From Bacteroidales bacterium (GTDB lineage Bacteria; Bacteroidota; Bacteroidia; Bacteroidales; UBA3824), in the NCBI GenBank assembly GCA_016286055.1, contig JAEERW010000010.1, positions 124,001 through 188,000 of the forward strand: a stretch of DNA of 64,000 bases, read 5' to 3'. This document shows positions 1 through 64,000 of this stretch, piece by piece. How positions within the stretch are numbered: the first letter of the stretch is position 1; every line of letters starts with the position of its first letter. The notes beneath the pieces were generated by a model. That model was not told where the DNA came from, did not search any database, and saw only the letters and a program-made list of their open reading frames with translations. The position numbers and the translations under genes are program-made.

Positions 1-1039
1 AAACATTGGCAAGCGATGGCGGCACTATCGATGATAAAGAGCTTTCGTTTTGCAGAGCGTCTTTCAAATAGCGATAATAGTTTTGACGGACAATGGTGGA
101 GGAAATTTCTGCTTTGAGTGATTTGATTGTCTCCTCAATATCATTGAGAGCATCGTCAGAGTTGATCTTGCTATTTTGCTGAAGTCGGTAAATATCTTTC
201 TGAACAGTGTTGATACTGTCGCTCAGCGAAACCAACATAGTGTCGATAAACTGTATGGTTTGTAGCAAGATACGGTTTTTACGTTCGAGGCTGTACTCAA
301 GATATGAAATAGAAAGTGTATTGATATAGTCTTCAATTTTTTCAGGCACTTCGCCAAACATAGAAATAGTAACAATAGAACTTCCAGAGCTATTGGGCAC
401 TACATACAAATTATTTGAATACTTTGCAACCATTCCCTCAAAATTGTTTCTAATAAAATAGAAATTGTTGCCCTTGGCTATCTGAGGAGTGCCATCGGTG
501 AGCACCAAACGAAAACGCATATTATCTCTTTCGATCCATTCTCCTATTTTTGAAGTACATATCGGAGGATTGTCACCAATAGAGACTTCAAAAGTGTTTT
601 CGGCAACAAATCTTGTTCTAACAACAGACCCCTCAGGCTGAATGTGGGTAGAATCAAACTCCACTTCGTAAGGACGGTTTTTATATAGTTCTTTGTCGGC
701 TGAATAATGTCCCTCGCGATAATAATTGGTGCCAAAGTTGAGTTTATTTAGGGTCATACGGGCAAGGGTGTTGCTTTTGAGCTGACCTATTTCGTTTTCA
801 ATGTCGGTGGTAGGGGCTAATGCATTAAGACCCACAAGCTTCTGCGGATTTGAAGTCTTAAGAATCATTGTAGCATTGCAACTATACTGGGGAATTATGT
901 GCAGATTTTTGTAATAAGCAAAGCAAAGGCATACAACCAGCGAAATAGCGAACCAATACCATTGTGGCAGCAGTTTCGACACTACAGTTTTAAGGTCGAA
1001 CGAGTTTTGTTCTGTATTTGCATTTATTACATCCATCAT
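1..1039 (-). CDS. Wzz/GumC-type polysaccharide chain-length protein, 3' part missing
   Basis: Partial gene running off the left edge; 346 codons are visible. The protein starts MMDVINANTEQNSFDLK, has a membrane segment at about residues 32-48 (WYWFAISLVVCLCFAYY), then a long periplasmic domain with a coiled-coil stretch near residues 250-320 (SLSDSINTVQKDIYRL), as in Wzz/GumC proteins. In Bacteroidota this family normally continues into a second membrane segment and a cytoplasmic CpsD-type tyrosine kinase, which would lie outside the window. The start overlaps the stop of the Wza-like gene by an ATGA, implying translational coupling. Expected role: control of capsule or exopolysaccharide chain length with the export lipoprotein next door. 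An ATG one codon later (1036) is an equally possible start. Confidence 0.85.
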   Translation of the reverse strand, partial: MMDVINANTEQNSFDLKTVVSKLLPQWYWFAISLVVCLCFAYYKNLHIIPQYSCNATMILKTSNPQKLVGLNALAPTTDIENEIGQLKSNTLARMTLNKLNFGTNYYREGHYSADKELYKNRPYEVEFDSTHIQPEGSVVRTRFVAENTFEVSIGDNPPICTSKIGEWIERDNMRFRLVLTDGTPQIAKGNNFYFIRNNFEGMVAKYSNNLYVVPNSSGSSIVTISMFGEVPEKIEDYINTLSISYLEYSLERKNRILLQTIQFIDTMLVSLSDSINTVQKDIYRLQQNSKINSDDALNDIEETIKSLKAEISSTIVRQNYYRYLKDALQNESSLSSIVPPSLANV

Positions 1040-1800
1040 TTAAGTCGCGAAATAAGATAGTAAGTTGTTAACGCGCTACTAACTATGCTTAATACAGTAG
1101 AGTAGTTTTTTAATCCATTGGAAAAAGCTGTAAAACGTTTAGGTTCTACATACACGATGTCACCGGGCTGAAGATAAAACTGTGTGGCTTCAATAAGGTT
1201 TCGGTTGGTGACATCGATATTGTACAACTGGTGACCTGTAGAATTTTTGCGTATAACAATTATATTCCTACGTTTTGATTCATAATTGAGTCCGCCCATC
1301 TGGGCAATGGCTTCAAGTATGTTTACGCTCGTTTTGTTAAAGTTTACCTTTGTATTTTGCGATGCTCCGATAAAATATACGTCGAAATTAAGCAGTTCGG
1401 CAGTTACAACGGCATCAATAAGTTTAGAGTCGGCAAGGCGTTGCACATTGGTTCTGATTTCGTTTATCGTTTTACCAGATGCCTGAATATTGCCAAAAAT
1501 AGGCAGGAGCACATAACCCGAATCACTGATAATATATCCTCCACGCCTATTGTTGTTAGCCGAGGCCATACCTTGCTGATTGGATAAACCTTCGGTAAAC
1601 ATCTGGTTGATTTCTTGATTGGTAGAAATAAGATTGATGCCAATAATGTCGCCAGGTTTGAGCTTGTAATCTTGAATAGAGTCGGTGTATTGGTGAGGCA
1701 GAGGTGTTTTGTCGTCAACGATATATCTGATATTGCGGTAGCACGATGTGTGGAGCAATGCTATCACCAGAAATGCGCATATATATATAAGGTGTCTCAT
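1036..1800 (-). CDS. Wza-like polysaccharide export lipoprotein
   Basis: 254-residue outer-membrane export protein. Residues 1-20 form a lipoprotein signal with lipobox LHTSC (Cys about 20). A Poly_export domain follows (LKPGDIIGINLIS, about residues 47-60, and GYVLLPIFGNIQASG), then an SLBB-type domain around residues 145-220 (NILEAIAQMGGL, YLQPGDIVYVEP). A C-terminal hydrophobic segment (about 232-250) is typical of this family in Bacteroidota. The gene sits between an acyltransferase (2 bases upstream) and the Wzz-like gene (4-base overlap), so it is part of one polysaccharide-export operon. Sugar-specific genes would lie left of the window, so the exported polymer cannot be named. Confidence 0.88.
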   Translation of the reverse strand: MRHLIYICAFLVIALLHTSCYRNIRYIVDDKTPLPHQYTDSIQDYKLKPGDIIGINLISTNQEINQMFTEGLSNQQGMASANNNRRGGYIISDSGYVLLPIFGNIQASGKTINEIRTNVQRLADSKLIDAVVTAELLNFDVYFIGASQNTKVNFNKTSVNILEAIAQMGGLNYESKRRNIIVIRKNSTGHQLYNIDVTNRNLIEATQFYLQPGDIVYVEPKRFTAFSNGLKNYSTVLSIVSSALTTYYLISRLK

Positions 1801-1802
1801 AT

Positions 1803-2990
1803 CTATAAATTTTGGTTTTGTTGCCTACGACGGCGAAGCATAAAATAACTTTTCAGTGCTATAAACAACCAACCTAATACGGGCAAATACATTGCCAATA
1901 CTATCGGTCTTTTGAAAATAGTTTTAAAACAGTTTTTCAGCGAAAACTTGATAGAGCCTTTGCCGTCGCACTCTTTATAGTTGACATCGAAATATGTCAT
2001 AGACAGTGGCCAGAAAGCCGGAAAATATCTGAAAAAATGGCGTTTGTTGGTCCACATAGCTTTTAGCAGGCTGCGCAGGTTGTAATACTTTGAGCCATAT
2101 TGGTGCGATAGTTCGGTAAGTTTTTGCTGCATCTGCATACGTATAGTTTCGCCGATAGTCTTGAGGTCTTTTTGAGTGAGTTCATCATATGGTTTGTTGG
2201 TCATTTCGTAAACCTTGATTCTTTCGCCGAGCACAAAAGTAAGCTGCGAGGGCAATGAGGCGTAGAAAATCCACGGCTGAAATATCGCTAAAAATATCAC
2301 TGGTCCCAAAGGGAAAAACGGAAGACCTATTTTCTTGCACAATTTAGTAAGAGGCTTAATGTTGTATGCCAGTGGATTGTTGTATTCTCCGTTGATGGTA
2401 TAAAAAGGAATAATGTCGGTCTTATAACGAATGCTCATCCTCAAAAACGAAGTTTTGAAAGGCTGAAACTGATATTTTTTGTCGAAACCTTTGCCGATGC
2501 CCTCTATTCCCTCTGGGAAGATGAGTATGTTGCTTTGGTTAAATTTCATACCAGTTTCAAAGTTGAGGAATGTAGCATTGATGCAGCCTGCCTTCCACCA
2601 CAGACCATCAATCATATAAGGGCACATATTGGGAAACTTGGTGAGCATAGGCGAAATTAAAGCCCTGATGCTTGAGGCAGAATTCTTGAGTTTTTCGATT
2701 CCGCGGCTGATAAATGCAATAGCGTCCCACGGGAATGCCATTCCAGAATGGTTGGTGGCGAAAATGAGAGGGGAATCGGGGTTGTTTCGCTGAGGGAAGT
2801 TTTCAAAGCCCACAAACTTGGCTCTGTACCACACCTCGCGGATGGGATTAAGAATCTTTTCACAGAATAGTTCGGCATAGTTGTAGTTGAAACCCATTGT
2901 ATAGGCCTCTCTATTACTTTCAATCTGGTCGTCAGAAATCAGAAACCGGTTTCTGGGTGCTACTGCCGCTACTGCTGTCTGGTTGTACAT
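1803..2990 (-). CDS. PlsC/LPLAT-like acyltransferase
   Basis: 395-residue protein with a lysophospholipid-acyltransferase fold: the acceptor motif NHSGMAFPWD (about residues 80-89) and a second block with LIFPEGIEGIGKGF. The His-to-Asp spacing is longer than the HX4D of classical PlsC and is nearer the MGAT/DGAT-like branch of the superfamily. A hydrophobic C-terminus (about 365-385, PIVLAMYLPVLGWLFIAL) suggests membrane attachment. It is the first gene of the operon with the Wza and Wzz genes and is preceded by a good promoter at 3023-3053. Acylation of a lipid or glycolipid linked to the exported polymer is an inference from context; ordinary phospholipid acylation is the alternative. Confidence 0.8.
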   Translation of the reverse strand: MYNQTAVAAVAPRNRFLISDDQIESNREAYTMGFNYNYAELFCEKILNPIREVWYRAKFVGFENFPQRNNPDSPLIFATNHSGMAFPWDAIAFISRGIEKLKNSASSIRALISPMLTKFPNMCPYMIDGLWWKAGCINATFLNFETGMKFNQSNILIFPEGIEGIGKGFDKKYQFQPFKTSFLRMSIRYKTDIIPFYTINGEYNNPLAYNIKPLTKLCKKIGLPFFPLGPVIFLAIFQPWIFYASLPSQLTFVLGERIKVYEMTNKPYDELTQKDLKTIGETIRMQMQQKLTELSHQYGSKYYNLRSLLKAMWTNKRHFFRYFPAFWPLSMTYFDVNYKECDGKGSIKFSLKNCFKTIFKRPIVLAMYLPVLGWLFIALKSYFMLRRRRQQNQNL

Positions 2991-3022
2991 TTGAAGTCTT
3001 TGTTGTCTGCTTATTCGGGGTG

Positions 3023-3053
3023 CAAAGTTAGAAAATTAGAATAAAAAACCCAA
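3023..3053 (-). promoter_or_regulatory. Bacteroidota-type promoter for the export operon
   Basis: Minus-strand TTG (3053-3051), 20 bases, TAACTTTG (3030-3023), matching the Bacteroidota -33/-7 consensus. It lies just upstream of the acyltransferase start at 2990 and begins directly after the stop codon of the gene at 3056. Confidence 0.7.
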
Positions 3054-3055
3054 CA

Positions 3056-5086
3056 TTAAAGAGTAAAACCTAAAATTGTAATATCGTCGCTAAATTCGCC
3101 ATGTGCCCAGTCTTCAAAAAAAGTCTTCAACTGTTTCCGCTGTTCGCTCATCGAAAAGAGTGAGTTTTTGGCAAGCATCTTCTTGAAGTTAACAGCCATA
3201 ACCTTGTGATTGTTAGGACCACCGATAAGGCCCGTGCAACCGTCGGTATACATATATAATTTATCTTCGGGACGGAGAGCAATCTCCTGACACGAAAATC
3301 TAAAACGCTCTGGCAAATGTCCAATAGATACGCTGTCGCCGAAAAATTCGTTGGTATCGCCCTTGCGTACAATCACCACCGACCTATGGGCGCTAGCAAA
3401 ATAAGCAGAGCCGCCCTTAATGCTATACACAAAGATCGAAAGATATATACCATCTTCGCTAATTTTGCTGTCTTTGGCAATGGATTCAATTGACGATGCC
3501 AAACGGTTCAACACCTTGTGGGGCATAGGAATCGATTCCTCGTCAAAATAGTTGAGAATAGTTTTGTCTAAGGTGTACATCACGAGGCTCGAAATAATAG
3601 CACCGGCTGCACCGTGCGCATTGGTGTCGCCCACAGCCACAAGCACATAGTTTTCGGTATGCTTTACATAATAGAGGTCGCCGCTAACATGTTGTTTTGC
3701 CAACGTAAGATAAAAGAAATCGGAGAAGACAGTTTTGGTAGGCATAGCCGAAATGATGAGAGTTTTTTTAAGCGATGTGGCAAACTCTACGCTCTCCGAA
3801 AGCAGTTGGTTGGCGGTTTGCAGCTGCTTGTTGTTGGTCATCATTTTGTGATAAAGGTCTTCGAGCTGGTTTTTGTGAAGTTTCAATGCCGTGGCCTGCT
3901 CCTCAATCTGCGACTTCTGCACAAGAATCTTAGTGTTTTTCATCTCCATCTCCTTGTTGCGGTCAGAAAGCTGCATATTGAGCACGTTGACGTTTTCGAT
4001 CTGAATAGCCACCTCGGCTTGCTGTCGCTGAAGTTCCTCGTTTTTTTGCTGCACTTCGGTATGCTGCTGCTCCAATAGTTTATTGAGCGTTTGGAGCTCT
4101 TTCTTCTGTGTAAAAAATGTGTCGATTTGGTTGGAAAGAAGCCCAAACTCAGTTCGGTTTTTGAGCATCGGTTTCACAATTTCAGAATCTTGCTCCTGAA
4201 AAGCCAAGCCAAGCTTTTTGAGCGGGCCTGTTACCCTTATCTTTACATAAAGTATAATTACAAGAAACAAGAATATACACAATCCAGACACGCCGATAAA
4301 CACGGGTACGAAATTTTCAAAAAGCCGCTTTATCTCATTGTCCGATACGAAATATATATACGACACAGGATTGCCGTAAACATTGTTGAGAGCTTTGTAA
4401 GTGATGATTAGGTTCTGATTTTTGCGAGAATTTTGTGTTAAGATATCTTCAATGGCAGTAAGTTCCACCACTTTACCCACCTTGATATTGCCGAGCGACT
4501 TGCTGTAATCCACTAAAATAGAGTCGCTAACTTGGTTGATCATAACAAGGTATCCCACCTCTTTTTCTTTTCGGGTGATAATGTCGGCACTACTGACAAT
4601 GCCACCGCAGTAATAATGGAAAAGGTTATCTTCGTCGTCGAGATAATAAAACTCATTGTAGCAGGTATCTCTAAAAAGGGATTCAAAGTCGCTTGATTTA
4701 AACGAAATAAATTGTGTAAACTCAAAAAACGGGTCGCGGCGCTCGTACCTTACCTTACCAGAAGGGTCAATCACTTGCAAACAGGCAGCATGATAAGATT
4801 CGAGCATGTAGCCTATCTCTTCATCGATCCAATCCTCGTCGGGTTCGGTCATGTAAGATTTCAATTCGTCCCACGCTGAGTTTTCGAGCACCACCTTGCG
4901 GTTAACATCTTGTTTCGAACGTAGAATACGATTAATAAGGTTGTCGCGTTGCTCAAGCTCCTTAGCGTAGAGCTTGTCGTTGTTTTGTTTCTGGAATATA
5001 AAATACGACACCAATATAATTGCAAGCAAAATAATGCCTGATATTGCGATGGACATTACGCCCGTTTGTACCGACCTGAATTTCAT
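3056..5086 (-). CDS. CHASE4-like sensor with SpoIIE/PP2C phosphatase output
   Basis: 676-residue membrane receptor. First membrane segment about residues 11-31, then an extracytoplasmic domain of about 220 residues with a CHASE4-like opening (VLENSAWDELKSYM), second membrane segment about 267-290, a HAMP-like linker (KIRVTGPLKKLGLAF), a long coiled coil (about 340-440, rich in Q, E and K) and a C-terminal SpoIIE-type PPM phosphatase. Metal-binding acidic positions are present at GDTNAHG (about 484), YTDGCTG and SDDITILGF. The usual DxxGHG motif reads DTNAHG here, so the first Gly is Ala. Such proteins normally dephosphorylate an anti-sigma antagonist; no such partner is seen nearby. It is a separate unit, with a promoter for the next operon placed right after its stop. 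Confidence 0.85.
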   Translation of the reverse strand: MKFRSVQTGVMSIAISGIILLAIILVSYFIFQKQNNDKLYAKELEQRDNLINRILRSKQDVNRKVVLENSAWDELKSYMTEPDEDWIDEEIGYMLESYHAACLQVIDPSGKVRYERRDPFFEFTQFISFKSSDFESLFRDTCYNEFYYLDDEDNLFHYYCGGIVSSADIITRKEKEVGYLVMINQVSDSILVDYSKSLGNIKVGKVVELTAIEDILTQNSRKNQNLIITYKALNNVYGNPVSYIYFVSDNEIKRLFENFVPVFIGVSGLCIFLFLVIILYVKIRVTGPLKKLGLAFQEQDSEIVKPMLKNRTEFGLLSNQIDTFFTQKKELQTLNKLLEQQHTEVQQKNEELQRQQAEVAIQIENVNVLNMQLSDRNKEMEMKNTKILVQKSQIEEQATALKLHKNQLEDLYHKMMTNNKQLQTANQLLSESVEFATSLKKTLIISAMPTKTVFSDFFYLTLAKQHVSGDLYYVKHTENYVLVAVGDTNAHGAAGAIISSLVMYTLDKTILNYFDEESIPMPHKVLNRLASSIESIAKDSKISEDGIYLSIFVYSIKGGSAYFASAHRSVVIVRKGDTNEFFGDSVSIGHLPERFRFSCQEIALRPEDKLYMYTDGCTGLIGGPNNHKVMAVNFKKMLAKNSLFSMSEQRKQLKTFFEDWAHGEFSDDITILGFTL

Positions 5087-5282
5087 CTTATTATATTTTC
5101 TAACAATGCTTTACAATCTGCACTATAAAACAAGTGCAAATATCAAACCTTTTAACAGACAAATATACAAATTTTCAGCATTAGTATCCCAATTTTTTTT
5201 ATCAATAAAACAAAAAATAATAGAGAAACCGTTTTTTTTATCTTTTTTCGCAAAATATAACGTATTATTCCGAAAATAAAAT

Positions 5283-5290
5283 TACCTTTG
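5283..5290 (+). promoter_or_regulatory. -7 element upstream of secA
   Basis: TACCTTTG, a perfect TAnnTTTG match, 66 bases before the secA ATG. No convincing TTTG was found at the right distance upstream. The rest of the 270-base gap between 5087 and 5356 is AT-rich with nothing else recognised. Confidence 0.5.
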
Positions 5291-5356
5291 CCACTGATTT
5301 TGCCGCAAGGCAACCTATTTTTTATAACTTAGAGAAACATAAACTTTTAACATACA

Positions 5357-8300
5357 ATGAGTATTTTTTCAAGTTTCCTAAAAAAGTTTTTTGGAGACAA
5401 ATCTACTAAAGATATTAAAAAACTGCTTCCGATTCTTGAGCAAATAAAACAAGAATACGCAGCACTGCAAAACATCAGCAACGACGAACTGCGCCAACGC
5501 ACCAAAGACTTGCGCGAACAAATAGCAAAATCGTTGGAACCTGTCAACGCAAAGTTGGAAGGATACAAAAAAGAATTAGCAAGTCCCGAGCCTCTTGACA
5601 TCAGACGTCAGGAAGAGCTGTACGACGAGATTGAAAACTGCGAAAAAGAGATTGACGAAATTATAAAAAACCAACTCGACGAAATGCTGCCAAAAGCATT
5701 CGCCATTATAAAAGACACTGCACGCCGTTTTAAAGAAAATGAAACGGTAGAGGTAACCGCCACCGAAATGGACCGCGACTTAGCCACTAAAAACGACTCC
5801 GTGGTTATCGAAGGCGACAAGGCCATCTATCACAACACATGGAAAGCTGGCGGAAACCTAATCAAATGGGATATGGTACACTACGACGTACAATTAATTG
5901 GCGGCATAGTGCTCCACCAAGGCAAAATCGCCGAAATGGCTACTGGTGAAGGTAAAACCCTTGTGGCCACTTTACCAGTATTCCTCAACGCATTGTCGGG
6001 AAGAGGTGTGCATGTGGTAACCGTCAACGACTATCTGGCTAAACGTGACTCAGAATGGATGGGTATGCTATACCAATTCCACGGCCTTACCGTTGACTGC
6101 ATCGACAAGCACCAGCCTAACACTCTCCAACGTCGTGATGCTTATAACTGCGATATTACTTTTGGTACCAACAACGAATTTGGTTTCGACTACCTGCGCG
6201 ACAACATGGCTATTACGCCTAACGAACTTGTTCAACGAAAACATATTTACGCCATTGTCGACGAGGTTGACTCTGTTCTTATCGACGACGCCCGTACACC
6301 TTTAATTATTAGCGGACCAGTACCAAAGGCCGGCGATGATATGAAACTGTTTATGGACCTCAAACCAAAAGTTGTGGAACTATACCAGCATCAGAAAGAG
6401 CTTGCCAACCGTCTGCTAATCGACGCCAAAAACTATATCAAAAACGGCGACCTCGAAAAAGGCGGTATCTCACTTTTAAAAGCCTGGAAAGGTTTGCCAA
6501 AAAACAACGCGCTTATCAAATTCCTCAGCGAAGAAGGCAACAAGGTGCTTCTGCAAAAAACAGAAGCCATATATATGGCAGAAAACAACAAGCGTATGCC
6601 TGAAATCACCAACGACCTCTATTTTGTAATCGAAGAGAAACAAAACTCAGTAGACCTCACAGACAAAGGTATCGACTTGATTTCGAAAAACGCCGCAGAT
6701 CCTTCGTTTTTTATTCTGCCCGATGTAGGCAGCCAAATTGCAGAAATTGAACATTCGGAGCTTAGCGACGATGAAAAAATAGCAAAGAAAGACGCACTAT
6801 TGTCGGACTATGCAGTTAAATCCGAACGAGTACACACTATCAACCAGCTGCTCAAAGCTTACACAATGTTTGAACGCGACCAAGAATACGTGGTTATCGA
6901 CAACAAAGTGAAAATTGTAGACGAGCAAACTGGCCGTATTATGGAAGGCCGCCGTTATAGCGACGGACTCCATCAGGCAATAGAGGCAAAAGAAAACGTT
7001 AAAGTGGAAGCCGCCACTCAAACATTCGCCACCATCACATTGCAAAACTATTTCCGTATGTACAAAAAGATTTCCGGCATGACCGGTACTGCGGAAACAG
7101 AGGCTGGCGAATTCTGGGATATCTACAAACTCGAAGTGGTAACTATCCCCACCAACGTGCCCACAAAACGTATCGACGAAGAAGACCTCGTTTACAAAAC
7201 CAAACGCGAAAAATATAAAGCAGTAATTCAAGAGATAAAACGTCTGCACGAAATCGGACGTCCCGTGCTTGTGGGTACCACATCGGTAGAAGTTTCAGAA
7301 CTTTTGAGCAAGATGCTAAACATGGAAAAACTCCAACACAACGTGCTCAACGCCAAACAGCACGCACGCGAGGCCGAAATAGTTGCTCAAGCAGGTTTAA
7401 AAGGAACTATAACAATTGCCACCAACATGGCAGGCCGTGGTACCGACATCAAGCTAAGCGACGAAGTGCGCGAGGCTGGCGGCTTGGCTATCATCGGTAC
7501 CGAACGCCACGAAAGCCGTCGTGTAGACCGTCAGTTGCGTGGTCGTAGCGGTCGTCAAGGCGACCCGGGTTCTTCGCAATTCTTTGTTTCGCTCGAAGAC
7601 AACCTTATGCGACTCTTCGGTAGCGAGCGCATAGCAGCGCTGATGGACAGAATGGGTATCGAAGAAGGCGAGGTTATCCAGCACTCAATGGTAACCAAAT
7701 CTATCGAACGAGCACAACGCAAGGTAGAAGAAAACAACTTCGGCATACGTAAACGCCTTCTCGAATACGACGACGTGATGAACAAACAGCGCGAGGCAAT
7801 TTACAAACTCCGCCGCAGTTCGCTCTTTGGCGACGGTATCGACATCGAAATCAACAACATGCTCAACGACGTGTGCGAAAACATTGTGTCGAAATACCAC
7901 GCTGATGGCGACTTTGAGGGTTTGCAACTGGAACTTCTCAAATCGCTCGGCATGCAAAACCCGATATCCGAATCAGAGTTTATGCAATTAACCGACGAAC
8001 AGATCGCCGACCGCATATTCGACACCGCATACCAGAATATGGCCAACAAAATGAAAATATTGCGCGACCAGGCTGCTCCTGTTATCAAGCAGGTATACGA
8101 AAACGCCAGCAAGCAATACGAGTACATTATTGTTCCAATCAGCGACGGCAAACGTATTTTCCAGATTCGTGTCAACCTCAAAAAAGCATACGAAACCAAC
8201 TGCCGCGAAATCACAAAGGCATTCCAAAAGATAGTGATGCTTGTAACCATCGACGAACACTGGAAAGAGCACCTTCGCGACCTCGACGACCTCAAACAAT

Positions 8301-8680
8301 CAGTACAAGACGCACGCTACGAGCAGAAAGACCCGCTTGTAATCTTCAAAATTGAATCAAACGGACTGTTTGACCGTATGCTCGACAAAAACAACAAGGC
8401 CATTATTTCAACTATAATGAAAGGCCACATACACGTTCCTGACCCAGAGAATGTTCAACGCGCTCCTGAGCCATCGCAGCAGAGATCATCAAATCAGAAT
8501 CTCAAAGCTACCAAAGCCGACGCCTCGTCAGCAGGAAGCGAACCTCAACAGCAGCCGCGTCAAGCCCCCAAACCTCAGCCAGTACGTGTAGAACGCAAAT
8601 ACGGAAGAAACGATCCCTGTCCGTGTGGCAGTGGCAAAAAATACAAAAACTGCCACGGCAAGAATTTGAATTTAGATTAG
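5357..8680 (+). CDS. secA: Preprotein translocase ATPase SecA
   Basis: 1107-residue motor ATPase that drives proteins through SecYEG. Walker [12 protein letters not shown] is near residue 197, the DEAD-box equivalent [14 protein letters not shown] near 307, [10 protein letters not shown] and the arginine-finger region [14 protein letters not shown] follow, and the protein ends in a zinc-binding SecB-interaction tail ([14 protein letters not shown]). It is longer than E. coli SecA (about 900 residues), with extra sequence in the region of residues 320-450, which is usual for Bacteroidota. It heads a run of three same-strand genes, with 7 bases to the next start. Confidence 0.98.
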
Positions 8681-8687
8681 ATTTGAT

Positions 8688-9230
8688 ATGAAACTTCTGC
8701 CGAAATTATTAGCGGCAGCGGGCTTGTGCGCAATGTTTGGTTGCGAAAGCAAGCTGCCCGAAATACACGAAGAGCTTACAGGCCCGTATACCACTGTGTG
8801 TGTTGAAAGTTACCGCACTTACAACTACACCATGGAGATTATCGACTCTCTTAAAAACGAGTTGAAACCCCTTGGTATCGAAACCGAGAACGATTTCTGC
8901 ATAGTATACGAGAGGACGAAAAACGCAGAAAAATCGCACAGCATTGTGGGATGCATTATTAAACAGGACAATCCTGATGACTCCTCGGCTATTATCAAAC
9001 TTATCCGAAACAACTTTATGGTAAGAACCATCGGCGAAACAAAGTCGATGGTATTTACCGTACCGTACGAGGAGTTTGACTCTCCTCTGCGTCAAAAAAT
9101 GTTGAACCATATCGACCAATATATCAAAGAAAACAATTATCTACAAATTCCCAACGGAGTAAACGGCATAATGGAGATATATCACGACAATAAAATTACC
9201 TTTGTAGCAGAAATACGTCCCAGCCGATAA
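8688..9230 (+). CDS. Hypothetical lipoprotein
   Basis: 180-residue protein not recognised as a named family. The N-terminus is a lipoprotein signal with a short lipobox MFGC (Cys about 19). The rest is soluble and mixed alpha/beta in character with no catalytic motif I can name (VCVESYRTYNYTMEIIDSL near 35-55, VFTVPYEEFDSPL near 123-135). It starts 7 bases after secA and is followed 12 bases later by the MFS-acyltransferase gene, so it is probably cotranscribed. An envelope location is supported; a function is not. Confidence 0.7.
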   Translation: MKLLPKLLAAAGLCAMFGCESKLPEIHEELTGPYTTVCVESYRTYNYTMEIIDSLKNELKPLGIETENDFCIVYERTKNAEKSHSIVGCIIKQDNPDDSSAIIKLIRNNFMVRTIGETKSMVFTVPYEEFDSPLRQKMLNHIDQYIKENNYLQIPNGVNGIMEIYHDNKITFVAEIRPSR

Positions 9231-9242
9231 CACATTAGTAAT

Positions 9243-11138
9243 ATGTCGAATATAAAGAAATTCCTTCCGCTCTATACTACAAGCGTATTTGGCGTAATCA
9301 ACGACAACGCCCTCAAATTCTTAGCGGCTTTTGTTGCTATGAAATGGTATAGCGAAGATTATGGTCCCACGATTGTAAACATCACCGCTGCGGCATTAGT
9401 ATTACCATACCTTTTCTTGTCGCCACTGGCAGGCAAGCTCCCAAAATATTTTACAAAAATACGCATTATCCGCACTGCCAAACTTGCCGAATTTGGCATT
9501 ATGGCTGTGGCACTCCTAGGCATCTATTTGCAAAATATTTATATAACAGTGGCTTCCGTGCTGCTTATGGGCTTGCAGAGCGCTCTATTTTCGCCATCGA
9601 AATACGGCCTCATCAAAGATATAGGCGGTATCAAAGGTATTTCCGAAGGTATGGGCGGAATGGAGGCTTTTTCGTTTATAGGAATGCTGCTCGGTGCAGT
9701 TATTGGCTCATTTATAAGCGAATACAACAATCTTTTGATATACTTTGGAGTCTTGGTTGGATTTGCTGCATTAGGATACCTGTCGAGCCTTACCCTCAAA
9801 GCCGACGAGCAAAAGGAGGTAGAAGACTCCACTGCCAATCCGATTAAGTTTATAGCCTCGGCTACAAAAATCACCCGCAAATACAAAATGCTTCCCCGTG
9901 TTATCCACCTTTTGTGCTTGTTCTGGTGGTTGTCGGCATCGCTACAAACATTACTGATGACCTATTGCAAAGAGCATTTTTCTATGAACAATTTCCAAAC
10001 AGGATGCGTGTTGGCAATTATGGCAGTAGGCGTAGCTTTGGGATGCGTTATTTGCGGAAAACTTGACAAAAAGCATTTCATGATAGGCCGTGTATATATG
10101 TTCGGAATTGCGGCAGCTATATTACTTTTCATAATCTACAAATGCGATATTTCGCAAACCACTTTCGTAGTGTTAGTTACGGCAGTTGCGTTTTTGGGCG
10201 GTATGTTTAAAATTCCGTTGGATGCCGAAATCCAAAAACGTGTTGAAACCAAAGAGCTCAATATTATTCTTGCATACTTCAACCTGCTATCGTTTATCTA
10301 CATTTTTGTGGCAGCCGGAACAAATATACTTATAATCAATTACTTTGGCAGCCAATATGTTTTCTTGGTATTGGCAATAGTTTTTGGTTTGGCGTCGTTT
10401 GTTTTCACCTTTGTATATAAGTCGGTGATTACTAACTTCACATTACGCAAGATGAAATGTCACTATCGGATCAAATTTGAAGGCGACGAATGTCTCAACG
10501 TAAAAAAGGACGAAAACATACTTCTGCTACCCACTCACCGCGCAGTAATCGACCCTCTGCTACTACTCGGCACACTTGGACACATTAACATACGACCCCT
10601 TGTAGACGAAAGATTTTTCAAGATTCCGTTTATCAAAGGCGTATTAAAACAGTTTCAAGCCGTTCCTGTTCCCGACCTTCGCAAAAGCCGCAAAGGTGTG
10701 GAGCAGGCGATGCAGCTCGATTCAATTATTTATTCTCAATTAATTGAGGGCGGCAACATTCTTTTCTATCCTTCGGGACACGTAACCACCGACGGCAAAG
10801 AGACCATCGGCGCACGTCGTCTGGCATACGACATTTGCCGCAAGCTGCCTGAGAATACTCGCGTAATAGGATTGAGAATTTACGGCTTATGGGGAAGCCA
10901 ATGGAGCCGATACAAGAAAAGCGCCACACCAAACATTGTAAAACTTCTTCTCAAAAGTTTCGTGCTCATTTATACCGGTGTTATATTATTTATGAAAAAA
11001 CGCGACGTTAAGTTTGAGTTTTTTGATATCACCGACAAAACCAAAGAATGGAGCCAGATGCCGAAGATGGATTTCAACCACAAGATGGAAGAGTTTTACA
11101 ACGTTTATCCCGACGGCGAACCGCCTATGGTATTATAA
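9243..11138 (+). CDS. MFS transporter fused to a PlsC-type acyltransferase
   Basis: 631-residue fusion. Residues about 1-400 form a major-facilitator transporter with about 12 membrane segments, similar in layout to the lysophospholipid flippase LplT. Residues about 420-600 are an acyltransferase with HRAVID (a correct HX4D motif, about 431-436) and the donor block FYPSGHVTTDG. In enterobacteria LplT imports lysophospholipid and the separate enzyme Aas re-acylates it; this fusion could do both steps in one polypeptide, though it lacks the AMP-binding half of Aas and so would need an acyl-ACP or acyl-CoA donor. The gene is last in the secA run and converges on the sensor gene, with only 7 bases between the stops. 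Confidence 0.85.
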   Translation: MSNIKKFLPLYTTSVFGVINDNALKFLAAFVAMKWYSEDYGPTIVNITAAALVLPYLFLSPLAGKLPKYFTKIRIIRTAKLAEFGIMAVALLGIYLQNIYITVASVLLMGLQSALFSPSKYGLIKDIGGIKGISEGMGGMEAFSFIGMLLGAVIGSFISEYNNLLIYFGVLVGFAALGYLSSLTLKADEQKEVEDSTANPIKFIASATKITRKYKMLPRVIHLLCLFWWLSASLQTLLMTYCKEHFSMNNFQTGCVLAIMAVGVALGCVICGKLDKKHFMIGRVYMFGIAAAILLFIIYKCDISQTTFVVLVTAVAFLGGMFKIPLDAEIQKRVETKELNIILAYFNLLSFIYIFVAAGTNILIINYFGSQYVFLVLAIVFGLASFVFTFVYKSVITNFTLRKMKCHYRIKFEGDECLNVKKDENILLLPTHRAVIDPLLLLGTLGHINIRPLVDERFFKIPFIKGVLKQFQAVPVPDLRKSRKGVEQAMQLDSIIYSQLIEGGNILFYPSGHVTTDGKETIGARRLAYDICRKLPENTRVIGLRIYGLWGSQWSRYKKSATPNIVKLLLKSFVLIYTGVILFMKKRDVKFEFFDITDKTKEWSQMPKMDFNHKMEEFYNVYPDGEPPMVL

Positions 11139-11145
11139 CACCTAC

Positions 11146-13458
11146 TTATTTTATCTCCGAGGCAACCTCCACATCAGTTATCAAGCAAACTACCTTGTAA
11201 ATTTTACCGTAATAGTTCTGCACTGGATTGTAGGTTTCTGTGATATTGTAGTGTACATCTCCGATTTTAACAAGCTTTTTAACACACCTTTGGCGACCCA
11301 ATCTAAGTTGCAACCAAAAGTCGTCGGTTTCGGTGCGTTCGCTCTCTTCGATAGTAAGGTATAGGTCGTCGCCACCCTCCACAAAAGCTGTCTTTGGGCG
11401 CTGGAAAAGTTCTACCGCCTTTGTGTTAACATCTATAATCTTACCCTCGGGAGTGTAGGTAACAAGATAAATCAACTGATTGATCGATTCAGAAGTCTGC
11501 TCGTACTCTTCGTTGCGCTGAGTCATCGACTCTTGCGAGGCTTTCATGGCCTCCATATTCTGGCGCATCTCTTCTTCTTGTGATGCAAGTTCTTCTGACT
11601 GTATCTTCAATTCCTTGAGCAGTTTATTGGTGCGCACGTTGATTTTCACAGTAGCGATGGTGGATGCGATTGAGTGTCCAACCTCCTCCACAAACTGCTG
11701 TTTGTAAGGCTCTATTTCGTTAAACGATGCTATCTCTGCCACAGCGTAGATATCATTGTTGAATTTAAAAGGCACTATGAGCAGGCAGTTAGGAGATTTT
11801 TCGCCCAAACCAGAAGTAATGTTGATATACTCTTCGGGCAGATTGTTGATATAAATGCTTTCAGCTTCGAGAATACAGCGTCCAACAAGACCCACGCCGG
11901 GTTGCACATTCTTTTTAAGCATCTTGCGAATGTTGTAAGCGTATCCGGCTGTGAGTTCAAAATATACGTTGTCTTTATCGTCGTCGTTGATAACAAAGAG
12001 TCCGCCTTGGTTTGCGCCAACATATTTAACAAGGTTTGAGATAATGTTGAACGAGAAATCCTCCATATCGTTGTTGTACTGACGGAGAATGTCTCCGAAT
12101 TTGGCAGTACCAATTGTAATCCAATTTTGCTTAGAGTCCATATCCTTACGCTTGGCATCCTCTTCGGAAGCGGCGTTCAAACTGTCGCGCATACTAAGCA
12201 GCGAAAGTCCAAGTTCGTCGGTCTGGCTCAATGGTACAAAATGAGCGTTGAGATTGCCCTTTCCGATTTCTTCTGCAAAGGTAACAGCACGTCCAAGACC
12301 TGTTTTCAAAGCGTTGAGCGAATGTGCAATATTGCTAAGCTCGCTCAGTTTGGATGCCTCGATGTCGGGTATAGCATTAAAGTTACCAACCGAAAGTTTG
12401 CCAAGTATGGAACTTGTTTTGGTGAGGAATGACACCACGCCAGAAGTGAGAACCCATAGTACTATACCAATGGCAAACAATCCAGCAAAAATAATCAGTA
12501 TTAAAATCACCAATTGCGACGATTGAATAGAGTCGTCCACCTTTGACGACATTGCCGAAACGAAAGTCCACTTATGATCAAACACGTCATTATCAACAGC
12601 CACAGCACAAACTGTAATCTCATTGCCGGTAGAGTCGGTTTGATTGTACATACAGTAACCAACAGAATCCACCTCTGCCCTTATCTCATAGGCAGATTGG
12701 TAGATGTCTTTTATCACATTGGTTTGATTATCGTAAACATTGATAGAAGAGCCAGCGATCTGCCCCATATCGGTAAGCAGCACAGAAGCAAAACTCTCAT
12801 ACTGGATTGTATTCTTCAAAAGGGAGTTGAAGTTTTCTACGTCGATATCTGCCGAAATAAAGGCGCAAAAATTGTCTTCATTGTCGGTGATAGGAATATA
12901 AATCGTAGATTTATAGATAGGTGTAATTAAGGAGCTTTCGGGATTATCGTTGGTAATAGGAGTAAACAGCTCTTTTACATTTACTTTTACCTTATAGTAA
13001 ACGCTCGAAAAATCATCACCCTCAGTATCTTCTTGAGTTACAGCGTAACGAATATTGCCATCGCCACGTTCAAAAGTGTAAACCCTTCGTCCGAAAGATT
13101 TTTGCCATTCAGGGTCAAGATAATGAAGTTCCCACGAAATTTTTACATTATTAAAAACAGGCGTGTTTTCTAAAAATACATTCATAGCGCTGCGGTAAAT
13201 CTCCACACGCTCTTTTTCGCTGATTTGATAAGTACCAGATATTGAGGCGGCAAGAGAACGAAGTGCGCTTATATCAGATTCTATCGACGATTGGATTTTG
13301 AGTGCCGAATTTGATACCGATTCGTGAACGGTGCGCTTCAAAGTACGTTGCACCGAAGCAGAAGTGCTGAATCCAAGGTAGAGCACAGCCGCTACGAATA
13401 CCAATAACGCTGTAAACAATATGTACAGCACAAGTTTCTGTTGTATTTTGAGTTTCAT
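11146..13458 (-). CDS. Cache-HAMP-GAF-PAS sensor protein without output domain
   Basis: I start this 770-residue protein at MKLKIQQKLVLY (13458), because the longer reading frame adds a leader without a clear start and the membrane signal begins here. Order: membrane segment (about 8-30), a large extracytoplasmic Cache-like domain (about 45-310), second membrane segment (about 315-345), HAMP region, GAF-like domain (about 470-610, GVGLVGRCILEAESIYINN), coiled coil (SEELASQEEEMRQNMEAM) and a terminal PAS-like domain (VTYTPEGKIIDVNTKAVELF). There is no histidine-kinase, GGDEF, methyl-accepting or phosphatase domain after the PAS. It may pass its signal through the coiled coil to a partner. It resembles in build the two SpoIIE receptors in the window. 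Confidence 0.8.
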   Translation of the reverse strand: MKLKIQQKLVLYILFTALLVFVAAVLYLGFSTSASVQRTLKRTVHESVSNSALKIQSSIESDISALRSLAASISGTYQISEKERVEIYRSAMNVFLENTPVFNNVKISWELHYLDPEWQKSFGRRVYTFERGDGNIRYAVTQEDTEGDDFSSVYYKVKVNVKELFTPITNDNPESSLITPIYKSTIYIPITDNEDNFCAFISADIDVENFNSLLKNTIQYESFASVLLTDMGQIAGSSINVYDNQTNVIKDIYQSAYEIRAEVDSVGYCMYNQTDSTGNEITVCAVAVDNDVFDHKWTFVSAMSSKVDDSIQSSQLVILILIIFAGLFAIGIVLWVLTSGVVSFLTKTSSILGKLSVGNFNAIPDIEASKLSELSNIAHSLNALKTGLGRAVTFAEEIGKGNLNAHFVPLSQTDELGLSLLSMRDSLNAASEEDAKRKDMDSKQNWITIGTAKFGDILRQYNNDMEDFSFNIISNLVKYVGANQGGLFVINDDDKDNVYFELTAGYAYNIRKMLKKNVQPGVGLVGRCILEAESIYINNLPEEYINITSGLGEKSPNCLLIVPFKFNNDIYAVAEIASFNEIEPYKQQFVEEVGHSIASTIATVKINVRTNKLLKELKIQSEELASQEEEMRQNMEAMKASQESMTQRNEEYEQTSESINQLIYLVTYTPEGKIIDVNTKAVELFQRPKTAFVEGGDDLYLTIEESERTETDDFWLQLRLGRQRCVKKLVKIGDVHYNITETYNPVQNYYGKIYKVVCLITDVEVASEIK

Positions 13459-13474
13459 CTCTTTGCCTATTAAG

Positions 13475-13530
13475 GTATGATATATTCTATTATAAAAAAC
13501 GCCTAAAATTACAAAAAAAAAATTTGATTT
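13475..13530 (-). promoter_or_regulatory. Possible promoter for the Cache-GAF-PAS sensor
   Basis: The minus strand carries TTG, about 20 bases, TAATTTTA (one mismatch to TAnnTTTG) in the AT-rich stretch before the start at 13458. The porin gene upstream ends in its own terminator, so the sensor needs a promoter here. Confidence 0.35.
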
Positions 13531-13586
13531 ACAATTTTTTTTAACAAAAGGTTTGCCATACTGCAAAAAAATTGTTGCTCAAAACA

Positions 13587-13612
13587 AAAACGGGAGCCGA
13601 AGCCCCCGTTTT
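13587..13612 (-). terminator. Rho-independent terminator after the OmpP1-like gene
   Basis: An 11-position stem with one mismatch (AAAACGGG-A-GC / GC-C-CCCGTTTT) around a CGAA loop, followed on the minus strand by TTTTTGTTTT. It lies just past the stop of the gene at 13637. Confidence 0.85.
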
Positions 13613-13636
13613 ATATAACCCGATTAATATTTACAT

Positions 13637-15112
13637 TTAAAACTTAAATCCAAAAGTGGCCATAATATAAAGGTGACGATTATCGATTTTGTATGTAGGC
13701 GCTGCAATTGTGTTAGGATCTACAGAGGGATAGAGGTCTGCTTCGGTATTGTAAATGTGGTATGTACCAGTAAGATCGAAGAAAAACGACTCACTTTTGA
13801 ATCCGATACCTGCGCTAACAATCTGACGTTGGATAGACTCGCTCACATTTTTGTAAGGATTACCATATATTGCGTATCCACCTCGGAGAGCCAATTGTCC
13901 TGCAAGATATTCAGCTCCAATGCGGAAGTTCTTGGTAGCCCTGTAGAGGTCTTTGATATCTTGATTTACCTCATCAAAATCGTAGTTATCCTCCTCGTTA
14001 ATCTCAAAACGAGCTTTGGTATAATCAACATACTCGTATTCTACGCTCAATAAACCTATATTAGGAACAATAAAAGCGCCACTTAAGATACCCTTGAAGG
14101 GAGAATTGAAACGAAAATCATATTGATACAAATCAGGAAATGATGGATCCATAGGGGACTGATTGTCGTTGCATGCTTCATAATAGGTATAAACTTTTTG
14201 GTGAATCGAGTAATAAGTGGGAGTATGAATGGCAGCACCAAAACGGAGGAAATTAACCGGTTTGTATATCATACCGGCCTTAAAGTTAATACCTGTACCG
14301 TTATATTTCATCTCCTCTCTAAACGACCACTCCTCAAAGTCAAAATGATCCGATACATCTTGCTCCTTAAAAGTGGCAACGTTCTTATAATTGAGAGTCT
14401 GTAGTCCTAAACTTGCTCCAAAATAAATCTTTTCGGCATATACTCCAGAGAAAGCAAAATCCCAAGAATTGATACCGCCTTTAGTAGTGGAAATATAAGT
14501 TTGATATTCGCCATAAGAGGCACCAGCTCCGGGATACCCATATATATTCTGATACTTCCACGTGTTTTGATCTACTGCATCAAACAAATAGAGGTCATAA
14601 GCGCGGTAATCGTAGATATCATTAAGGTTGTCGGGATGAATGCCTTGTGAGCGTTTTGTCCAATAGTCAAGAAACGAACTAACATCGTTGCGACCATATA
14701 CTTTCTGATTGATATTGAAATTGTTTAAACGGTTGAACGCCATACCAAAGGCAAAGCCCGTAAAACCATCTTCTTTGCCGTTGTGATGAGATGTTACAAA
14801 GCCAATGTTAGATAGTTTGAACGAAAACTTGTCGTCTTCTGACTCAAAACCATTGAATTTAGTATTGGAGGTAACATTGCCAAATACAGGGGTAAAAGAA
14901 AAAGCACCGTCTTTGTAAATGCTCATACCCGCCGGATTAGTAGCGAGAACCGAAATGTCGCCGCCCAATGCACCGAATGCACCTCCCATGGCTGCCGAAC
15001 GGGCTGTACCCTGCTGAAATGTTTGCGAAAAGCGGAGAGCATCTTCTGCGCTTTGCGCCATAACCGTCGATGCTGCGATTATTGCCAATATGGTAAGAAC
15101 TGACTTTTTCAT
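13637..15112 (-). CDS. OmpP1/FadL/TodX-family outer-membrane transport protein
   Basis: 491-residue outer-membrane beta-barrel. The start is set at MKKSVLTILAI (15112), which gives a normal signal peptide ending at VMAQ. The mature N-terminus has the family's opening hatch region (GTARSAAMGGAFGALGGD, then ATNPAGMSIYKDGAF). The middle is aromatic and amphipathic, and the protein ends in FGFKF, a barrel C-terminus with terminal Phe. Family members take up hydrophobic molecules such as long-chain fatty acids or aromatics; the substrate here is unknown. It is flanked by terminators on both sides, so it appears monocistronic. Confidence 0.85.
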   Translation of the reverse strand: MKKSVLTILAIIAASTVMAQSAEDALRFSQTFQQGTARSAAMGGAFGALGGDISVLATNPAGMSIYKDGAFSFTPVFGNVTSNTKFNGFESEDDKFSFKLSNIGFVTSHHNGKEDGFTGFAFGMAFNRLNNFNINQKVYGRNDVSSFLDYWTKRSQGIHPDNLNDIYDYRAYDLYLFDAVDQNTWKYQNIYGYPGAGASYGEYQTYISTTKGGINSWDFAFSGVYAEKIYFGASLGLQTLNYKNVATFKEQDVSDHFDFEEWSFREEMKYNGTGINFKAGMIYKPVNFLRFGAAIHTPTYYSIHQKVYTYYEACNDNQSPMDPSFPDLYQYDFRFNSPFKGILSGAFIVPNIGLLSVEYEYVDYTKARFEINEEDNYDFDEVNQDIKDLYRATKNFRIGAEYLAGQLALRGGYAIYGNPYKNVSESIQRQIVSAGIGFKSESFFFDLTGTYHIYNTEADLYPSVDPNTIAAPTYKIDNRHLYIMATFGFKF

Positions 15113-15161
15113 AGTAGTATACTTTTTGTTAAGATTTGTTAAAAATATTTGTTGTAAGTAT

Positions 15162-15203
15162 AAAAAAAGGCGGAACAACATTATTAATTACACATTCCGC
15201 CTT
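15162..15203 (-). terminator. Terminator after the His/Ser/Tyr-rich lipoprotein
   Basis: Nine-base stem AAGGCGGAA (15167-15175) / TTCCGCCTT (15195-15203). On the minus strand the stem is followed by a run of seven T. Confidence 0.85.
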
Positions 15204-15218
15204 ATAATAAGTTGGTTT

Positions 15219-16433
15219 CTATCTATGAGAATGACCGCTGTGGCTGCTTGAACCGCTGTGGCTACTTGATGAGCTATGGCTGCTTGAAGAGCTGTGGCTG
15301 CTTGAAGAACTGTGGCTGCTTGAAGAGCTGTAGCTCGATGAGGAACCAGAGTGGCTACTATAAGAACTGCTTCGGCTTGAAGACGAACCGCTGTGGCTGT
15401 ATGAACTACCCGAACGGCTGGAATTTGAATAGCTACTACCGGAATGGCTACCAGATGAACTAGAACGTGAGGTTGTGCCAGAATGACTGCTTGAAGAACC
15501 GCTGTGGCTTGATGAAGAACCACTATGGCTGTATGAGCTGCCGCTGTGGCTCGTTGAAGATCCGCTATGGCTGTAGGAACTACCGCTACGATTTGCAGAC
15601 GAACCCGAATGGCTGTTTGAACTACCGCTGTGGCTCGAATAGTAGCTTGAACTACGGCTGGTAGTGCCATGGTAAGAGCGTGCAGTAGTGTTATTGGCAG
15701 GTGTAGTAGTGGTAGTTGTCGTTGTTGTGCGATGAGATACGCCGGTGTGACCCGAATAATGGCTACGACCCGATCCTGAACGTGCTGAACCAGCATATCC
15801 ATATGAATGATGACGGTAAGCATCTGTTCTTCCTGTAGCGCGATAATAATCGCTAGCATAGTGACGGTCGAGCGAAGAGTAGTGGTAGTGACCGTAATAG
15901 CGGCTATCGTAGTAATAGGGACTATAGTAGTGGTGATGATAACCCCACCAAGAGTATCCGTAGTAAGGTTCTCCCCAAATAGAATAATGGTAAGGATGAC
16001 CCCAGCCAAAGCTCCAATAGGGGCTATAATAAGAATATCCGAAGCTCCAGTACCAGTTGTAGTACCAAGGGTCTGTTACAACCACATCGTAGTATCCTCC
16101 GCCACGGTAGGGACGGTGAAAACGGTAGATACGTCCTGCGTATGAATCATCGATTACAATTACGTCGGTGTCGTCATAGTAAGTGTCGGTGTCTTCGTAA
16201 ACATATACATTGTCGTCGGCGGAAACGTTTCCGTCAGCATAGGCGTTTTCATTTTCATTGGATTGCGCCTGAGCATCAGTCGGAGTGGTAACGGTCTGCT
16301 TTTTGGTAGAGTAGCCGTAAACGTCGTCGCCGCTACCGTTGCTTGTTCCCTGAAGTGCCGAACAAGAGCTCAAAACTGCTAATAAAGTAGCCATCAGAGC
16401 CGATCCTAATAGTTTTGCGTCTAATCGTTTCAT
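15219..16433 (-). CDS. Low-complexity lipoprotein rich in Tyr, His, Ser and Gly
   Basis: 404 residues from the start MKRLDAKLLG (16433), which follows a GGAGGA-type ribosome-binding site and gives a lipoprotein signal with lipobox LSSC. Three zones follow: an acidic linker (about 30-100, YVYEDTDTYYDDTDV), an aromatic zone with many Tyr, Trp and His (about 115-190), and a C-terminal third made of repeats of S-H-S-G-S-S type. The opposite strand has long open frames only because of this repeat. It is probably a surface-exposed or periplasmic lipoprotein. Metal or polysaccharide binding by the His and aromatic residues is possible but not shown. A -7 like TATTTTTG lies on the minus strand at 16504-16497. 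Confidence 0.75.
   Translation of the reverse strand: MKRLDAKLLGSALMATLLAVLSSCSALQGTSNGSGDDVYGYSTKKQTVTTPTDAQAQSNENENAYADGNVSADDNVYVYEDTDTYYDDTDVIVIDDSYAGRIYRFHRPYRGGGYYDVVVTDPWYYNWYWSFGYSYYSPYWSFGWGHPYHYSIWGEPYYGYSWWGYHHHYYSPYYYDSRYYGHYHYSSLDRHYASDYYRATGRTDAYRHHSYGYAGSARSGSGRSHYSGHTGVSHRTTTTTTTTTPANNTTARSYHGTTSRSSSYYSSHSGSSNSHSGSSANRSGSSYSHSGSSTSHSGSSYSHSGSSSSHSGSSSSHSGTTSRSSSSGSHSGSSYSNSSRSGSSYSHSGSSSSRSSSYSSHSGSSSSYSSSSSHSSSSSHSSSSSHSSSSSHSGSSSHSGHSHR
15231..15670 (-). repeat. In-frame short tandem repeats coding S/H/G units
   Basis: Imperfect tandem units (on the plus strand GCTGTGGCTGCTTGAAGA and variants) encode repeated Ser-His-Ser-Gly-Ser-Ser. Units of 15-18 bases recur across about 440 bases without breaking the reading frame. 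Such arrays are prone to length change. Confidence 0.8.
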
Positions 16434-16543
16434 TTTATGGTCCTCCATATAATTTTGGTTAGAAAGTGTCTTTATCTGTTTTGTTATTTTGACAGTCAAA
16501 AATAGCATATCCCCCAAAGAAAAAGAAAAAAAATCGAAAAAAT

Positions 16544-16574
16544 TTTGCAAAAATCGTACAAGGCGGTATATTTG
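16544..16574 (+). promoter_or_regulatory. Promoter of the symporter operon
   Basis: TTTG (16544-16547), 19 bases, TATATTTG (16567-16574): an exact match to the Bacteroidota housekeeping promoter. It is 52 bases before the small accessory gene. Confidence 0.9.
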
Positions 16575-16626
16575 CGCCAACAAATTGCTATCAATCTTCA
16601 CTATTTAAATTTAAAATATTAATACA

Positions 16627-16785
16627 ATGTTCGGAATATCAGACGCTTCCATTTGGATTGTATATCTTCTGTCGATTCTATGCGTAATAGGCTCAATTGT
16701 GTTCGGCATCTTAACATGGAATAAAAAAGACGAAGAAGAAAAAGAAAACAACATCAACAAAAAAAACATTAATACTAAACAATAG
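16627..16785 (+). CDS. Small symporter accessory membrane protein
   Basis: 52-residue protein. It starts MFGISDASIWIVYLLSIL, has one membrane segment (about residues 8-29) and a charged, Lys/Glu/Asn-rich cytoplasmic tail. It ends 6 bases before the sodium-solute symporter start and shares the promoter at 16544. Tiny proteins of this form directly upstream of SSS-family symporters are known in many bacteria and are annotated as symporter small accessory proteins; the match rests on size, the FGISDxxIW-like start and position. Confidence 0.8.
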   Translation: MFGISDASIWIVYLLSILCVIGSIVFGILTWNKKDEEEKENNINKKNINTKQ

Positions 16786-16791
16786 GATATT

Positions 16792-18390
16792 ATGGAAAAT
16801 TTTTGGATGTACCTAATAGTGGTAATCTACTTTTTGTCGGTAGCTTATCTCGGCTTTTTGGGTTATAAGAAAACCAATGGTACTAAAGACTACCTCATCG
16901 GTGGTGGAAAAATGAATTCAATGGTGATGTCGCTATCGTATGGCGCTACATTCATTTCGGCTTCGGCTATAGTAGGATTCGGCGGTGTGGCTGCCACTTT
17001 CGGAATGGGCATACAATGGCTGATGTTCCTAAATATGTTCGTGGGAGTGGTGATAGCATTTATAGTGTTTGGCCGACCTACGCGAAAGATTGGCGCACGT
17101 CTTAAATCTAATTCGTTCGCTCAATTTCTTGGTTCGTATTACCGCTCGCGCAGAATAAGAATTTTTGTGGCGGCTGTAATATTTATATGTATGCCCTTGT
17201 ATGCAGCGGCAGTGCTCCGCGGAGGTGTTTTTTGCATGCAAGAGGTTTTTGGCATTAGTTTCGACCTCTCACTTTTAATATTTACAATAATTGTTGCATC
17301 GTACGTGATGGCAGGCGGTATGAAAGGCGTTATGTATACCGACGCTCTGCAGGCTGTGATTATGTTTTTCTGTATGGCAATATTGGTAATAGGCGTTTAC
17401 AAGGCTCTCGGAATGGGATTTTTTGAAGCCAACGAAGCCCTCACGGCTATTGCCGATAAAGTTCCCGAAAAACTTGCTGCAATAGGTCATCAAGGCTGGA
17501 CATCAATGCCAGCGTTTGGGTCGCAGCAGTGGTGCACGCTTGTTACCTCTATGATTATGGGCGTGGGCATAGGCTGTCTGGCTCAACCTCAATTGGTAGT
17601 ACGCTTTATGACAGTTGACAGTACACAGAAACTCAACCGAGGTGTAGCAATAGGATGTGTGTTTCTAATTATCACAGTAGGTATTATCTACCACGTAGGC
17701 GCAGTTAGCAACCTCTATTTCTACAATACCGAAGGTAAAATCGCAAGCCAGATGGTAGACGCCAGCGACAAAATTATTCCCTTCTTTATCGGCAAGGTGA
17801 TGCCAGCTTGGTTTGTAACAGTATTTATGCTTTGCATTTTGTCGGCAAGCATGTCGACCCTCAGCGCACAGTTTCACACAATGGCGGCAGCTGCTGGAAA
17901 CGACATCGTGGGCACACTCAGCCGCAAATTCCGCAACAACCAAAAAAAGATGACTTCAATTATCAGACTTGCGGTTTTGGTTTCGATACTCATCAGCTTT
18001 ATAATTTGTTTTGTGTTAGGCGAAAGCAACGATTCGCCAATAATTGCAATATCCACATCGCTATTTATGGGTATATGCGCATCGGCATTCCTCCCCTCCT
18101 ATTTCTGCGCCCTCTACTGGAAAAAGGTTACCAAACGCGGAGCATACGCAAGTATGTGGGTTGGAGTGGTGGCTACGATACTGCTACTTATATTCATACA
18201 CGCAAAAGAGGCAACTGCTATGGGCATATGCAAAGCTTTATTAGGAACCGACGTGCTTATAACCGACGGTTTAATGAAATTTATCGATCCGATTATGTTT
18301 GCATTCCCGCTTTCAGCCATCACAATTGTGGTTGTAAGCCTTTTAACACAGCCCAAGAACAAAATCGAAAACGTTTACCCACATGCTTAA
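16792..18390 (+). CDS. Sodium:solute symporter (SSS family)
   Basis: 532 residues with about 13 membrane segments, the length and layout of the SSS/SLC5 family. Features include the N-terminal YLGFLGYKKTNGTKDYLIGG block with the conserved SLSYGATFISASAIVGF region that contributes sodium and substrate binding, and a central GGMKGVMYTDALQAVIMF block, the family signature region. The substrate is not evident; proline, pantothenate, acetate-like and sugar transporters all share these motifs. It is cotranscribed with the 52-residue accessory protein. A 386-base gap follows. Confidence 0.9.
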   Translation: MENFWMYLIVVIYFLSVAYLGFLGYKKTNGTKDYLIGGGKMNSMVMSLSYGATFISASAIVGFGGVAATFGMGIQWLMFLNMFVGVVIAFIVFGRPTRKIGARLKSNSFAQFLGSYYRSRRIRIFVAAVIFICMPLYAAAVLRGGVFCMQEVFGISFDLSLLIFTIIVASYVMAGGMKGVMYTDALQAVIMFFCMAILVIGVYKALGMGFFEANEALTAIADKVPEKLAAIGHQGWTSMPAFGSQQWCTLVTSMIMGVGIGCLAQPQLVVRFMTVDSTQKLNRGVAIGCVFLIITVGIIYHVGAVSNLYFYNTEGKIASQMVDASDKIIPFFIGKVMPAWFVTVFMLCILSASMSTLSAQFHTMAAAAGNDIVGTLSRKFRNNQKKMTSIIRLAVLVSILISFIICFVLGESNDSPIIAISTSLFMGICASAFLPSYFCALYWKKVTKRGAYASMWVGVVATILLLIFIHAKEATAMGICKALLGTDVLITDGLMKFIDPIMFAFPLSAITIVVVSLLTQPKNKIENVYPHA

Positions 18391-18427
18391 CAAAAAAATG
18401 TATTCTTAGCGGCACTTTGCGCTGCAT

Positions 18428-18472
18428 AGCTGTCGGCTTGTACTATCTAACACGATTTCAAGCCCGACAGCT
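18428..18472 (+). other. Strong hairpin in the gap after the symporter gene
   Basis: A 13-base-pair stem with one bulged C: AGCTGTCGG-CTTG (18428-18440) against CAAG-C-CCGACAGCT (18459-18472), loop of 18 bases. No T-run follows, so it is not a standard terminator. The surrounding gap 18391-18776 (386 bases) holds no gene that I can support; its first half is less AT-rich than its second half and the second half is promoter-like AT-rich DNA. Confidence 0.5.
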
Positions 18473-18742
18473 CCAAAGAATACGACCCACTTACATTAAC
18501 AATTTTTATTCAAAACGAACCTTGTTAACACCACTTCAAGCACCTCGTATAACAGACAGCAATGCACATTTGACTTTATCCACCTAAAACATATTATTTA
18601 TAAAAACACCCCCTTCACAAAATTGATATTCAATGGTATGGAGAGAGAATACGATTCCTATTCCATCGAATTTTTCATTACAAAATATTTTTTATTGAAA
18701 AAATGCACACTATTAAAATATTTTTTGTAATTTTACAATTTT

Positions 18743-18779
18743 AGGAGAACGCCTAAAAAGGCGTTAAACTATTGATATG
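18743..18779 (+). promoter_or_regulatory. Hairpin between an AGGAG site and the ATG of the TPR-SpoIIE gene
   Basis: AGGAG (18743-18747) is followed directly by the inverted repeat AACGCC-TAAAAA-GGCGTT (18748-18765) and then the ATG at 18777. The linear distance from AGGAG to ATG is too long (29 bases), but folding the 18-base hairpin would reduce it to about 11. Bacteroidota rely little on Shine-Dalgarno pairing, so this is only a candidate control element. Confidence 0.4.
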
Positions 18780-21524
18780 CGCATTTTGAAAACCATATAT
18801 ATTACCCTGACCTTAATACTTGCGGCTGTGTATTGCACGGCTCAAAACTACTATGTATATGGCGATTTGCGCAACGAAGCCGAAAAAAGCATGGCTCACA
18901 GACTTATGATTATTGACACAATAGTTCCGAAGGAAGTGGCAATCAAGGTTATGCACAATTGTTTCGACACTCTAAATTACGAAAAAGACTATCGCAAAAA
19001 AATTGGGTCGCTCAGCCATATATGCCAATTCTGCCAAACAATCAACGACACCACATTCAGCAACGATGTAATCAGCAAAATACTATCAATAGGCAAAGAG
19101 CACAACGACCGTAATGCCGAAATTCAGGCATTTCTGCTCCAAGCCTCAGGATATCATCACACTGGCAACTACAATAAAGAACTTGAATATATGCACAAAG
19201 CCAGCTTTTTGGCTGAAAAAATTAACAACACGGTGGCCCTGGCTGAAATTTATGCCGAAATGAGCAAACTTTACGGCGACGTAAAAGACACTTACAACTG
19301 CACAAAATATCTGCTCGACGCCATTCGTATTGCCGAATATCACAAAGACCCAGACCTTCTCGCCGACATATATTTCATAGCGGGCGAATTCTTTTTCCTC
19401 AACAACGACGACCATCAGGCTCTGGCTTACGAATATGCCGCAATACAATATCTGCAATATGCCGAAAAAAACGAAAAACTCGGCAAAGCCAACATCACCA
19501 TTGGATATATCTATCTAAATCTTAAGGAGTATGCCAAATCGCTTGCCGCAATAAAAAAAGGTATCGATCTACTGGCTCCTACTCAAAACAAGCATTGGAT
19601 GGCACGAGCATACAACTGTGCCGGATACATTGGCACGAGAACTGGTCGTCAGGATTTTGCCGAAAAAAACTACATAAAAAGTCTACAAATACGCACCTCA
19701 ATAGGCATGGAGAGCGAAATTGCTGAGGCATCGGCTTCTTACAGCGAATTTCTTATAGCCACAGGCGGCAACAAAGACACCATCATCAAATACCTCAACC
19801 AAGGCTTTGTAATGGCCGACAAATACGGTCAAGTATCGCAAATGATACGCATCTCCCGTAACCTTGCGAATGTATACGCTTCTATTGGAGACTTTGAAAG
19901 CGCATACAAACACGCTATGATGATTAGCAATATAAGAAATCAAGACCAAAACACACAAGACGCCGACAAGATACGCGCCACAATAGAGTTCAACTCCGAC
20001 ATCGACAAGGAGATGGCTGCCGAAATGATACGCTCCTCGTCAAAAGAGACCATCGAACGTCAAGGCAACGAAATTCTTTACCTAACAATTGGTATTTCGC
20101 TAATTATAGTACTACTGACAATAATTGTTATTGTGCTATTTAACCGTACAAAGCAAAATAAACGGCTAATGACGCAAAAACAGCAGATTCAAGAAAAGTC
20201 GCTTGAACTGCAGATAAAGAATATGGAACTCGAAAGAATCTCGTTTGTGGCAAGATACACCAACAACGGAATCGCTATACTCAACAGTTCGTTTGTGGTA
20301 GAATGGATTAACCCTGGAATCATAAAGCAACTCAACGGTAAAGGCACAACTGATGACTATGTGCATAAGCCTGCATCAAAACTACTTAGCCCAACAATTA
20401 TCAATTATTTCAAACAATGCTTCGACTTAAATACAGGTGTTGAATTTGAAACAAAATGGAACGACCACAAATGCTTCCAAGTAACTCTTACTCCTTACAC
20501 TAACCGCGTGGGACGCAAACAGATCATTGCCGTTACCACCGACATTACTCAGCAAAAAATGGTGGAGGAGGAAATCGAAAGACAGAAACGCGAACTAGAA
20601 ATGCAATCGGAGATGATGGTTGTAATCAACTCTGAACTCACCGCGCAGAAAGCAGCCATATCAGAACAGAACGAACAACTCGAATTCAAAAACCGTGAAA
20701 TCACCGAGAGTCTCGAATATGCCCGCAAAATTCAGGACGCTATCCAGCCAATGGATGTATTCTTAGAGGCAGTGCTCAAAGAGTATTTTGTAATCAACTT
20801 CCCACAAAACATCGTCAGCGGCGACTTTCACTGGTTCGACTACCGCGACGGCAACACCTTCATAGCACTCGCCGACTGTACAGGTCACGGCATTCCCGGT
20901 GCGGTTATGAGTATGCTCGGCACTGTAACGCTATCTAATATAATTTCATCGGGCAAAACCACCAACGCCGCCCAAGTGCTCGACCAACTGCGCAGCAAAA
21001 TTATCAAACTTCTGCACCAACGTGGTATTTTCGGTGAGGCACAAGACGGTATGGACATCAGCCTCTGCGTTTACAACGAGGAGAAAGGCACGCTAAATTA
21101 TGCGGGTGCTTATTCTTACACTTATCTTGCAAGGTTTGGCAAACCCGACCAACAGACTCTCGAAACCGTTGACAACACCGAGTCGCGCATAATAGAAAGC
21201 GAAGACGGCAATTCGTATCTGATATGTTTCAAGCCCGACCGTATGCCCATCGGTATCCACACCAAAGACAACATTCCTTTCCGCAATATCGAACTCAAAG
21301 TTCTACCAGGCGATATTCTGTATATGACTTCCGACGGGTTCAGCGACCAGTTCGGCGGTCCTAAAAACAAAAAATATTACACAGCCAATTTCGAAAAACT
21401 TCTGCTTTCGGTTATTTCGTTCACCTTAGACAAACAAAAAGAAATTCTCACAGAAACATTCCTCGATTGGAAAGGTATCAACGAGCAAGTAGATGATGTT
21501 CACATAATTGGCGTAAAATTATAA
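18777..21524 (+). CDS. TPR-PAS-SpoIIE phosphatase sensor
   Basis: 915 residues. A signal peptide (about 1-22, ending YCTAQ) is followed by a periplasmic TPR array (about 60-410), one membrane segment (about 435-456), a short coiled coil, a PAS domain (about 480-600, NNGIAILNSSFVVEWINPG), a second coiled coil (about 600-645) and a SpoIIE/PPM phosphatase (about 645-915). Metal-site motifs are intact: ADCTGHGIPGAVMSMLG near 699 and the C-terminal TSDGFSDQFGG and VDDVHIIGVKL. This is a common Bacteroidota architecture; the output is presumably dephosphorylation of an anti-sigma antagonist or similar protein. The membrane protein gene starts 11 bases after it. Confidence 0.88.
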   Translation: MRILKTIYITLTLILAAVYCTAQNYYVYGDLRNEAEKSMAHRLMIIDTIVPKEVAIKVMHNCFDTLNYEKDYRKKIGSLSHICQFCQTINDTTFSNDVISKILSIGKEHNDRNAEIQAFLLQASGYHHTGNYNKELEYMHKASFLAEKINNTVALAEIYAEMSKLYGDVKDTYNCTKYLLDAIRIAEYHKDPDLLADIYFIAGEFFFLNNDDHQALAYEYAAIQYLQYAEKNEKLGKANITIGYIYLNLKEYAKSLAAIKKGIDLLAPTQNKHWMARAYNCAGYIGTRTGRQDFAEKNYIKSLQIRTSIGMESEIAEASASYSEFLIATGGNKDTIIKYLNQGFVMADKYGQVSQMIRISRNLANVYASIGDFESAYKHAMMISNIRNQDQNTQDADKIRATIEFNSDIDKEMAAEMIRSSSKETIERQGNEILYLTIGISLIIVLLTIIVIVLFNRTKQNKRLMTQKQQIQEKSLELQIKNMELERISFVARYTNNGIAILNSSFVVEWINPGIIKQLNGKGTTDDYVHKPASKLLSPTIINYFKQCFDLNTGVEFETKWNDHKCFQVTLTPYTNRVGRKQIIAVTTDITQQKMVEEEIERQKRELEMQSEMMVVINSELTAQKAAISEQNEQLEFKNREITESLEYARKIQDAIQPMDVFLEAVLKEYFVINFPQNIVSGDFHWFDYRDGNTFIALADCTGHGIPGAVMSMLGTVTLSNIISSGKTTNAAQVLDQLRSKIIKLLHQRGIFGEAQDGMDISLCVYNEEKGTLNYAGAYSYTYLARFGKPDQQTLETVDNTESRIIESEDGNSYLICFKPDRMPIGIHTKDNIPFRNIELKVLPGDILYMTSDGFSDQFGGPKNKKYYTANFEKLLLSVISFTLDKQKEILTETFLDWKGINEQVDDVHIIGVKL

Positions 21525-21535
21525 GACACTAAATA

Positions 21536-22300
21536 ATGGATCCTTTACAAACAACCATTGCCGGAATTAACATTTGGGAACCTCCCACCGCGCTTACCGA
21601 CCTAATTGTTACTATTGTATGCGCAATTTCGTATGTAAAACTTTACAAAGGTCTGCCCCGCGACAAACAATACGAACGGCAATTTCTTAATTTTTTTCTC
21701 TTTATGGGACTTTGTACCCTTACAGGAGCATTGATGACGCACGCTTTTCCATACGCTTTTCACTACGACGGAGTGCTTCGTCCCGACCAATATCGCGACC
21801 TTCCGTGGATTGAGCGTCTCACAGCTAACTATCACAACCTGCCAAATTGGATTTGCAACATTATTTCGGTAACGTTTTTTGCTTACGCATCGGTAAACCG
21901 TGCCCACAGCATACTATCAAACAAGAGCATCAAGACTATCCGCATTGCTATTGCTATTGAATCGCTCGTGGTGCTCATAGCCACACTTTATAAATATACG
22001 TTCCTTTTTGCAGAAATTCATATCGGAGTGGCACTGCTGATTTTCTCCGCTCCGTTGCAAATTCAGGTTTGGAAAAACTTCAAACGCAAGGACGCTCCGT
22101 TTATACTTTTGGCAACTTTTATAACTCTTTTTGTGCCAATGGTACTGATAGGCAAAATGCAGTTTTCGGAATGGTTTAACCACAACGATATCAGTCACAT
22201 ACTTATAGCCTCGGCAATGACGGCATTCTATTTTGCGGGTAGACATTGGATAAGGGAATACAATACAGAAAACTTAGAAATCAAACCAGTATTAAACTAA
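21536..22300 (+). CDS. Multi-pass membrane protein of unknown function
   Basis: 254 residues with about seven hydrophobic segments (for example LIVTIVCAISYVKLY near 24, FFLFMGLCTLTGALM near 52, IRIAIAIESLVVLIATLY near 132, FILLATFITLFVPMVLIG near 188). No enzymatic motif is evident, though conserved-looking His residues occur in membrane segments (THAFPYAFHYDG; GRHW near the C-terminus). It starts 11 bases after the TPR-SpoIIE gene, so the two probably form an operon and may work together in signalling; that is an inference from position only. The short gap to recR (30 bases) may put recR in the same transcript. Confidence 0.75.
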   Translation: MDPLQTTIAGINIWEPPTALTDLIVTIVCAISYVKLYKGLPRDKQYERQFLNFFLFMGLCTLTGALMTHAFPYAFHYDGVLRPDQYRDLPWIERLTANYHNLPNWICNIISVTFFAYASVNRAHSILSNKSIKTIRIAIAIESLVVLIATLYKYTFLFAEIHIGVALLIFSAPLQIQVWKNFKRKDAPFILLATFITLFVPMVLIGKMQFSEWFNHNDISHILIASAMTAFYFAGRHWIREYNTENLEIKPVLN

Positions 22301-22330
22301 GTATCAGCAAATTATCAAGGAAAAACAAAA

Positions 22331-22948
22331 GTGGAACAATATATACCATCCAAACTACTGTCAAACGCAGTAGACCAATTTGCAAAACTGCCAGGTGTTG
22401 GTCGTAGAACAGCGTTGCGTCTTGTTCTCGAACTCCTAAAACGCGACGAAAATAGCGTTACGGCGTTTGCCAACTCTATCACCGAGTTGAAACAAAACAT
22501 ACGCACTTGCAAAATATGCGGCAATCTTTCCGACAGCGAAACCTGCTCGATATGCACCAACCACAGCCGAAACCATTCGCTCGTGTGCGTGGTAGAAAAC
22601 GTCCGCGACATCATTGCCATTGAGCAAACAGGCACATACCGTGGTACTTATCACGTTTTGGGAGGATTGATTTCGCCAATGGACGGCATAGGACCGTCGG
22701 AATTAAATATCAGCAGTCTTACGCAACGCATAGAGCAAGGCGGCATTGATGAAATTATCTTTGCCCTGAGCGCAAATATGGAAGGCGACACCACCTGTTT
22801 TTACCTTTCACGCCTCATCAGTGGCAAAGGCATCAAGATAAGTCAAATAGCGCGAGGAGTGGCATTTGGCGGCGACCTTGAATACACCGACGAAATTACT
22901 CTCTCGCGCTCAATTGAAAACCGTACTGAATACGGAGGCAGTTTGTAA
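22331..22948 (+). CDS. recR: Recombination protein RecR (GTG start)
   Basis: 205 residues, the normal RecR length. It has an N-terminal helix-hairpin-helix (LPGVGRRTALRLVLELL, about 18-34), a zinc finger with four cysteines (CKICGNLSDSETCSIC), a Toprim domain (VCVVENVRDIIAIEQTG to LGGLISPMDGIGP) and the C-terminal LARGVAFGGDLEYTDEITL-like block, here IARGVAFGGDLEYTDEITL. RecR acts with RecO and RecF to load RecA on gapped DNA. The start codon is GTG, preceded by AAGGAA about 10 bases upstream. It converges on the GH127 gene with no space between the two stops. Confidence 0.97.
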   Translation: MEQYIPSKLLSNAVDQFAKLPGVGRRTALRLVLELLKRDENSVTAFANSITELKQNIRTCKICGNLSDSETCSICTNHSRNHSLVCVVENVRDIIAIEQTGTYRGTYHVLGGLISPMDGIGPSELNISSLTQRIEQGGIDEIIFALSANMEGDTTCFYLSRLISGKGIKISQIARGVAFGGDLEYTDEITLSRSIENRTEYGGSL

Positions 22949-25249
22949 CTACCTCAAAACCCGTATTTCTGTTACTCGTGCAGATTCGCGGTTGTCGGCG
23001 GGTTTGAATGTGAGGGTGAACTCATCGCCAAGGTTGTTGGGCAATTGAGCCTTGAACTCGCCGTTGTTGGCAAAGTCAAATTCACCAAGACGCTCTCCGT
23101 TTACCATCACTACTATTTTGCGACCTTCGCTAAAACCCTTCACAAGGATAGATTTTGCACTTTTGGCTTTAATCTTATACGAGAACAACTCGCGGGTAGT
23201 ACGCCAATGCACACCTCCGTCGGCACCTATCCACGATTGCTTTGATTGTACAAAATGGTCGCTCTCAGACTGCTGCTCACCACAGAAAACTTTGTCCAAA
23301 GTGTTAAGTTCCAACTCCATACGGGCTTTTTCGGCTGCGGCAATCTTCTGTTTTTCGGTTGCCCATTCACTTTGCGAATATAGCGGGAAATATATCTGAT
23401 AGCGGCACTCGTAAAGACGATAAAATGGCACAAGGGTCATTCCCTCAAATTGCGAAAGGGTTAGTCCCGTTAATTTAAATTGCAACGGTGCACCGTCGAT
23501 GGGTTTTAAGTGATTGAGCACCTCATCTTTGTTGCCAATAATTGCAGGCATTTGATACTGAGGAATTTGCGGACCGTTGGCAATGTGTCCTCCGCGCGAA
23601 TCGTCGGCATACATTCCATCCTGACGGTCGGTGCCGGTTTTGGCTGCAAGCACAATAGGACCATAGAGAAATGAATATTGAGGTTTGCCGTCGGGAGTGG
23701 TTTCGGCGGTGAGATGCATAGGCAGGTCAACATGAATTTTGTCGCAGTTTTGCCATTTGCGGGTAATTACCAAATAGCCGTTTTCTTCTTTGGCATCAAC
23801 TTTTTCACCGTTTACCGTGATGGAAACATTGCTACACCACGAAGGTTTGCGAATCTTTACGGCAAACTTTTTGGCTGTTTTTACCGAAAGTTGAATGTTG
23901 GTAGAAGGTTCATCGGGGAAATTGTTTGTCTGCGAAACCGTTACATCGTTGAATTTAAGTGTAGAAGGGATAAACAAATTGACAATCAAACCGTTACCCT
24001 CGTAAGCATAAATCATTTCGCCATAGCGGGCGGGATTTTCGAGACCAGTACCCACGCAGCACCACATCGAAGTTTGCGGTTGAGAATACACGCGGTAATG
24101 TCCCGAACGCATTGGGGTAAAATATACAAATCCGCCTTGCACAGGGTTGAGAATCGAGAGAATGTGGTTGTAGAGCGCACGTTCATAGTAATCGATGTAA
24201 CTCTTGTCGGCAGAGGTTTGATAAAGCATTTTGGTAAGGCGGAGCATATTGTAAGTGTTGCAACTTTCTGGACCTTGTTCCGAAGCGAGCAAACCCGAAA
24301 AATCGTTGGTGGGGTTAAAATGCTCCCTCATCGAGTTGCCACCAATCGACACGCTGCGCTGCTTGATAACCACATCCCAAAAGAATTTTGCGGCATTGTC
24401 CCAATCTTTTAGACCTTCGAGATCGGCAATGCGTTTATAACCTATCACCTTGGGAATCTGAGTGTTGGCGTGTTTGCCTGTGAGATTGTCCTCAGATTTC
24501 AACAGAGGTTCGAGCATACGTTTATCCGAAAACTGATGGGCAATTTTGAGATATTTTTTGTCGCCGGTGATAGCGTAAACATCTGCAAAAGTTTCGTTTA
24601 AGCCGCCTTGTTCGCTGATAAGCATTTGCTGAATTTGGTCGTCGCTGAGGGTTGAAACCACGCCAATCATCCAATCGGCAAGTTTGATAAGCATATCCTT
24701 AGCCTCTGATTTTCCGCCAATTAAGTAAGCGTCGCGCAATCCGGCGTAAACCTTATGAATATTGTAGAGCGGCACCCAACGGTCGTTGAGCCCAAACGGA
24801 TTTGGGCGAATGTTGCCCTCAGATAGTTCTTTCCAAATTTTTCTGCCATTGGGAACGCCCGAAAGGTATCCGTCGCTATCTTGACAGCGTTTCAATTCAG
24901 AGAGAAAATAGGTGAGCCTCTCCCCTATTTCGGCGTTACCTGTGGCGGCATACATATACGAAAGTGCTGAAAGATAATGACCTCCGATATGACCGTCTAA
25001 GCCTGTATTTTCCCAGTTGGAATAATTTTCGGCCTTTGGGGTAAGACCGGCCTCCTTTAAATAAGGGGCAAGAAGTCGATCGGCATCCAATCCGAGGATG
25101 TAATGAATGTCGGCATTTTGATTTTTGTAAAATTGGCTTTGAGTAAGCCTCACGTCAGAAATATTAAAAGTGCCAATTTTTTGGGCAATCTGCGCCGAGG
25201 CCGTTGTTACCGACAACGCCAAAGCGGAAATAAATAAAAGTTTTTTCAT
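22949..25249 (-). CDS. GH127-like secreted glycosidase (DUF1680 type)
   Basis: 766 residues from MKKLLFISALAL (25249), which gives a signal peptide ending SAQ; the longer frame upstream has no clear start. The protein matches the beta-L-arabinofuranosidase family GH127: the Glu-x-Cys motif (GPESCNTYN, about 328) and the Cys-Cys pair (MWCCVGTGLEN, about 396) are the four residues that form the Zn-Cys3-Glu site of this family, in which a cysteine is the nucleophile. An (alpha/alpha)6 catalytic domain is followed by beta domains. It likely trims arabinose or a related sugar from plant glycans in the periplasm or outside the cell. It lies in a group with GH2 and GH9 genes but without SusC/SusD genes. 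Confidence 0.88.
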   Translation of the reverse strand: MKKLLFISALALSVTTASAQIAQKIGTFNISDVRLTQSQFYKNQNADIHYILGLDADRLLAPYLKEAGLTPKAENYSNWENTGLDGHIGGHYLSALSYMYAATGNAEIGERLTYFLSELKRCQDSDGYLSGVPNGRKIWKELSEGNIRPNPFGLNDRWVPLYNIHKVYAGLRDAYLIGGKSEAKDMLIKLADWMIGVVSTLSDDQIQQMLISEQGGLNETFADVYAITGDKKYLKIAHQFSDKRMLEPLLKSEDNLTGKHANTQIPKVIGYKRIADLEGLKDWDNAAKFFWDVVIKQRSVSIGGNSMREHFNPTNDFSGLLASEQGPESCNTYNMLRLTKMLYQTSADKSYIDYYERALYNHILSILNPVQGGFVYFTPMRSGHYRVYSQPQTSMWCCVGTGLENPARYGEMIYAYEGNGLIVNLFIPSTLKFNDVTVSQTNNFPDEPSTNIQLSVKTAKKFAVKIRKPSWCSNVSITVNGEKVDAKEENGYLVITRKWQNCDKIHVDLPMHLTAETTPDGKPQYSFLYGPIVLAAKTGTDRQDGMYADDSRGGHIANGPQIPQYQMPAIIGNKDEVLNHLKPIDGAPLQFKLTGLTLSQFEGMTLVPFYRLYECRYQIYFPLYSQSEWATEKQKIAAAEKARMELELNTLDKVFCGEQQSESDHFVQSKQSWIGADGGVHWRTTRELFSYKIKAKSAKSILVKGFSEGRKIVVMVNGERLGEFDFANNGEFKAQLPNNLGDEFTLTFKPADNRESARVTEIRVLR

Positions 25250-25452
25250 ATTATTAAACAAGTGATAGAAATTTTTATGGCGTAAAGGTAAGGAAAAAAA
25301 TAATATGGAGAAAAAACGAGAGAAAAGAGTTGGAGATAATAAAAAAAAGCAATATATTTTCAATGACAAATCCTACTATACTTCTCGTCCGCAAGGCAAG
25401 TGCAACAGGGTGGGACTTCGTTTTTTATGACATTTTTTTTTAACAAAACATT

Positions 25453-25497
25453 TAAAAAAGCACATTACAACAATTATATAACTAATTGTAATGTGCT
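25453..25497 (-). terminator. Terminator after the repeat-bearing lipoprotein
   Basis: Perfect 11-base stem GCACATTACAA (25460-25470) / TTGTAATGTGC (25486-25496) with a 15-base loop. On the minus strand it is followed by CTTTTTT. The remaining DNA between 25250 and 25521 shows nothing else recognised. Confidence 0.88.
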
Positions 25498-25521
25498 AAA
25501 TGATTTATTATACTTTATTTC

Positions 25522-27345
25522 TTATCTGGAGTATGGTATGGGTTTTATTCCATATTGTTTGCGCATATCATCTATTAAAATCACTAGGTACTTACCACTA
25601 CTCAATTCGTCTTGTGGAATACTAAAAAACTCATCAAATCCTGTTTGTAATGCATTGTTAAAAGAATTTATTCTATCATTTTCATTATACGGATTAGACG
25701 CAGTACCCATTAAAGTGGTTTCCAAAAAAATTACATTGGCATCTTCTTGTCCAGAAACATCAGATGTATGTGGACGTACAGCCAAAAAACAATGTCTTGG
25801 AATCAATACTAATCCAACGTCTAAACCTATTTTTTTGTAAATTGATGCGAGAAGGCAACTGCCATCTACACAATTTGCTTGATTATTGTTGATGCATTGG
25901 TCAAAAAATCTTACGTATTGGCTTGCTACCTTTGGATCACTTGACGAAGTGTTGGTTATACTACTATATCGAGTGTTTCTAAGAGCAAAATATTCCCATA
26001 TCCAATACATTTGGTTTATTACATCTTGTTTTGTTTTTTGATTACCAACAAATTGACGAGTATTATCCCATGCAAGACAAGATTGTAATATTTCATCAAT
26101 TTTTGGATTATCTTCGTTTACATAAGAACAGAATAACCATTTTGTATTAACAACGTTGTTGTTTTTATCTAAAAAACCGTACACACAATCATTAATGCTG
26201 TGATAAATTATTCGTTTTGTTATACGTTTAACTACCTTATTGTTGGCTTCTAAGACAATATTTAGGTTGAAAAAACCTGGTTGGTCTGCATTCAGTAGAG
26301 CATCTTGTTTCCAGTTTATTATAGGAGCCCAATTCCAATCTTTATCTTCAACCTTATCAGTTGTAACTGTTTCTTCCAAAACCGTTTTGTCCATAAACTG
26401 ATTGGCATCTATAGTTAGTGTTATTTTAGCACCCACAGCATCTTTCGGTACTTTTATGGTAAGACACTCAGGGAGTTCTCTAAAATATGAACTGAGGAGA
26501 TGCATATAAGTGAAACTTGGATAGAATTCATCACTGATATAATCCCATTTAATATCCCAATCTAGTGAAGTAAAATTTGTTGGGTCATTATTGACATTTT
26601 CACTGTCGTTACCATCCTTTGCGAGATAATTCCACTCGGAACCATCAAAAATGTAGGAAATGCCGTCAGTGGAGTTGTAATACGCCCAATTAGTTTTTGG
26701 GTTAATTGGTGCAGTTGATAGTTCACCTTTCCACACAATACCTAAACCATTTTGCCCGGGTTCACCATCATTGCCGTTTTTAGCAAGATAGTTCCAATTT
26801 GTGCCGTTAAAAATGTAGGCTATACCATCTGTCGTATTGTAATAAGCCCAATTTTTTTTAGGGTCTGTGGGAGAAGTTGATAGTTCACCTTTCCAAACTA
26901 TGCCTAAACCATCTTGACCGTTAATACCATCTGTACCATTCTTAGAGAGATAGTACCATTCTAAACCGTTGAAAATGTAGGCTATACCATCTATCGTATT
27001 ATAATAAGCCCAATTAATATTGGGGTTTGCGGGTGCCGTTGATAGTTCACCTTTCCATATTATACCTAAACCATTTAAACCATCTTTGCCGTCATTTCCA
27101 TTAACTCCGTTCTTGCCATCTTGAGCCATAACTTGCCAAGAACTGCCGTCAAAAATAAACGATTGCATTTTCTGTGTATCATAATATGCCCATCCAACCT
27201 CAGGATTAGGTGGTGCACTATCTAACGAGCCTTTCCAAATTGGCACCTTGTACTCAACCATAGTGATTTCTTCTTTTTTACAACTTGGCATAGCCAATGA
27301 AAAAAGAAGAAATCCCAATAAAATGGTAAATGTTAAATGTCTCAT
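25522..27345 (-). CDS. Lipoprotein with four repeats, collagen-like linkers and a transglutaminase-like domain
   Basis: 607 residues. Lipoprotein signal with lipobox MPSC (Cys 22). Residues about 35-250 hold four copies of a roughly 54-residue unit, each with IxWKGxL, PxxxWAYYxT, a FxGxxW element and a Gly-rich end such as NGNDGKDG or NGTDGING that reads as short collagen-like G-x-y. The second half (about 260-607) has a probable beta-sandwich followed by a transglutaminase-like core: CVDGSCLLASIYKKIGLD (about 490) and RHCFLAV supply Cys and His, but the exact catalytic set cannot be confirmed by eye. It is a surface or periplasmic lipoprotein; adhesion or peptide/glycan crosslinking are possible roles. 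It is monocistronic, with a terminator behind it and AT-rich DNA (27346-27612) in front. Confidence 0.75.
   Translation of the reverse strand: MRHLTFTILLGFLLFSLAMPSCKKEEITMVEYKVPIWKGSLDSAPPNPEVGWAYYDTQKMQSFIFDGSSWQVMAQDGKNGVNGNDGKDGLNGLGIIWKGELSTAPANPNINWAYYNTIDGIAYIFNGLEWYYLSKNGTDGINGQDGLGIVWKGELSTSPTDPKKNWAYYNTTDGIAYIFNGTNWNYLAKNGNDGEPGQNGLGIVWKGELSTAPINPKTNWAYYNSTDGISYIFDGSEWNYLAKDGNDSENVNNDPTNFTSLDWDIKWDYISDEFYPSFTYMHLLSSYFRELPECLTIKVPKDAVGAKITLTIDANQFMDKTVLEETVTTDKVEDKDWNWAPIINWKQDALLNADQPGFFNLNIVLEANNKVVKRITKRIIYHSINDCVYGFLDKNNNVVNTKWLFCSYVNEDNPKIDEILQSCLAWDNTRQFVGNQKTKQDVINQMYWIWEYFALRNTRYSSITNTSSSDPKVASQYVRFFDQCINNNQANCVDGSCLLASIYKKIGLDVGLVLIPRHCFLAVRPHTSDVSGQEDANVIFLETTLMGTASNPYNENDRINSFNNALQTGFDEFFSIPQDELSSGKYLVILIDDMRKQYGIKPIPYSR
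26596..27243 (-). repeat. Four tandem ~162-base coding repeats
   Basis: Protein residues about 35-92, 93-146, 147-200 and 201-250 of the lipoprotein are copies of one unit. Copies 2-4 are close to each other (shared GLGIxWKGELSTxP and WAYYNxxDGIxYIF); copy 1 is more diverged. Their DNA is similar enough to suggest recent duplication. Confidence 0.85.
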
Positions 27346-27612
27346 CTTGATTGTTATTAAAAAATACTACATTAATAATGTTAACGAATTATAATAAGGA
27401 TAGTTTCGCAGATATATTATGAAACGAAAACTAATTCAAGAAATCGTTCAACAGATATCAAAGCAAAAATAATTGGCAAAAAAAATAAATAGAAAATAAA
27501 ATCAAAAACAAATTAATATAACACACTAATTATCAGTATATTATTTTATTTTTATTAAAAATTAAAATAGTACTATTCTCTTTATACTCTTCACAGTAAT
27601 GTATTTAATGTG

Positions 27613-28446
27613 TTAATGGATAAATGATCCTATATTTATCCCCTCCCCCGTTGTAAATACATGAAACCTATCATTTAATCCCGCTTGAAGAATCGTGCAA
27701 GCATCGCGACCCGTGCAGTGACTTGTGTAGAGATGCATTTGGGGATATAAATGATTGATTTGCGAGGCAATATTAACCACATCGTCGGATTCACCGTCTA
27801 AGAGATGCAAGCCACCAACAAATGCCGCTATGTAACTACAATTCATTGCATTGCAACAATTATCGGCAATATTCAAAAGTCCTTGGTGCGAGCATGGTGA
27901 AATAATAGTAAGTCTACCATCCTCAACCACCGACAATGCCAATTCATCATTAGCCGTATAAGGAATCATAGCATCACCCTCCGACACAAAAAGATAACGA
28001 TTGCCATATGGTTTGGGATTGTTGGTATTTTTTGGGAGAATAACGCCTATCTCATTGTTAATAAAATAGTTATCTTTTATCAAAATAAAACGATTGATAT
28101 TGTTTCTGATTAATTCGGCATCGGGCGAAAGCGAATGAAACTTGCCACCTCGATTGCTCCAATAATTGGTATTTGGCAAATAGAGCGACGCAATAATTTT
28201 AGCCTTTTGGTTGATTTCCAAAAACCGTTTCAATCCACCTGTATGGTCGATATGACCGTGCGAAAGAATCAATATATCCACATCATTGATATTGATTCCC
28301 AATTTTTCGGCATTAATGAAAGCCTTTTCCGACAGCCCGGTATCAACAAGTATTTTGTGCGTTTTGGTCTCCACCAACAAACACAACCCATGCTCAGATT
28401 CTAAACCTGAGGTATGACGATTGTCGATGAGGATGGTGATGTGCAT
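27613..28446 (-). CDS. MBL-fold metallo-hydrolase
   Basis: 277 residues from the ATG at 28446 (MHITILIDNR); the longer frame begins with TTG. It has the metallo-beta-lactamase zinc motif SHGHIDHTGG (about 63-72), a later SPCSHQG with the next His, and a further His near HLYTSHCTG. The overall form resembles the 7,8-dihydropterin-6-methyl-4-(beta-D-ribofuranosyl)-aminobenzene-5'-phosphate synthase-like branch of the family found in archaea and bacteria. No signal peptide, so it is cytoplasmic. It follows the GH2 gene closely (28 bases) and may share its transcript. The substrate is unknown. Confidence 0.85.
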   Translation of the reverse strand: MHITILIDNRHTSGLESEHGLCLLVETKTHKILVDTGLSEKAFINAEKLGININDVDILILSHGHIDHTGGLKRFLEINQKAKIIASLYLPNTNYWSNRGGKFHSLSPDAELIRNNINRFILIKDNYFINNEIGVILPKNTNNPKPYGNRYLFVSEGDAMIPYTANDELALSVVEDGRLTIISPCSHQGLLNIADNCCNAMNCSYIAAFVGGLHLLDGESDDVVNIASQINHLYPQMHLYTSHCTGRDACTILQAGLNDRFHVFTTGEGINIGSFIH

Positions 28447-28474
28447 GGGGTTAAATAAAAATTCTAAGTTCAAT

Positions 28475-31051
28475 TTAATCCTCCAACCATCCGTAAACCT
28501 TTACCTCATAGAGTTTTACATTCTTAGGTTTACCAAATTCAAATTTAATGTAACGCATTGTAAGGTCGGTGTGCTCGATGGTGATGCGCTGAGGGGCACG
28601 GTCGTAATGCGCAAGGGGAACGTAGTAGCCGCCATCGTTCGACATTAATATGGTAACATCCTTAATGTCAGCACCTAAAATGGCATCCAACTTTTTAAAC
28701 GAAATGCCGCGTTCGGTGTCGAGAACAAGATGTGACGCAGAATCGGTTTCCAAAGGTTGCCAATATGTGTTTTCGTCGCCGTCGGCAGCAAGGGCTGAGG
28801 CGTGTTTTTTGTCGTTGGACGAGGCAAAGGTGGGATTGTTGGTGCCGAGAATCTGCAAATCTTTGTCGCTCTTGGGTTTACGTGTGGAAACGTATGGACG
28901 GTCGGGAGTTTCGGGCGTTACACCTTTAATATATTGTGTGCCGCCAACGAACTCAAACACGGCTGTGTCGGATTTTAACCCTTCGGAAACAGCCTCAACT
29001 ACGGTTTTGCCAGCATAATACGAACGCATTTCTATGGCGCAAATACCGTCTAAAATGGTGATGTCGGAATTTTGACTAAACTTGATGCTCTTGCCTGTGG
29101 GAAATTCGCCCGGACCTTCCACAATGCGCAACTCCACATCGGGAGAGTTTGAAATTTGGTTTCCGGCAGCATCCACCACCTTTACAAAAATTTGCACATC
29201 ATCGGTGCCGTCGGTTTTTATGCCAGACGTTTTTGAAGCCTCAATTTTAAGAGCATCGGCAACACCCTCGGCGGGCCATTGCGGAGGTTCAACGTCACGA
29301 AAATAATTTTTGTACCAATACCAAGCGCGTTTGGGAATGCGGAAATAATCAATTATACCGGTTTTGCCCAACTGACTTCCAAAAATGCTTCCGTGGTCAA
29401 AACCGCACCAAATCGACTGTCCGCCACGCCATTCCACGCCTTTGTAAGCGTCGTCTTTGAGCAAATCTGCCCAACCTGCATCGTAAACACCTGGACGAAC
29501 GGAAGTGGTTGTGCTATACTCAGATACAAGCGATGGAATACCGGGACGTTGAAAATCGGGAATTGTTGCGCCGTCGCCGTTGTAGCCCACTGCATCGCCG
29601 ATAAGGTCGATACGATCTTCGCCCGTGGGACGTTGTGCGCCACCTATTGCAGCATATCGTGAGGGGTCTAATTCGTGAGTGCGAGCAACCATTTTGGCAA
29701 GGAGTTTCTTAGTGCTTTCGAGAGTTTGACGCTGCGTAAAGAAAACCTCGTTGCACATACTCCACGCAAAAATAGAGGGTTGGTTTCGGTTGATGAGAAT
29801 CATTTCGGAAAGTTGCTGCAAAACGCTCTGTTCAAATTTAGCAGTGTCACAATCTCTTACAGGATAAGCACTTGCATACCAATAGCCGTCTTGCTGATTG
29901 CCGCCTGTTCCCCAGAAAGGTGCTTCTGACCAAAAGAGAATGCCCTGACGCGAACATTCGTCGGCAAACACCGGAGAATGAGGATAATGCGAGCCGCGAA
30001 TCATATTGAATCCCGCCTCCTTAATCAAACGCACATCACGGCGAATGCCCTCTTCGGTAACGGCATCGCACCATCCGGCGTGGTCTTGATGAACGTTTGC
30101 GCCCTGCAAATAAAGGTGTTCGCCATTGAGAAACAGACCCTTATCGGCAGTCCACTCAATATGTCGGAAACCGAGCGGCGAGGTGTAAGTATCCAAAATT
30201 TCGCCACCATTGCTGAGTGTACATTCCACGGTATAAAGATATGGATTGTCGGGCGACCATAGTGTAATATTCTCAATATCAGCGGATTCTATTTGCGCAA
30301 AATCAAATGCGTTTGGCGAAATGCCTTTGTTGGTAGAGGCTATGGCAATAACATTGTTAGCGGTGTCCAAAACCTTTAATTCAACGCCAAAATTGATGCT
30401 TTCCTTTGACTGATTTTCGATTTTGAGATTTGCAAAAATGCGAGCGGATTTAAAATTAGACTCTTTAAGTCCCTGAGTAATAAGTTGTATGCCGCACCAA
30501 GCAAAATGCGAAGGATTCTTTTTCAAAAGTTTTACCGTGCGATAAATGCCGCCGTTGAACTGATGTTCGCCTGCACGTGGAGCCACATCGGGTTTCCAAA
30601 TATTGTTAACACGCACAGCCACAAGGTTTTCGCCTTGATGAGCATTGTCGGAAATATCAATCACAAAACCTGTGTAACCGCCAATATGACTGCCTGTTAG
30701 TTTTCCGTTTACAAAAACCTCAGCCTCTTGAAACACACCGTCGAACTGCAAGAGAATGCGCTTTTCGAGGTCGTCGCTATTAAGATTAATCTTTTTGCGA
30801 TACCAACCATAGCCGGTGTAAAAATCGCGACTCATAAAATAAGGTATTCCAAACGAATGTGGCAAGCCAATAATCTGCCATTCAGAATCGTTGAAATCAG
30901 GATTTTGCGCATCTTGATAATCTCCAAGGGCAAAAGTCCAATTGTTGTTAATGATTTCGGTGTCGGTGGTTAAGGGCTTGTTGCAAGATAATATTGTAAT
31001 TATCAACATCATAAACACCAAGGTGGAAACAAATGTATTTTTTAATTTCAT
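28475..31051 (-). CDS. GH2-family glycoside hydrolase lipoprotein
   Basis: 858 residues from MKLKNTFVSTLVF (31051), giving a lipoprotein signal with lipobox ILSC. Order: GH2 sugar-binding domain (GYGWYRKKINL), Ig-like domain, TIM barrel with the acid/base Glu in MCNEVFF (about 432) and the nucleophile Glu in LVSEYSTTT (about 512), a further beta domain (about 600-720) and a C-terminal F5/8-type discoidin-like module (HASALAADGDENTYWQPL). GH2 includes beta-galactosidases, mannosidases and glucuronidases; the substrate cannot be assigned. It is surface- or periplasm-anchored and neighbours GH127. A good promoter lies at 31083-31112. Confidence 0.9.
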   Translation of the reverse strand: MKLKNTFVSTLVFMMLIITILSCNKPLTTDTEIINNNWTFALGDYQDAQNPDFNDSEWQIIGLPHSFGIPYFMSRDFYTGYGWYRKKINLNSDDLEKRILLQFDGVFQEAEVFVNGKLTGSHIGGYTGFVIDISDNAHQGENLVAVRVNNIWKPDVAPRAGEHQFNGGIYRTVKLLKKNPSHFAWCGIQLITQGLKESNFKSARIFANLKIENQSKESINFGVELKVLDTANNVIAIASTNKGISPNAFDFAQIESADIENITLWSPDNPYLYTVECTLSNGGEILDTYTSPLGFRHIEWTADKGLFLNGEHLYLQGANVHQDHAGWCDAVTEEGIRRDVRLIKEAGFNMIRGSHYPHSPVFADECSRQGILFWSEAPFWGTGGNQQDGYWYASAYPVRDCDTAKFEQSVLQQLSEMILINRNQPSIFAWSMCNEVFFTQRQTLESTKKLLAKMVARTHELDPSRYAAIGGAQRPTGEDRIDLIGDAVGYNGDGATIPDFQRPGIPSLVSEYSTTTSVRPGVYDAGWADLLKDDAYKGVEWRGGQSIWCGFDHGSIFGSQLGKTGIIDYFRIPKRAWYWYKNYFRDVEPPQWPAEGVADALKIEASKTSGIKTDGTDDVQIFVKVVDAAGNQISNSPDVELRIVEGPGEFPTGKSIKFSQNSDITILDGICAIEMRSYYAGKTVVEAVSEGLKSDTAVFEFVGGTQYIKGVTPETPDRPYVSTRKPKSDKDLQILGTNNPTFASSNDKKHASALAADGDENTYWQPLETDSASHLVLDTERGISFKKLDAILGADIKDVTILMSNDGGYYVPLAHYDRAPQRITIEHTDLTMRYIKFEFGKPKNVKLYEVKVYGWLED

Positions 31052-31082
31052 ATTCAAAAATATTTTAGTTATGAGTTTTTCG

Positions 31083-31112
31083 CAAAGATAGCAAAATTTT
31101 ACAAATGGCAAA
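31083..31112 (-). promoter_or_regulatory. Promoter of the GH2 gene, inside the end of the GNAT gene
   Basis: Minus-strand TTTG (31112-31109), 18 bases, TATCTTTG (31090-31083), ahead of the start at 31051. The -33 element lies inside the last codons of the acetyltransferase gene. Confidence 0.75.
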
Positions 31113-31569
31113 CCATACTAAACTCCTCTGTGTTTTCGTCCACAATTTCAAAACCTACTTTTTTGTACATCCTCACGGCGTAATTGGCTTTTTGAACGGC
31201 GAGGGAGGCTTGTTTATAACCCTGATTTTTAAGCAATTGCAGCATACGGCGCATTAATTCTGTGCCGATACCCTGATTGCGAAATTCTTTTAAAAGCGAA
31301 ATGGCAAACGAAGGAGTTTTGTCGTCAACGTGTCCGTAGTCGTTCATAATGCGGGTCCACACTGCGCCCACAACCTTTCCATCCACTTCGGCAACAATAC
31401 AATTATCGGCACGTCCATTGCCAAACCCCTCGTAATAGAGAGCAATTTCAGGACGGAAAATAATATCAAACGGCGGCGGCTCCACTCCCTCAGGAATAAA
31501 AATCGCCTCATAAATAAAGGTCTTTAACAACTCTGTTTCAGATGGTTGCAGGGGTCGATAGGTAAGCAT
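31099..31569 (-). CDS. GNAT-family N-acetyltransferase
   Basis: 156 residues with the acetyl-CoA-binding motif A of the GNAT fold (LKEFRNQGIGTELMRRML, about 92-109), preceded by a beta-strand block (VDGKVVGAVWTRIM). The N-terminus (MLTYRPLQPSETELLKTFI) is the common GNAT opening. The acceptor substrate is unknown. Cytoplasmic. It stands between the Ro60-like gene (48 bases away) and the GH2 gene, on the same strand as both. Confidence 0.88.
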   Translation of the reverse strand: MLTYRPLQPSETELLKTFIYEAIFIPEGVEPPPFDIIFRPEIALYYEGFGNGRADNCIVAEVDGKVVGAVWTRIMNDYGHVDDKTPSFAISLLKEFRNQGIGTELMRRMLQLLKNQGYKQASLAVQKANYAVRMYKKVGFEIVDENTEEFSMVCHL

Positions 31570-31616
31570 AGAGATAAAAATAAACTATGAATTATTTGCC
31601 CACAAAAATAAAAAAA

Positions 31617-33143
31617 TTATTGATATACCTCCACCGCTTTAATCACTTCCACTGCGCTCTCACCATTATCCAATGCCGAAAGAATGTCGAAAACCTTGTC
31701 GCTCCATCCGCCAATGAGATAAACGCCTGAATCTGTAATTTTTAGTGGCGACTGACCATAGCCGACAAGGTCAAAAAAGTAGAGTTTGGCGTTTGGTGCT
31801 ATTTGGCGGTAACGATTCCAAGACCTTTCAATAGAAGTGTTTCCTCCCGTGGAATTCCACAATTGACAATCAGTGAAAAACATCACCTTATCGATAATGA
31901 TTTTATTTTCAACAAGATAATCAATCACTTTGAAACCATTGGTTGAAAATCCAACTCTACTGTTTAATTTGCGCAATTCGGTTGTCGACTGCAAAATATT
32001 GTCGCCGGGCATATTAACCACCTTCCAACGGTCGCCAAAAATTCCCGAAACCACTCTGCGACAGCGACTTTTGAGCAACATCGCCAACATTAGACCTATA
32101 TCGTAACATTCAACGGTGCTGCGTGGACTTATGGGATGGCACATCGAGCCGCTCACATCACACGCCAAAAGTACGCTCGTATCAGCATCAAAACCTTCAA
32201 TGTTGGCGGCGGAATGTTTTACGGCAAGTTCCAATGCCGACATCAAAAACGGCGTGTCGGGCGAGTCGATTTTTGTGAGTTCGCGGTATGCCGAGAGGAA
32301 ACGGAAAGGCAATTGTTTAGACTTTGCCACTTGGTCGGCATCGCTCAAAATCGAAGCCACTATATTGATTTTTTCAGCCGAAACTTTTGATTCAAGAATG
32401 TTCCTGAGATTGCGCAGAAGTGCCATATAGCCAAGCCGTCCGCTGATAATCAACTCCTCCCATTTTTGACGGAAGGCGGCGGATTTCAGTTCGGGTGACT
32501 CAAATTTTTGCTGTCCGAGGGCGGAAAGTTCGGTTTCCCAAGTGTAGGGAGTTTCAAGTTTGCGGTCGGTTATCTTATTGAAAATCAACTGTTGTGCATC
32601 GTCCTTCGCCTTTGGATGAACAAGAAACAATGCATCACGGAGTTTCACTTCGAGATTGTCGCGGTTGTATTTTGCAAACTGATATTCGTCAAAACGGTTG
32701 AACGCCTTTTGCAAACCGTTCTGAATCTGACGCGAAAGTTTTTTGAGTTTTTTCTCGCCGTCCTGAGGGTTGCAAACTTGGTAACACATAAGGAGTTCCA
32801 TAATCTCGTCGGCACGGAGGACGCATTTTTCAACGGTACGCGCCACAAGGTTGTCGCCGTTGTGGACTTTTGCCAAAAGGGTAACGAGCAAAAGAGGTAC
32901 ACTTCTGAGATTCATCTCGTTGCGGGTGTAAACGGCAAGTTTTGCCACAAATTCGGGCGAAACTTTTTTAACCAAATTAAAAATGCGCAACATCCTCTCG
33001 TCGTTTTTTTCATAAAACTTGTTGCTGAGTGTGGAGGTAACCACGGCAGTGTAAAGTTCCATTTCGGGCGACATCACGTATGCTTTTTCGCCCTCGTAGT
33101 TTTTGATTTCGCTCTGTTCGCGCAACATAGAATTAAAACTCAT
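31617..33143 (-). CDS. rsr: Bacterial Ro60 homologue (TROVE-vWA RNA-binding protein)
   Basis: 508 residues. A TROVE/HEAT-like ring domain fills about residues 10-315, with AVYTRNEMNLRSVPLLLVTLLAK (split here as ring helices near 70-92) and MALLRNLRNIL (240-250). A von Willebrand factor A domain follows from about 322, with a complete MIDAS start, D329-x-S331-x-S333 (CDVSGSM). This is the layout of animal Ro60 and Deinococcus Rsr, which bind misfolded or Y RNAs in the ring and work with exoribonucleases in RNA quality control. No signal peptide. The 332 bases directly upstream hold two Y-RNA-like elements on the same strand. The gene symbol follows the Deinococcus name; the neighbours nadE and GNAT give no extra hint. 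RtcB, a frequent partner, is not seen here. Confidence 0.9.
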   Translation of the reverse strand: MSFNSMLREQSEIKNYEGEKAYVMSPEMELYTAVVTSTLSNKFYEKNDERMLRIFNLVKKVSPEFVAKLAVYTRNEMNLRSVPLLLVTLLAKVHNGDNLVARTVEKCVLRADEIMELLMCYQVCNPQDGEKKLKKLSRQIQNGLQKAFNRFDEYQFAKYNRDNLEVKLRDALFLVHPKAKDDAQQLIFNKITDRKLETPYTWETELSALGQQKFESPELKSAAFRQKWEELIISGRLGYMALLRNLRNILESKVSAEKINIVASILSDADQVAKSKQLPFRFLSAYRELTKIDSPDTPFLMSALELAVKHSAANIEGFDADTSVLLACDVSGSMCHPISPRSTVECYDIGLMLAMLLKSRCRRVVSGIFGDRWKVVNMPGDNILQSTTELRKLNSRVGFSTNGFKVIDYLVENKIIIDKVMFFTDCQLWNSTGGNTSIERSWNRYRQIAPNAKLYFFDLVGYGQSPLKITDSGVYLIGGWSDKVFDILSALDNGESAVEVIKAVEVYQ

Positions 33144-33167
33144 CTTCGTAAAGGTTTGAATGTTAAT

Positions 33168-33267
33168 AAAAAAAACGGTGCAACAAGCGCGGAGACCTTA
33201 ACAATTCAGGCGAGCCTTTCGACTCCCTCCTGATCCCAAACGAAGGAATTCTCCACTACGGCAACCG
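33168..33267 (-). ncRNA. Y-RNA-like element B, proximal to the Ro60 gene
   Basis: Minus strand, about 92 nt plus T-run. The ends pair: CGGT (33267-33264) with ACCG (33179-33176) and GC (33262-33261) with GC (33181-33180), leaving a single bulged T at 33263. After an internal loop (CGTA on the 5' side, GCTTGTT on the 3' side) GTGGAGA (33256-33250) pairs with TCTCCGC (33195-33189). The middle contains a hairpin ATTCC/GGGAT and a second one CAGG...CCTG enclosing GAGTCGAAAGGCTC. Eight T follow the stem (33175-33168), like an intrinsic terminator, 24 bases before the Ro60 ATG. The bulged lower stem followed by GUAGUGG resembles metazoan Y RNAs. Expression is not shown. Confidence 0.65.
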
Positions 33268-33276
33268 TTATATTAT

Positions 33277-33356
33277 AAAAGGCAGTGCAACAGGCGCAAA
33301 GAGCGTGAACAGAAGTCTTGACAAACTCGAAGTAACTCTACGCTACGGCAACCGCC
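33277..33356 (-). ncRNA. Y-RNA-like element A, distal to the Ro60 gene
   Basis: Minus strand, about 76 nt plus four T. GGCGGT (33356-33351) pairs with ACTGCC (33286-33281) and GC (33349-33348) with GC (33288-33287), with a bulged T at 33350, the same place as in element B. After an internal loop (CGTA / CTGTT) GCGTAGAG (33343-33336) pairs with CTTTGCGC (33301-33294) over eight positions including two G-T wobbles. It shares the 12-base block CGGTTGCCGTAG and the 3' block GCGCYTGTTGCAC with B, while the loops differ. TTTT (33280-33277) follows. The pattern of conserved paired ends and variable middle is what paralogous Y RNAs show. Confidence 0.65.
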
Positions 33357-33395
33357 TAATTTTTTCAAAGAACAGTTTTCTGTTGTTTGACGCTG

Positions 33396-33437
33396 CAAAG
33401 TTATGGCAAAGATACGAAATCTTTTTGCGTAATGAAA
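33396..33437 (-). promoter_or_regulatory. Likely promoter of the Y-RNA/Ro60 unit
   Basis: Two -7 matches in tandem on the minus strand: TATCTTTG (33414-33407), with TTTC 19 bases upstream (33437-33434), and TAACTTTG (33403-33396). A weaker alternative, TTTG (33399-33396), 22 bases, GTTCTTTG (33373-33366), would place the start within a few bases of element A. No separate promoter is evident between element B and the Ro60 ATG. Confidence 0.55.
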
Positions 33438-33475
33438 AAAATTTTTGAGAAAATTTTAAATTTTACCCAAATGTT

Positions 33476-35359
33476 TTATTTCACCACCTTAGCCTTCAAC
33501 TCCAAATATTTCCTTGTGAAATATGGCTGAATTGCCGATTCGCGGTAGTCGAAACCGTAGGCGCGGCGGGTAACGGCAATGATGGGCGGGGCTTGAATAC
33601 GTTTTGAGATTCCCATACCTTTGAATAATTTGTACCAACGTTCAAGGTCGGCAACAAACGATTTGGCATCGGGAAAATGCTGATGGATAATGTCTTCGGT
33701 AAGGTCGCTGGGGTCGCCGTGGTTGAGGTATGCGGCAAGGTTGCCATCGAGATAATGTTGCAGAATGTCGGCAAGCGGAGCGTGATTCCACCATTGTTGC
33801 CAAGCCTCAAAAAGACGGTCGTGATAAGGATAGATAAGCGGGTCACCCAGACCCTTATCAACAGATTGATTATCTGAAAGTTCGGCAGATGGTTTTAGGG
33901 TCAGCACCTCAGCAGGAACAATCTCGCCATTGCGGTTGATAAATCGGCAAAGGTCGTAGACGGTATGTTTCCAAAGGTCGCCCAAGGCAGCGAGAAAACC
34001 TGCCACATCGCCGTAGAGAGTAGCGTATCCAACGGTTGTTTCGGTTTTGTTGCCGTTGTTGGTAAAAACGCCTCCCCAAGCACTTGAAATGGCAGCCAAA
34101 ACCCTTGCGCCACGGTCGCGGGCTTGAACATTCTCCATATTAAACGATGTTAGGCTAAGGGTTAATTCATCACCGTCGGCATTACGCGAAACAAGTCCAT
34201 TTATCTGACTGTAAGTAAGTTCCGCGCTTTCTTGAATTGGCACAGAGGTATACCAGCAACCCAGATTATTAGCAAGTTTTTCGGCAATTCCGATAGTGGT
34301 TTTTGAGTTGAACCGCGACGGCATATTCACAAGCAAAACATTATCCTTGCCAATTGCCTCCACATAAAGCGCCGCCGCAAGGGTAGAATCCACTCCACCA
34401 GACGCACCAATAACAACGTGCTTTAAACCGCACTGAGCCATATAGTTACGTATACCATAAACAAGCGTATCGTGAATATCTTGAATTTCGGCATTGGGCG
34501 TAAAACCCGTTTGAGTGGTGCAAATAAGTTTTCCGTTGGCATATTCAAAATCTACATCCTCCTCGGCATACATTTTTGAATGGGCAATAATTTCGCCCTC
34601 GGCATTCCACACAGCCGAACTGCCGTCAAAACAGAAAATTGTCTTTCCATTGTTGTGCAAGCCGAGACCGTTGACATAAAACACAGGTTTGCCGAGCGTT
34701 TTGGCGTGAGTCGAAAATTTGCGGTTGCGAATACCGTTTTTACCTGCCGTAAAAGGTGAGTAACTAATGTTAACCAACACATCTGCACCCACTTGACTCA
34801 AAATTTTCAAAGGTTTTAAATCATAATCATCGTCCCAACCGTCTTCGCAAACAGTTACTCCAAACTTTACACCGTTGATTTCTTGCAAAGGAAACATTTG
34901 AACATCCTCGTTAAGTTCAGAAGCCCTTGCTGTGGCGGTAAGGTTGTCAAAAAAATGCCTTGGTTCTTCAAATTCGCGATAATTGGGCAAGAGTGTTTTA
35001 ATGCGGTATTCGGTTTTGCCATTGGTAGCAATGCAGGCAACGTTCATTTTTGCCTTTCTGCCGTCGTAACCCTTGTGAGGAGCGCCAAAAACGCTCTCAA
35101 AAAACGCCACAGTTCCAAAAATGAGCGAAAAATTCTCGTCGGCTTCTTTGGCAAGCAGATTGGCGTAATACTCGCAGTCGTCGATAAAATCGTTCTCTTC
35201 CCACTTGTCGCCGATAAGGTAGCCGGGAATCGCCATCTCGGGGAGAATCAATAAGTTAACGCCGCTATTTTTGGCACGTTTGGCAGCAGCAGCGCATTTA
35301 TCATAGTTTTTTGCCGGATTTCCCGGTTCAATGGTTATTTGCGAATATCGTATTTTCAT
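33476..35359 (-). CDS. nadE: Glutamine-dependent NAD(+) synthetase
   Basis: 627 residues; two domains. The N-terminal nitrilase-type glutaminase (about 1-270) has the Glu-Lys-Cys triad in LPEMAIPG, KTLLPNYREFEE and VTVCEDGWDDD. The C-terminal synthetase has the ATP-pyrophosphatase loop GASGGVDSTLAAA (about 313-325). It makes NAD from deamido-NAD, ATP and glutamine in the cytoplasm. The gene has its own promoter at 35380-35410 and is upstream of the Y-RNA/Ro60 unit on the same strand. Confidence 0.97.
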   Translation of the reverse strand: MKIRYSQITIEPGNPAKNYDKCAAAAKRAKNSGVNLLILPEMAIPGYLIGDKWEENDFIDDCEYYANLLAKEADENFSLIFGTVAFFESVFGAPHKGYDGRKAKMNVACIATNGKTEYRIKTLLPNYREFEEPRHFFDNLTATARASELNEDVQMFPLQEINGVKFGVTVCEDGWDDDYDLKPLKILSQVGADVLVNISYSPFTAGKNGIRNRKFSTHAKTLGKPVFYVNGLGLHNNGKTIFCFDGSSAVWNAEGEIIAHSKMYAEEDVDFEYANGKLICTTQTGFTPNAEIQDIHDTLVYGIRNYMAQCGLKHVVIGASGGVDSTLAAALYVEAIGKDNVLLVNMPSRFNSKTTIGIAEKLANNLGCWYTSVPIQESAELTYSQINGLVSRNADGDELTLSLTSFNMENVQARDRGARVLAAISSAWGGVFTNNGNKTETTVGYATLYGDVAGFLAALGDLWKHTVYDLCRFINRNGEIVPAEVLTLKPSAELSDNQSVDKGLGDPLIYPYHDRLFEAWQQWWNHAPLADILQHYLDGNLAAYLNHGDPSDLTEDIIHQHFPDAKSFVADLERWYKLFKGMGISKRIQAPPIIAVTRRAYGFDYRESAIQPYFTRKYLELKAKVVK

Positions 35360-35379
35360 AACTGAGAGTTTTTAATTAG

Positions 35380-35410
35380 CAAAAATAGAGGATTTTTAAG
35401 AAAAGTGCAA
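35380..35410 (-). promoter_or_regulatory. nadE promoter
   Basis: Minus-strand TTG (35410-35408), 20 bases, TATTTTTG (35387-35380), about 20 bases before the nadE ATG. Confidence 0.75.
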
Positions 35411-35528
35411 TAAGTTTTTTACTAAAAGTCAATATTTCAGAAATTCAATTACAATATTGATAATATCAAATTAAACCACTCGTGTAATTGATAGTCAAAA
35501 TAAGCGAAAAGACAATAAATGACACATT

Positions 35529-38099
35529 ATGCGAAAAACTCTAATCTTAGCCGCATTAACTGCAACATTGGCAGGATGCGGAGAACAAACAAGCCAAAAG
35601 GCTGGACCGCTCGTGCTCAACGACCTCGAATATTTTGAACGTCAGGGCGTTAACGTGCTGGTTTACAGCAACAATTTCAACGGCGGATTCAACGACGAGA
35701 AAAACTCCGGCATCGAAATCATCCACCACGGCGTGCGTACCGTTCAGGGCGGCGCAGTAAGGCTCAGCAATACGCCCGAACAGTGGGATTTAGTTCCAAA
35801 AACAATCGAACGCAATGTTGACCGCGAAAACCAATCTATCGAGGTAAAACTCCGTTACGACGAATACGATTTCGACTCGCGCATTGTGGCTCAGGCTAAT
35901 GGCAACGCTATTGAGTTGTCGGTTTATATCGACAAACCCGTGCCCGAGGAATTGAAAGACGCAGGATTCAACCTTGAATTTTTGCCGTCGCAATATTGGA
36001 GCAAGATGTTTTTGATGGACGGTCGTCCCAACTTATTCCCAAAATATGCCGCAAGCGAAACCACCACTCGCAACAACGACGAAAAACCAAAACAGTTTAA
36101 AGGATTCAGAACCTACGACGACCGTGGCACTGGCAAATTTATCGACCCGCTGCCTTTGGAAACCGGACACACTATTATAGTAGGTTCAGATTGTCCCGAA
36201 AGAATGATAAAAATCTCCTCAACCGACAATGAGTTAAAACTTTACGACGGACGTATGTTGGCTCAAAACGGATGGTTTGTGCTCCGTAGCGTTATTCCTC
36301 AGGGCAAAACCGGCAAGGTAATCTCTTGGACCATAGAGCCTAACGCCATCGACGGATGGATTCGCAAGCCAAACATCGGTTTCTCGCAAGTGGGATACAT
36401 TCCTTCGCAACCCAAAACTGCTGTTATAGAACTTGACAAGAAAGACAAGATTCTGCCCACCGCCAAGATTTTCAAAATTGACGAAAACGCCAAACCCATA
36501 ATGGTTTACGAAGGCAAAACCGATTTCTGGGGCGCATATTACAAATATAATTATGTAAGGTTTGATTTTACACAGGTAAACCAACCCGGCATTTACTACA
36601 TCCAATACGGTGATAACGAGAGCGAACATTTTATCATCAACAACAATGTTTACAACAAAATCACCGACGCCACTTCCGACGTTTGGATTCCTATCCATAT
36701 GAACCACATCACAGTTAACGAGGGTTACAGAATTTGGCACGGCGAACCTTTCAAAGAGGGTTACATCCAAGCGCCGCCGTCCGACCATTTCGACCTGCAT
36801 TTCCAAGGCGAAACCACCGACACCAAGTACAAACCCTACGAACTGATTCCAGGACTTAATGTTGGCGGATTTTTTGATGCGGGCGACTTCGACATCGAAA
36901 CAGGTTCAAACATCAGCGTGGTTCAAAACCTTGTGCGCACTTGGGATCTTTTCCGCTCGGAACGCGACGAAACTTTTGTTGACGAAAAACAGCGTTATGT
37001 AGACCTCCACCGTCCCGATGGTGTGCCCGACATTATGCAATACATCGAACACGGCGTGCTAAACCTTGTGGCACAAGCCGAAAACATAGGACATATGTCC
37101 TCTACCCTATCAAACGGAGTGTTAGACAACTATCACCATCTTGGCGACGCGGCTTCTATCACCGACGGTTTGCATTACGACCCATCGCTCCCACCCTACA
37201 CCAAGTCTGCCGATGGCAAACGCTCTGGCACTAAGGACGATATGTGGGCTTTCACAACACGCAATCCTATGCTCGACAACCGTGCTGCCACTATGTTCGC
37301 CGCCGCAAGCCGTGTGCTCAAAGGTTACAACGACGACCTTGCCAACCGCGCCCTCGTGCAGTCGAAACGCCTGTTTAAAGAGGCTCAGGAGTTGATAGAA
37401 CAACGCCGCACCAACAACCGTTTCACCTCGGGCGAACACGATGAACTTTCGATCCGTGGCTTTGGCGATGTGGCAGCCGACCTTCAACTTTACGCCGCCA
37501 CCAACGAACAACAATACCTCGACAAATTTAATGAGAAGATTTGGAAGGCATTAGACTTCAACGTAAACTTCACAATCCAAACAGCATTAGACGCAGTAGC
37601 CTATATGCCTGACAGTTACAAAGAAAAACTCCGTCCTTATATGGAGAAATACAAAGTTTACTTAGACAGCCTCCAAATCATCAACCCCTACGGAATTCCA
37701 ATCGGACTTGGCAACTGGGCAGGCGGCGGACAGACCGTTTCGCACGGCACCACAGTTTGCTACGCACACAAATATTTCCCCGACATTATCGGCAGCGAAT
37801 ATGCTTATAAAACAGCGGCTTGGCTCTTTGGATGCCACCCGTATCACAACTATTCGCTCGTGGGTGTTGTAGGCGCAACCCGTCCCAAAGCGGTATTCTA
37901 CGGCAACAACCGTGCTGACTTCTCATTCATCCCTGGCAATATGGCACCTGGCGTGCTCTTCCGTCAACCCGACCATTTTGAAAACTTCGACGACTGGCCA
38001 TTCCTCTGGGGTCAAAACGAAGGCACAATCGCCGGCAACACAGGCTATCTGATTTTCGGATTAGCATTTAAAGAGATGATCAAAGAAGATGTAAAATAA
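35529..38099 (+). CDS. GH9-family glycoside hydrolase lipoprotein
   Basis: 856 residues. Lipoprotein signal with lipobox LAGC (Cys about 17). An N-terminal beta-rich region (about 30-260) precedes a CelD-type Ig-like domain (PNIGFSQVGYIPSQPKTAV near 280) and the (alpha/alpha)6 GH9 domain. The catalytic-base motif is GGFFDAGDFD (about 448) and the C-terminal proton-donor region is WGQNEGTIAGNTGYL (about 832), both in the places expected for GH9. GH9 enzymes cleave beta-1,4-glucans such as cellulose or mixed-linkage glucan, and some act as exo-glucosaminidases; the exact substrate is uncertain. It converges on the DUF4380-like gene and ends in a strong terminator. Confidence 0.88.
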   Translation: MRKTLILAALTATLAGCGEQTSQKAGPLVLNDLEYFERQGVNVLVYSNNFNGGFNDEKNSGIEIIHHGVRTVQGGAVRLSNTPEQWDLVPKTIERNVDRENQSIEVKLRYDEYDFDSRIVAQANGNAIELSVYIDKPVPEELKDAGFNLEFLPSQYWSKMFLMDGRPNLFPKYAASETTTRNNDEKPKQFKGFRTYDDRGTGKFIDPLPLETGHTIIVGSDCPERMIKISSTDNELKLYDGRMLAQNGWFVLRSVIPQGKTGKVISWTIEPNAIDGWIRKPNIGFSQVGYIPSQPKTAVIELDKKDKILPTAKIFKIDENAKPIMVYEGKTDFWGAYYKYNYVRFDFTQVNQPGIYYIQYGDNESEHFIINNNVYNKITDATSDVWIPIHMNHITVNEGYRIWHGEPFKEGYIQAPPSDHFDLHFQGETTDTKYKPYELIPGLNVGGFFDAGDFDIETGSNISVVQNLVRTWDLFRSERDETFVDEKQRYVDLHRPDGVPDIMQYIEHGVLNLVAQAENIGHMSSTLSNGVLDNYHHLGDAASITDGLHYDPSLPPYTKSADGKRSGTKDDMWAFTTRNPMLDNRAATMFAAASRVLKGYNDDLANRALVQSKRLFKEAQELIEQRRTNNRFTSGEHDELSIRGFGDVAADLQLYAATNEQQYLDKFNEKIWKALDFNVNFTIQTALDAVAYMPDSYKEKLRPYMEKYKVYLDSLQIINPYGIPIGLGNWAGGGQTVSHGTTVCYAHKYFPDIIGSEYAYKTAAWLFGCHPYHNYSLVGVVGATRPKAVFYGNNRADFSFIPGNMAPGVLFRQPDHFENFDDWPFLWGQNEGTIAGNTGYLIFGLAFKEMIKEDVK

Positions 38100-38161
38100 A
38101 TAATTTAGAGTTCAGGTTTCACATTCTTATATAACTACCGCAAATTAAGCGGAAAATCACG

Positions 38162-38194
38162 AACCGTCGGTGGATATCATCGACGGTTTTTTTT
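38162..38194 (+). terminator. Terminator of the GH9 gene
   Basis: CCGTCG (38164-38169) pairs with CGACGG (38181-38186), extended by flanking AA/TT, followed by eight T. Confidence 0.9.
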
Positions 38195-38218
38195 GTAGGC
38201 AAAAATCTATCAGTAGGT

Positions 38219-38249
38219 AAAAAAAAAGGCATCCAAATACTCGGATGCC
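38219..38249 (-). terminator. Terminator of the DUF4380-like gene
   Basis: Seven-base stem GGCATCC (38228-38234) / GGATGCC (38243-38249). The minus strand continues with a run of nine T. Confidence 0.9.
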
Positions 38250-38293
38250 GTTTATAAATCAAAAATATAACCTTGTAAAAAATCTAAATAAAC

Positions 38294-39130
38294 CTATTTC
38301 TTAGTAAGATACCACCTAACAGCCCAATCTAATTTTTCGCCGGGTTTGAGGTTGGTGTAAGCACCTTGGCTTTCGAGTTCTACGTATGAGTCGCCTTGGT
38401 TTACGTAAACTTGAATTTCAGCCTCTTCGGGAGCGGGTTCGGAAGGTTTAAGATCTTGGAATTTCTTTTTGAGAATCCAATCTCCATTGGTGAATGCAAG
38501 CCAACCTTTGCCGTCGGCGTTTATTTTACGGTTTTGACGCTCAATGTGGTCGATATCGTACCAAGCGTAACCATCTTTCTTAACAAAATTCATCAAACCT
38601 GCGGGAGTGATGGCATCAACATCGGCATCAAAATAAACCGAACCGTGAGCAAGCACGCGGGTAATTTCCCAAGGAGCCACCTTGCGGTCTTCGCTGCCTT
38701 CGTTGATGAGAGTGTAAGTAACCACAATGCAGTTATCTTTTTTGTCAACCTCAAAACGTTTTTTGATTCTTAGCGGAATTTTCTCTGAGAGAGGACTTGT
38801 CATTGTTATAACGCCTTTATCCTCAGTCACTTCGTAAGGAGCCATATCGTGTTCGCGAACAGGAGGCCAGTTCCACTCCTTTTGGGGACTTGTCCAAAAT
38901 GTGCTACCGTACATATTTGGGAAATTGATTTGCGAAAGCACCTCGGTAGTGTCTAATTTAAGCGAAGTGATTCGTGCGCCGTTATTGGCATCGATTTCCA
39001 TTTTTACATTACCTACGGTAAGAGTGTAGATTTTCGGGTCGTTCTTTTTGAACTGAAATCTCGGCGGCTGAGCAGTGCAAATACCGCACATAATAGCAAA
39101 CGCCGCAATAAATGCTGTGATTTTTTTCAT
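38294..39130 (-). CDS. Secreted protein of DUF4380 / galactose-mutarotase-like fold
   Basis: 278 residues. Signal peptide about 1-20 (ending CTAQ). The mature part reads like an aldose-1-epimerase-type beta-sandwich protein: MEIDANNGARITSLKLDTTEVL (about 45-66, split by family blocks), a WTSPQKEWNWPPV loop, and a C-terminal DWAVRWYLTKK end. This matches my memory of the DUF4380 family, which has no proven reaction. Placement next to a GH9 enzyme fits carbohydrate binding or epimerisation in the periplasm, but that is inference. It is transcribed divergently from parA, with its own promoter at 39160-39191 and a terminator behind it. Confidence 0.75.
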   Translation of the reverse strand: MKKITAFIAAFAIMCGICTAQPPRFQFKKNDPKIYTLTVGNVKMEIDANNGARITSLKLDTTEVLSQINFPNMYGSTFWTSPQKEWNWPPVREHDMAPYEVTEDKGVITMTSPLSEKIPLRIKKRFEVDKKDNCIVVTYTLINEGSEDRKVAPWEITRVLAHGSVYFDADVDAITPAGLMNFVKKDGYAWYDIDHIERQNRKINADGKGWLAFTNGDWILKKKFQDLKPSEPAPEEAEIQVYVNQGDSYVELESQGAYTNLKPGEKLDWAVRWYLTKK

Positions 39131-39159
39131 CTTGTTTCTATTTTTTAAGTTAAGATGCG

Positions 39160-39191
39160 CAAATCTAAAAATGATTAGTCAGATATGCAAA
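39160..39191 (-). promoter_or_regulatory. Promoter of the DUF4380-like gene
   Basis: Minus-strand TTTG (39191-39188), 20 bases, TAGATTTG (39167-39160). Confidence 0.8.
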
Positions 39192-39267
39192 TTATTTTTC
39201 TCAAAAAAACGCCACACCTTATTATATATTCCGGTTGCCGTTAAATAAATGTAAATTTTTCTTGTTA

Positions 39268-39300
39268 TTGATGTGGAATCAAAAAAAAATTATACCTTTG
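39268..39300 (+). promoter_or_regulatory. parA promoter
   Basis: TTG (39268-39270), 22 bases, TACCTTTG (39293-39300). The spacing is slightly long, but the -7 is perfect, 65 bases before the parA ATG. Confidence 0.65.
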
Positions 39301-39364
39301 TGCCTTAATAAAAAGATTGAATTAACAATAGGTATTGTTTTAAAAACTTATTTACCAACACGAT

Positions 39365-40132
39365 ATGTCAAAAGTAATAGCCATAGCCAACCAAAAGGGC
39401 GGCGTAGGAAAGACCACAACGGCAATCAACCTCGGTGCGTCGCTTGCCGTATTAGACAAGAAAATACTCCTTATCGACGCCGATCCGCAGGCAAACGCAA
39501 CTTCGGGTCTCGGTTTCGAACTCCGCACTATCGAAAAGAGTGTGTATGAATGTCTTATCGACGGTCTCGATCCCAAAGAAGTGATTTTAAAAACAGGTGT
39601 CGACGGTTTGGATATCATTCCATCGCATATCGACCTCGTGGGAGCCGAGATAGAATTGCTCAACGTTCAAGACCGCGAGCAAGTAATGAAAAACTTCATC
39701 GCCAAAATTAAAGACAACTACGATTATGTTATGATAGACTGCTCACCTTCGTTGGGTCTGTTGACACTCAACGCTTTAACAGCAGCCGACACAGTAATAG
39801 TTCCTGTTCAGTGCGAATATTTTGCATTGGAAGGTCTTGGAAAATTGCTCAACACTATCAAGCAAATCCAAAACCGCCTCAACCCCGAACTCCAAATCGA
39901 AGGATTCCTTCTCACAATGTACGACAGCCGCACACGCCTCTGCAACCAAGTGGTGGAGGAAGTTCGTCAGCATTTCCAAGATATGGTGTTCAAAACATTG
40001 ATACTCAGAAATGTACGTTTGAGCGAGGCTCCAAGTTACGGCAAACCCGTTATCCAATACGACGCCAACTCAAACGGCGCTGTCAACTATCTCAACCTTG
40101 CAAAAGAGATTTTGGAAAACAACAAAGCATAA
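39365..40132 (+). CDS. parA: Chromosome partitioning ATPase ParA (Soj)
   Basis: 255 residues. It has the deviant Walker A box KGGVGKTTTAINLG (about 11-24), Walker A' LLIDADPQANAT and Walker B YVMIDCSPSLG. It binds DNA non-specifically with ATP and moves ParB-parS complexes to segregate origins. It is the first of four same-strand genes (parA, parB, DUF5683, LysM transglycosylase). I did not find a convincing parS palindrome close by. Confidence 0.96.
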   Translation: MSKVIAIANQKGGVGKTTTAINLGASLAVLDKKILLIDADPQANATSGLGFELRTIEKSVYECLIDGLDPKEVILKTGVDGLDIIPSHIDLVGAEIELLNVQDREQVMKNFIAKIKDNYDYVMIDCSPSLGLLTLNALTAADTVIVPVQCEYFALEGLGKLLNTIKQIQNRLNPELQIEGFLLTMYDSRTRLCNQVVEEVRQHFQDMVFKTLILRNVRLSEAPSYGKPVIQYDANSNGAVNYLNLAKEILENNKA

Positions 40133-40177
40133 CAGAATTAAACACTTGTAAACTAACAACTTAAATTTGTCTAACAA

Positions 40178-41125
40178 ATGTCAAAACCATCAAGAGGATT
40201 AGGCAGAGGATTGGCGGGTCTCATCCAAGACAACTCCACAATCACCAACAAGCCAGAGGAAGTAATCAATACCGGCAACGTTGCCAATGTAGACATCAAC
40301 CTTATTGAGCCAAACCCAACGCAGCCACGAAACGATTTCGACGAAGAAAAACTTCAAGAACTGAGCGCATCAATCAAAACATTAGGCATTATTCAGCCTA
40401 TAACACTCAGAAAAACAGGCGATAAGTATCAAATTATCTCTGGTGAGCGTCGTTACCGCGCCTCTAAGATGGCTGGATTAGACAAGATTCCGTCATACAT
40501 CACCGACGTAGACGACAGCACTATGCTGCAAATGGCTCTCGTGGAAAATATTCAACGAGAAGACCTCAACCCCATAGAGGTGGCATTTACATACAACCGC
40601 CTTATCGACGAGTGCAAACTTACTCAGGAAGACCTCAGTACACGTCTCGGCAAAGGTCGTAGCACCATTACTAACTCGCTACGCCTTTTGAAGCTACCCG
40701 ACGAAATGCAAGCCGCACTCAAAAACAAGGTGGTAACAGTAGGTCAGATTCGTCCGCTTATTAGTCTCGAAGACGCAGAGCAACAGAAAAACCTATTTGA
40801 AAAGGTATTAGAATACAATCTTTCGGCACGTCAGGTAGAAGAACTTGTAAAAGACCCCGAAGGATACATAATCCGCTTTGCCGACAAACCAACCGAGGAG
40901 GGCAACGCCGATGAAAACACCGACGACAAAAAAGTGATGGTAAAGGCTGTACGTCCGAAACTCACCGACGAACAGAAAAAACTCAAAAAATCGTTCACTA
41001 AAAAATTTGCCGTAAAAGTGGATTTGAAGGTTGACAGCAAAGGCACAAGCAAACTAATTTTCAACCTCAAAACTCCCGAAGACTACAACAAGATTGTAGA
41101 CCTTTTGAACAAAGTGGAAATTTAA
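40178..41125 (+). CDS. parB: Chromosome partitioning protein ParB (Spo0J)
   Basis: 315 residues. The start (SKPSRGLGRGLAGLI) is typical of chromosomal ParB. The N-terminal CTPase/ParB domain has IEPNPTQPR (about 44) and the GERRYRAS motif (about 90), followed by the NIQREDLNPIE block and a helix-turn-helix (TQEDLSTRLGKGRSTITNSLRL). A C-terminal dimerisation region follows an acidic linker near 225-240. It acts with ParA in origin segregation and lies 45 bases after it. Confidence 0.97.
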   Translation: MSKPSRGLGRGLAGLIQDNSTITNKPEEVINTGNVANVDINLIEPNPTQPRNDFDEEKLQELSASIKTLGIIQPITLRKTGDKYQIISGERRYRASKMAGLDKIPSYITDVDDSTMLQMALVENIQREDLNPIEVAFTYNRLIDECKLTQEDLSTRLGKGRSTITNSLRLLKLPDEMQAALKNKVVTVGQIRPLISLEDAEQQKNLFEKVLEYNLSARQVEELVKDPEGYIIRFADKPTEEGNADENTDDKKVMVKAVRPKLTDEQKKLKKSFTKKFAVKVDLKVDSKGTSKLIFNLKTPEDYNKIVDLLNKVEI

Positions 41126-41133
41126 CCTCCAAA

Positions 41134-41820
41134 ATGATTAAGAGAGTCACACTTATAATATTAACCGTTTTGATGTCGCTTTCGATTGCCAATGCACAGA
41201 AAGACAGCACCAAGCATCATCGCAAACACAAAGAGAAGACCGAAGTAACCGCCACGGGCGACGACAGCGAAATACGTGTGGCAACCGAGGGAAGCGACGA
41301 CTTTGTGCCAATCGACGATGCCGACTTGCTAATCGACACAGTAGGTCCTATTACCAAAAATCCAAAACTTGCAGGATGGCTATCATTTGCTGTTCCGGGT
41401 TTGGGACAAATCTACAACGGTCAATATTGGAAAGTTCCCCTCATTTACGGAATTGCGGGTACATTATTCTATGTTTCGCAAACTTACAACACGCGATACA
41501 AACTGATGGTAAACGAAGAACATTACTACTTACATTCCATCGGTGCAGACACCACATGGACAGGCAATCGTCTTACTTCTCTCCAAAACGAAGCTGATAT
41601 AGTGTATTATATGCGCAAGTACCGTCGTTATAGAGATTTATGCTACGTTGCAATGTTCCTCACATATTTTATGAACATATTCGACGCTGTGGTTGACGCA
41701 CATCTGTATGATTTCAACGTATCCGACGACTTATCCCTGAAAATTGAACCGTACTCTTCGATGCCCTTTGCGGGAACAAACATGCCCGCTTTTGGAGCAA
41801 GATTGGTACTAAGGTTTTGA
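41134..41820 (+). CDS. DUF5683-family membrane protein
   Basis: 228 residues. Signal peptide or first membrane segment about 5-20 (ending ANAQ), a charged linker rich in H/K/D/E, then the family block KLAGWLSFAVPGLGQIYNGQYWKVPLIYG (about 75-105, in two hydrophobic parts) and another hydrophobic segment near 172-188 (LCYVAMFLTYFMNIFD). The SF-PGLGQIYNGQYW core is shared with TM2-like proteins. The gene starts 8 bases after parB and is followed by the transglycosylase, an order often seen in Bacteroidota. The function is unknown; the context suggests a link between cell wall and chromosome genes, unproven. Confidence 0.85.
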   Translation: MIKRVTLIILTVLMSLSIANAQKDSTKHHRKHKEKTEVTATGDDSEIRVATEGSDDFVPIDDADLLIDTVGPITKNPKLAGWLSFAVPGLGQIYNGQYWKVPLIYGIAGTLFYVSQTYNTRYKLMVNEEHYYLHSIGADTTWTGNRLTSLQNEADIVYYMRKYRRYRDLCYVAMFLTYFMNIFDAVVDAHLYDFNVSDDLSLKIEPYSSMPFAGTNMPAFGARLVLRF

Positions 41821-41852
41821 AATAATTAACTTGATAACTTGATTTGAATATT

Positions 41853-43475
41853 ATGCGAAAAGTAATCCTCACAGTTTCAGTAATTTGCTCAATAGCGGCA
41901 ACTTCTGCCACAGCTCAGATAGATTCCGTATTCTACAACGGCAACAACGGTTTCGCCGAAAACGATGCAAATTCGCAAATCGACGAACAGACCCTCGTTA
42001 GCGAAAGCATCGACAGCCTTTTTGCTCTTTACTACATCAAAAACACCATCAATTCAAAAGAGATGGCAGAAGAGGTGGCTCATTCGGGCGGGCCTGTATT
42101 CTATTCAGACTCAATCTATTCCGAAGGTCTGTCGAAAATCCCGACAACATTCCCCCTCGTTTACAACCAAGATGTTAAAAAATGGATTGAAATGTACATC
42201 CGTCGTGGCAAATACCTGATTCCCTCATTGTTAGGATTAAGCCAATACTATTTCCCGATGATAGAGCCGGTATTGGACCAATATAATATTCCCCTTGAAC
42301 TCAAATACTTAACCATAGTAGAATCAGCACTCAACCCACGTGCAGTATCTCGTACAGGCGCAACAGGACTTTGGCAGTTTATGTACGGCACTGGCAAAAT
42401 GTACGACCTTGAAGTTACCACCCTCGTTGACGAACGCCGCGACCCTGCAAAAGAGACTGTTGCAGCAGCACAATTCTTGCGCGACCTTTACAACATCTAC
42501 GGCGACTGGGCTCTCGTGATTGCAGCCTACAACTGCGGACCCGGCAACGTTAACCGCGCTATCAAACGCTCTGGCGGCCGCACCAACTTCTGGGAAATTT
42601 ACCAATACCTTCCCAAAGAGACAAGAGGATACGTTCCTGCATTCATAAGTGTCAACTACATAATGACATACTACAAAGAGCACGGCTACACTCCTGTAAA
42701 AGTAGAAATGCCAAGTTTTCACGATACTGTGATGGTAACAAGCAAACTTCACTTTGGACAAGTTGAAGGCGTTCTCGGAGTTCCGATCGAGCAGTTGCGC
42801 GAACTCAACCCGCAATACAAAAAAGACATCATCCCCGGCAACATCAAGGCTGCACCATTGCGTCTGCCCGAAGATTTTGCCACCAAATTCGTAGAGCAGG
42901 AAAAAGCCATCTACGCCTACAAAGACTCTGTATTCTTTGCACCCAGTGTAAACTACGAACAGATAAGCCGTTCGGCATACGTGCCATCGTCAAGAGGTAG
43001 TTACAATTATGAACCCGAACCCTGCGACCCCTCTGTTCCCGCTGGCTCGTCGAAATTGATTTACACAGTTAAATCGGGCGACACATTCGGATTTATTGCC
43101 AACTGGTACGATGTGAAACTGGCCAAACTCAAATGCTGGAACAATATTTCGAGCAACAAACTCTCTATCGGACAGAAACTTACAGTATACGTTCCTACTA
43201 AAAAACTCAACACTTACAAAAACGTTGACAATATGACCTTTGCACAAAAGCAGGCAATGAGCAGCAACAACATAGTATCTCAGAGTGCATCAAGCGGCAA
43301 ACCCCTCGACAAAAACTACGAATACTACACCATCCGCAAAGGCGACAACCTTTCAACCATTGCATCGCGCTACCCTGGCATCTCCGACAAAGACATTATG
43401 CAAATCAACGGATTTACCGCCAACGATGTGCGCCGCTTGCAGATTGGTCAGATTATCAAGATCAGAAAAAAATAA
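41853..43475 (+). CDS. Lytic transglycosylase with two LysM domains (MltD-like)
   Basis: 540 residues from the ATG at 41853 (the frame also has a TTG three codons earlier). Signal peptide about 1-22 (ending ATAQ). The SLT domain has the catalytic Glu in IVESALNPRAVS (about 155-165) with ATGLWQFMYGTG and AAYNCGPGNVNRAI, the classical transglycosylase blocks. Two LysM peptidoglycan-binding modules follow, near 410-455 (YTVKSGDTFGFIANWYDV) and 490-540 (YTIRKGDNLSTIASRYPG). It cleaves glycan strands in the periplasm. It is last in the parA-parB run and is followed by a terminator. Confidence 0.95.
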   Translation: MRKVILTVSVICSIAATSATAQIDSVFYNGNNGFAENDANSQIDEQTLVSESIDSLFALYYIKNTINSKEMAEEVAHSGGPVFYSDSIYSEGLSKIPTTFPLVYNQDVKKWIEMYIRRGKYLIPSLLGLSQYYFPMIEPVLDQYNIPLELKYLTIVESALNPRAVSRTGATGLWQFMYGTGKMYDLEVTTLVDERRDPAKETVAAAQFLRDLYNIYGDWALVIAAYNCGPGNVNRAIKRSGGRTNFWEIYQYLPKETRGYVPAFISVNYIMTYYKEHGYTPVKVEMPSFHDTVMVTSKLHFGQVEGVLGVPIEQLRELNPQYKKDIIPGNIKAAPLRLPEDFATKFVEQEKAIYAYKDSVFFAPSVNYEQISRSAYVPSSRGSYNYEPEPCDPSVPAGSSKLIYTVKSGDTFGFIANWYDVKLAKLKCWNNISSNKLSIGQKLTVYVPTKKLNTYKNVDNMTFAQKQAMSSNNIVSQSASSGKPLDKNYEYYTIRKGDNLSTIASRYPGISDKDIMQINGFTANDVRRLQIGQIIKIRKK

Positions 43476-43509
43476 AAGTTTGTCCCATATAAACTTTTTT
43501 AATAATTTT

Positions 43510-43543
43510 ATGGCGACCCGCCGCATAAGCGGTCGCCATTTTT
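43510..43543 (+). terminator. Terminator after the LysM transglycosylase
   Basis: Nine-base stem ATGGCGACC (43510-43518) / GGTCGCCAT (43531-43539) with an inner GC pair, followed by TTTTTG. Confidence 0.85.
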
Positions 43544-43582
43544 GTAAAAAATTAATTATTAATACTCAAAAATCTCAAACTC

Positions 43583-45166
43583 GTGAAACCATCATCTATA
43601 CTCGCCTTTTTTGTCAGCATATTAGTGATACTTTTACTAATAATGTTGTGTTTTCCAAAAAATGGAATCACATTCGCCAAAGCTGACATATCTTTGAATT
43701 TCCCCACGTTTACCGATTGGATGGCAGAAACAAAAAGCCGTCCCGATTCGGTTAAAACCATTTTAGACAACATAGAAATTCCTACCGACGACGAAGATGA
43801 TTCAGTATTTGCGGTTTCAGAAATAGACACATTAGAAATAGCCGACTCGTTAGCATTGGCAGAACAATATAAGGAATATGTACCGCGACCAATAGCAATC
43901 GACAGCATTCATCAGCCATTGGAAATGCCTCCAAACGGTGTGGCATGCTTAGAAAATTTATTTAGCGCACTTTCAGACCCCGAACAGTTGCAATCGATGG
44001 TACGCATACTGCATTATGGTGATTCTCAGATAGAAACCGACCGAATTACCGGCTATATGCGTTCAAAATTACAAGCGCAGTTTGGCGGCTCAGGACCTGG
44101 GTTGGTGCCAGCAAAATCACCATACGACTACAAATCACCCATACATGTAGTAAACACCGGAGAATGGAAACGTTACACCATATTCCCAAAAATTGACACC
44201 ACCATCACACATTACCGTTATGGAGTTTTGGCATCATTCTCAATGTTTGCTCCGCCGCCCGTACCCGAAAAACCCAAAGCGCCCGACACCACCATCACAA
44301 TGATTGGCGACAGCCTTATGAAAGAAATATTCAACCCCGAACCTCCCAAGGTTAAAGAGGTTCACAAAGGCAGCATAAACTTTGAGTTTACATCCATAAC
44401 GAAAGCTAATGTAAAAAATATCAAGCAAATACGAATGTTTTACGGCAACTGCAAAGAATCATTTGCCGTAACAGTGCGCGACGGCGAAAATGTACTCTAT
44501 TCCGACAGCATAGCCCCGTCATCGTATTACTCAATAAAAAAATGGACGTTTCAATCGCCCTTGCAAAATTTAGCAATGGATTTTTCTGGTACAGAAAGTC
44601 CTGAAATATACGCATTTGCAATGGACGGCAACGGCGGTGTAGCCTGCGACAACATACCGTTGCGCGGCTGTTCGGGCACAATATTCACCAAAATGAACTC
44701 GCAGATTCTCCAAAAAATGTACAACGACCTTCACGTAAAATGTGTAATACTGCAATTTGGAGGAAACACCGTTCCTGTGCTCAAATCAGAAACAGTAAAA
44801 GGATACGTAAGCTCGTTAATGTCGCAAGTAAGGCTTATTAGAAAAATTTGTCCCGAAATGTCGATAATCATTGTAGGACCTGCCGACATGAGCACCAAAG
44901 TAATGGACGACTACCAGACCTACGAAGTACTTCCCGAACTAGTGGAAGCTATGCGTCAAGCCGCCTTTGCCAACAACTGCGCTTTTTGGGATATGTATAG
45001 CGCTATGGGCGGGCAAAACTCTATGCCAGATTGGGTATTTCACGAACCGCCGCTCGCCGAAAAAGACTTCACCCATTTTTCGGCACAAGGCGCCAACGTA
45101 ATAGCAAAAATGTTTTACAATGCCCTCATAGGCTGCTACAATCAATATATCAGAAAACACAAGTAG
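43583..45166 (+). CDS. SGNH/GDSL-hydrolase-like membrane-anchored protein
   Basis: 527 residues, GTG start. One membrane segment at about 5-28 anchors an extracytoplasmic domain. The SGNH block I is HYGDSQIETDRI (about 152), block III is FGGNTVPVL, and the C-terminal catalytic pair is in DFTHFSAQGAN (Asp-x-x-His, about 497-500). An insertion with a beta-sandwich look separates blocks I and III. Such proteins next to an MBOAT gene transfer acyl groups to, or remove them from, cell-surface glycans, as AlgX/AlgJ or PatB do. It is the first gene of the SGNH-SGNH-MBOAT-signal-peptidase-like run. Confidence 0.8.
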   Translation: MKPSSILAFFVSILVILLLIMLCFPKNGITFAKADISLNFPTFTDWMAETKSRPDSVKTILDNIEIPTDDEDDSVFAVSEIDTLEIADSLALAEQYKEYVPRPIAIDSIHQPLEMPPNGVACLENLFSALSDPEQLQSMVRILHYGDSQIETDRITGYMRSKLQAQFGGSGPGLVPAKSPYDYKSPIHVVNTGEWKRYTIFPKIDTTITHYRYGVLASFSMFAPPPVPEKPKAPDTTITMIGDSLMKEIFNPEPPKVKEVHKGSINFEFTSITKANVKNIKQIRMFYGNCKESFAVTVRDGENVLYSDSIAPSSYYSIKKWTFQSPLQNLAMDFSGTESPEIYAFAMDGNGGVACDNIPLRGCSGTIFTKMNSQILQKMYNDLHVKCVILQFGGNTVPVLKSETVKGYVSSLMSQVRLIRKICPEMSIIIVGPADMSTKVMDDYQTYEVLPELVEAMRQAAFANNCAFWDMYSAMGGQNSMPDWVFHEPPLAEKDFTHFSAQGANVIAKMFYNALIGCYNQYIRKHK

Positions 45167-45168
45167 AA

Positions 45169-46407
45169 ATGAAAAACCCCAAACTATTTTTATCAGCATT
45201 AATAGCCATCACCACTTTTTCAGCTGCAGCACAAGATTACCCATACGATGTAACTCAGTATCCATTTGTGCGTTACGACTTGAACAAAATTCATTTTTCG
45301 AAAGATTCGTCGGGATTTAACACCATATACCAAAAGTTAGACTCAATGATATTGTTCGGCAAAGGCAATCTTACAGTAGTGCAATTAGGTGCATCGCACA
45401 CACAAGCCGATGTGTTTTCAAATCAGGTGAGATACCGTTTACAAACCGTACATCCCGGATTAATTGGCGCAAGAGGATTTGTGTTTCCGTACAGAATGAC
45501 CAAGTCGAACAACCCGTCGAACTACTCGGTGGAATATTCTGGTTTTTGGACCACATGTAGGAATATCGAATACAAAAAGAATGATATACTGGGTCTCGGA
45601 GGCGTTTCTGCCACAACACTTACACCCACCGCAACTTTAAAAGTGGTAATGAATCCAAAAAATCCTATCAGATACGATTGCAACCGTGTGCTGATATTTA
45701 CCGAACCCGCTTGCACAAAACTATTTGAAATAGTCCCAGACCTTTGTATGGGACCATACACCGTAACCAAAGATTTTGAAAACGGAATTATTGAATACAA
45801 ATTTTCACAATATTCTGTTGACGCAAGCTTTCATTTGGCTCAAACCGACACCACACAAGACCATTTCACATTTTATGGAATGTCGCTCGAAAACGACAAT
45901 CCAGGCATCACATACCACGCCATAGGAATCAACGGTGCACGTATTCCCTCGTGGATACGTTGCTCGTATTTCAGCCGACAGCTCACCGCCTTACACCCCG
46001 ACCTTGTGGTTATTTACTTAGGCGTAAACGATGGAAACACCACTAAATTCAGTCAAGATGTTTATTACAGCAACTACGTTTCGTTACTCGACGACATTCG
46101 CCGCAACAACCCGAAAGTGCAATTCATACTCATAGTGCCAAACGACTACTATCTATTGCGCAAGCATCCAAATCCCGCAGTACAGCTAGAACAAAACGCT
46201 ATAATGCAGTTGGTTAACAAATACAATTGCGCAATGTACAGCATTTACGACGTGATGGGCGGATTTGGATCATGCATTACCTGGTTAAAATACGGATTAA
46301 TGGCAAGCGACAAGGTGCATTTTTCCGTTCCGGGATATACATTCACAGGAAATCTCTTTTTTAACGCATTCTTGCGCACATACGACAATTATTTAGAAAA
46401 AAATTAA
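45169..46407 (+). CDS. Second SGNH-hydrolase-like secreted protein (GDS read as GAS)
   Basis: 412 residues from MKNPKLFLSALI (45169), 2 bases after the stop of the first SGNH gene; the open frame extends further upstream only inside that gene. Signal peptide about 1-20 (ending AAAQ). Block I is LGASHTQADVF (about 72), so the Asp of GDS is Ala but the candidate Ser is kept; block III is YLGVNDGNTTKF, close to GxND, and the C-terminal block is DKVHFSVPG (Asp-x-x-His). It is a paralogue of the preceding protein in layout. Activity is plausible, since the nucleophile, oxyanion-hole Asn and Asp-His are present. Confidence 0.8.
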   Translation: MKNPKLFLSALIAITTFSAAAQDYPYDVTQYPFVRYDLNKIHFSKDSSGFNTIYQKLDSMILFGKGNLTVVQLGASHTQADVFSNQVRYRLQTVHPGLIGARGFVFPYRMTKSNNPSNYSVEYSGFWTTCRNIEYKKNDILGLGGVSATTLTPTATLKVVMNPKNPIRYDCNRVLIFTEPACTKLFEIVPDLCMGPYTVTKDFENGIIEYKFSQYSVDASFHLAQTDTTQDHFTFYGMSLENDNPGITYHAIGINGARIPSWIRCSYFSRQLTALHPDLVVIYLGVNDGNTTKFSQDVYYSNYVSLLDDIRRNNPKVQFILIVPNDYYLLRKHPNPAVQLEQNAIMQLVNKYNCAMYSIYDVMGGFGSCITWLKYGLMASDKVHFSVPGYTFTGNLFFNAFLRTYDNYLEKN

Positions 46408-46465
46408 AGCAATATTTACTTATTATAAATCAAATTGTTAAATTTGCGCAGAAAACACATCAGAA

Positions 46466-48925
46466 ATGGATTCGATATTGTCATTATTTGATTTACCATC
46501 ACTCTTGGTATTCGACGCCAAAAGGCCTTTACTGTTTACACAGTTTTACTTTTGGGGGTTCTTTGTTATTGTAATGGCAGTTTATGCACTGATTTACAAG
46601 AAGAAGGCTATTCGCAACATATACCTCTTTGCTGCTAGTGTGTTTTTCTATTACAAAACGGGCGGCATTTATGTAGTTCTCCTTATATTTACCATACTTT
46701 CAATATTTTACATCACCAAATGGATGCACCGAAAACCTGACGGTGTTGGTAAAAAAGTGATATTGGCAATAGGTGTGGTAGTAAATTTGTTCATACTTTT
46801 TTATTTTAAATACACCGAGTTTATCATCAACTCAATCAACGACATTTTTAATACGAACTTCAACGTTGTAAACTATTACTCAATAATACTCAACAAGTTT
46901 AGCGAGTTGACAATTGTTCAAAACAACCTATGGTTGCCATTATTGTTTTCGGGTATTTCTATTATTGTGCTCATAAAAAAATGCTGCAACAACAATACAG
47001 GTATCACAAACCGTGCTTCAATAATATTCATAGGCCTCAACCTCGCCAACTGGCTTCTGTTTGTATTCGCAGGCGAAATAGTTACCGCACTAGGATTCTC
47101 TTCTGACGATATTTTTAGGATATTCTTCGGTGAAAATTTCGTAACCGACTATATTATTCTGCCAGTGGGCATATCATTCTTTACATTCCAATCAATTAGT
47201 TATTGCGTCGACGTTTACCGCAAAAAAATAGAACCAGTAGACAGCGTGCTTGATTTCGGATTCTACGTGTCGTTCTTCCCGCAACTTGTGGCAGGACCTA
47301 TTGTTCGAGCATCTGAGTTCATTCCACAAATATATATTGACTATTCGCTTACCAAACGTGAGTTTGGATTGGCTATATTTATGATTCTCAAAGGATTAAT
47401 CAAAAAAGTATTTATTTCAGACTACATATCCATCAACTTTATTGACCGTGTGTTTGATTCTCCGCTAAAATACTCTGGCTATGAAACACTTATGTCGCTT
47501 TATGGCTATAGTATGCAAGTTTACGCAGATTTTAGCGGATACACCGACATTGCTATCGGACTTGCGCTCTTGATGGGCTTCAAACTGTCGATGAACTTCA
47601 ATTCGCCATACAAAGCCAAAAGCACGGCAGAGTTTTGGCGCAGATGGCACATTTCGCTTTCCACATGGTTAAAAGACTATTTGTACATACCTATCGGAGG
47701 CAACCGAAACGGTTCATTAGGTGGATATATCTGCTGGATAGTGATTATCACTGTATGGGTAGGACTATCTGGAAGCGGTATATTGGCGTTGATACTCTAC
47801 GGATCATTCGCCTTACTGATGATAGTGGCGCATTTTTTCCCAAACTTCAAATTAACGCTCGTTACATCAATGAACAACTTGATTACCATGCTATTAGGAG
47901 GTTTATGGCACGGTTCAAGCTGGATGTTTGTTATTTGGGGCGGATACAACGGAATTGGACTTGTGGTTTACAAGCTATGGAAAAAAGAGACTCAGTTTTT
48001 GCGATGGATAATTCTAGTGGTGTTGAACGCCGCTGCTGCTATTACATATTACACTGGAGTTTGGCACAATTCCAACGGTGTAAATCTCTGGATAATAGCC
48101 AACTGCGTATGGTTTTTCTGTTACCTCGTATGGAAAGTCAAACTTGCTAATCCAACAGCCTTTAAAGTGATAAAAGCCATCCTCGGTATTATTCTGATAG
48201 CCTTTTTTGTGATGTGCGCAACAGTGGTTAGTGGATATTGGTTTACCGAATACCGATACATATTCTGGGCAGGATTTACGATACTGGCTGTGGCTGCGCT
48301 CTACTATGGACGCAAGCTTGCACTACCCTACTGCGAGGAACGTCCTGTAAAAGACGATTCAAAAATTGACAAAGGAAAAGTGCAGATCAACCTCTATCCC
48401 GAAAAAGCATGGCAAACAATATTTGTGTGGACAAATTTTATTCTTGCAGCTGTATTCTGCTTTACAGGATACACATCGGCGCCATTCATCATTTGGATAA
48501 TGATTGCAGCAATCATTTTGGCTGGATACCTATTTATGCTGGTAAAACCGCAGATTAAAGAGCCAAGCAAGTACATCGCTTATTTTTGGGGTATATTCCT
48601 CACATTCAACTTTATAACATTTACACGAATATGGTTCCGTGCCCAGGATATTGAAACCACTGGCTATATGCTCGAACGACTGCTCAACGGCTGGGGCGAC
48701 CTAAGCCTGATTCCACAAATGACTATGGCATATCGTAAAGTATTCGCAGTGATGGCATTCGGTTTTATTATACATTGGTTGTCGGTACCTTTCAAAGAGA
48801 AATACACCAATTGGTTTGTAGAAACGCCCATTTGGGTAAAGGTACTTATCTGCGTAACGGCAGTGTTTGTACTATATCAAGTAAAAGCTTCTGATTTACA
48901 ACCTTTTATATACTTCCAATTCTAA
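46466..48925 (+). CDS. MBOAT-family O-acyltransferase (AlgI/DltB-like)
   Basis: 819 residues with many membrane segments, longer than AlgI or DltB (about 400-520) because of extra hydrophobic segments at both ends, mainly after residue 500. The MBOAT core has FPQLVAGPIVRASEF (about 272), EFWRRWHISLSTWLKDYLY (about 388, split over the membrane-embedded tunnel) and the active His in LGGLWHGSSWMFV (about 475-488). MBOAT proteins pass an acyl group from the cytoplasm to a periplasmic acceptor with help from an SGNH protein. The two SGNH genes upstream and the signal-peptidase-like gene 6 bases downstream support such a cassette. The acceptor glycan is unknown. Confidence 0.92.
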   Translation: MDSILSLFDLPSLLVFDAKRPLLFTQFYFWGFFVIVMAVYALIYKKKAIRNIYLFAASVFFYYKTGGIYVVLLIFTILSIFYITKWMHRKPDGVGKKVILAIGVVVNLFILFYFKYTEFIINSINDIFNTNFNVVNYYSIILNKFSELTIVQNNLWLPLLFSGISIIVLIKKCCNNNTGITNRASIIFIGLNLANWLLFVFAGEIVTALGFSSDDIFRIFFGENFVTDYIILPVGISFFTFQSISYCVDVYRKKIEPVDSVLDFGFYVSFFPQLVAGPIVRASEFIPQIYIDYSLTKREFGLAIFMILKGLIKKVFISDYISINFIDRVFDSPLKYSGYETLMSLYGYSMQVYADFSGYTDIAIGLALLMGFKLSMNFNSPYKAKSTAEFWRRWHISLSTWLKDYLYIPIGGNRNGSLGGYICWIVIITVWVGLSGSGILALILYGSFALLMIVAHFFPNFKLTLVTSMNNLITMLLGGLWHGSSWMFVIWGGYNGIGLVVYKLWKKETQFLRWIILVVLNAAAAITYYTGVWHNSNGVNLWIIANCVWFFCYLVWKVKLANPTAFKVIKAILGIILIAFFVMCATVVSGYWFTEYRYIFWAGFTILAVAALYYGRKLALPYCEERPVKDDSKIDKGKVQINLYPEKAWQTIFVWTNFILAAVFCFTGYTSAPFIIWIMIAAIILAGYLFMLVKPQIKEPSKYIAYFWGIFLTFNFITFTRIWFRAQDIETTGYMLERLLNGWGDLSLIPQMTMAYRKVFAVMAFGFIIHWLSVPFKEKYTNWFVETPIWVKVLICVTAVFVLYQVKASDLQPFIYFQF

Positions 48926-48931
48926 CGTATT

Positions 48932-50005
48932 ATGGCAAAGAAAACAAAAATCACAACGGCTAAAACCGAAACCGTAAAAGCAAAAAGCAAAACCGAAACC
49001 GCAACACAAGAGAGCGGCTGGTCAACAAAATCAATTATAGCATTATCGATAGCCGGAGTATTAGCATTGACATTGATAACCCTATTTTTGGTATTAGGCA
49101 GAGTGCGCGTAATCGACAACTCAATGGAAAACGCTATTGCCACTGGCACCACATGCTGGTTCAACAAAATAGCATCACCAGATTATAGCGACATTATAGC
49201 CTACATACATCCTGAAACCGACAGCGTGGTGGCTTCGGCTCGCGACAAAAATTACTACAAGATGTGCCGAAGATGGGGAGAATCGTGGGTAAGCAAAGCC
49301 GAGATAGTGGAGCAAGATATTAAAAAACGTCCTATATTCGTATCTCGCTGCGTGGCTCTCCCTGGCGATATTGTGGAGATTCAAGACAACCATCTGATTG
49401 TCAATAAGAAAGAAACAGCTCCCATAAAAACCAACAAGAACTTATATTATGTTGTTAGCGAAGGACTTATAAATCCCACAGTATTTGATTCGCTTGGCCT
49501 TACTCATGCCGATATGGAAGGCGAAACCGACTACGCAGAGGAGTTTATCAACCTTTACAGACAAAAGACAAAAACCTACACAGCAGTAAAAATCTACAAT
49601 CTTACCCGCGAGTCGGCACATAAACTCTCAAAACTATCCGTTATCAAGAAAGTGGAACCTGTATGCCTACCTAAGAAGCATTTTGAGCCAACAGTATTTC
49701 CATACCTCAAAGACGAAGCTTGGAATGAATCGAACTTCGGACCATTGCTTGTGCCAAAAGAAGATAAAATAATAAAGTTCACTAATGTGCAGGTTGCCAA
49801 GTATTACCGTCGCATAATCGAGGCATACGAAAACAACAAAATGGAGATAAAAGGCAACAAGATATTCATTAATGGCAAGGAGACCAACGCCTATCGCTTT
49901 AAGCAAAATTACTACTTTGTACTAAACGACAACCGAGCAAGCAAAAACGACTCACGTTTTTTTGGACTTCTTCCAGAGAAATATATAGTAGGAGTAATAA
50001 ACTAA
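48932..50005 (+). CDS. Signal-peptidase-I-like protein lacking the catalytic lysine
   Basis: 357 residues. A Lys/Thr-rich cytoplasmic tail (1-30), one membrane segment (about 33-55), then an S26-type fold. The nucleophile region is DNSMENAI (Ser64). The block that normally reads K-R-x-x-x-L-P-G-D is VSRCVALPGD, so the general-base Lys position is Ser138 (codon TCT at 49343-49345). The C-terminal box is NDNRASKNDSRFFG (about 332-345), with Asn for the usual first Gly. A large insertion (about 155-300) separates these boxes. Without the Lys, normal Ser-Lys catalysis is unlikely unless another residue substitutes. It sits 6 bases after the MBOAT gene, so it may be a structural or regulatory member of that cassette. 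Confidence 0.8.
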   Translation: MAKKTKITTAKTETVKAKSKTETATQESGWSTKSIIALSIAGVLALTLITLFLVLGRVRVIDNSMENAIATGTTCWFNKIASPDYSDIIAYIHPETDSVVASARDKNYYKMCRRWGESWVSKAEIVEQDIKKRPIFVSRCVALPGDIVEIQDNHLIVNKKETAPIKTNKNLYYVVSEGLINPTVFDSLGLTHADMEGETDYAEEFINLYRQKTKTYTAVKIYNLTRESAHKLSKLSVIKKVEPVCLPKKHFEPTVFPYLKDEAWNESNFGPLLVPKEDKIIKFTNVQVAKYYRRIIEAYENNKMEIKGNKIFINGKETNAYRFKQNYYFVLNDNRASKNDSRFFGLLPEKYIVGVIN

Positions 50006-50009
50006 CCTA

Positions 50010-51308
50010 CTAAATATCAAATCGTTCCACCATATCTTTAGCTGCGCCCATGGCTGCGTCCATATTGTAGTATTCCCAATCGGCAAAACGTCCGGTCATG
50101 AAAAAGTTCTTTTTGGCTAAGGTGTCTTTAAGAGCGGAAATCATAGCCCGTGTGTTGCTGCTTTGTATAGGATATGTATATTTGGTATATTCGTGGGTAA
50201 TATAATGCGGATTCAACGGCATACGGCTAAGATTTGCAAGAATATCATCTTGGGATATATAGTCGGTAAACTCAACGGTGGCAGAAAGACGTTTCATACG
50301 GTTGTTCTGCGCTGAAAAGTTTCCGGTGCATATAATACGGTGAGCCAGATACTTATCGCTCGGCAGATAAATCCAAGAATAAGGATTACGGTCAATTTCG
50401 CAAAAAACAGAAGTGGTACCGTGCGATTCCAAATGTTCAATGTCATTGGCGAACGGTTCCACATCTTTGATTTTTAACACATTAACAATATCCTTAATAT
50501 TTCCGCAAAAAACCACTAAGTCAAAATTCTCATCATTAATTTTCCAACCATTTTTGGTGCGCTCTATCAAAGATATATCGGTATTGTACTGAATATCTGC
50601 ATTTTCTGCTAACTTATCAGCAAGATACTGCGAACCACCTTCGCGTTCGTACCAAAACTGATCGTGCACCACATCGCTCTCCTTTATATGGTTAAAATTA
50701 TTGTAAAGCATCTGTCCGCACGATGGCATAGGAAGTTTGCCTTGTAGCCAATCAATTGAAATTTTCTTAAGGTTGCGATGCCAGATTTTTTCGTTATATG
50801 GCTTAAAATAAAGATTGTAGAGCGTAGTACCAAAGTTCCAACGCAAAAACTCCTCAAAATTTTGAGGCTGACGACGATGATAACTGCGTTGCATTTTAAG
50901 CAAATCAGCGATAAAAGCGTCTTGTAACTCTTTTTTAAGCATATATACGTGGTTTTCAATGGGATAAGGAACACCATCTACCCACGATGTGCGATGCACA
51001 AACATACTGTGTCGTTCGGGATTGGTAACTTCTCCGTTCTCAAAAAAGACAGTAGAATTGCGTTCGGTTTTGATAAAGTCGCGTTCAAGATTGAAAACCT
51101 GCTCAAAAAAACTCATTACATCAGCCCTATTAGTATTGAAAACGTGACCACCGCAGATATGGAAAAGGCTGTTTTCTACGTTTTTGCAACGAATCAATCC
51201 GCCGGGAACGCTTTCGCGCTCAAAAACTTTTACGTCGTATTTGTCGGACAGAAGGCGGTTGACGGTTAATCCCGACACGCCAGCTCCTATTATTGCAAGT
51301 TTTTTCAT
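50010..51308 (-). CDS. FAD-dependent oxidoreductase, UDP-galactopyranose-mutase-like
   Basis: 432 residues. It begins with the Rossmann FAD-binding motif GAGVSGL (about 8-14), followed by VFERESVPGGLIR and a HICGGHVFNTN segment. This layout, with the His-Gly-Gly-His-like loop and the KPYNEKIWHRNL block (about 168-179), resembles UDP-galactopyranose mutases and related protoporphyrinogen-oxidase-like proteins in capsule loci. No signal peptide. It is convergent with the signal-peptidase-like gene (4 bases between stops). A role in surface-sugar metabolism is plausible; the substrate is not certain. Confidence 0.75.
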   Translation of the reverse strand: MKKLAIIGAGVSGLTVNRLLSDKYDVKVFERESVPGGLIRCKNVENSLFHICGGHVFNTNRADVMSFFEQVFNLERDFIKTERNSTVFFENGEVTNPERHSMFVHRTSWVDGVPYPIENHVYMLKKELQDAFIADLLKMQRSYHRRQPQNFEEFLRWNFGTTLYNLYFKPYNEKIWHRNLKKISIDWLQGKLPMPSCGQMLYNNFNHIKESDVVHDQFWYEREGGSQYLADKLAENADIQYNTDISLIERTKNGWKINDENFDLVVFCGNIKDIVNVLKIKDVEPFANDIEHLESHGTTSVFCEIDRNPYSWIYLPSDKYLAHRIICTGNFSAQNNRMKRLSATVEFTDYISQDDILANLSRMPLNPHYITHEYTKYTYPIQSSNTRAMISALKDTLAKKNFFMTGRFADWEYYNMDAAMGAAKDMVERFDI

Positions 51309-51356
51309 AGGTTATAGAGTTTGATGTAATATATTAGGTTTCAACCAATAAGGGAT

Positions 51357-52553
51357 TTAATTAACACTTTTGAGAGTACCGGATTCAGGATAATACACTG
51401 CCTTAAAATCTGCTTTCTCCATCAATGTAGATGGCAAATACCTTACCAAACCCATTTGATTGATGTTAATAACCTTCTGAGAAATCACACCGCCGTTTTG
51501 TATAATCTTTACAAGTGCGTTGGCAGGTGTAAGGTATGCAAAGCCTTTTGATGGAGGTGTAATTTTATTTTTACGCATCATACTAACCTGATTTTCAAAG
51601 AATTGCTCTTCCAATGAATTTTCCTTTAAATTGGTAACATCGATATTAACTGGCTCACCACGCAAACTGCTCTTGGGCTGAACGCCATATTCCGGCGAAA
51701 ATTTAAAAAGAATGGTTTGATAGTGGTTTACATTGTCAGGAACATATTGAAACTGGTATGTTTTGGTGATTTTGATTTTTTTACCCACAAACATACTCAT
51801 ATAACTATCTTCCAACTTGTTAAGTTGCTCAACCATATATTTTAGAGCCTCGCCTTCGGGCTGTGTTTTGGTATCAGCCTCGCCTACGAGCAGGGCGTTG
51901 CGGTCGTCGCGAAGGATAAATATTTGATTTGCAAGTTCTTGTGCCTGCTCATCAAACGACTTGCGGATAATCTGTTTGTTGTTGGTGGGCACAGCAGTAA
52001 AGATAGAATCTGCATCTACCACGTGTAAAACAGTGTCAAAGACAGTTTCATAACGGTTGATATTCATATTCAACCTATTGAATCCGCTCTTGGTGTTCAC
52101 ATTGTCATCGTTTAGCGAAAAATTGTGAATCTCGTTGTAGTACTGCGAATTGGCAACATAATCGGTATTTGCGTTGATACTTTCGATAAATCCCTCAGGT
52201 GTAAAGTTTATTTTGCAAGGATAATTGCTCTCAACCACAAATGTGCGCGCTGAATCTTTGACAGGGAAAGTGGATATTTCGGTGTCGCCAATATACCAGA
52301 TGCTTGAATTTTCATTAATTACGTCGTCAGTGCCGAGATATTTGTGAGCGTAAGCAGAGTAAGGACCTTTAACCGAAATCTCGTTTACTGCTGTCACCTT
52401 CACCGAAACTACAGTTTTGGGCAAAGAATATACAATCGGATTGTTTTTAACAGTGTTTACATCGTTGATATTCTCAACATTGACATAAAGTTTCTGACTT
52501 CCGCCGCACGATGCCAAGGCGGCTAATGCAAAAAATAAATATAGTTTTTTCAT
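51357..52553 (-). CDS. DUF4831-family lipoprotein
   Basis: 398 residues from the ATG at 52553 (two codons after a TTG). Lipoprotein signal with lipobox LASC. The block IVYSLPKTVVSVKVTAV...GPYSAYAHKYLGTDD (about 40-80) is what I recall as characteristic of DUF4831, a Bacteroidota family without known activity. It is probably an envelope lipoprotein. A TATTTTTG -7 match lies at 52595-52588 on the minus strand. The FAD gene follows 48 bases downstream. Confidence 0.8.
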   Translation of the reverse strand: MKKLYLFFALAALASCGGSQKLYVNVENINDVNTVKNNPIVYSLPKTVVSVKVTAVNEISVKGPYSAYAHKYLGTDDVINENSSIWYIGDTEISTFPVKDSARTFVVESNYPCKINFTPEGFIESINANTDYVANSQYYNEIHNFSLNDDNVNTKSGFNRLNMNINRYETVFDTVLHVVDADSIFTAVPTNNKQIIRKSFDEQAQELANQIFILRDDRNALLVGEADTKTQPEGEALKYMVEQLNKLEDSYMSMFVGKKIKITKTYQFQYVPDNVNHYQTILFKFSPEYGVQPKSSLRGEPVNIDVTNLKENSLEEQFFENQVSMMRKNKITPPSKGFAYLTPANALVKIIQNGGVISQKVININQMGLVRYLPSTLMEKADFKAVYYPESGTLKSVN

Positions 52554-52609
52554 TTTCAAAAAATAGATTACAGTTAGTTTTCGACTGCAAAAATAACAAA
52601 TTTTTGAAA

Positions 52610-53854
52610 TTAGCGGTTATTTATTGGATAATCCTCAGGATTATGGATATAATCTTGGGGATCAGCGAGATTTTTGGCTTCCAAAATCATCTTGTCAAGC
52701 TTTTTTGCCTCTTCTTCCTCAAGTTGTTCATAATTATCGGGTTTGCCGTTTATGTAGTTGTATTTCTTAAACTTCTTAGTTTCTTTATCGTAATATTTCC
52801 ACTCTCCTTCGGGAAGTCCATTCTTGTAAACGCCTGAGATAACTACGTTTCCATCCATGTCGTATTTTGTATATTTACCTTCAAGCTTGTCGTTGTGATA
52901 AGTGGCTTCAAAAACTGGCTGCATGGTCTCATAGTAACGTTTCCACACGCCCTCGCGTACTCCGTTTACATAGTTGATCTCTTCGGCAAGAAATCCAAAT
53001 TCAAAATAAGTGGTTTGTTTTCCGTCTTTAACGCCATTCTTGTATATCTCCTGCGACATCACAATGGTGTCGTTTTTGAGATACTGCCAGATAGAATCTT
53101 TTTTCTGATTGTGATAATATCCCATAGCCATAATGGCGCCTTCTTCATCGTATAGGATAGCCGAGGCATCATTATAGTCGGAAAAATACAAATGCGCACT
53201 TACACCGCCAGTTTTTTCATAAAAACGGTAATAATCACCTAACGGCTTGCCATCTACATAGTTGATTTGACTTTTGCGATTGCCGTTGCGGTATTTTTCT
53301 ACCCAAACTCCTTGTTTTTTGCCTGCTATGTCGGTTTGGTTGGTAGGTCCATTATAATAAGCGAGACTTTTGCCCACAACTTTTGGGGCTTCAAAGTATT
53401 CTGGATGAACAATGCGGAGAAAAATTTCGGTAGTGTCGCCATATATTTTTGCAATCATTTCGCCATAGTCTTTGGCTGCATTGTTGTCGCCATTCTGGTA
53501 ATAACGTGTTTGATAGGCAATTAAAGTATCCTTCAGCTGCTGCATAGGTTTTGCAAACTCGCTAACATATTGTTTGTCACGGTCTTTGGTAACAGCTGTA
53601 AAAACTGTTCTCTCAGCAATTTTCAACTGAGGCTCCTTGTGAGAATTCAAAAACTGTCCAAACTGCGAAAATCCCAGATAATAATATCCTTTTGGATTCG
53701 ACGAATTGGAGGAGTTATATTTTTTAGCGTTGATGATGCAGTTCTCAAAATCTTGTTTCTGATAGAGATCCGCAATTTTGTCCATTTTTTTGTCTTGAGC
53801 GTTTAGCGATGCTGAAACAGCTAACAACAAAGCAGTTATAAGAGTTTTTTTCAT
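52610..53854 (-). CDS. Secreted MORN/YwqK-repeat protein
   Basis: 414 residues from MKKTLITALLL (53854), with a signal peptide ending LNAQ. The first part (about 20-165) is helical and TPR-like; the second carries about seven MORN-type repeats with G-x-W-x-x-Y-like cores (KQGVWVEKYRNG, REGVWKRYYET, LEGKYTKYDMDG, PEGEWKYYDKE). The YwqK annotation (antitoxin) exists for this repeat family, but nothing here supports a toxin-antitoxin role. The start overlaps the stop of the M14 peptidase gene by 4 bases (ATGA), so the two are translationally coupled. Confidence 0.8.
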   Translation of the reverse strand: MKKTLITALLLAVSASLNAQDKKMDKIADLYQKQDFENCIINAKKYNSSNSSNPKGYYYLGFSQFGQFLNSHKEPQLKIAERTVFTAVTKDRDKQYVSEFAKPMQQLKDTLIAYQTRYYQNGDNNAAKDYGEMIAKIYGDTTEIFLRIVHPEYFEAPKVVGKSLAYYNGPTNQTDIAGKKQGVWVEKYRNGNRKSQINYVDGKPLGDYYRFYEKTGGVSAHLYFSDYNDASAILYDEEGAIMAMGYYHNQKKDSIWQYLKNDTIVMSQEIYKNGVKDGKQTTYFEFGFLAEEINYVNGVREGVWKRYYETMQPVFEATYHNDKLEGKYTKYDMDGNVVISGVYKNGLPEGEWKYYDKETKKFKKYNYINGKPDNYEQLEEEEAKKLDKMILEAKNLADPQDYIHNPEDYPINNR

Positions 53855-55341
53855 TTCGTGATAAATAATTTGTGAGTAAATGATCTGCCACCGCATTCTG
53901 CTTTTATAACGCAAACACCGTGGCTGCAATTGTTAAGAGTATATTCTGATTTGAATTTTTTGGGTTTCGATTTCACCAAAATACGACCGTAGGAATCTAC
54001 CACCACAAGATCAGATATGGGTTTTGAAGATTCCACCACGATTTTTCCACCGTCAAATTGTGCAGAAAAGGCAACCTCTCCTTCTACCCCTTCGATAGGC
54101 GGTAGAGGATAATAGGCAATGCCGTTTCGAAGCATAAAATCAAGTGATACAAGTGTATCTTTTTGTGTAGCAACCACTTGATTAATAGTTTCGAAGCCGT
54201 CGGCATAAACAGAAAATTCGTAAACATCACCAGGTGGCAGATAACGGAAATAATAACCGCCCTTATTGGTGAATACAGTAGTGTAATTTTTGTCTTGATC
54301 CAAAACAATCACTTCTGCATTATTTACTTCATTGCCATTAAAATCTGTAACTCTGCCTGTTACACCGTGTAGAGATTCACCAATAAGATTGATGAGCGAC
54401 GCTCGGTTTTTATGCCAATACTCGTCTAAAAAATCGGGATGAAGAAAATAAGCATTTGAAAGTTCGATAGTTATCTCGCGGCAGCGCATAAAATAATTCA
54501 TATAATCTTGCCTACCACCTGAAATCTTATACCATTGACTTCCAAATACATAACCACACTGGGCAATTTCGCTTTCCATATATTCAGGGTCGATTTTCCG
54601 CGCTGTGGTTACATATTTAGAGCATATCTGCTCAAACCATGAATTATCTGGCAAAGGTAGTTCCGAATCATAAAAACTGTCCCAGGGATAGTTGAGAATT
54701 TCGCTTCCGCTATGAAGATTGGCTGAAATAGAAAAATAATGCGCATTTGCAAAATCTATCATAGCCTTCACCTCAGGCTCATAAAAATCAAATACGGGAT
54801 TGTTGATCGTTGGAAAACTTCGGTTTAAATCCACTCCGTTGGCATTATAGCGTGTGGAATTGGTAACATAGTTGTTGTTGCCATTATAAAGCCCATCGGG
54901 ATTGGCAAGAGGATTTATGTATATTTGCACATTATCAACCAACCATGTAATATAACTATCACTACCATAATTAATTAATAAATCATTTATAAGGCGCAAC
55001 ATAAAATTGAATCCGCACAACTCGTCGCCGTGTATAGTGGAAGAATAAAAAAACTCTGGCTCGCTGAATTCTTCATCGCCTACATTGTCGGAGATTTTCA
55101 CTGCCAGTAGTTTACGATTTTGAACGCTCTTACCTATCTCAATCAGCTTACAAATATCGGGATGCTCAGTGGCAAAACGCTCCATCATCTGTAAATAAAC
55201 ATCGTAACTCGGATAGAGATTGTAATCCTCCATCTGAGCAATATCCACTGCCACATATCCAGTATCGTATTGAGCATACAATTTACTGTTGATCAGCAAG
55301 AGAAAGCCACAAATAAATATTTTATAAAGCCAATTGACCAT
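53851..55341 (-). CDS. M14 zinc carboxypeptidase with type IX sorting tail
   Basis: 496 residues. Signal peptide about 1-23. The M14 catalytic domain has the zinc ligands HGDE (STIHGDELCGF, about 117-120) and a later His (ANLHSGSEILNYP, about 213), with the catalytic Glu in ITIELSNAYF (about 300). A carboxypeptidase-regulatory-like beta domain follows (GVTGRVTDFNGNEVNNAEV, about 335-400). The last 75 residues read as a type IX secretion C-terminal domain (VVVDSYGRILVKSK ... GVCVIKAECGGRSFTHKLFI). It is therefore probably secreted or surface-attached. It follows another M14 gene by 34 bases. Confidence 0.9.
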   Translation of the reverse strand: MVNWLYKIFICGFLLLINSKLYAQYDTGYVAVDIAQMEDYNLYPSYDVYLQMMERFATEHPDICKLIEIGKSVQNRKLLAVKISDNVGDEEFSEPEFFYSSTIHGDELCGFNFMLRLINDLLINYGSDSYITWLVDNVQIYINPLANPDGLYNGNNNYVTNSTRYNANGVDLNRSFPTINNPVFDFYEPEVKAMIDFANAHYFSISANLHSGSEILNYPWDSFYDSELPLPDNSWFEQICSKYVTTARKIDPEYMESEIAQCGYVFGSQWYKISGGRQDYMNYFMRCREITIELSNAYFLHPDFLDEYWHKNRASLINLIGESLHGVTGRVTDFNGNEVNNAEVIVLDQDKNYTTVFTNKGGYYFRYLPPGDVYEFSVYADGFETINQVVATQKDTLVSLDFMLRNGIAYYPLPPIEGVEGEVAFSAQFDGGKIVVESSKPISDLVVVDSYGRILVKSKPKKFKSEYTLNNCSHGVCVIKAECGGRSFTHKLFITK

Positions 55342-55375
55342 ATAATACCATTTTAGGCGCTAATTTAATAAAAAA

Positions 55376-56533
55376 TCATTTAGCCGGTATCGCCTTTAAA
55401 ATATTTTCGCCAAGACTGTAGAAATCGCTTATTTGCCACACAGTGCCATGTGAATTTACATTCCAATCGCATTCAATAGTTGTTGAAAACTGTAATTGCT
55501 TGTATTTTCGAGCGTTATAAAAATCAGCTGACATTCCATCGGCAAATGGTACGGTGTCGACAATAATCTTAGGACGATAGTTGGCAAACTTATAAAAACG
55601 ATTCCAAAACATATTCATATTCTGCGAGCATGAGCCTCCGCCATAAATGTCGAAATATGAAAAAACATTGGTTGACGTGCCTCCTGGATATGTGCAGTGA
55701 ATATCAAAAAACATATCATAATGCCGCTTAGACTTTTTTCGTATCCACTTTTGCAAGGTAACTATTTCGGTATGTATCGGCGACTGCCAATCACGATTAA
55801 AATCACGAGGAAAACCCATACGGCCGCTCTGTCCTGCTACCACATTATCAATATCAACCATGGGCACTATCCTAAAAACATAATCATTGAGCAACTCCTC
55901 GGCCGACTCCTCGCCCGAAAGCAAATAAAACATCATTCCCTCCACCACATAGTTGGAGAGGCTCTCAAAGGCATGTTGACGGGCTATAATCCAAACAGTT
56001 TTTTTGTTTCGGGAAGAAACAGACGGGTTAGTGAAAGAGAGTAAATAGATACAACGTCCGCCTTGGGTCAGTTGCGAACTGTCGATAGCAACATAATGAT
56101 TGCCAGCTAATGATGATACAAAAGTTTTCAACCTGCTGTAACTATATGGATATCCAGTAGATACATAAACAGTGTCGCTTACCGGCAAAACATAAAATCG
56201 GTTGATATTGCCACGTTGAATAGCCTTAACATTAAAAAAATCTTTGCCGTTGAACGAAACAACAGGATAGTTGGGAGGATAATAGTTGTTGTTGTAATCC
56301 ATTAAGAATGTGATAATTGTATCACGGCGAAAACCCGTTACTCCAAAATAAAACCAAACGTTTTCGGTGTTGAACTTGTCGAGATACGGTGTAAAGGCTA
56401 TTGTATTGTTGTGATAATTAGCAACCGAAACTGCAGTATCAACATTAGCATTATCAAAATCGTTCACCAATTTGATTTGGGCGTTGGTAATAGTTGCTAT
56501 CAAGAAAGAAAAACAAAGAAAGACAAGTTTCAT
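55376..56533 (-). CDS. Secreted M14-family peptidase (cytosolic-carboxypeptidase-like)
   Basis: 385 residues. Signal peptide about 1-18 (ending TNAQ). Zinc ligands are in RQHAFES (His-x-x-Glu, about 190-196) and DIHCTYPGG (His, about 280); NRDW and IECDW supply the usual Arg and the catalytic-Glu region. The pattern is nearer the CCP/AGBL-like M14 group than carboxypeptidase A. An N-terminal beta-sandwich (about 20-150) precedes the catalytic part. Unlike its neighbour it has no type IX tail. Together the two genes look like a peptide-degradation pair. Confidence 0.8.
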   Translation of the reverse strand: MKLVFLCFSFLIATITNAQIKLVNDFDNANVDTAVSVANYHNNTIAFTPYLDKFNTENVWFYFGVTGFRRDTIITFLMDYNNNYYPPNYPVVSFNGKDFFNVKAIQRGNINRFYVLPVSDTVYVSTGYPYSYSRLKTFVSSLAGNHYVAIDSSQLTQGGRCIYLLSFTNPSVSSRNKKTVWIIARQHAFESLSNYVVEGMMFYLLSGEESAEELLNDYVFRIVPMVDIDNVVAGQSGRMGFPRDFNRDWQSPIHTEIVTLQKWIRKKSKRHYDMFFDIHCTYPGGTSTNVFSYFDIYGGGSCSQNMNMFWNRFYKFANYRPKIIVDTVPFADGMSADFYNARKYKQLQFSTTIECDWNVNSHGTVWQISDFYSLGENILKAIPAK

Positions 56534-56549
56534 AAATGAATGTATAAAA

Positions 56550-56578
56550 TATGCCTGACTCTGAGAGAATCAGGCATA
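56550..56578 (-). terminator. Terminator after ackA
   Basis: Nine-base perfect stem TATGCCTGA (56550-56558) / TCAGGCATA (56570-56578). The minus strand follows with TTTTAT, a weak T-run. Confidence 0.7.
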
Positions 56579-56605
56579 TAAATTAAATGTTGTCAAATAG
56601 ATATA

Positions 56606-57808
56606 CTACTTTTTGGTAAGTTCGAGAGTGTCTTGTGCAATCACAAGTTCTTCGTTTGTGGGCACTACAATCACTTTAACCTTAGAAGTGGGTTTTGAAA
56701 TCACCATCTCTTTGTCGCGGAGACCAGTGTTAATAGTGTCGTCGAACTCGATACCGAGGTTTTCGAGGTTCATAGCCACACCACGACGGGTAGTGTCGCC
56801 TTTCTCACCAATACCGCCAGTAAAGATAAGGGCGTCGCAACCGTTCATAGCTGCCATATATGCGCCTACATATTTCTTAATGCTATAGTCCTGCATTTTG
56901 CAAGCGAGGGCGGCACGATATTCTTTGCGAACAAAAGCAGCTTCCTCCACGTCGCGCATATCAGACGATACGCCTGAAATACCAAGGATACCAGATTTCT
57001 TGTTGATGAAGTTGTTCATATCCTCAGGTTTCAATGCTCCGTTTTCAAATAGGTAGGGGAACACTGCGGGATCGATGATACCGCAACGTGTACCCATAAC
57101 CACGCCTTCGCAAGGAGTGAGACCCATTGATGTGTCGATTACTTTGCCGTTGACAATAGCAGCAAGCGACGCACCGTTGCCAAGGTGGCAAGTGATAAGT
57201 TTGCTGTTGTTGTAGTCGAGACCAAGAATCTCGCATGCGCGTTTCGATACATAGCGGTGGCTTGAACCGTGGAAACCGTAGCGGCGGATATGGTATTTCT
57301 CATAAAGTTCGTAAGGAATAGCGTACATATACGCATAGTCGGGAATTGTCTGATGGAATGCAGTGTCGAAAACTGCTACTTGGGGCAAGGTGGGCAGAAT
57401 TGCCTTTATAGCCCTGATTCCCTTGAGGTTGGCCATCTGATGGAGAGGTCCAAGGGGTGCTATTTCCTCAATTTTGGCAATAACTTCGTCGTTGATAAGA
57501 ACCGACTGCTTGAAGAACTCGCCTCCGTGGAGAACACGGTGACCTGCTGCGTCAATTTCGTTAAGAGATGAGATAACGCCTAAATTCTGGTCGGTTAATG
57601 TATTTAATACCAATTCGATAGCCTCTTTATGGTCGTTCATAGGCTTTTCGATTTTGGTTTTTGCGCCTTCGCCTTTCTGATGTTTCAAAAAAGAATCTGG
57701 GAGTCCGATTTTTTCAACTCCGCCTTTTGCGAGCACCTCGTTTTTGTTCATATCAAACAACTGATATTTCAACGAAGATGAACCGCAGTTGATAACTAAT
57801 ATTTTCAC
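56606..57808 (-). CDS. ackA: Acetate kinase (GTG start)
   Basis: 400 residues. It makes acetate and ATP from acetyl phosphate and ADP. Motifs: VINCGSSSLKYQL at the start (acetate kinase signature), HRVLHGG (about 92), GFHGSSHRYV (about 178), TCHLGNGASLAAI (about 207) and the GDTTRRGVAMN region. The start codon is GTG at 57808. It lies 59 bases after pta on the same strand, the usual paired order, and ends with a hairpin at 56550. Confidence 0.97.
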   Translation of the reverse strand: MKILVINCGSSSLKYQLFDMNKNEVLAKGGVEKIGLPDSFLKHQKGEGAKTKIEKPMNDHKEAIELVLNTLTDQNLGVISSLNEIDAAGHRVLHGGEFFKQSVLINDEVIAKIEEIAPLGPLHQMANLKGIRAIKAILPTLPQVAVFDTAFHQTIPDYAYMYAIPYELYEKYHIRRYGFHGSSHRYVSKRACEILGLDYNNSKLITCHLGNGASLAAIVNGKVIDTSMGLTPCEGVVMGTRCGIIDPAVFPYLFENGALKPEDMNNFINKKSGILGISGVSSDMRDVEEAAFVRKEYRAALACKMQDYSIKKYVGAYMAAMNGCDALIFTGGIGEKGDTTRRGVAMNLENLGIEFDDTINTGLRDKEMVISKPTSKVKVIVVPTNEELVIAQDTLELTKK

Positions 57809-57867
57809 TTTGTGTATAAATTAACAATTATAAATATGCACTTCAAATATGCATTATAAATTATGTA

Positions 57868-58869
57868 TTACTTAGCTGCGGCCTGCAAAGCTGTGATAGC
57901 CACCATGTTAACAATATCTTCTACATAGCAACCACGAGAAAGGTCGTTAACAGGAGCGGCCATACCTTGAAGGATAGGACCAACTGCATCGGCACCAGCC
58001 AAACGCTGAACAAGTTTATATCCAATGTTTCCAGCCTCCAAAGAGGGGAACACCAAAACGTTAGCTTTGCCAGCAACATGGCTTCCAGGAGCCTTAAGGT
58101 CGGCAACTTTCTGAACCATAGCGGCGTCGGCTTGAAGTTCTCCGTCGATATCCAATTCGGGAGCAGCAGCCTGCGCAAGTTTCGTAGCCTCCACAACTTT
58201 ATCCACAACCTCGTGCTGAGCAGAGCCCTTGGTAGAGAAACTCAACATAGCCACTTTTGGATCGATACCAGCAAGAGCTTTTGCGGTTTTTGCACTGATA
58301 ACAGCAATGTCGGCGAGTTGCTGAGCGGTGGGGTCAATTGTTACGGCGCAGTCGGCAAATAGGAATACACCGTCCTGACCGTAAGCCTTATTGGGAACAA
58401 CCACTACAAACGCACCTGAAACCGTACTTACGCCAGGAGCTGTTTTGATATACTGCAAAGCAGGACGAATAGTGTCGGCTGTAGAGCAGATAGCACCAGC
58501 AACCATACCATCGGCATCTCCTGCCTTAATCATAAGAGTACCAAGGTAATAAGGGCTATCTAACTGCTTCAATGCTTTTTCTACAGTCATACCTTTTGCC
58601 TGACGGATTTCTGCCATAATTTCGGCATATTTCTGACGGTCGGGATATGTTTTTGTGTCTACGATAGAAGCCTTCGAGATGTTTTTAAGACCATATTTTT
58701 CGGCTTCAGCTTTAATTTTTTCGGGATTTCCGATAAGAACCAACTGAGCGATTCCCTCGCCGAGGATAGTGTCGGCGGCTTTAAGTGTGCGTTCTTCTTC
58801 GCCTTCGGGCAATACAATGCGTTTGTTTGCTTTCTTAGCGTTTTCTCTGATTTGTTCCAATAATGTCAT
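57868..58869 (-). CDS. pta: Phosphate acetyltransferase
   Basis: 333 residues, the short single-domain form. It converts acetyl-CoA and phosphate to acetyl phosphate, feeding ackA. Motifs include VLPEGEEERTLKAAD near the N-terminus, DADGMVAGAICSTADTIRPAL (about 117, spanning the substrate-binding region), SFSTKGSAQHE (about 210) and VFPSLEAGNIGYKL (about 276). A canonical promoter lies at 58908-58938. Confidence 0.97.
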   Translation of the reverse strand: MTLLEQIRENAKKANKRIVLPEGEEERTLKAADTILGEGIAQLVLIGNPEKIKAEAEKYGLKNISKASIVDTKTYPDRQKYAEIMAEIRQAKGMTVEKALKQLDSPYYLGTLMIKAGDADGMVAGAICSTADTIRPALQYIKTAPGVSTVSGAFVVVVPNKAYGQDGVFLFADCAVTIDPTAQQLADIAVISAKTAKALAGIDPKVAMLSFSTKGSAQHEVVDKVVEATKLAQAAAPELDIDGELQADAAMVQKVADLKAPGSHVAGKANVLVFPSLEAGNIGYKLVQRLAGADAVGPILQGMAAPVNDLSRGCYVEDIVNMVAITALQAAAK

Positions 58870-58907
58870 GGATGTATTTATTTATGTTATACTCTTTATT
58901 TTGGACG

Positions 58908-58938
58908 CAAAGGTAAAAAAAATGATAAAAACCACAAA
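58908..58938 (-). promoter_or_regulatory. Promoter of pta-ackA
   Basis: Minus-strand TTTG (58938-58935), 19 bases, TACCTTTG (58915-58908), 39 bases before the pta start. Confidence 0.9.
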
Positions 58939-58952
58939 AAACGAAGCCAATT

Positions 58953-59195
58953 TTATTTATCTACTTCGGCTTTGGCGCGTTCCACTATTTCCTCAAGCGT
59001 AAGGGATGAATTAGGCATAATCATCTCTGGAATAGCACAATTGCATATTACTGATGCCTGATAACGTTTACATGTCTTGTATCGGTCGGGACGGAGACAA
59101 TACAACATCTTGTAGGTTTCACCTGTAAATTCGTTAAATAATATACCCTTCTGAAATATAGGGCATTTAGCCAATTTTTCACAAACTTGATTCAT
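58953..59195 (-). CDS. Small cysteine-rich protein
   Basis: 80 residues from MNQVCEKLAKCP (59195). Six cysteines at positions 5, 11, 33, 42, 51 and 53 with spacing C-x5-C-x21-C-x8-C-x8-C-x-C. Short cytoplasmic proteins with CP and CxC motifs of this sort may bind a metal or an iron-sulfur cluster; I do not recognise the family. A -7 match TACCTTTG occurs at 59242-59235 on the minus strand, so it probably has its own promoter. The frame could start 14 codons earlier, but the region before the ATG is AT-rich. Confidence 0.65.
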   Translation of the reverse strand: MNQVCEKLAKCPIFQKGILFNEFTGETYKMLYCLRPDRYKTCKRYQASVICNCAIPEMIMPNSSLTLEEIVERAKAEVDK

Positions 59196-59287
59196 AACTA
59201 ATACCTTTAAAACTACTAAATAAAAAATATTACACAAAGGTACATCTTTTTGCGATACAAAAAATGAAAAATTGCATTTTTTTAAAT

Positions 59288-59794
59288 TTATTTTATCTCT
59301 TCGGGATGGAACTCAAGAGTGCCAAGCATCACTCCAACTTCTTTTGACATATTGCCATTGCAAACTACCGATATTTTAAAGGCTATCTGTGGTGATTGCT
59401 TACCCTGAACAAAACCGTATATCAAGTAATAATCAGCATTTTCGGCTTTGTTGCCCCCTATATAAAGGCTCCCTTCCAACGTCTCGTTATTTTTCAGTTC
59501 CATCGAAGAAACACTTTTTTTATCGATGCCGGTTTTTTTGAGCACTTTCTCCAAATCATCTTTCATATCAATTTTTGTGAGCGAGGCGGCATCGCAAAAA
59601 AGAACCGAAAACGAAATACGGTCGTCCTCTATTTCGAGTTTCATCTCGGTGTCGGCAGTAACTTTCAGTCCCTCAGGATACGACAAGCTCACGCCTGTAT
59701 TATGAGATTGGTATTTGTAATAAGTTTGCGCCGATAGTCTAACAGAAGAAACCATCAATGCAACAATTGTTAATAAGGTAGTAATAATTTTCAT
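59288..59794 (-). CDS. Small secreted hypothetical protein
   Basis: 168 residues from MKIITTLLTIVA (59794), with a signal peptide ending LSAQ. The mature part is soluble (TYYKYQSHNTGVSLSYPEGLKV at the start, MKDDLEKVLKKTGIDKKSV in the middle) and has no catalytic motif that I recognise. The opening is like small periplasmic proteins that carry a PsbP/LpqN-type alpha/beta fold, but this is only an impression. It lies 49 bases after the SUFU-DUF2185 gene. Confidence 0.65.
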   Translation of the reverse strand: MKIITTLLTIVALMVSSVRLSAQTYYKYQSHNTGVSLSYPEGLKVTADTEMKLEIEDDRISFSVLFCDAASLTKIDMKDDLEKVLKKTGIDKKSVSSMELKNNETLEGSLYIGGNKAENADYYLIYGFVQGKQSPQIAFKISVVCNGNMSKEVGVMLGTLEFHPEEIK

Positions 59795-59843
59795 AGTTAA
59801 ACAATTTAAGTTAAACAATAAAAGAACGTTATATGGTAACACA

Positions 59844-60830
59844 TTATTTCACATGGATGTATTTTCCCGATTCGGCAAGTTCGTAGGCGGTTCCCGGCAA
59901 CGATTTCAAATACTGAGCAATCTCAGGGAAAAGAAACGCCACAGTAAAAAGGTCGCTGTCGGAGTCGGCATAATAGTCGAGCGGAAGGTCGTTGCCATCT
60001 GACAAAAAACCCGATTCCACCTCCAAAAAATACCATCCCGAAAAATCGTCCTCGGGACGGGTCCTGTACATATATCCTATCTTGTTTTTTGAATTTACTA
60101 TACTAGACGACACCCTACAGCCAACGGCATCGGTATCAACATTCCAACCAGGGAGCGTCTGATCGCGTAGAGCGAAATAATCCGACATCGCCTCAGTATC
60201 AGAATCGTTATAGGGATAATAGTTGTCGAGTGTGTCAAAATATTCGTTGCCCCTGAAAAGCGACGCTTGTTGCCAAGCAAGTCCCTTTAAATCAGAAGAA
60301 TCTTGGATATAATAATCATCGTCAAGCTCGCTCTCAAATAGAGGCACCACCATCATAAAATCTACAAGAGTTCCATTCTGCAATCGCTTTTCAGCTATAT
60401 TATAAAGTGTAACGGAATTAAGGTCCGACGCATAATGGAATGGCGCATCAAACACTTTTAAATAACCTTTCTTAATAGGTTTTAAGCCGCTAATAGCCTG
60501 AGTGATGATACTCTGCATAATAGTTACGAACCAAGTATGACGCGAAGAACTATCATCTTGATCCCATTCAAATGGTACACGAATAGTGAGCTCAAAATTG
60601 GTTTCCCTAGTGCCGTTTGCCATAGTGTAAGCAGAAAGACCATGGGTAACCAACAAATCATTGTCGATTAACAAAAACTCAATTGAATACTGAGGCATAT
60701 CAAACCTCTTTATGCGTCGGATCTCTCGCCCAAAAGCCTCGCGCATAAAGTTAACGAGCTCGATATTATACACAAAGCCGTCGTTCTGCGAGTTGTCGCC
60801 GTTACCACCAAATATTCTTAAAAATCCCAT
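59844..60830 (-). CDS. SUFU-domain plus DUF2185-domain protein
   Basis: 328 residues, no signal peptide. The first half (about 20-190) is like the suppressor-of-fused domain (MPQYSIEFLLIDND, TIRVPFEWDQDD, FMMVVPLFESEL). The second half (about 230-328) is like DUF2185: CRVSSSIVNSKNKIGYMYR, SGWYFLEVESGF and a terminal LPGTAYEL. Both domains are known from immunity proteins of polymorphic toxin systems and from stand-alone cytoplasmic proteins. No toxin gene is next to it, so an orphan immunity protein is one option. A TATCTTTG -7 match lies at 60853-60846 on the minus strand, without a good -33. Confidence 0.75.
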   Translation of the reverse strand: MGFLRIFGGNGDNSQNDGFVYNIELVNFMREAFGREIRRIKRFDMPQYSIEFLLIDNDLLVTHGLSAYTMANGTRETNFELTIRVPFEWDQDDSSSRHTWFVTIMQSIITQAISGLKPIKKGYLKVFDAPFHYASDLNSVTLYNIAEKRLQNGTLVDFMMVVPLFESELDDDYYIQDSSDLKGLAWQQASLFRGNEYFDTLDNYYPYNDSDTEAMSDYFALRDQTLPGWNVDTDAVGCRVSSSIVNSKNKIGYMYRTRPEDDFSGWYFLEVESGFLSDGNDLPLDYYADSDSDLFTVAFLFPEIAQYLKSLPGTAYELAESGKYIHVK

Positions 60831-60953
60831 GTGCCCATTTTTTTACAAAGATAAGATTTTTTTTGGCAAAACACACCATATAATTTCAATTTGTTTATAA
60901 ATTTGAGCCGAAAAAATAATAACAGTTTTAACCATAATAATAAACATAGTAAT

Positions 60954-62231
60954 ATGAAGCAATTTGCACTACTTGCATTATGCCTGTTACCTTTAACTGC
61001 ATTGCAGGCTCAAACCACCAAAGAGGAAATGATGGCCAACCCGCTAAGAATGGGCGGAAACAATATGGCTTATAATCCAGAAATCAAACCACAGACTCCA
61101 GCACCCAAGGGTTACACACCTTTTTATATTAGTCACTACGGCCGACACGGTTCGCGCTACCACTACACCGCGTTCGACTACATCATGCTCTACAACCAAC
61201 TCAAATCAGCAGATGAAGCCAACGCCCTCACCGACCGCGGAAAAGAGTTGAAAAAACGTATTGACGCTCTCTACGCCGATGGCCGCGAACGTGCAGGAGA
61301 CCTTACTCAAAAAGGATTCGACCAGCATCAGGGCATAGCAGAACGAATGGTGAAATCATTTCCTGAGGTATTCGGACCCAACGCTTTTTTAGACGTCAAG
61401 TCATCTACATCGCACCGAGTGATAATGAGCATGGACGCTTTCTTGCAGAAAGTTAATTCATTGCGTCCCGGCATAAAAGTAAAAACTGAATCAAGCCGCC
61501 GAATTATGTACTTCATCAACAACGAGGAGCGCGACTCCGTTACAGCAAAACTCAAAAACGACGCCTACAACGCCGCAAACGCAAAAATTAGAGAAGCTTG
61601 CACTCATAACGACAGAATTATCAAAGAGATATTCTCCGACCCAGAATACGTAAAAGAAAAAGTTAAGCCTGATCATTTTGTAAGCAAATTGTTTGAGATC
61701 AACTGCAATATGCAAGACATCAGCGATTTGGATTTTGATTTTAGCGACTTTTTTACCAAAGAAGAATTGTTTGAAAACTGGCAGAAGTCGAACCTCTACT
61801 GGTACGCCAACTTTGGAAACTGCTCATACGCCGACAGTCGTGGTGCAAAATGCGCCCGCTTCCTACTCAAAAACTTTCTCGACGAAGCCGACAAAGCCAT
61901 CGCAGGCAACGGTGTAACAGCCTCTCTCCGTTTCGGACACGACACGGGACTAATGCCTCTTGCCAGCCTGATGCAGTTAGAAGGCACTACTGCCGACGAC
62001 TCAGACCTTACACAACTTTACAAATATGTTTGCGACTACAAAATCGTTCCAATGGCAGGAAATATTCAAATGATATTCTACCGTTCGCCAAAATCATCAG
62101 ACATATTAGTAAAGGTGCTTTTAAACGAACGCGAAGTAAAACTTCCGCTACAAAGCAATATCGCTCCTTATTATAAATGGAACGAGGTAGAAAAATACTA
62201 CCGAAACGTGCTCGACAACATAAAACTGTAA
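60954..62231 (+). CDS. Secreted histidine-type phosphatase
   Basis: 425 residues from MKQFALLALCLL (60954), with a signal peptide ending LQAQ. The histidine-phosphatase (clade 2) motif is YGRHGSRYH (about 62-70); the usual Pro of RHGxRxP is His here. The C-terminal proton-donor motif is HD in RFGHDTGLMPL (about 328-338). Clade 2 includes phytases, acid phosphatases and MINPP-like enzymes, so a phosphate-releasing role in the periplasm is expected. A -7 TAAATTTG lies at 60898-60905. It ends in a strong terminator. Confidence 0.88.
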   Translation: MKQFALLALCLLPLTALQAQTTKEEMMANPLRMGGNNMAYNPEIKPQTPAPKGYTPFYISHYGRHGSRYHYTAFDYIMLYNQLKSADEANALTDRGKELKKRIDALYADGRERAGDLTQKGFDQHQGIAERMVKSFPEVFGPNAFLDVKSSTSHRVIMSMDAFLQKVNSLRPGIKVKTESSRRIMYFINNEERDSVTAKLKNDAYNAANAKIREACTHNDRIIKEIFSDPEYVKEKVKPDHFVSKLFEINCNMQDISDLDFDFSDFFTKEELFENWQKSNLYWYANFGNCSYADSRGAKCARFLLKNFLDEADKAIAGNGVTASLRFGHDTGLMPLASLMQLEGTTADDSDLTQLYKYVCDYKIVPMAGNIQMIFYRSPKSSDILVKVLLNEREVKLPLQSNIAPYYKWNEVEKYYRNVLDNIKL

Positions 62232-62258
62232 TAATTATTCCCGTACACAAGCAATTTT

Positions 62259-62299
62259 AAGGCGGTACAGCAGCAAAACCATCCGATGTACCGCCTTTT
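62259..62299 (+). terminator. Terminator after the histidine phosphatase gene
   Basis: Stem AAGGCGGTACA (62259-62269) / TGTACCGCCTT (62287-62297) with a 17-base loop, followed by TTATT. It may act in both directions. Confidence 0.85.
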
Positions 62300-62375
62300 A
62301 TTATCAAAATAATACGCTAATAAACAATATATTATAAAAATATTGATTTTTTTTATCAAAAAAACACAAGAAAAT

Positions 62376-62406
62376 TTTGGTAATTACACAAAAGGTTCTA
62401 CTTTTG
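62376..62406 (+). promoter_or_regulatory. Promoter of the tRNA pair
   Basis: TTTG (62376-62379), 19 bases, TACTTTTG (62399-62406), 30 bases before tRNA-Ser. Confidence 0.88.
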
Positions 62407-62436
62407 CACCGTCGAAAACAAAGACAAAATGTCAAT

Positions 62437-62521
62437 GGAGAGATGGCAGAGCGGTTTAATGCACCGGTCTTGAAAACCGACGAGGGTAACACCTCCGGGG
62501 GTTCGAATCCCTCTCTCTCCG
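62437..62521 (+). tRNA. tRNA-Ser (anticodon TGA)
   Basis: 85 nt. Acceptor GGAGAGA (62437-62443) pairs with TCTCTCC (62514-62520), discriminator G. The anticodon TGA is at 62471-62473 in the loop CTTGAAA. A long variable arm (class II tRNA, as expected for Ser) and the T-loop GGTTCGAATCC are present. CCA is not encoded. Confidence 0.97.
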
Positions 62522-62550
62522 CTTCTTTTTCATAAATCATTAAAAATATT

Positions 62551-62625
62551 CGGGGCATAGCGCAGTCCGGTTAGCGTGTCTGCTTTGGGAGCAGAAGGTC
62601 GAGAGTTCGAATCTCTCTGCCCCGA
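62551..62625 (+). tRNA. tRNA-Pro (anticodon TGG)
   Basis: 75 nt. Acceptor CGGGGCA (62551-62557) pairs with TGCCCCG (62618-62624), discriminator A. Anticodon TGG at 62586-62588 in the loop TTTGGGA, T-loop GTTCGAATC. It follows tRNA-Ser by 29 bases. CCA is not encoded. Confidence 0.97.
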
Positions 62626-62709
62626 CTATTTTTATTATTCTTTGTACCAAAAGATTACAATCAATCTCCATAAAAAAAGCACTCCAAAGCAAAAAAAAAT
62701 GAAAAAAAA

Positions 62710-62740
62710 TTTGACTTTTGGGAAAAAAGCGGTATATTTG
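62710..62740 (+). promoter_or_regulatory. Promoter of the YbjN-like and thioredoxin genes
   Basis: TTTG (62710-62713), 19 bases, TATATTTG (62733-62740), 39 bases before the start at 62780. Confidence 0.9.
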
Positions 62741-62779
62741 GGAACTGATTAATTATTTTAACAAAAAAACATACCTAAT

Positions 62780-63169
62780 ATGGACGTAAATTTCACAAAA
62801 GTAAAAAACTACCTGCTCGACCTCGAATACACAATCATCAACGAAGACGAGAAGACAGGTCTCTTCACTATCAGCAAAGAAGAAGAAGGCATTGTAAACA
62901 TGATAGTTGTATGTGCCGACCCAATTGTTATACTCGAACAGTCTCTTTTTAAACTCAAAAACGAGAGCCTCGAGGTTTACAAACAATTATTGATGAAAAA
63001 CCGCGACATAATACACGGCGCATTCGCCCTCAACGAAAAAGGCGAAATCATTTTCCGCGACACACTCCAAATTGAAAACCTCGACCTCAACGAAATCGAA
63101 GGCTCTATCAATTCGCTCACTATACTTCTGAGCGAATACCGCGACAAGATTATTGAGTTCTCTAAATAA
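62780..63169 (+). CDS. YbjN / secretion-chaperone-like small protein
   Basis: 129 residues, no signal peptide. Alternating hydrophobic strands (GLFTISKEEEGIVNMIVVCA, LEVYKQLLMKN, GAFALNEKGEIIFRDTLQIENLDL) resemble the YbjN/CesT-like alpha-beta fold used by type III chaperones and several stand-alone cytoplasmic proteins. The assignment is by overall pattern only. It has its own promoter and lies 7 bases before the thioredoxin start, so the two form an operon. Confidence 0.6.
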   Translation: MDVNFTKVKNYLLDLEYTIINEDEKTGLFTISKEEEGIVNMIVVCADPIVILEQSLFKLKNESLEVYKQLLMKNRDIIHGAFALNEKGEIIFRDTLQIENLDLNEIEGSINSLTILLSEYRDKIIEFSK

Positions 63170-63176
63170 AAACATC

Positions 63177-63494
63177 ATGGCAATAGAACATCTATCAACC
63201 GACAGTTTCGACAGTAAAATAAAGGGTGCCTCTGTGGCTCTTGTTGACTTTTGGGCAGAATGGTGCGGACCATGCAGAAGCATGATTCCAATTCTCGACC
63301 GTATTGCCGAACAATACGATGGAAAAGTGTTGGTGGCTAAGGTTAACACCGACGAAAATCAGGATCTTGCTATGGAATACAACGTTAGAAACATTCCGTA
63401 CTTCCTCTTTTTCAAAAACGGAGAAGTAGTAGACCGCCACGTTGGAACTATTGCAGAAAGCGCGTTGAAACAAAAAATCGACTCGCTGCTCTAA
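63177..63494 (+). CDS. trxA: Thioredoxin
   Basis: 105 residues from MAIEHLSTDSFD (63177); the longer frame starts inside the previous gene. The active site is WCGPC in WAEWCGPCRSM (about 27-37), with the cis-Pro in NIPYFLFFKNG. Cytoplasmic dithiol-disulfide oxidoreductase. Downstream gene of the two-gene operon with the promoter at 62710; a terminator follows. Confidence 0.97.
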   Translation: MAIEHLSTDSFDSKIKGASVALVDFWAEWCGPCRSMIPILDRIAEQYDGKVLVAKVNTDENQDLAMEYNVRNIPYFLFFKNGEVVDRHVGTIAESALKQKIDSLL

Positions 63495-63516
63495 CGATTT
63501 ATTTCAACCACAAAAA

Positions 63517-63547
63517 ACCGTCCGAAAAATATTTGGGCGGTTTTTTT
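63517..63547 (+). terminator. Terminator after thioredoxin
   Basis: ACCGTCC (63517-63523) pairs with GGGCGGT (63535-63541), including one G-T pair, followed by a run of T. Confidence 0.88.
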
Positions 63548-63559
63548 ATAAAAACGAAG

Positions 63560-64000
63560 ATGAAAAAAATTATAGCCATTATATCAGCGGCAATACTATT
63601 CTCAGCTTGCCATAAAGATGATGATATTATTGTTTACCAAGTAGACACTACTATCGTCAACAATTATACTTTCGACCCCACTTTCATCATAGAAGACCAA
63701 CAACCAGTAACAAGACACATAAAACCAACCACATTGTCGTCGGGCGACCTCGTAGCGGTGTGTGCGGCAAGCAACTATGTTACAGCCGACGACATAGCAG
63801 AAGGTATCAACATATTGAAATCGTGGGGGTTAGAAGTAATTGAAGCTGACAATCTATATCTGCGCGACGGAAGATATGCTGGTGCCCTCGGCGACCGTAT
63901 TTCTGGTTTTCAAAAGGCGCTCGACAATCCTAATGTAAAAGCCATATTCTTTGCTCGAGGTGGATACGGGGCTGCACAAATGCTACCTTATATCGATTGG
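63560..64000 (+). CDS. LD-carboxypeptidase-like lipoprotein (S66), 3' part missing
   Basis: 147 codons are visible before the right edge. Lipoprotein signal with lipobox FSAC (Cys about 17). The mature part has a linker (about 20-60) and then the start of a MccF/LdcA-like S66 domain: LSSGDLVAVCAAS (about 65-77), a helix with LKSWGLEVIEAD and the FARGGYGAAQMLPYIDW segment, which matches the RGGYG motif of the family. The catalytic Ser-Glu-His set lies beyond the window. It probably trims peptidoglycan tetrapeptides or cleaves related substrates in the periplasm. Confidence 0.85.
   Translation, partial: MKKIIAIISAAILFSACHKDDDIIVYQVDTTIVNNYTFDPTFIIEDQQPVTRHIKPTTLSSGDLVAVCAASNYVTADDIAEGINILKSWGLEVIEADNLYLRDGRYAGALGDRISGFQKALDNPNVKAIFFARGGYGAAQMLPYIDW

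Follow-up and report, generated by a model that had tools for sequence, protein, structure and literature searches.

Probable Y RNA Genes Beside Ro60 in a Bacteroidales Genome and Their Relatives in Bacteroidota and Phages

Introduction

To my knowledge, bacterial Y RNAs have been the subject of experimental study in only a few species. Chen's survey of 2014 reportedly found a tRNA-like domain in at least one Y RNA of each species.

Passages of the literature on Deinococcus describe a Y RNA that, with Rsr and PNPase, makes up RYPER, and passages on Salmonella describe Y RNAs in tandem within an operon, rsr-yrlBA-rtcBA (PMC7790460). The model offered there for D. radiodurans and Salmonella has the Y RNA gating Ro60 and tethering PNPase, while its tRNA-like domain might inhibit an anticodon nuclease. 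Metazoan Y RNAs, as passages on them relate, have a bulged basal stem that adjoins a second stem. Ro60 particles immunoprecipitated from Bacteroides thetaiotaomicron included Y RNAs, according to a passage in a review (PMC11277228, citing Greiling 2018).

The DNA considered here, called the window throughout, is a stretch of 64,000 nt (positions 124,001 to 188,000 of contig JAEERW010000010.1) from Bacteroidales bacterium GCA_016286055.1, a draft assembly (G000) of 36 contigs, 99% complete. It contains two tandem elements upstream of a Ro60 gene that, judged by sequence comparison, are very probably the genes of bacterial Y RNAs, partners of the adjoining Ro60, and belong to a large and little charted family found beside Ro60 in the phylum and in phages. 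Like YrlA and other Yrl RNAs, the pair adjoins a Ro60 gene and is closed by a basal stem; unlike them, the copies lack a tRNA-like domain, match no Y RNA family of Rfam, precede ro60, and lie in a genome with no match to RtcB. Like the metazoan RNAs, the pair has a bulged basal stem beside a second stem, and the fold of its Ro60 matches those of Xenopus and human, but the Rfam Y_RNA model finds no match and, of a likeness to GUAGUG, only CGUAG is widely kept in the family. B. thetaiotaomicron is of the same order and, by the review's statement, its Ro60 has bound Y RNAs, a likeness that may or may not extend to the type of Ro60.

Results

The Locus

The gap between nadE and ro60 (33475-33144) is 332 bases long and holds two structured elements on the minus strand. 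The initial annotation had described just such a gap before a TROVE-vWA gene; its coordinates are exact and the domains were confirmed. The ro60/rsr homologue (31617-33143, minus strand) encodes 508 amino acids, in which a TROVE domain (PF05731, E 8.2e-29) is joined to vWA_Ro60 (PF25045, E 1.5e-8); the protein has both the domains and the fold of Ro60/Rsr. Its AlphaFold model (mean pLDDT 82.9) matches 13 PDB chains at E<=0.001, with E-values from 4.5e-18 to 2.5e-11, all of them Ro60, Rsr or TROVE proteins, and structure comparison shows the resemblance to Xenopus and human Ro60. Profile alignment places the histidine of its LVHPK opposite that of LSH in the Xenopus and human proteins; that part of the alignment has scores of only 7.1 and 4.8 bits, and the LSH histidine is one that I take to matter for Y RNA binding. 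Two viral contigs encode a Ro60 69% identical to that of the window.

Each element has a basal stem in which one U is bulged, then a CGUA internal loop, then a second stem, together with UUACUUCG, which in the second copy reads UUCCUUCG. In Y RNA 1 (Y1; 78 nt, 33280-33357, minus strand), helix 1 is formed by 33357-33348 with 33288-33280, the bulged U lying at 33350; the CGUA loop occupies 33347-33344; and helix 2 is formed by 33343-33336 with 33303-33296. Y RNA 2 (Y2; 98 nt, 33173-33270, minus strand) has a core like that of Y1, with its bulged U at 33263, and folding gives it a hairpin capped by GAAA in mid-element. As judged by eye, the Y2 copies of this genome and of one congener (G008) keep a hairpin with a GAAA or GCAA loop despite changed letters in the stem.

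The initial annotation had pointed to two blocks identical in the copies, and they lie where it put them: CGGTTGCCGTAG at 33354-33343 and 33267-33256, GCGCYTGTTGCAC at 33297-33285 and 33190-33178. The end stem with bulged T, the CGTA loop and the second stem that it described are likewise present in both copies, the second stem with one mismatch in each (U.U in Y1, A.G in Y2), as are the T-runs, TTTT (33280-33277) at the end of Y1 and T8 (33175-33168) at the 3' end of Y2. Nine bases separate Y1 from Y2. Since the spacer from Y2 to the start of ro60 (33144-33172, minus strand) is only 29 bases long, Y2 and ro60 may be read as a single transcription unit.

Elsewhere in the window, the minus strand at 25522-27345 carries an open reading frame of 607 amino acids with four WKG-L-P-WAYY repeats and glycine-rich, collagen-like linkers between them.

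Covariation of the Shared Core

The stability of single sequences on folding is not beyond chance: z is -1.56 for Y1 and -1.75 for Y2, with 14 and 9 of 200 shuffles, respectively, folding equally well, and the leader (33406-33144) is not significant either (z -1.08). The case for Y RNAs therefore rests on comparison.

Seventeen pairs were examined in an alignment (A4) of 49 elements, both window copies included. The structure was derived from the same alignment and all rows except window Y2 were chosen for helix 1 pairing, and with that caveat 91.6% of 832 pair cells are standard, as against 64.2% after shuffling; changes on both sides occur in 250 cells as against 80; and the covariation score is 0.775 as against 0.243. 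Both-side changes are seen at 16 of the 17 pairs; shuffling gives 13.1 on average and attains 16 in 6 of 500 trials. When the structure is slid, the share of paired cells drops to 41.6-53.1%. Helix 2, on which there was no selection, has 86.2% of its cells paired and changes on both sides at all eight pairs. The rows consist of 48 taken from 61 non-redundant compact elements plus window Y2, which escapes the search pattern (its loop reads TTCCTTC) and was added by hand. One element (L063:5952-6048) was removed as misaligned on passing from alignment A3 to A4, and twelve were omitted by hand with no criterion noted (L052, L057, L058, L060, L064, L065, L068, L070, two of L072, L083 and L095).

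Helix 1 was also examined free of such selection, with nothing but the motif TGTNRC (N = T, C or A) to locate its 3' side. All six arm pairs form in 89 of 165 elements, with 55 different arm pairs, whereas 1000 swaps of arms average 7.0 and never exceed 15. The other 76 lack full pairing, in part, no doubt, where the first TGTNRC motif is the wrong one. The 165 are what is left of 237 regular expression matches after removal of eight loci (mostly duplicates), of matches with no 3' motif in range, and of identical stretches; among all 237, duplicates included, the basal-stem bulge is T in 233. The bulged basal stem of bacterial Y RNAs is thus found both in the window pair and in its relatives. 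Covariation across homologous loci, which the initial annotation had set beforehand as a test of its reading, is found by either route.

Arrays of Elements Around Ro60

A scan of genome contigs gave 408 relatives, and the best 80 of these (L018-L097, several of them near relatives of each other) make up the wider set. By their record titles they are Bacteroidota except for two Balneola, and elements with the same core adjoin ro60 in these loci. A covariance model of the shared core, R1, from which elements with a tRNA domain were mostly kept out by a length limit, gives Y1 65.5 bits (E 3.8e-19) and Y2 60.9 bits (E 1.3e-17), both sequences being within its training set; at E<=1 it finds nothing else in the window.

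R1 was run on 76 of the 80 loci, those of the window's own genus (L018-L021) being left out. There are 301 matches at E<=0.01, and all 300 listed lie on the ro60 strand, one to eight in each of 75 loci, a figure that is not a count of independent finds because many of these loci supplied training elements. The sole locus without a match, L044, begins at the edge of a contig, 77 bases ahead of its ro60 match. The window and 75 of 76 named relatives thus have elements adjoining a Ro60/Rsr gene. Among the matches listed, which amount to about four per locus, 54 of the 75 loci have three to six elements, and the median gap between neighbors is 12 bases (215 pairs).

The arrangement of these arrays bears on whether the pair might instead be a cis-acting leader of the ro60 mRNA, to which Ro60 would bind and repress its own translation, no separate small RNA being of consequence. 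Y2 ends 29 bases before the ATG and the elements are upstream of ro60 in the genus loci compared, as a leader would have it, but of the 300 elements listed 113 are upstream and 187 downstream of ro60. Moreover, one genome (G323) has a six-element array on a contig (C1) separate from that of ro60 (L194:3050-5246), and another (G351) has two elements directly upstream of rtcB, also on a separate contig (C37; L195:2710-2983). Elements on both sides of the gene and arrays on other contigs argue for action in trans. I consider a leader pure and simple improbable; autoregulation is possible as a role added to that of a Y RNA.

The middles of the elements vary. Among the 300 listed, 77 are permuted tRNA-like (T-arm before D-arm), 73 have a T-arm only, 11 are D-like only and 139 are neither; in shuffled letters a T-arm turns up 14 times in 300. 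A T-arm occurs in 60 and the permuted form in 52 of the 75 loci of named relatives. By the same pattern search, Y1 and Y2 of the window have neither T-arm nor D-arm, so the pair is without the tRNA-like domain typical of bacterial Y RNAs, and no third element appears in the genome at E<1 among the 150 candidates scored. The single T-arm match within the genus, in Y2 of G008 at a conserved CTTCG stretch, is read as chance.

Elements are also found in viruses. With R1, 45 viral ro60 loci yield 81 matches at E<=0.1, every one on the ro60 strand; by eye, 37 of the 45 loci (some near-duplicates) have one at E<=0.001 and eight have none at that threshold. In phage csAssE-Sib (OR575929.1, L178:2096-2226) an annotated tRNA-Tyr (2124-2196) lies inside a weak R1 match (E 0.0064) upstream of the TROVE gene, and looks as though the stem of a Y RNA enclosed it. 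A passage of PMC10136315 classes the TROVE gene of the related phage crAss001 as early. In Xanthomonas phage 10KY502B (OQ622092.1, L185:2326-2459) a recorded tRNA-Thr (2331-2398) lies inside an R1 match and overlaps a match to RF02553 (2341-2445); ARAGORN called no tRNA at this site, which may be a Y RNA annotated as a tRNA.

Distribution Across the Genus and Order

The distribution of the elements follows that of Ro60. Of 59 relatives searched, 11 have ro60, all of the window's genus, and R1 is positive in eight, all among those 11; in each of the remaining three (G004, G012, G014) a contig end truncates ro60. Among 393 genomes of the order, six have ro60, five at >=59% identity and one (G073) at 35%; R1 matches at E<1e-5 occur in exactly those five, with no match in G073. 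Two matches in genomes with no Ro60 match (G173, E 0.0057; G224, E 0.0097) are borderline and read as chance. Weak copies may be missed by these searches, which scored only the best 10 (order), 72 (relatives) or 150 (four genomes of the genus) candidates per genome, with stricter filters in the first two. Elements are in tandem upstream of ro60 in G000, G001, G007 (contig C288), G008 and G010, and single in G002, G007 (contig C255) and G017; in G015 the contig begins at its element.

It might be supposed that what stands between nadE and ro60 is a pair of ordinary intrinsic terminators or attenuators, given the stem followed by T8 at Y2 and a T content just 3' of the elements that is raised in the arrays (0.43 vs 0.29). 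Yet only 110 of 298 elements have at least five T in the nine end bases; near-invariant loop letters, the bulged T and two covarying helices are not features of terminators; strong R1 matches come only from Ro60 genomes; and of the genus loci compared, the window alone has nadE upstream (by eye). I therefore find this explanation barely credible. Still less credible is a mobile repeat family lying beside ro60 by chance, as tandem copies and a sequence upstream of the cassette that differs between most genus loci (by eye) could suggest, but for the confinement of strong matches to Ro60 genomes, the borderline pair aside, and the lack of any match at E<1 beyond the tandem pairs in G000, G001, G008 and G010 (R1 at E<=10, 150 candidates scored in each).

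The Control Region, WYL Proteins and RtcB

Upstream of Y1 lies a box, TATCTTTG (33407-33414, minus strand), that fits TAnnTTTG, which I take to be the promoter consensus of Bacteroidota. By eye, the same position reads TAYCTTTG in five loci (L001, L003, L004, L006, L013) and TACCATTG in L007. The first bases of the box are overlapped by a palindromic, operator-like site, TACGCAAAAAGATTTCGTA (33413-33431, minus strand), which differs by one mismatch from TRCGCAAANNNNTTGCGYA and is the sole site within the window at one mismatch or fewer.

In 59 of the best 80 loci the palindrome TRCGCAAANNNNTTGCGYA occurs, with up to two mismatches, no more than 1200 bases upstream of ro60; a stricter pattern finds it in 22. 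There are 79 sites in 90,803 upstream bases as against 29 in 461,637 bases from other parts of these loci, an enrichment that is not blind, since the consensus was written after sites in part of these loci had been seen. In 17 of the best 80 loci (a count by hand) a second palindrome stands 57-122 bases upstream of the promoter-proximal one.

Of 84 loci, 38, the query's own among them, encode a WYL-WCX protein (PF13280, PF25583) of at least 45% identity, in some cases partial, and 23 have rtcB (25-38% identity). Within the genus a close WYL gene is on the ro60 contig in G001, G008, G010 and G017, and rtcB, in a search of 20 genomes, in G001, G002, G007, G008 and G010. The window's genome has no close WYL gene, its matches being of 27% and 33%, the latter with a stop, and no match to PF01139, hence no rsr-yrl-rtcB operon. 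The WYL protein is a candidate to bind the palindrome.

Comparison with Known Y RNA Families

At gathering scores, Rfam finds only two tRNA genes in the window. At E<=10 it gives nine matches within 33100-33500, all far below cut-offs and none to a Y RNA family; one of these, to Clostridiales-2, overlaps Y2 with an E-value of 0.78 and was rejected. No Y RNA match reaches the cut-offs in the window and 11 further loci, where there is one tRNA match (L076).

The relatives stand closer to YrlA. They match its model, RF02553, through the permuted tRNA domain, with 34.4 bits for an element of L093 and at most 50.4 bits at places in G351, G323 and G209 that coincide with R1 matches, the cut-off being 69; neither the window pair nor any relative reaches it. 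The G351 elements lie beside rtcB, again as in YrlA systems. In the TROVE loci of Rhizobium, D. gobiensis, Rhodococcus and phages of Xanthomonas and Caulobacter, RF02553 has E-values from 1.1e-4 to 4.8e-10 (best 56.1 bits, below cut-off). R1, run on nine such TROVE loci outside the wider set, is strong in phages CcrColossus and 10KY502B, weak in csAssE-Sib and not significant in HGTV-1 (E 0.11); the other five (D. gobiensis, P. silesiensis, Rhizobium, Rhodococcus and A. silvanus) have no match at E<=1. YrlA matches three of these five; YrlA of Rhizobium is found by RF02553 but not by R1. One R1 match of 10KY502B coincides with YrlA, while in CcrColossus, a Caulobacter phage, the two models match at different places. 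YrlA matches elsewhere in the window's genome are not taken as Y RNAs; none overlaps R1, and the same loose search is positive in 13 of 14 control genomes, by my reading as would be expected if real tRNAs cross-match.

The locus of D. gobiensis (L177) shows by eye a layout like that of the window: a stem, a bulged T, two pairs, TGAAG, a second stem, GTTCCTTC and GCCTGTT, upstream of the gene. It differs in having one YrlA match (E 3.7e-8) with a tRNA-like part and no R1 score, as against the two compact elements of the window.

Discussion

The initial annotation had proposed a Bacteroidales Y RNA pair, and that reading is supported by covariation, by the tracking of Ro60 across genomes, and by relatives that match YrlA below its cut-off. 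It gains further support from the Y RNAs that, by the review's passage, were contained in the Ro60 particles of B. thetaiotaomicron. The annotation's remark that it knew of no description of tandem Y RNAs in the group needs trimming: Y RNAs are in print for B. thetaiotaomicron and tandem ones are not special to the group, being present in Salmonella, and what stands is that no account of arrays was found. Three other amendments arise from the relatives and the window itself, that three to six elements are typical, that they lie on either side of ro60, and that the window pair is without a tRNA-like domain.

A single transcript would probably begin at the TATCTTTG box beside the palindrome and run through Y1, Y2 and ro60, and its processing would free the two RNAs. 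Ro60 is predicted to bind the common handle (the basal stem, the bulged U and the CGUA loop), leaving the variable middles as an interchangeable working part that may gate Ro60 or direct it on damaged or misfolded RNA. Since its middles are not tRNA-like, the window pair probably gates Ro60 or is stabilized by it, rather than acting as a tRNA mimic. For the window pair I infer transcription unit, processing, binding and function from structure, covariation, linkage and co-occurrence with ro60, and the core shared with relatives that match YrlA; taken whole, I hold the proposal to be highly likely.

A broader picture is more speculative and, in its entirety, rather unlikely. In Bacteroidota and their phages Ro60 could be a display platform, with a constant handle that presents an exchangeable set of RNA modules, as many as eight per locus (permuted tRNA mimics, forms with a T-arm alone, and compact hairpins), switched by a WYL-type sensor through the palindrome and coupled to RtcB in some species. 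In the conflict of bacterium and phage the modules might act against nucleases that cut tRNA, as decoys or as guides, and the window's genome would then represent a stripped, two-RNA form.

Bacterial Y RNAs, their tandem occurrence in Salmonella and their presence in Bacteroides Ro60 particles are known already from the passages cited, and the novelty of the window's Y RNAs is limited because those of B. thetaiotaomicron are in print. The open literature gave one account of Y RNAs in Bacteroidota, a passage of the review (PMC11277228), and none of arrays, the palindrome or a WYL link; Chen's 2014 survey lay outside this scope and may list some of them. What is new, as far as could be seen, is how large the arrays are and how they are built of modules; the palindrome, perhaps linked to a WYL protein; a Ro60 system whose Y RNAs are all compact; the failure of the window and 11 further loci to give a Y RNA match at Rfam cut-offs; and a stripped genome that has neither a tRNA-like Y RNA nor RtcB nor a close WYL gene.

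Passages of reviews (PMC11277228 among them) discuss commensal Ro60 particles with Y RNAs as triggers of lupus autoimmunity, and for that reason the RNA partners of Ro60 in gut Bacteroidota matter. R1 finds elements around 75 named Ro60 genes, about four to the locus, and in most of the viral loci tried, which opens their roles to testing in cultured Flavobacterium, Mucilaginibacter, Dysgonomonas and Prevotella, and the palindrome and WYL gene offer a handle on the inducing signal. The window pair itself, with no tRNA mimic and in a genome without RtcB, provides a test of which part of the Y RNA model needs the mimic.
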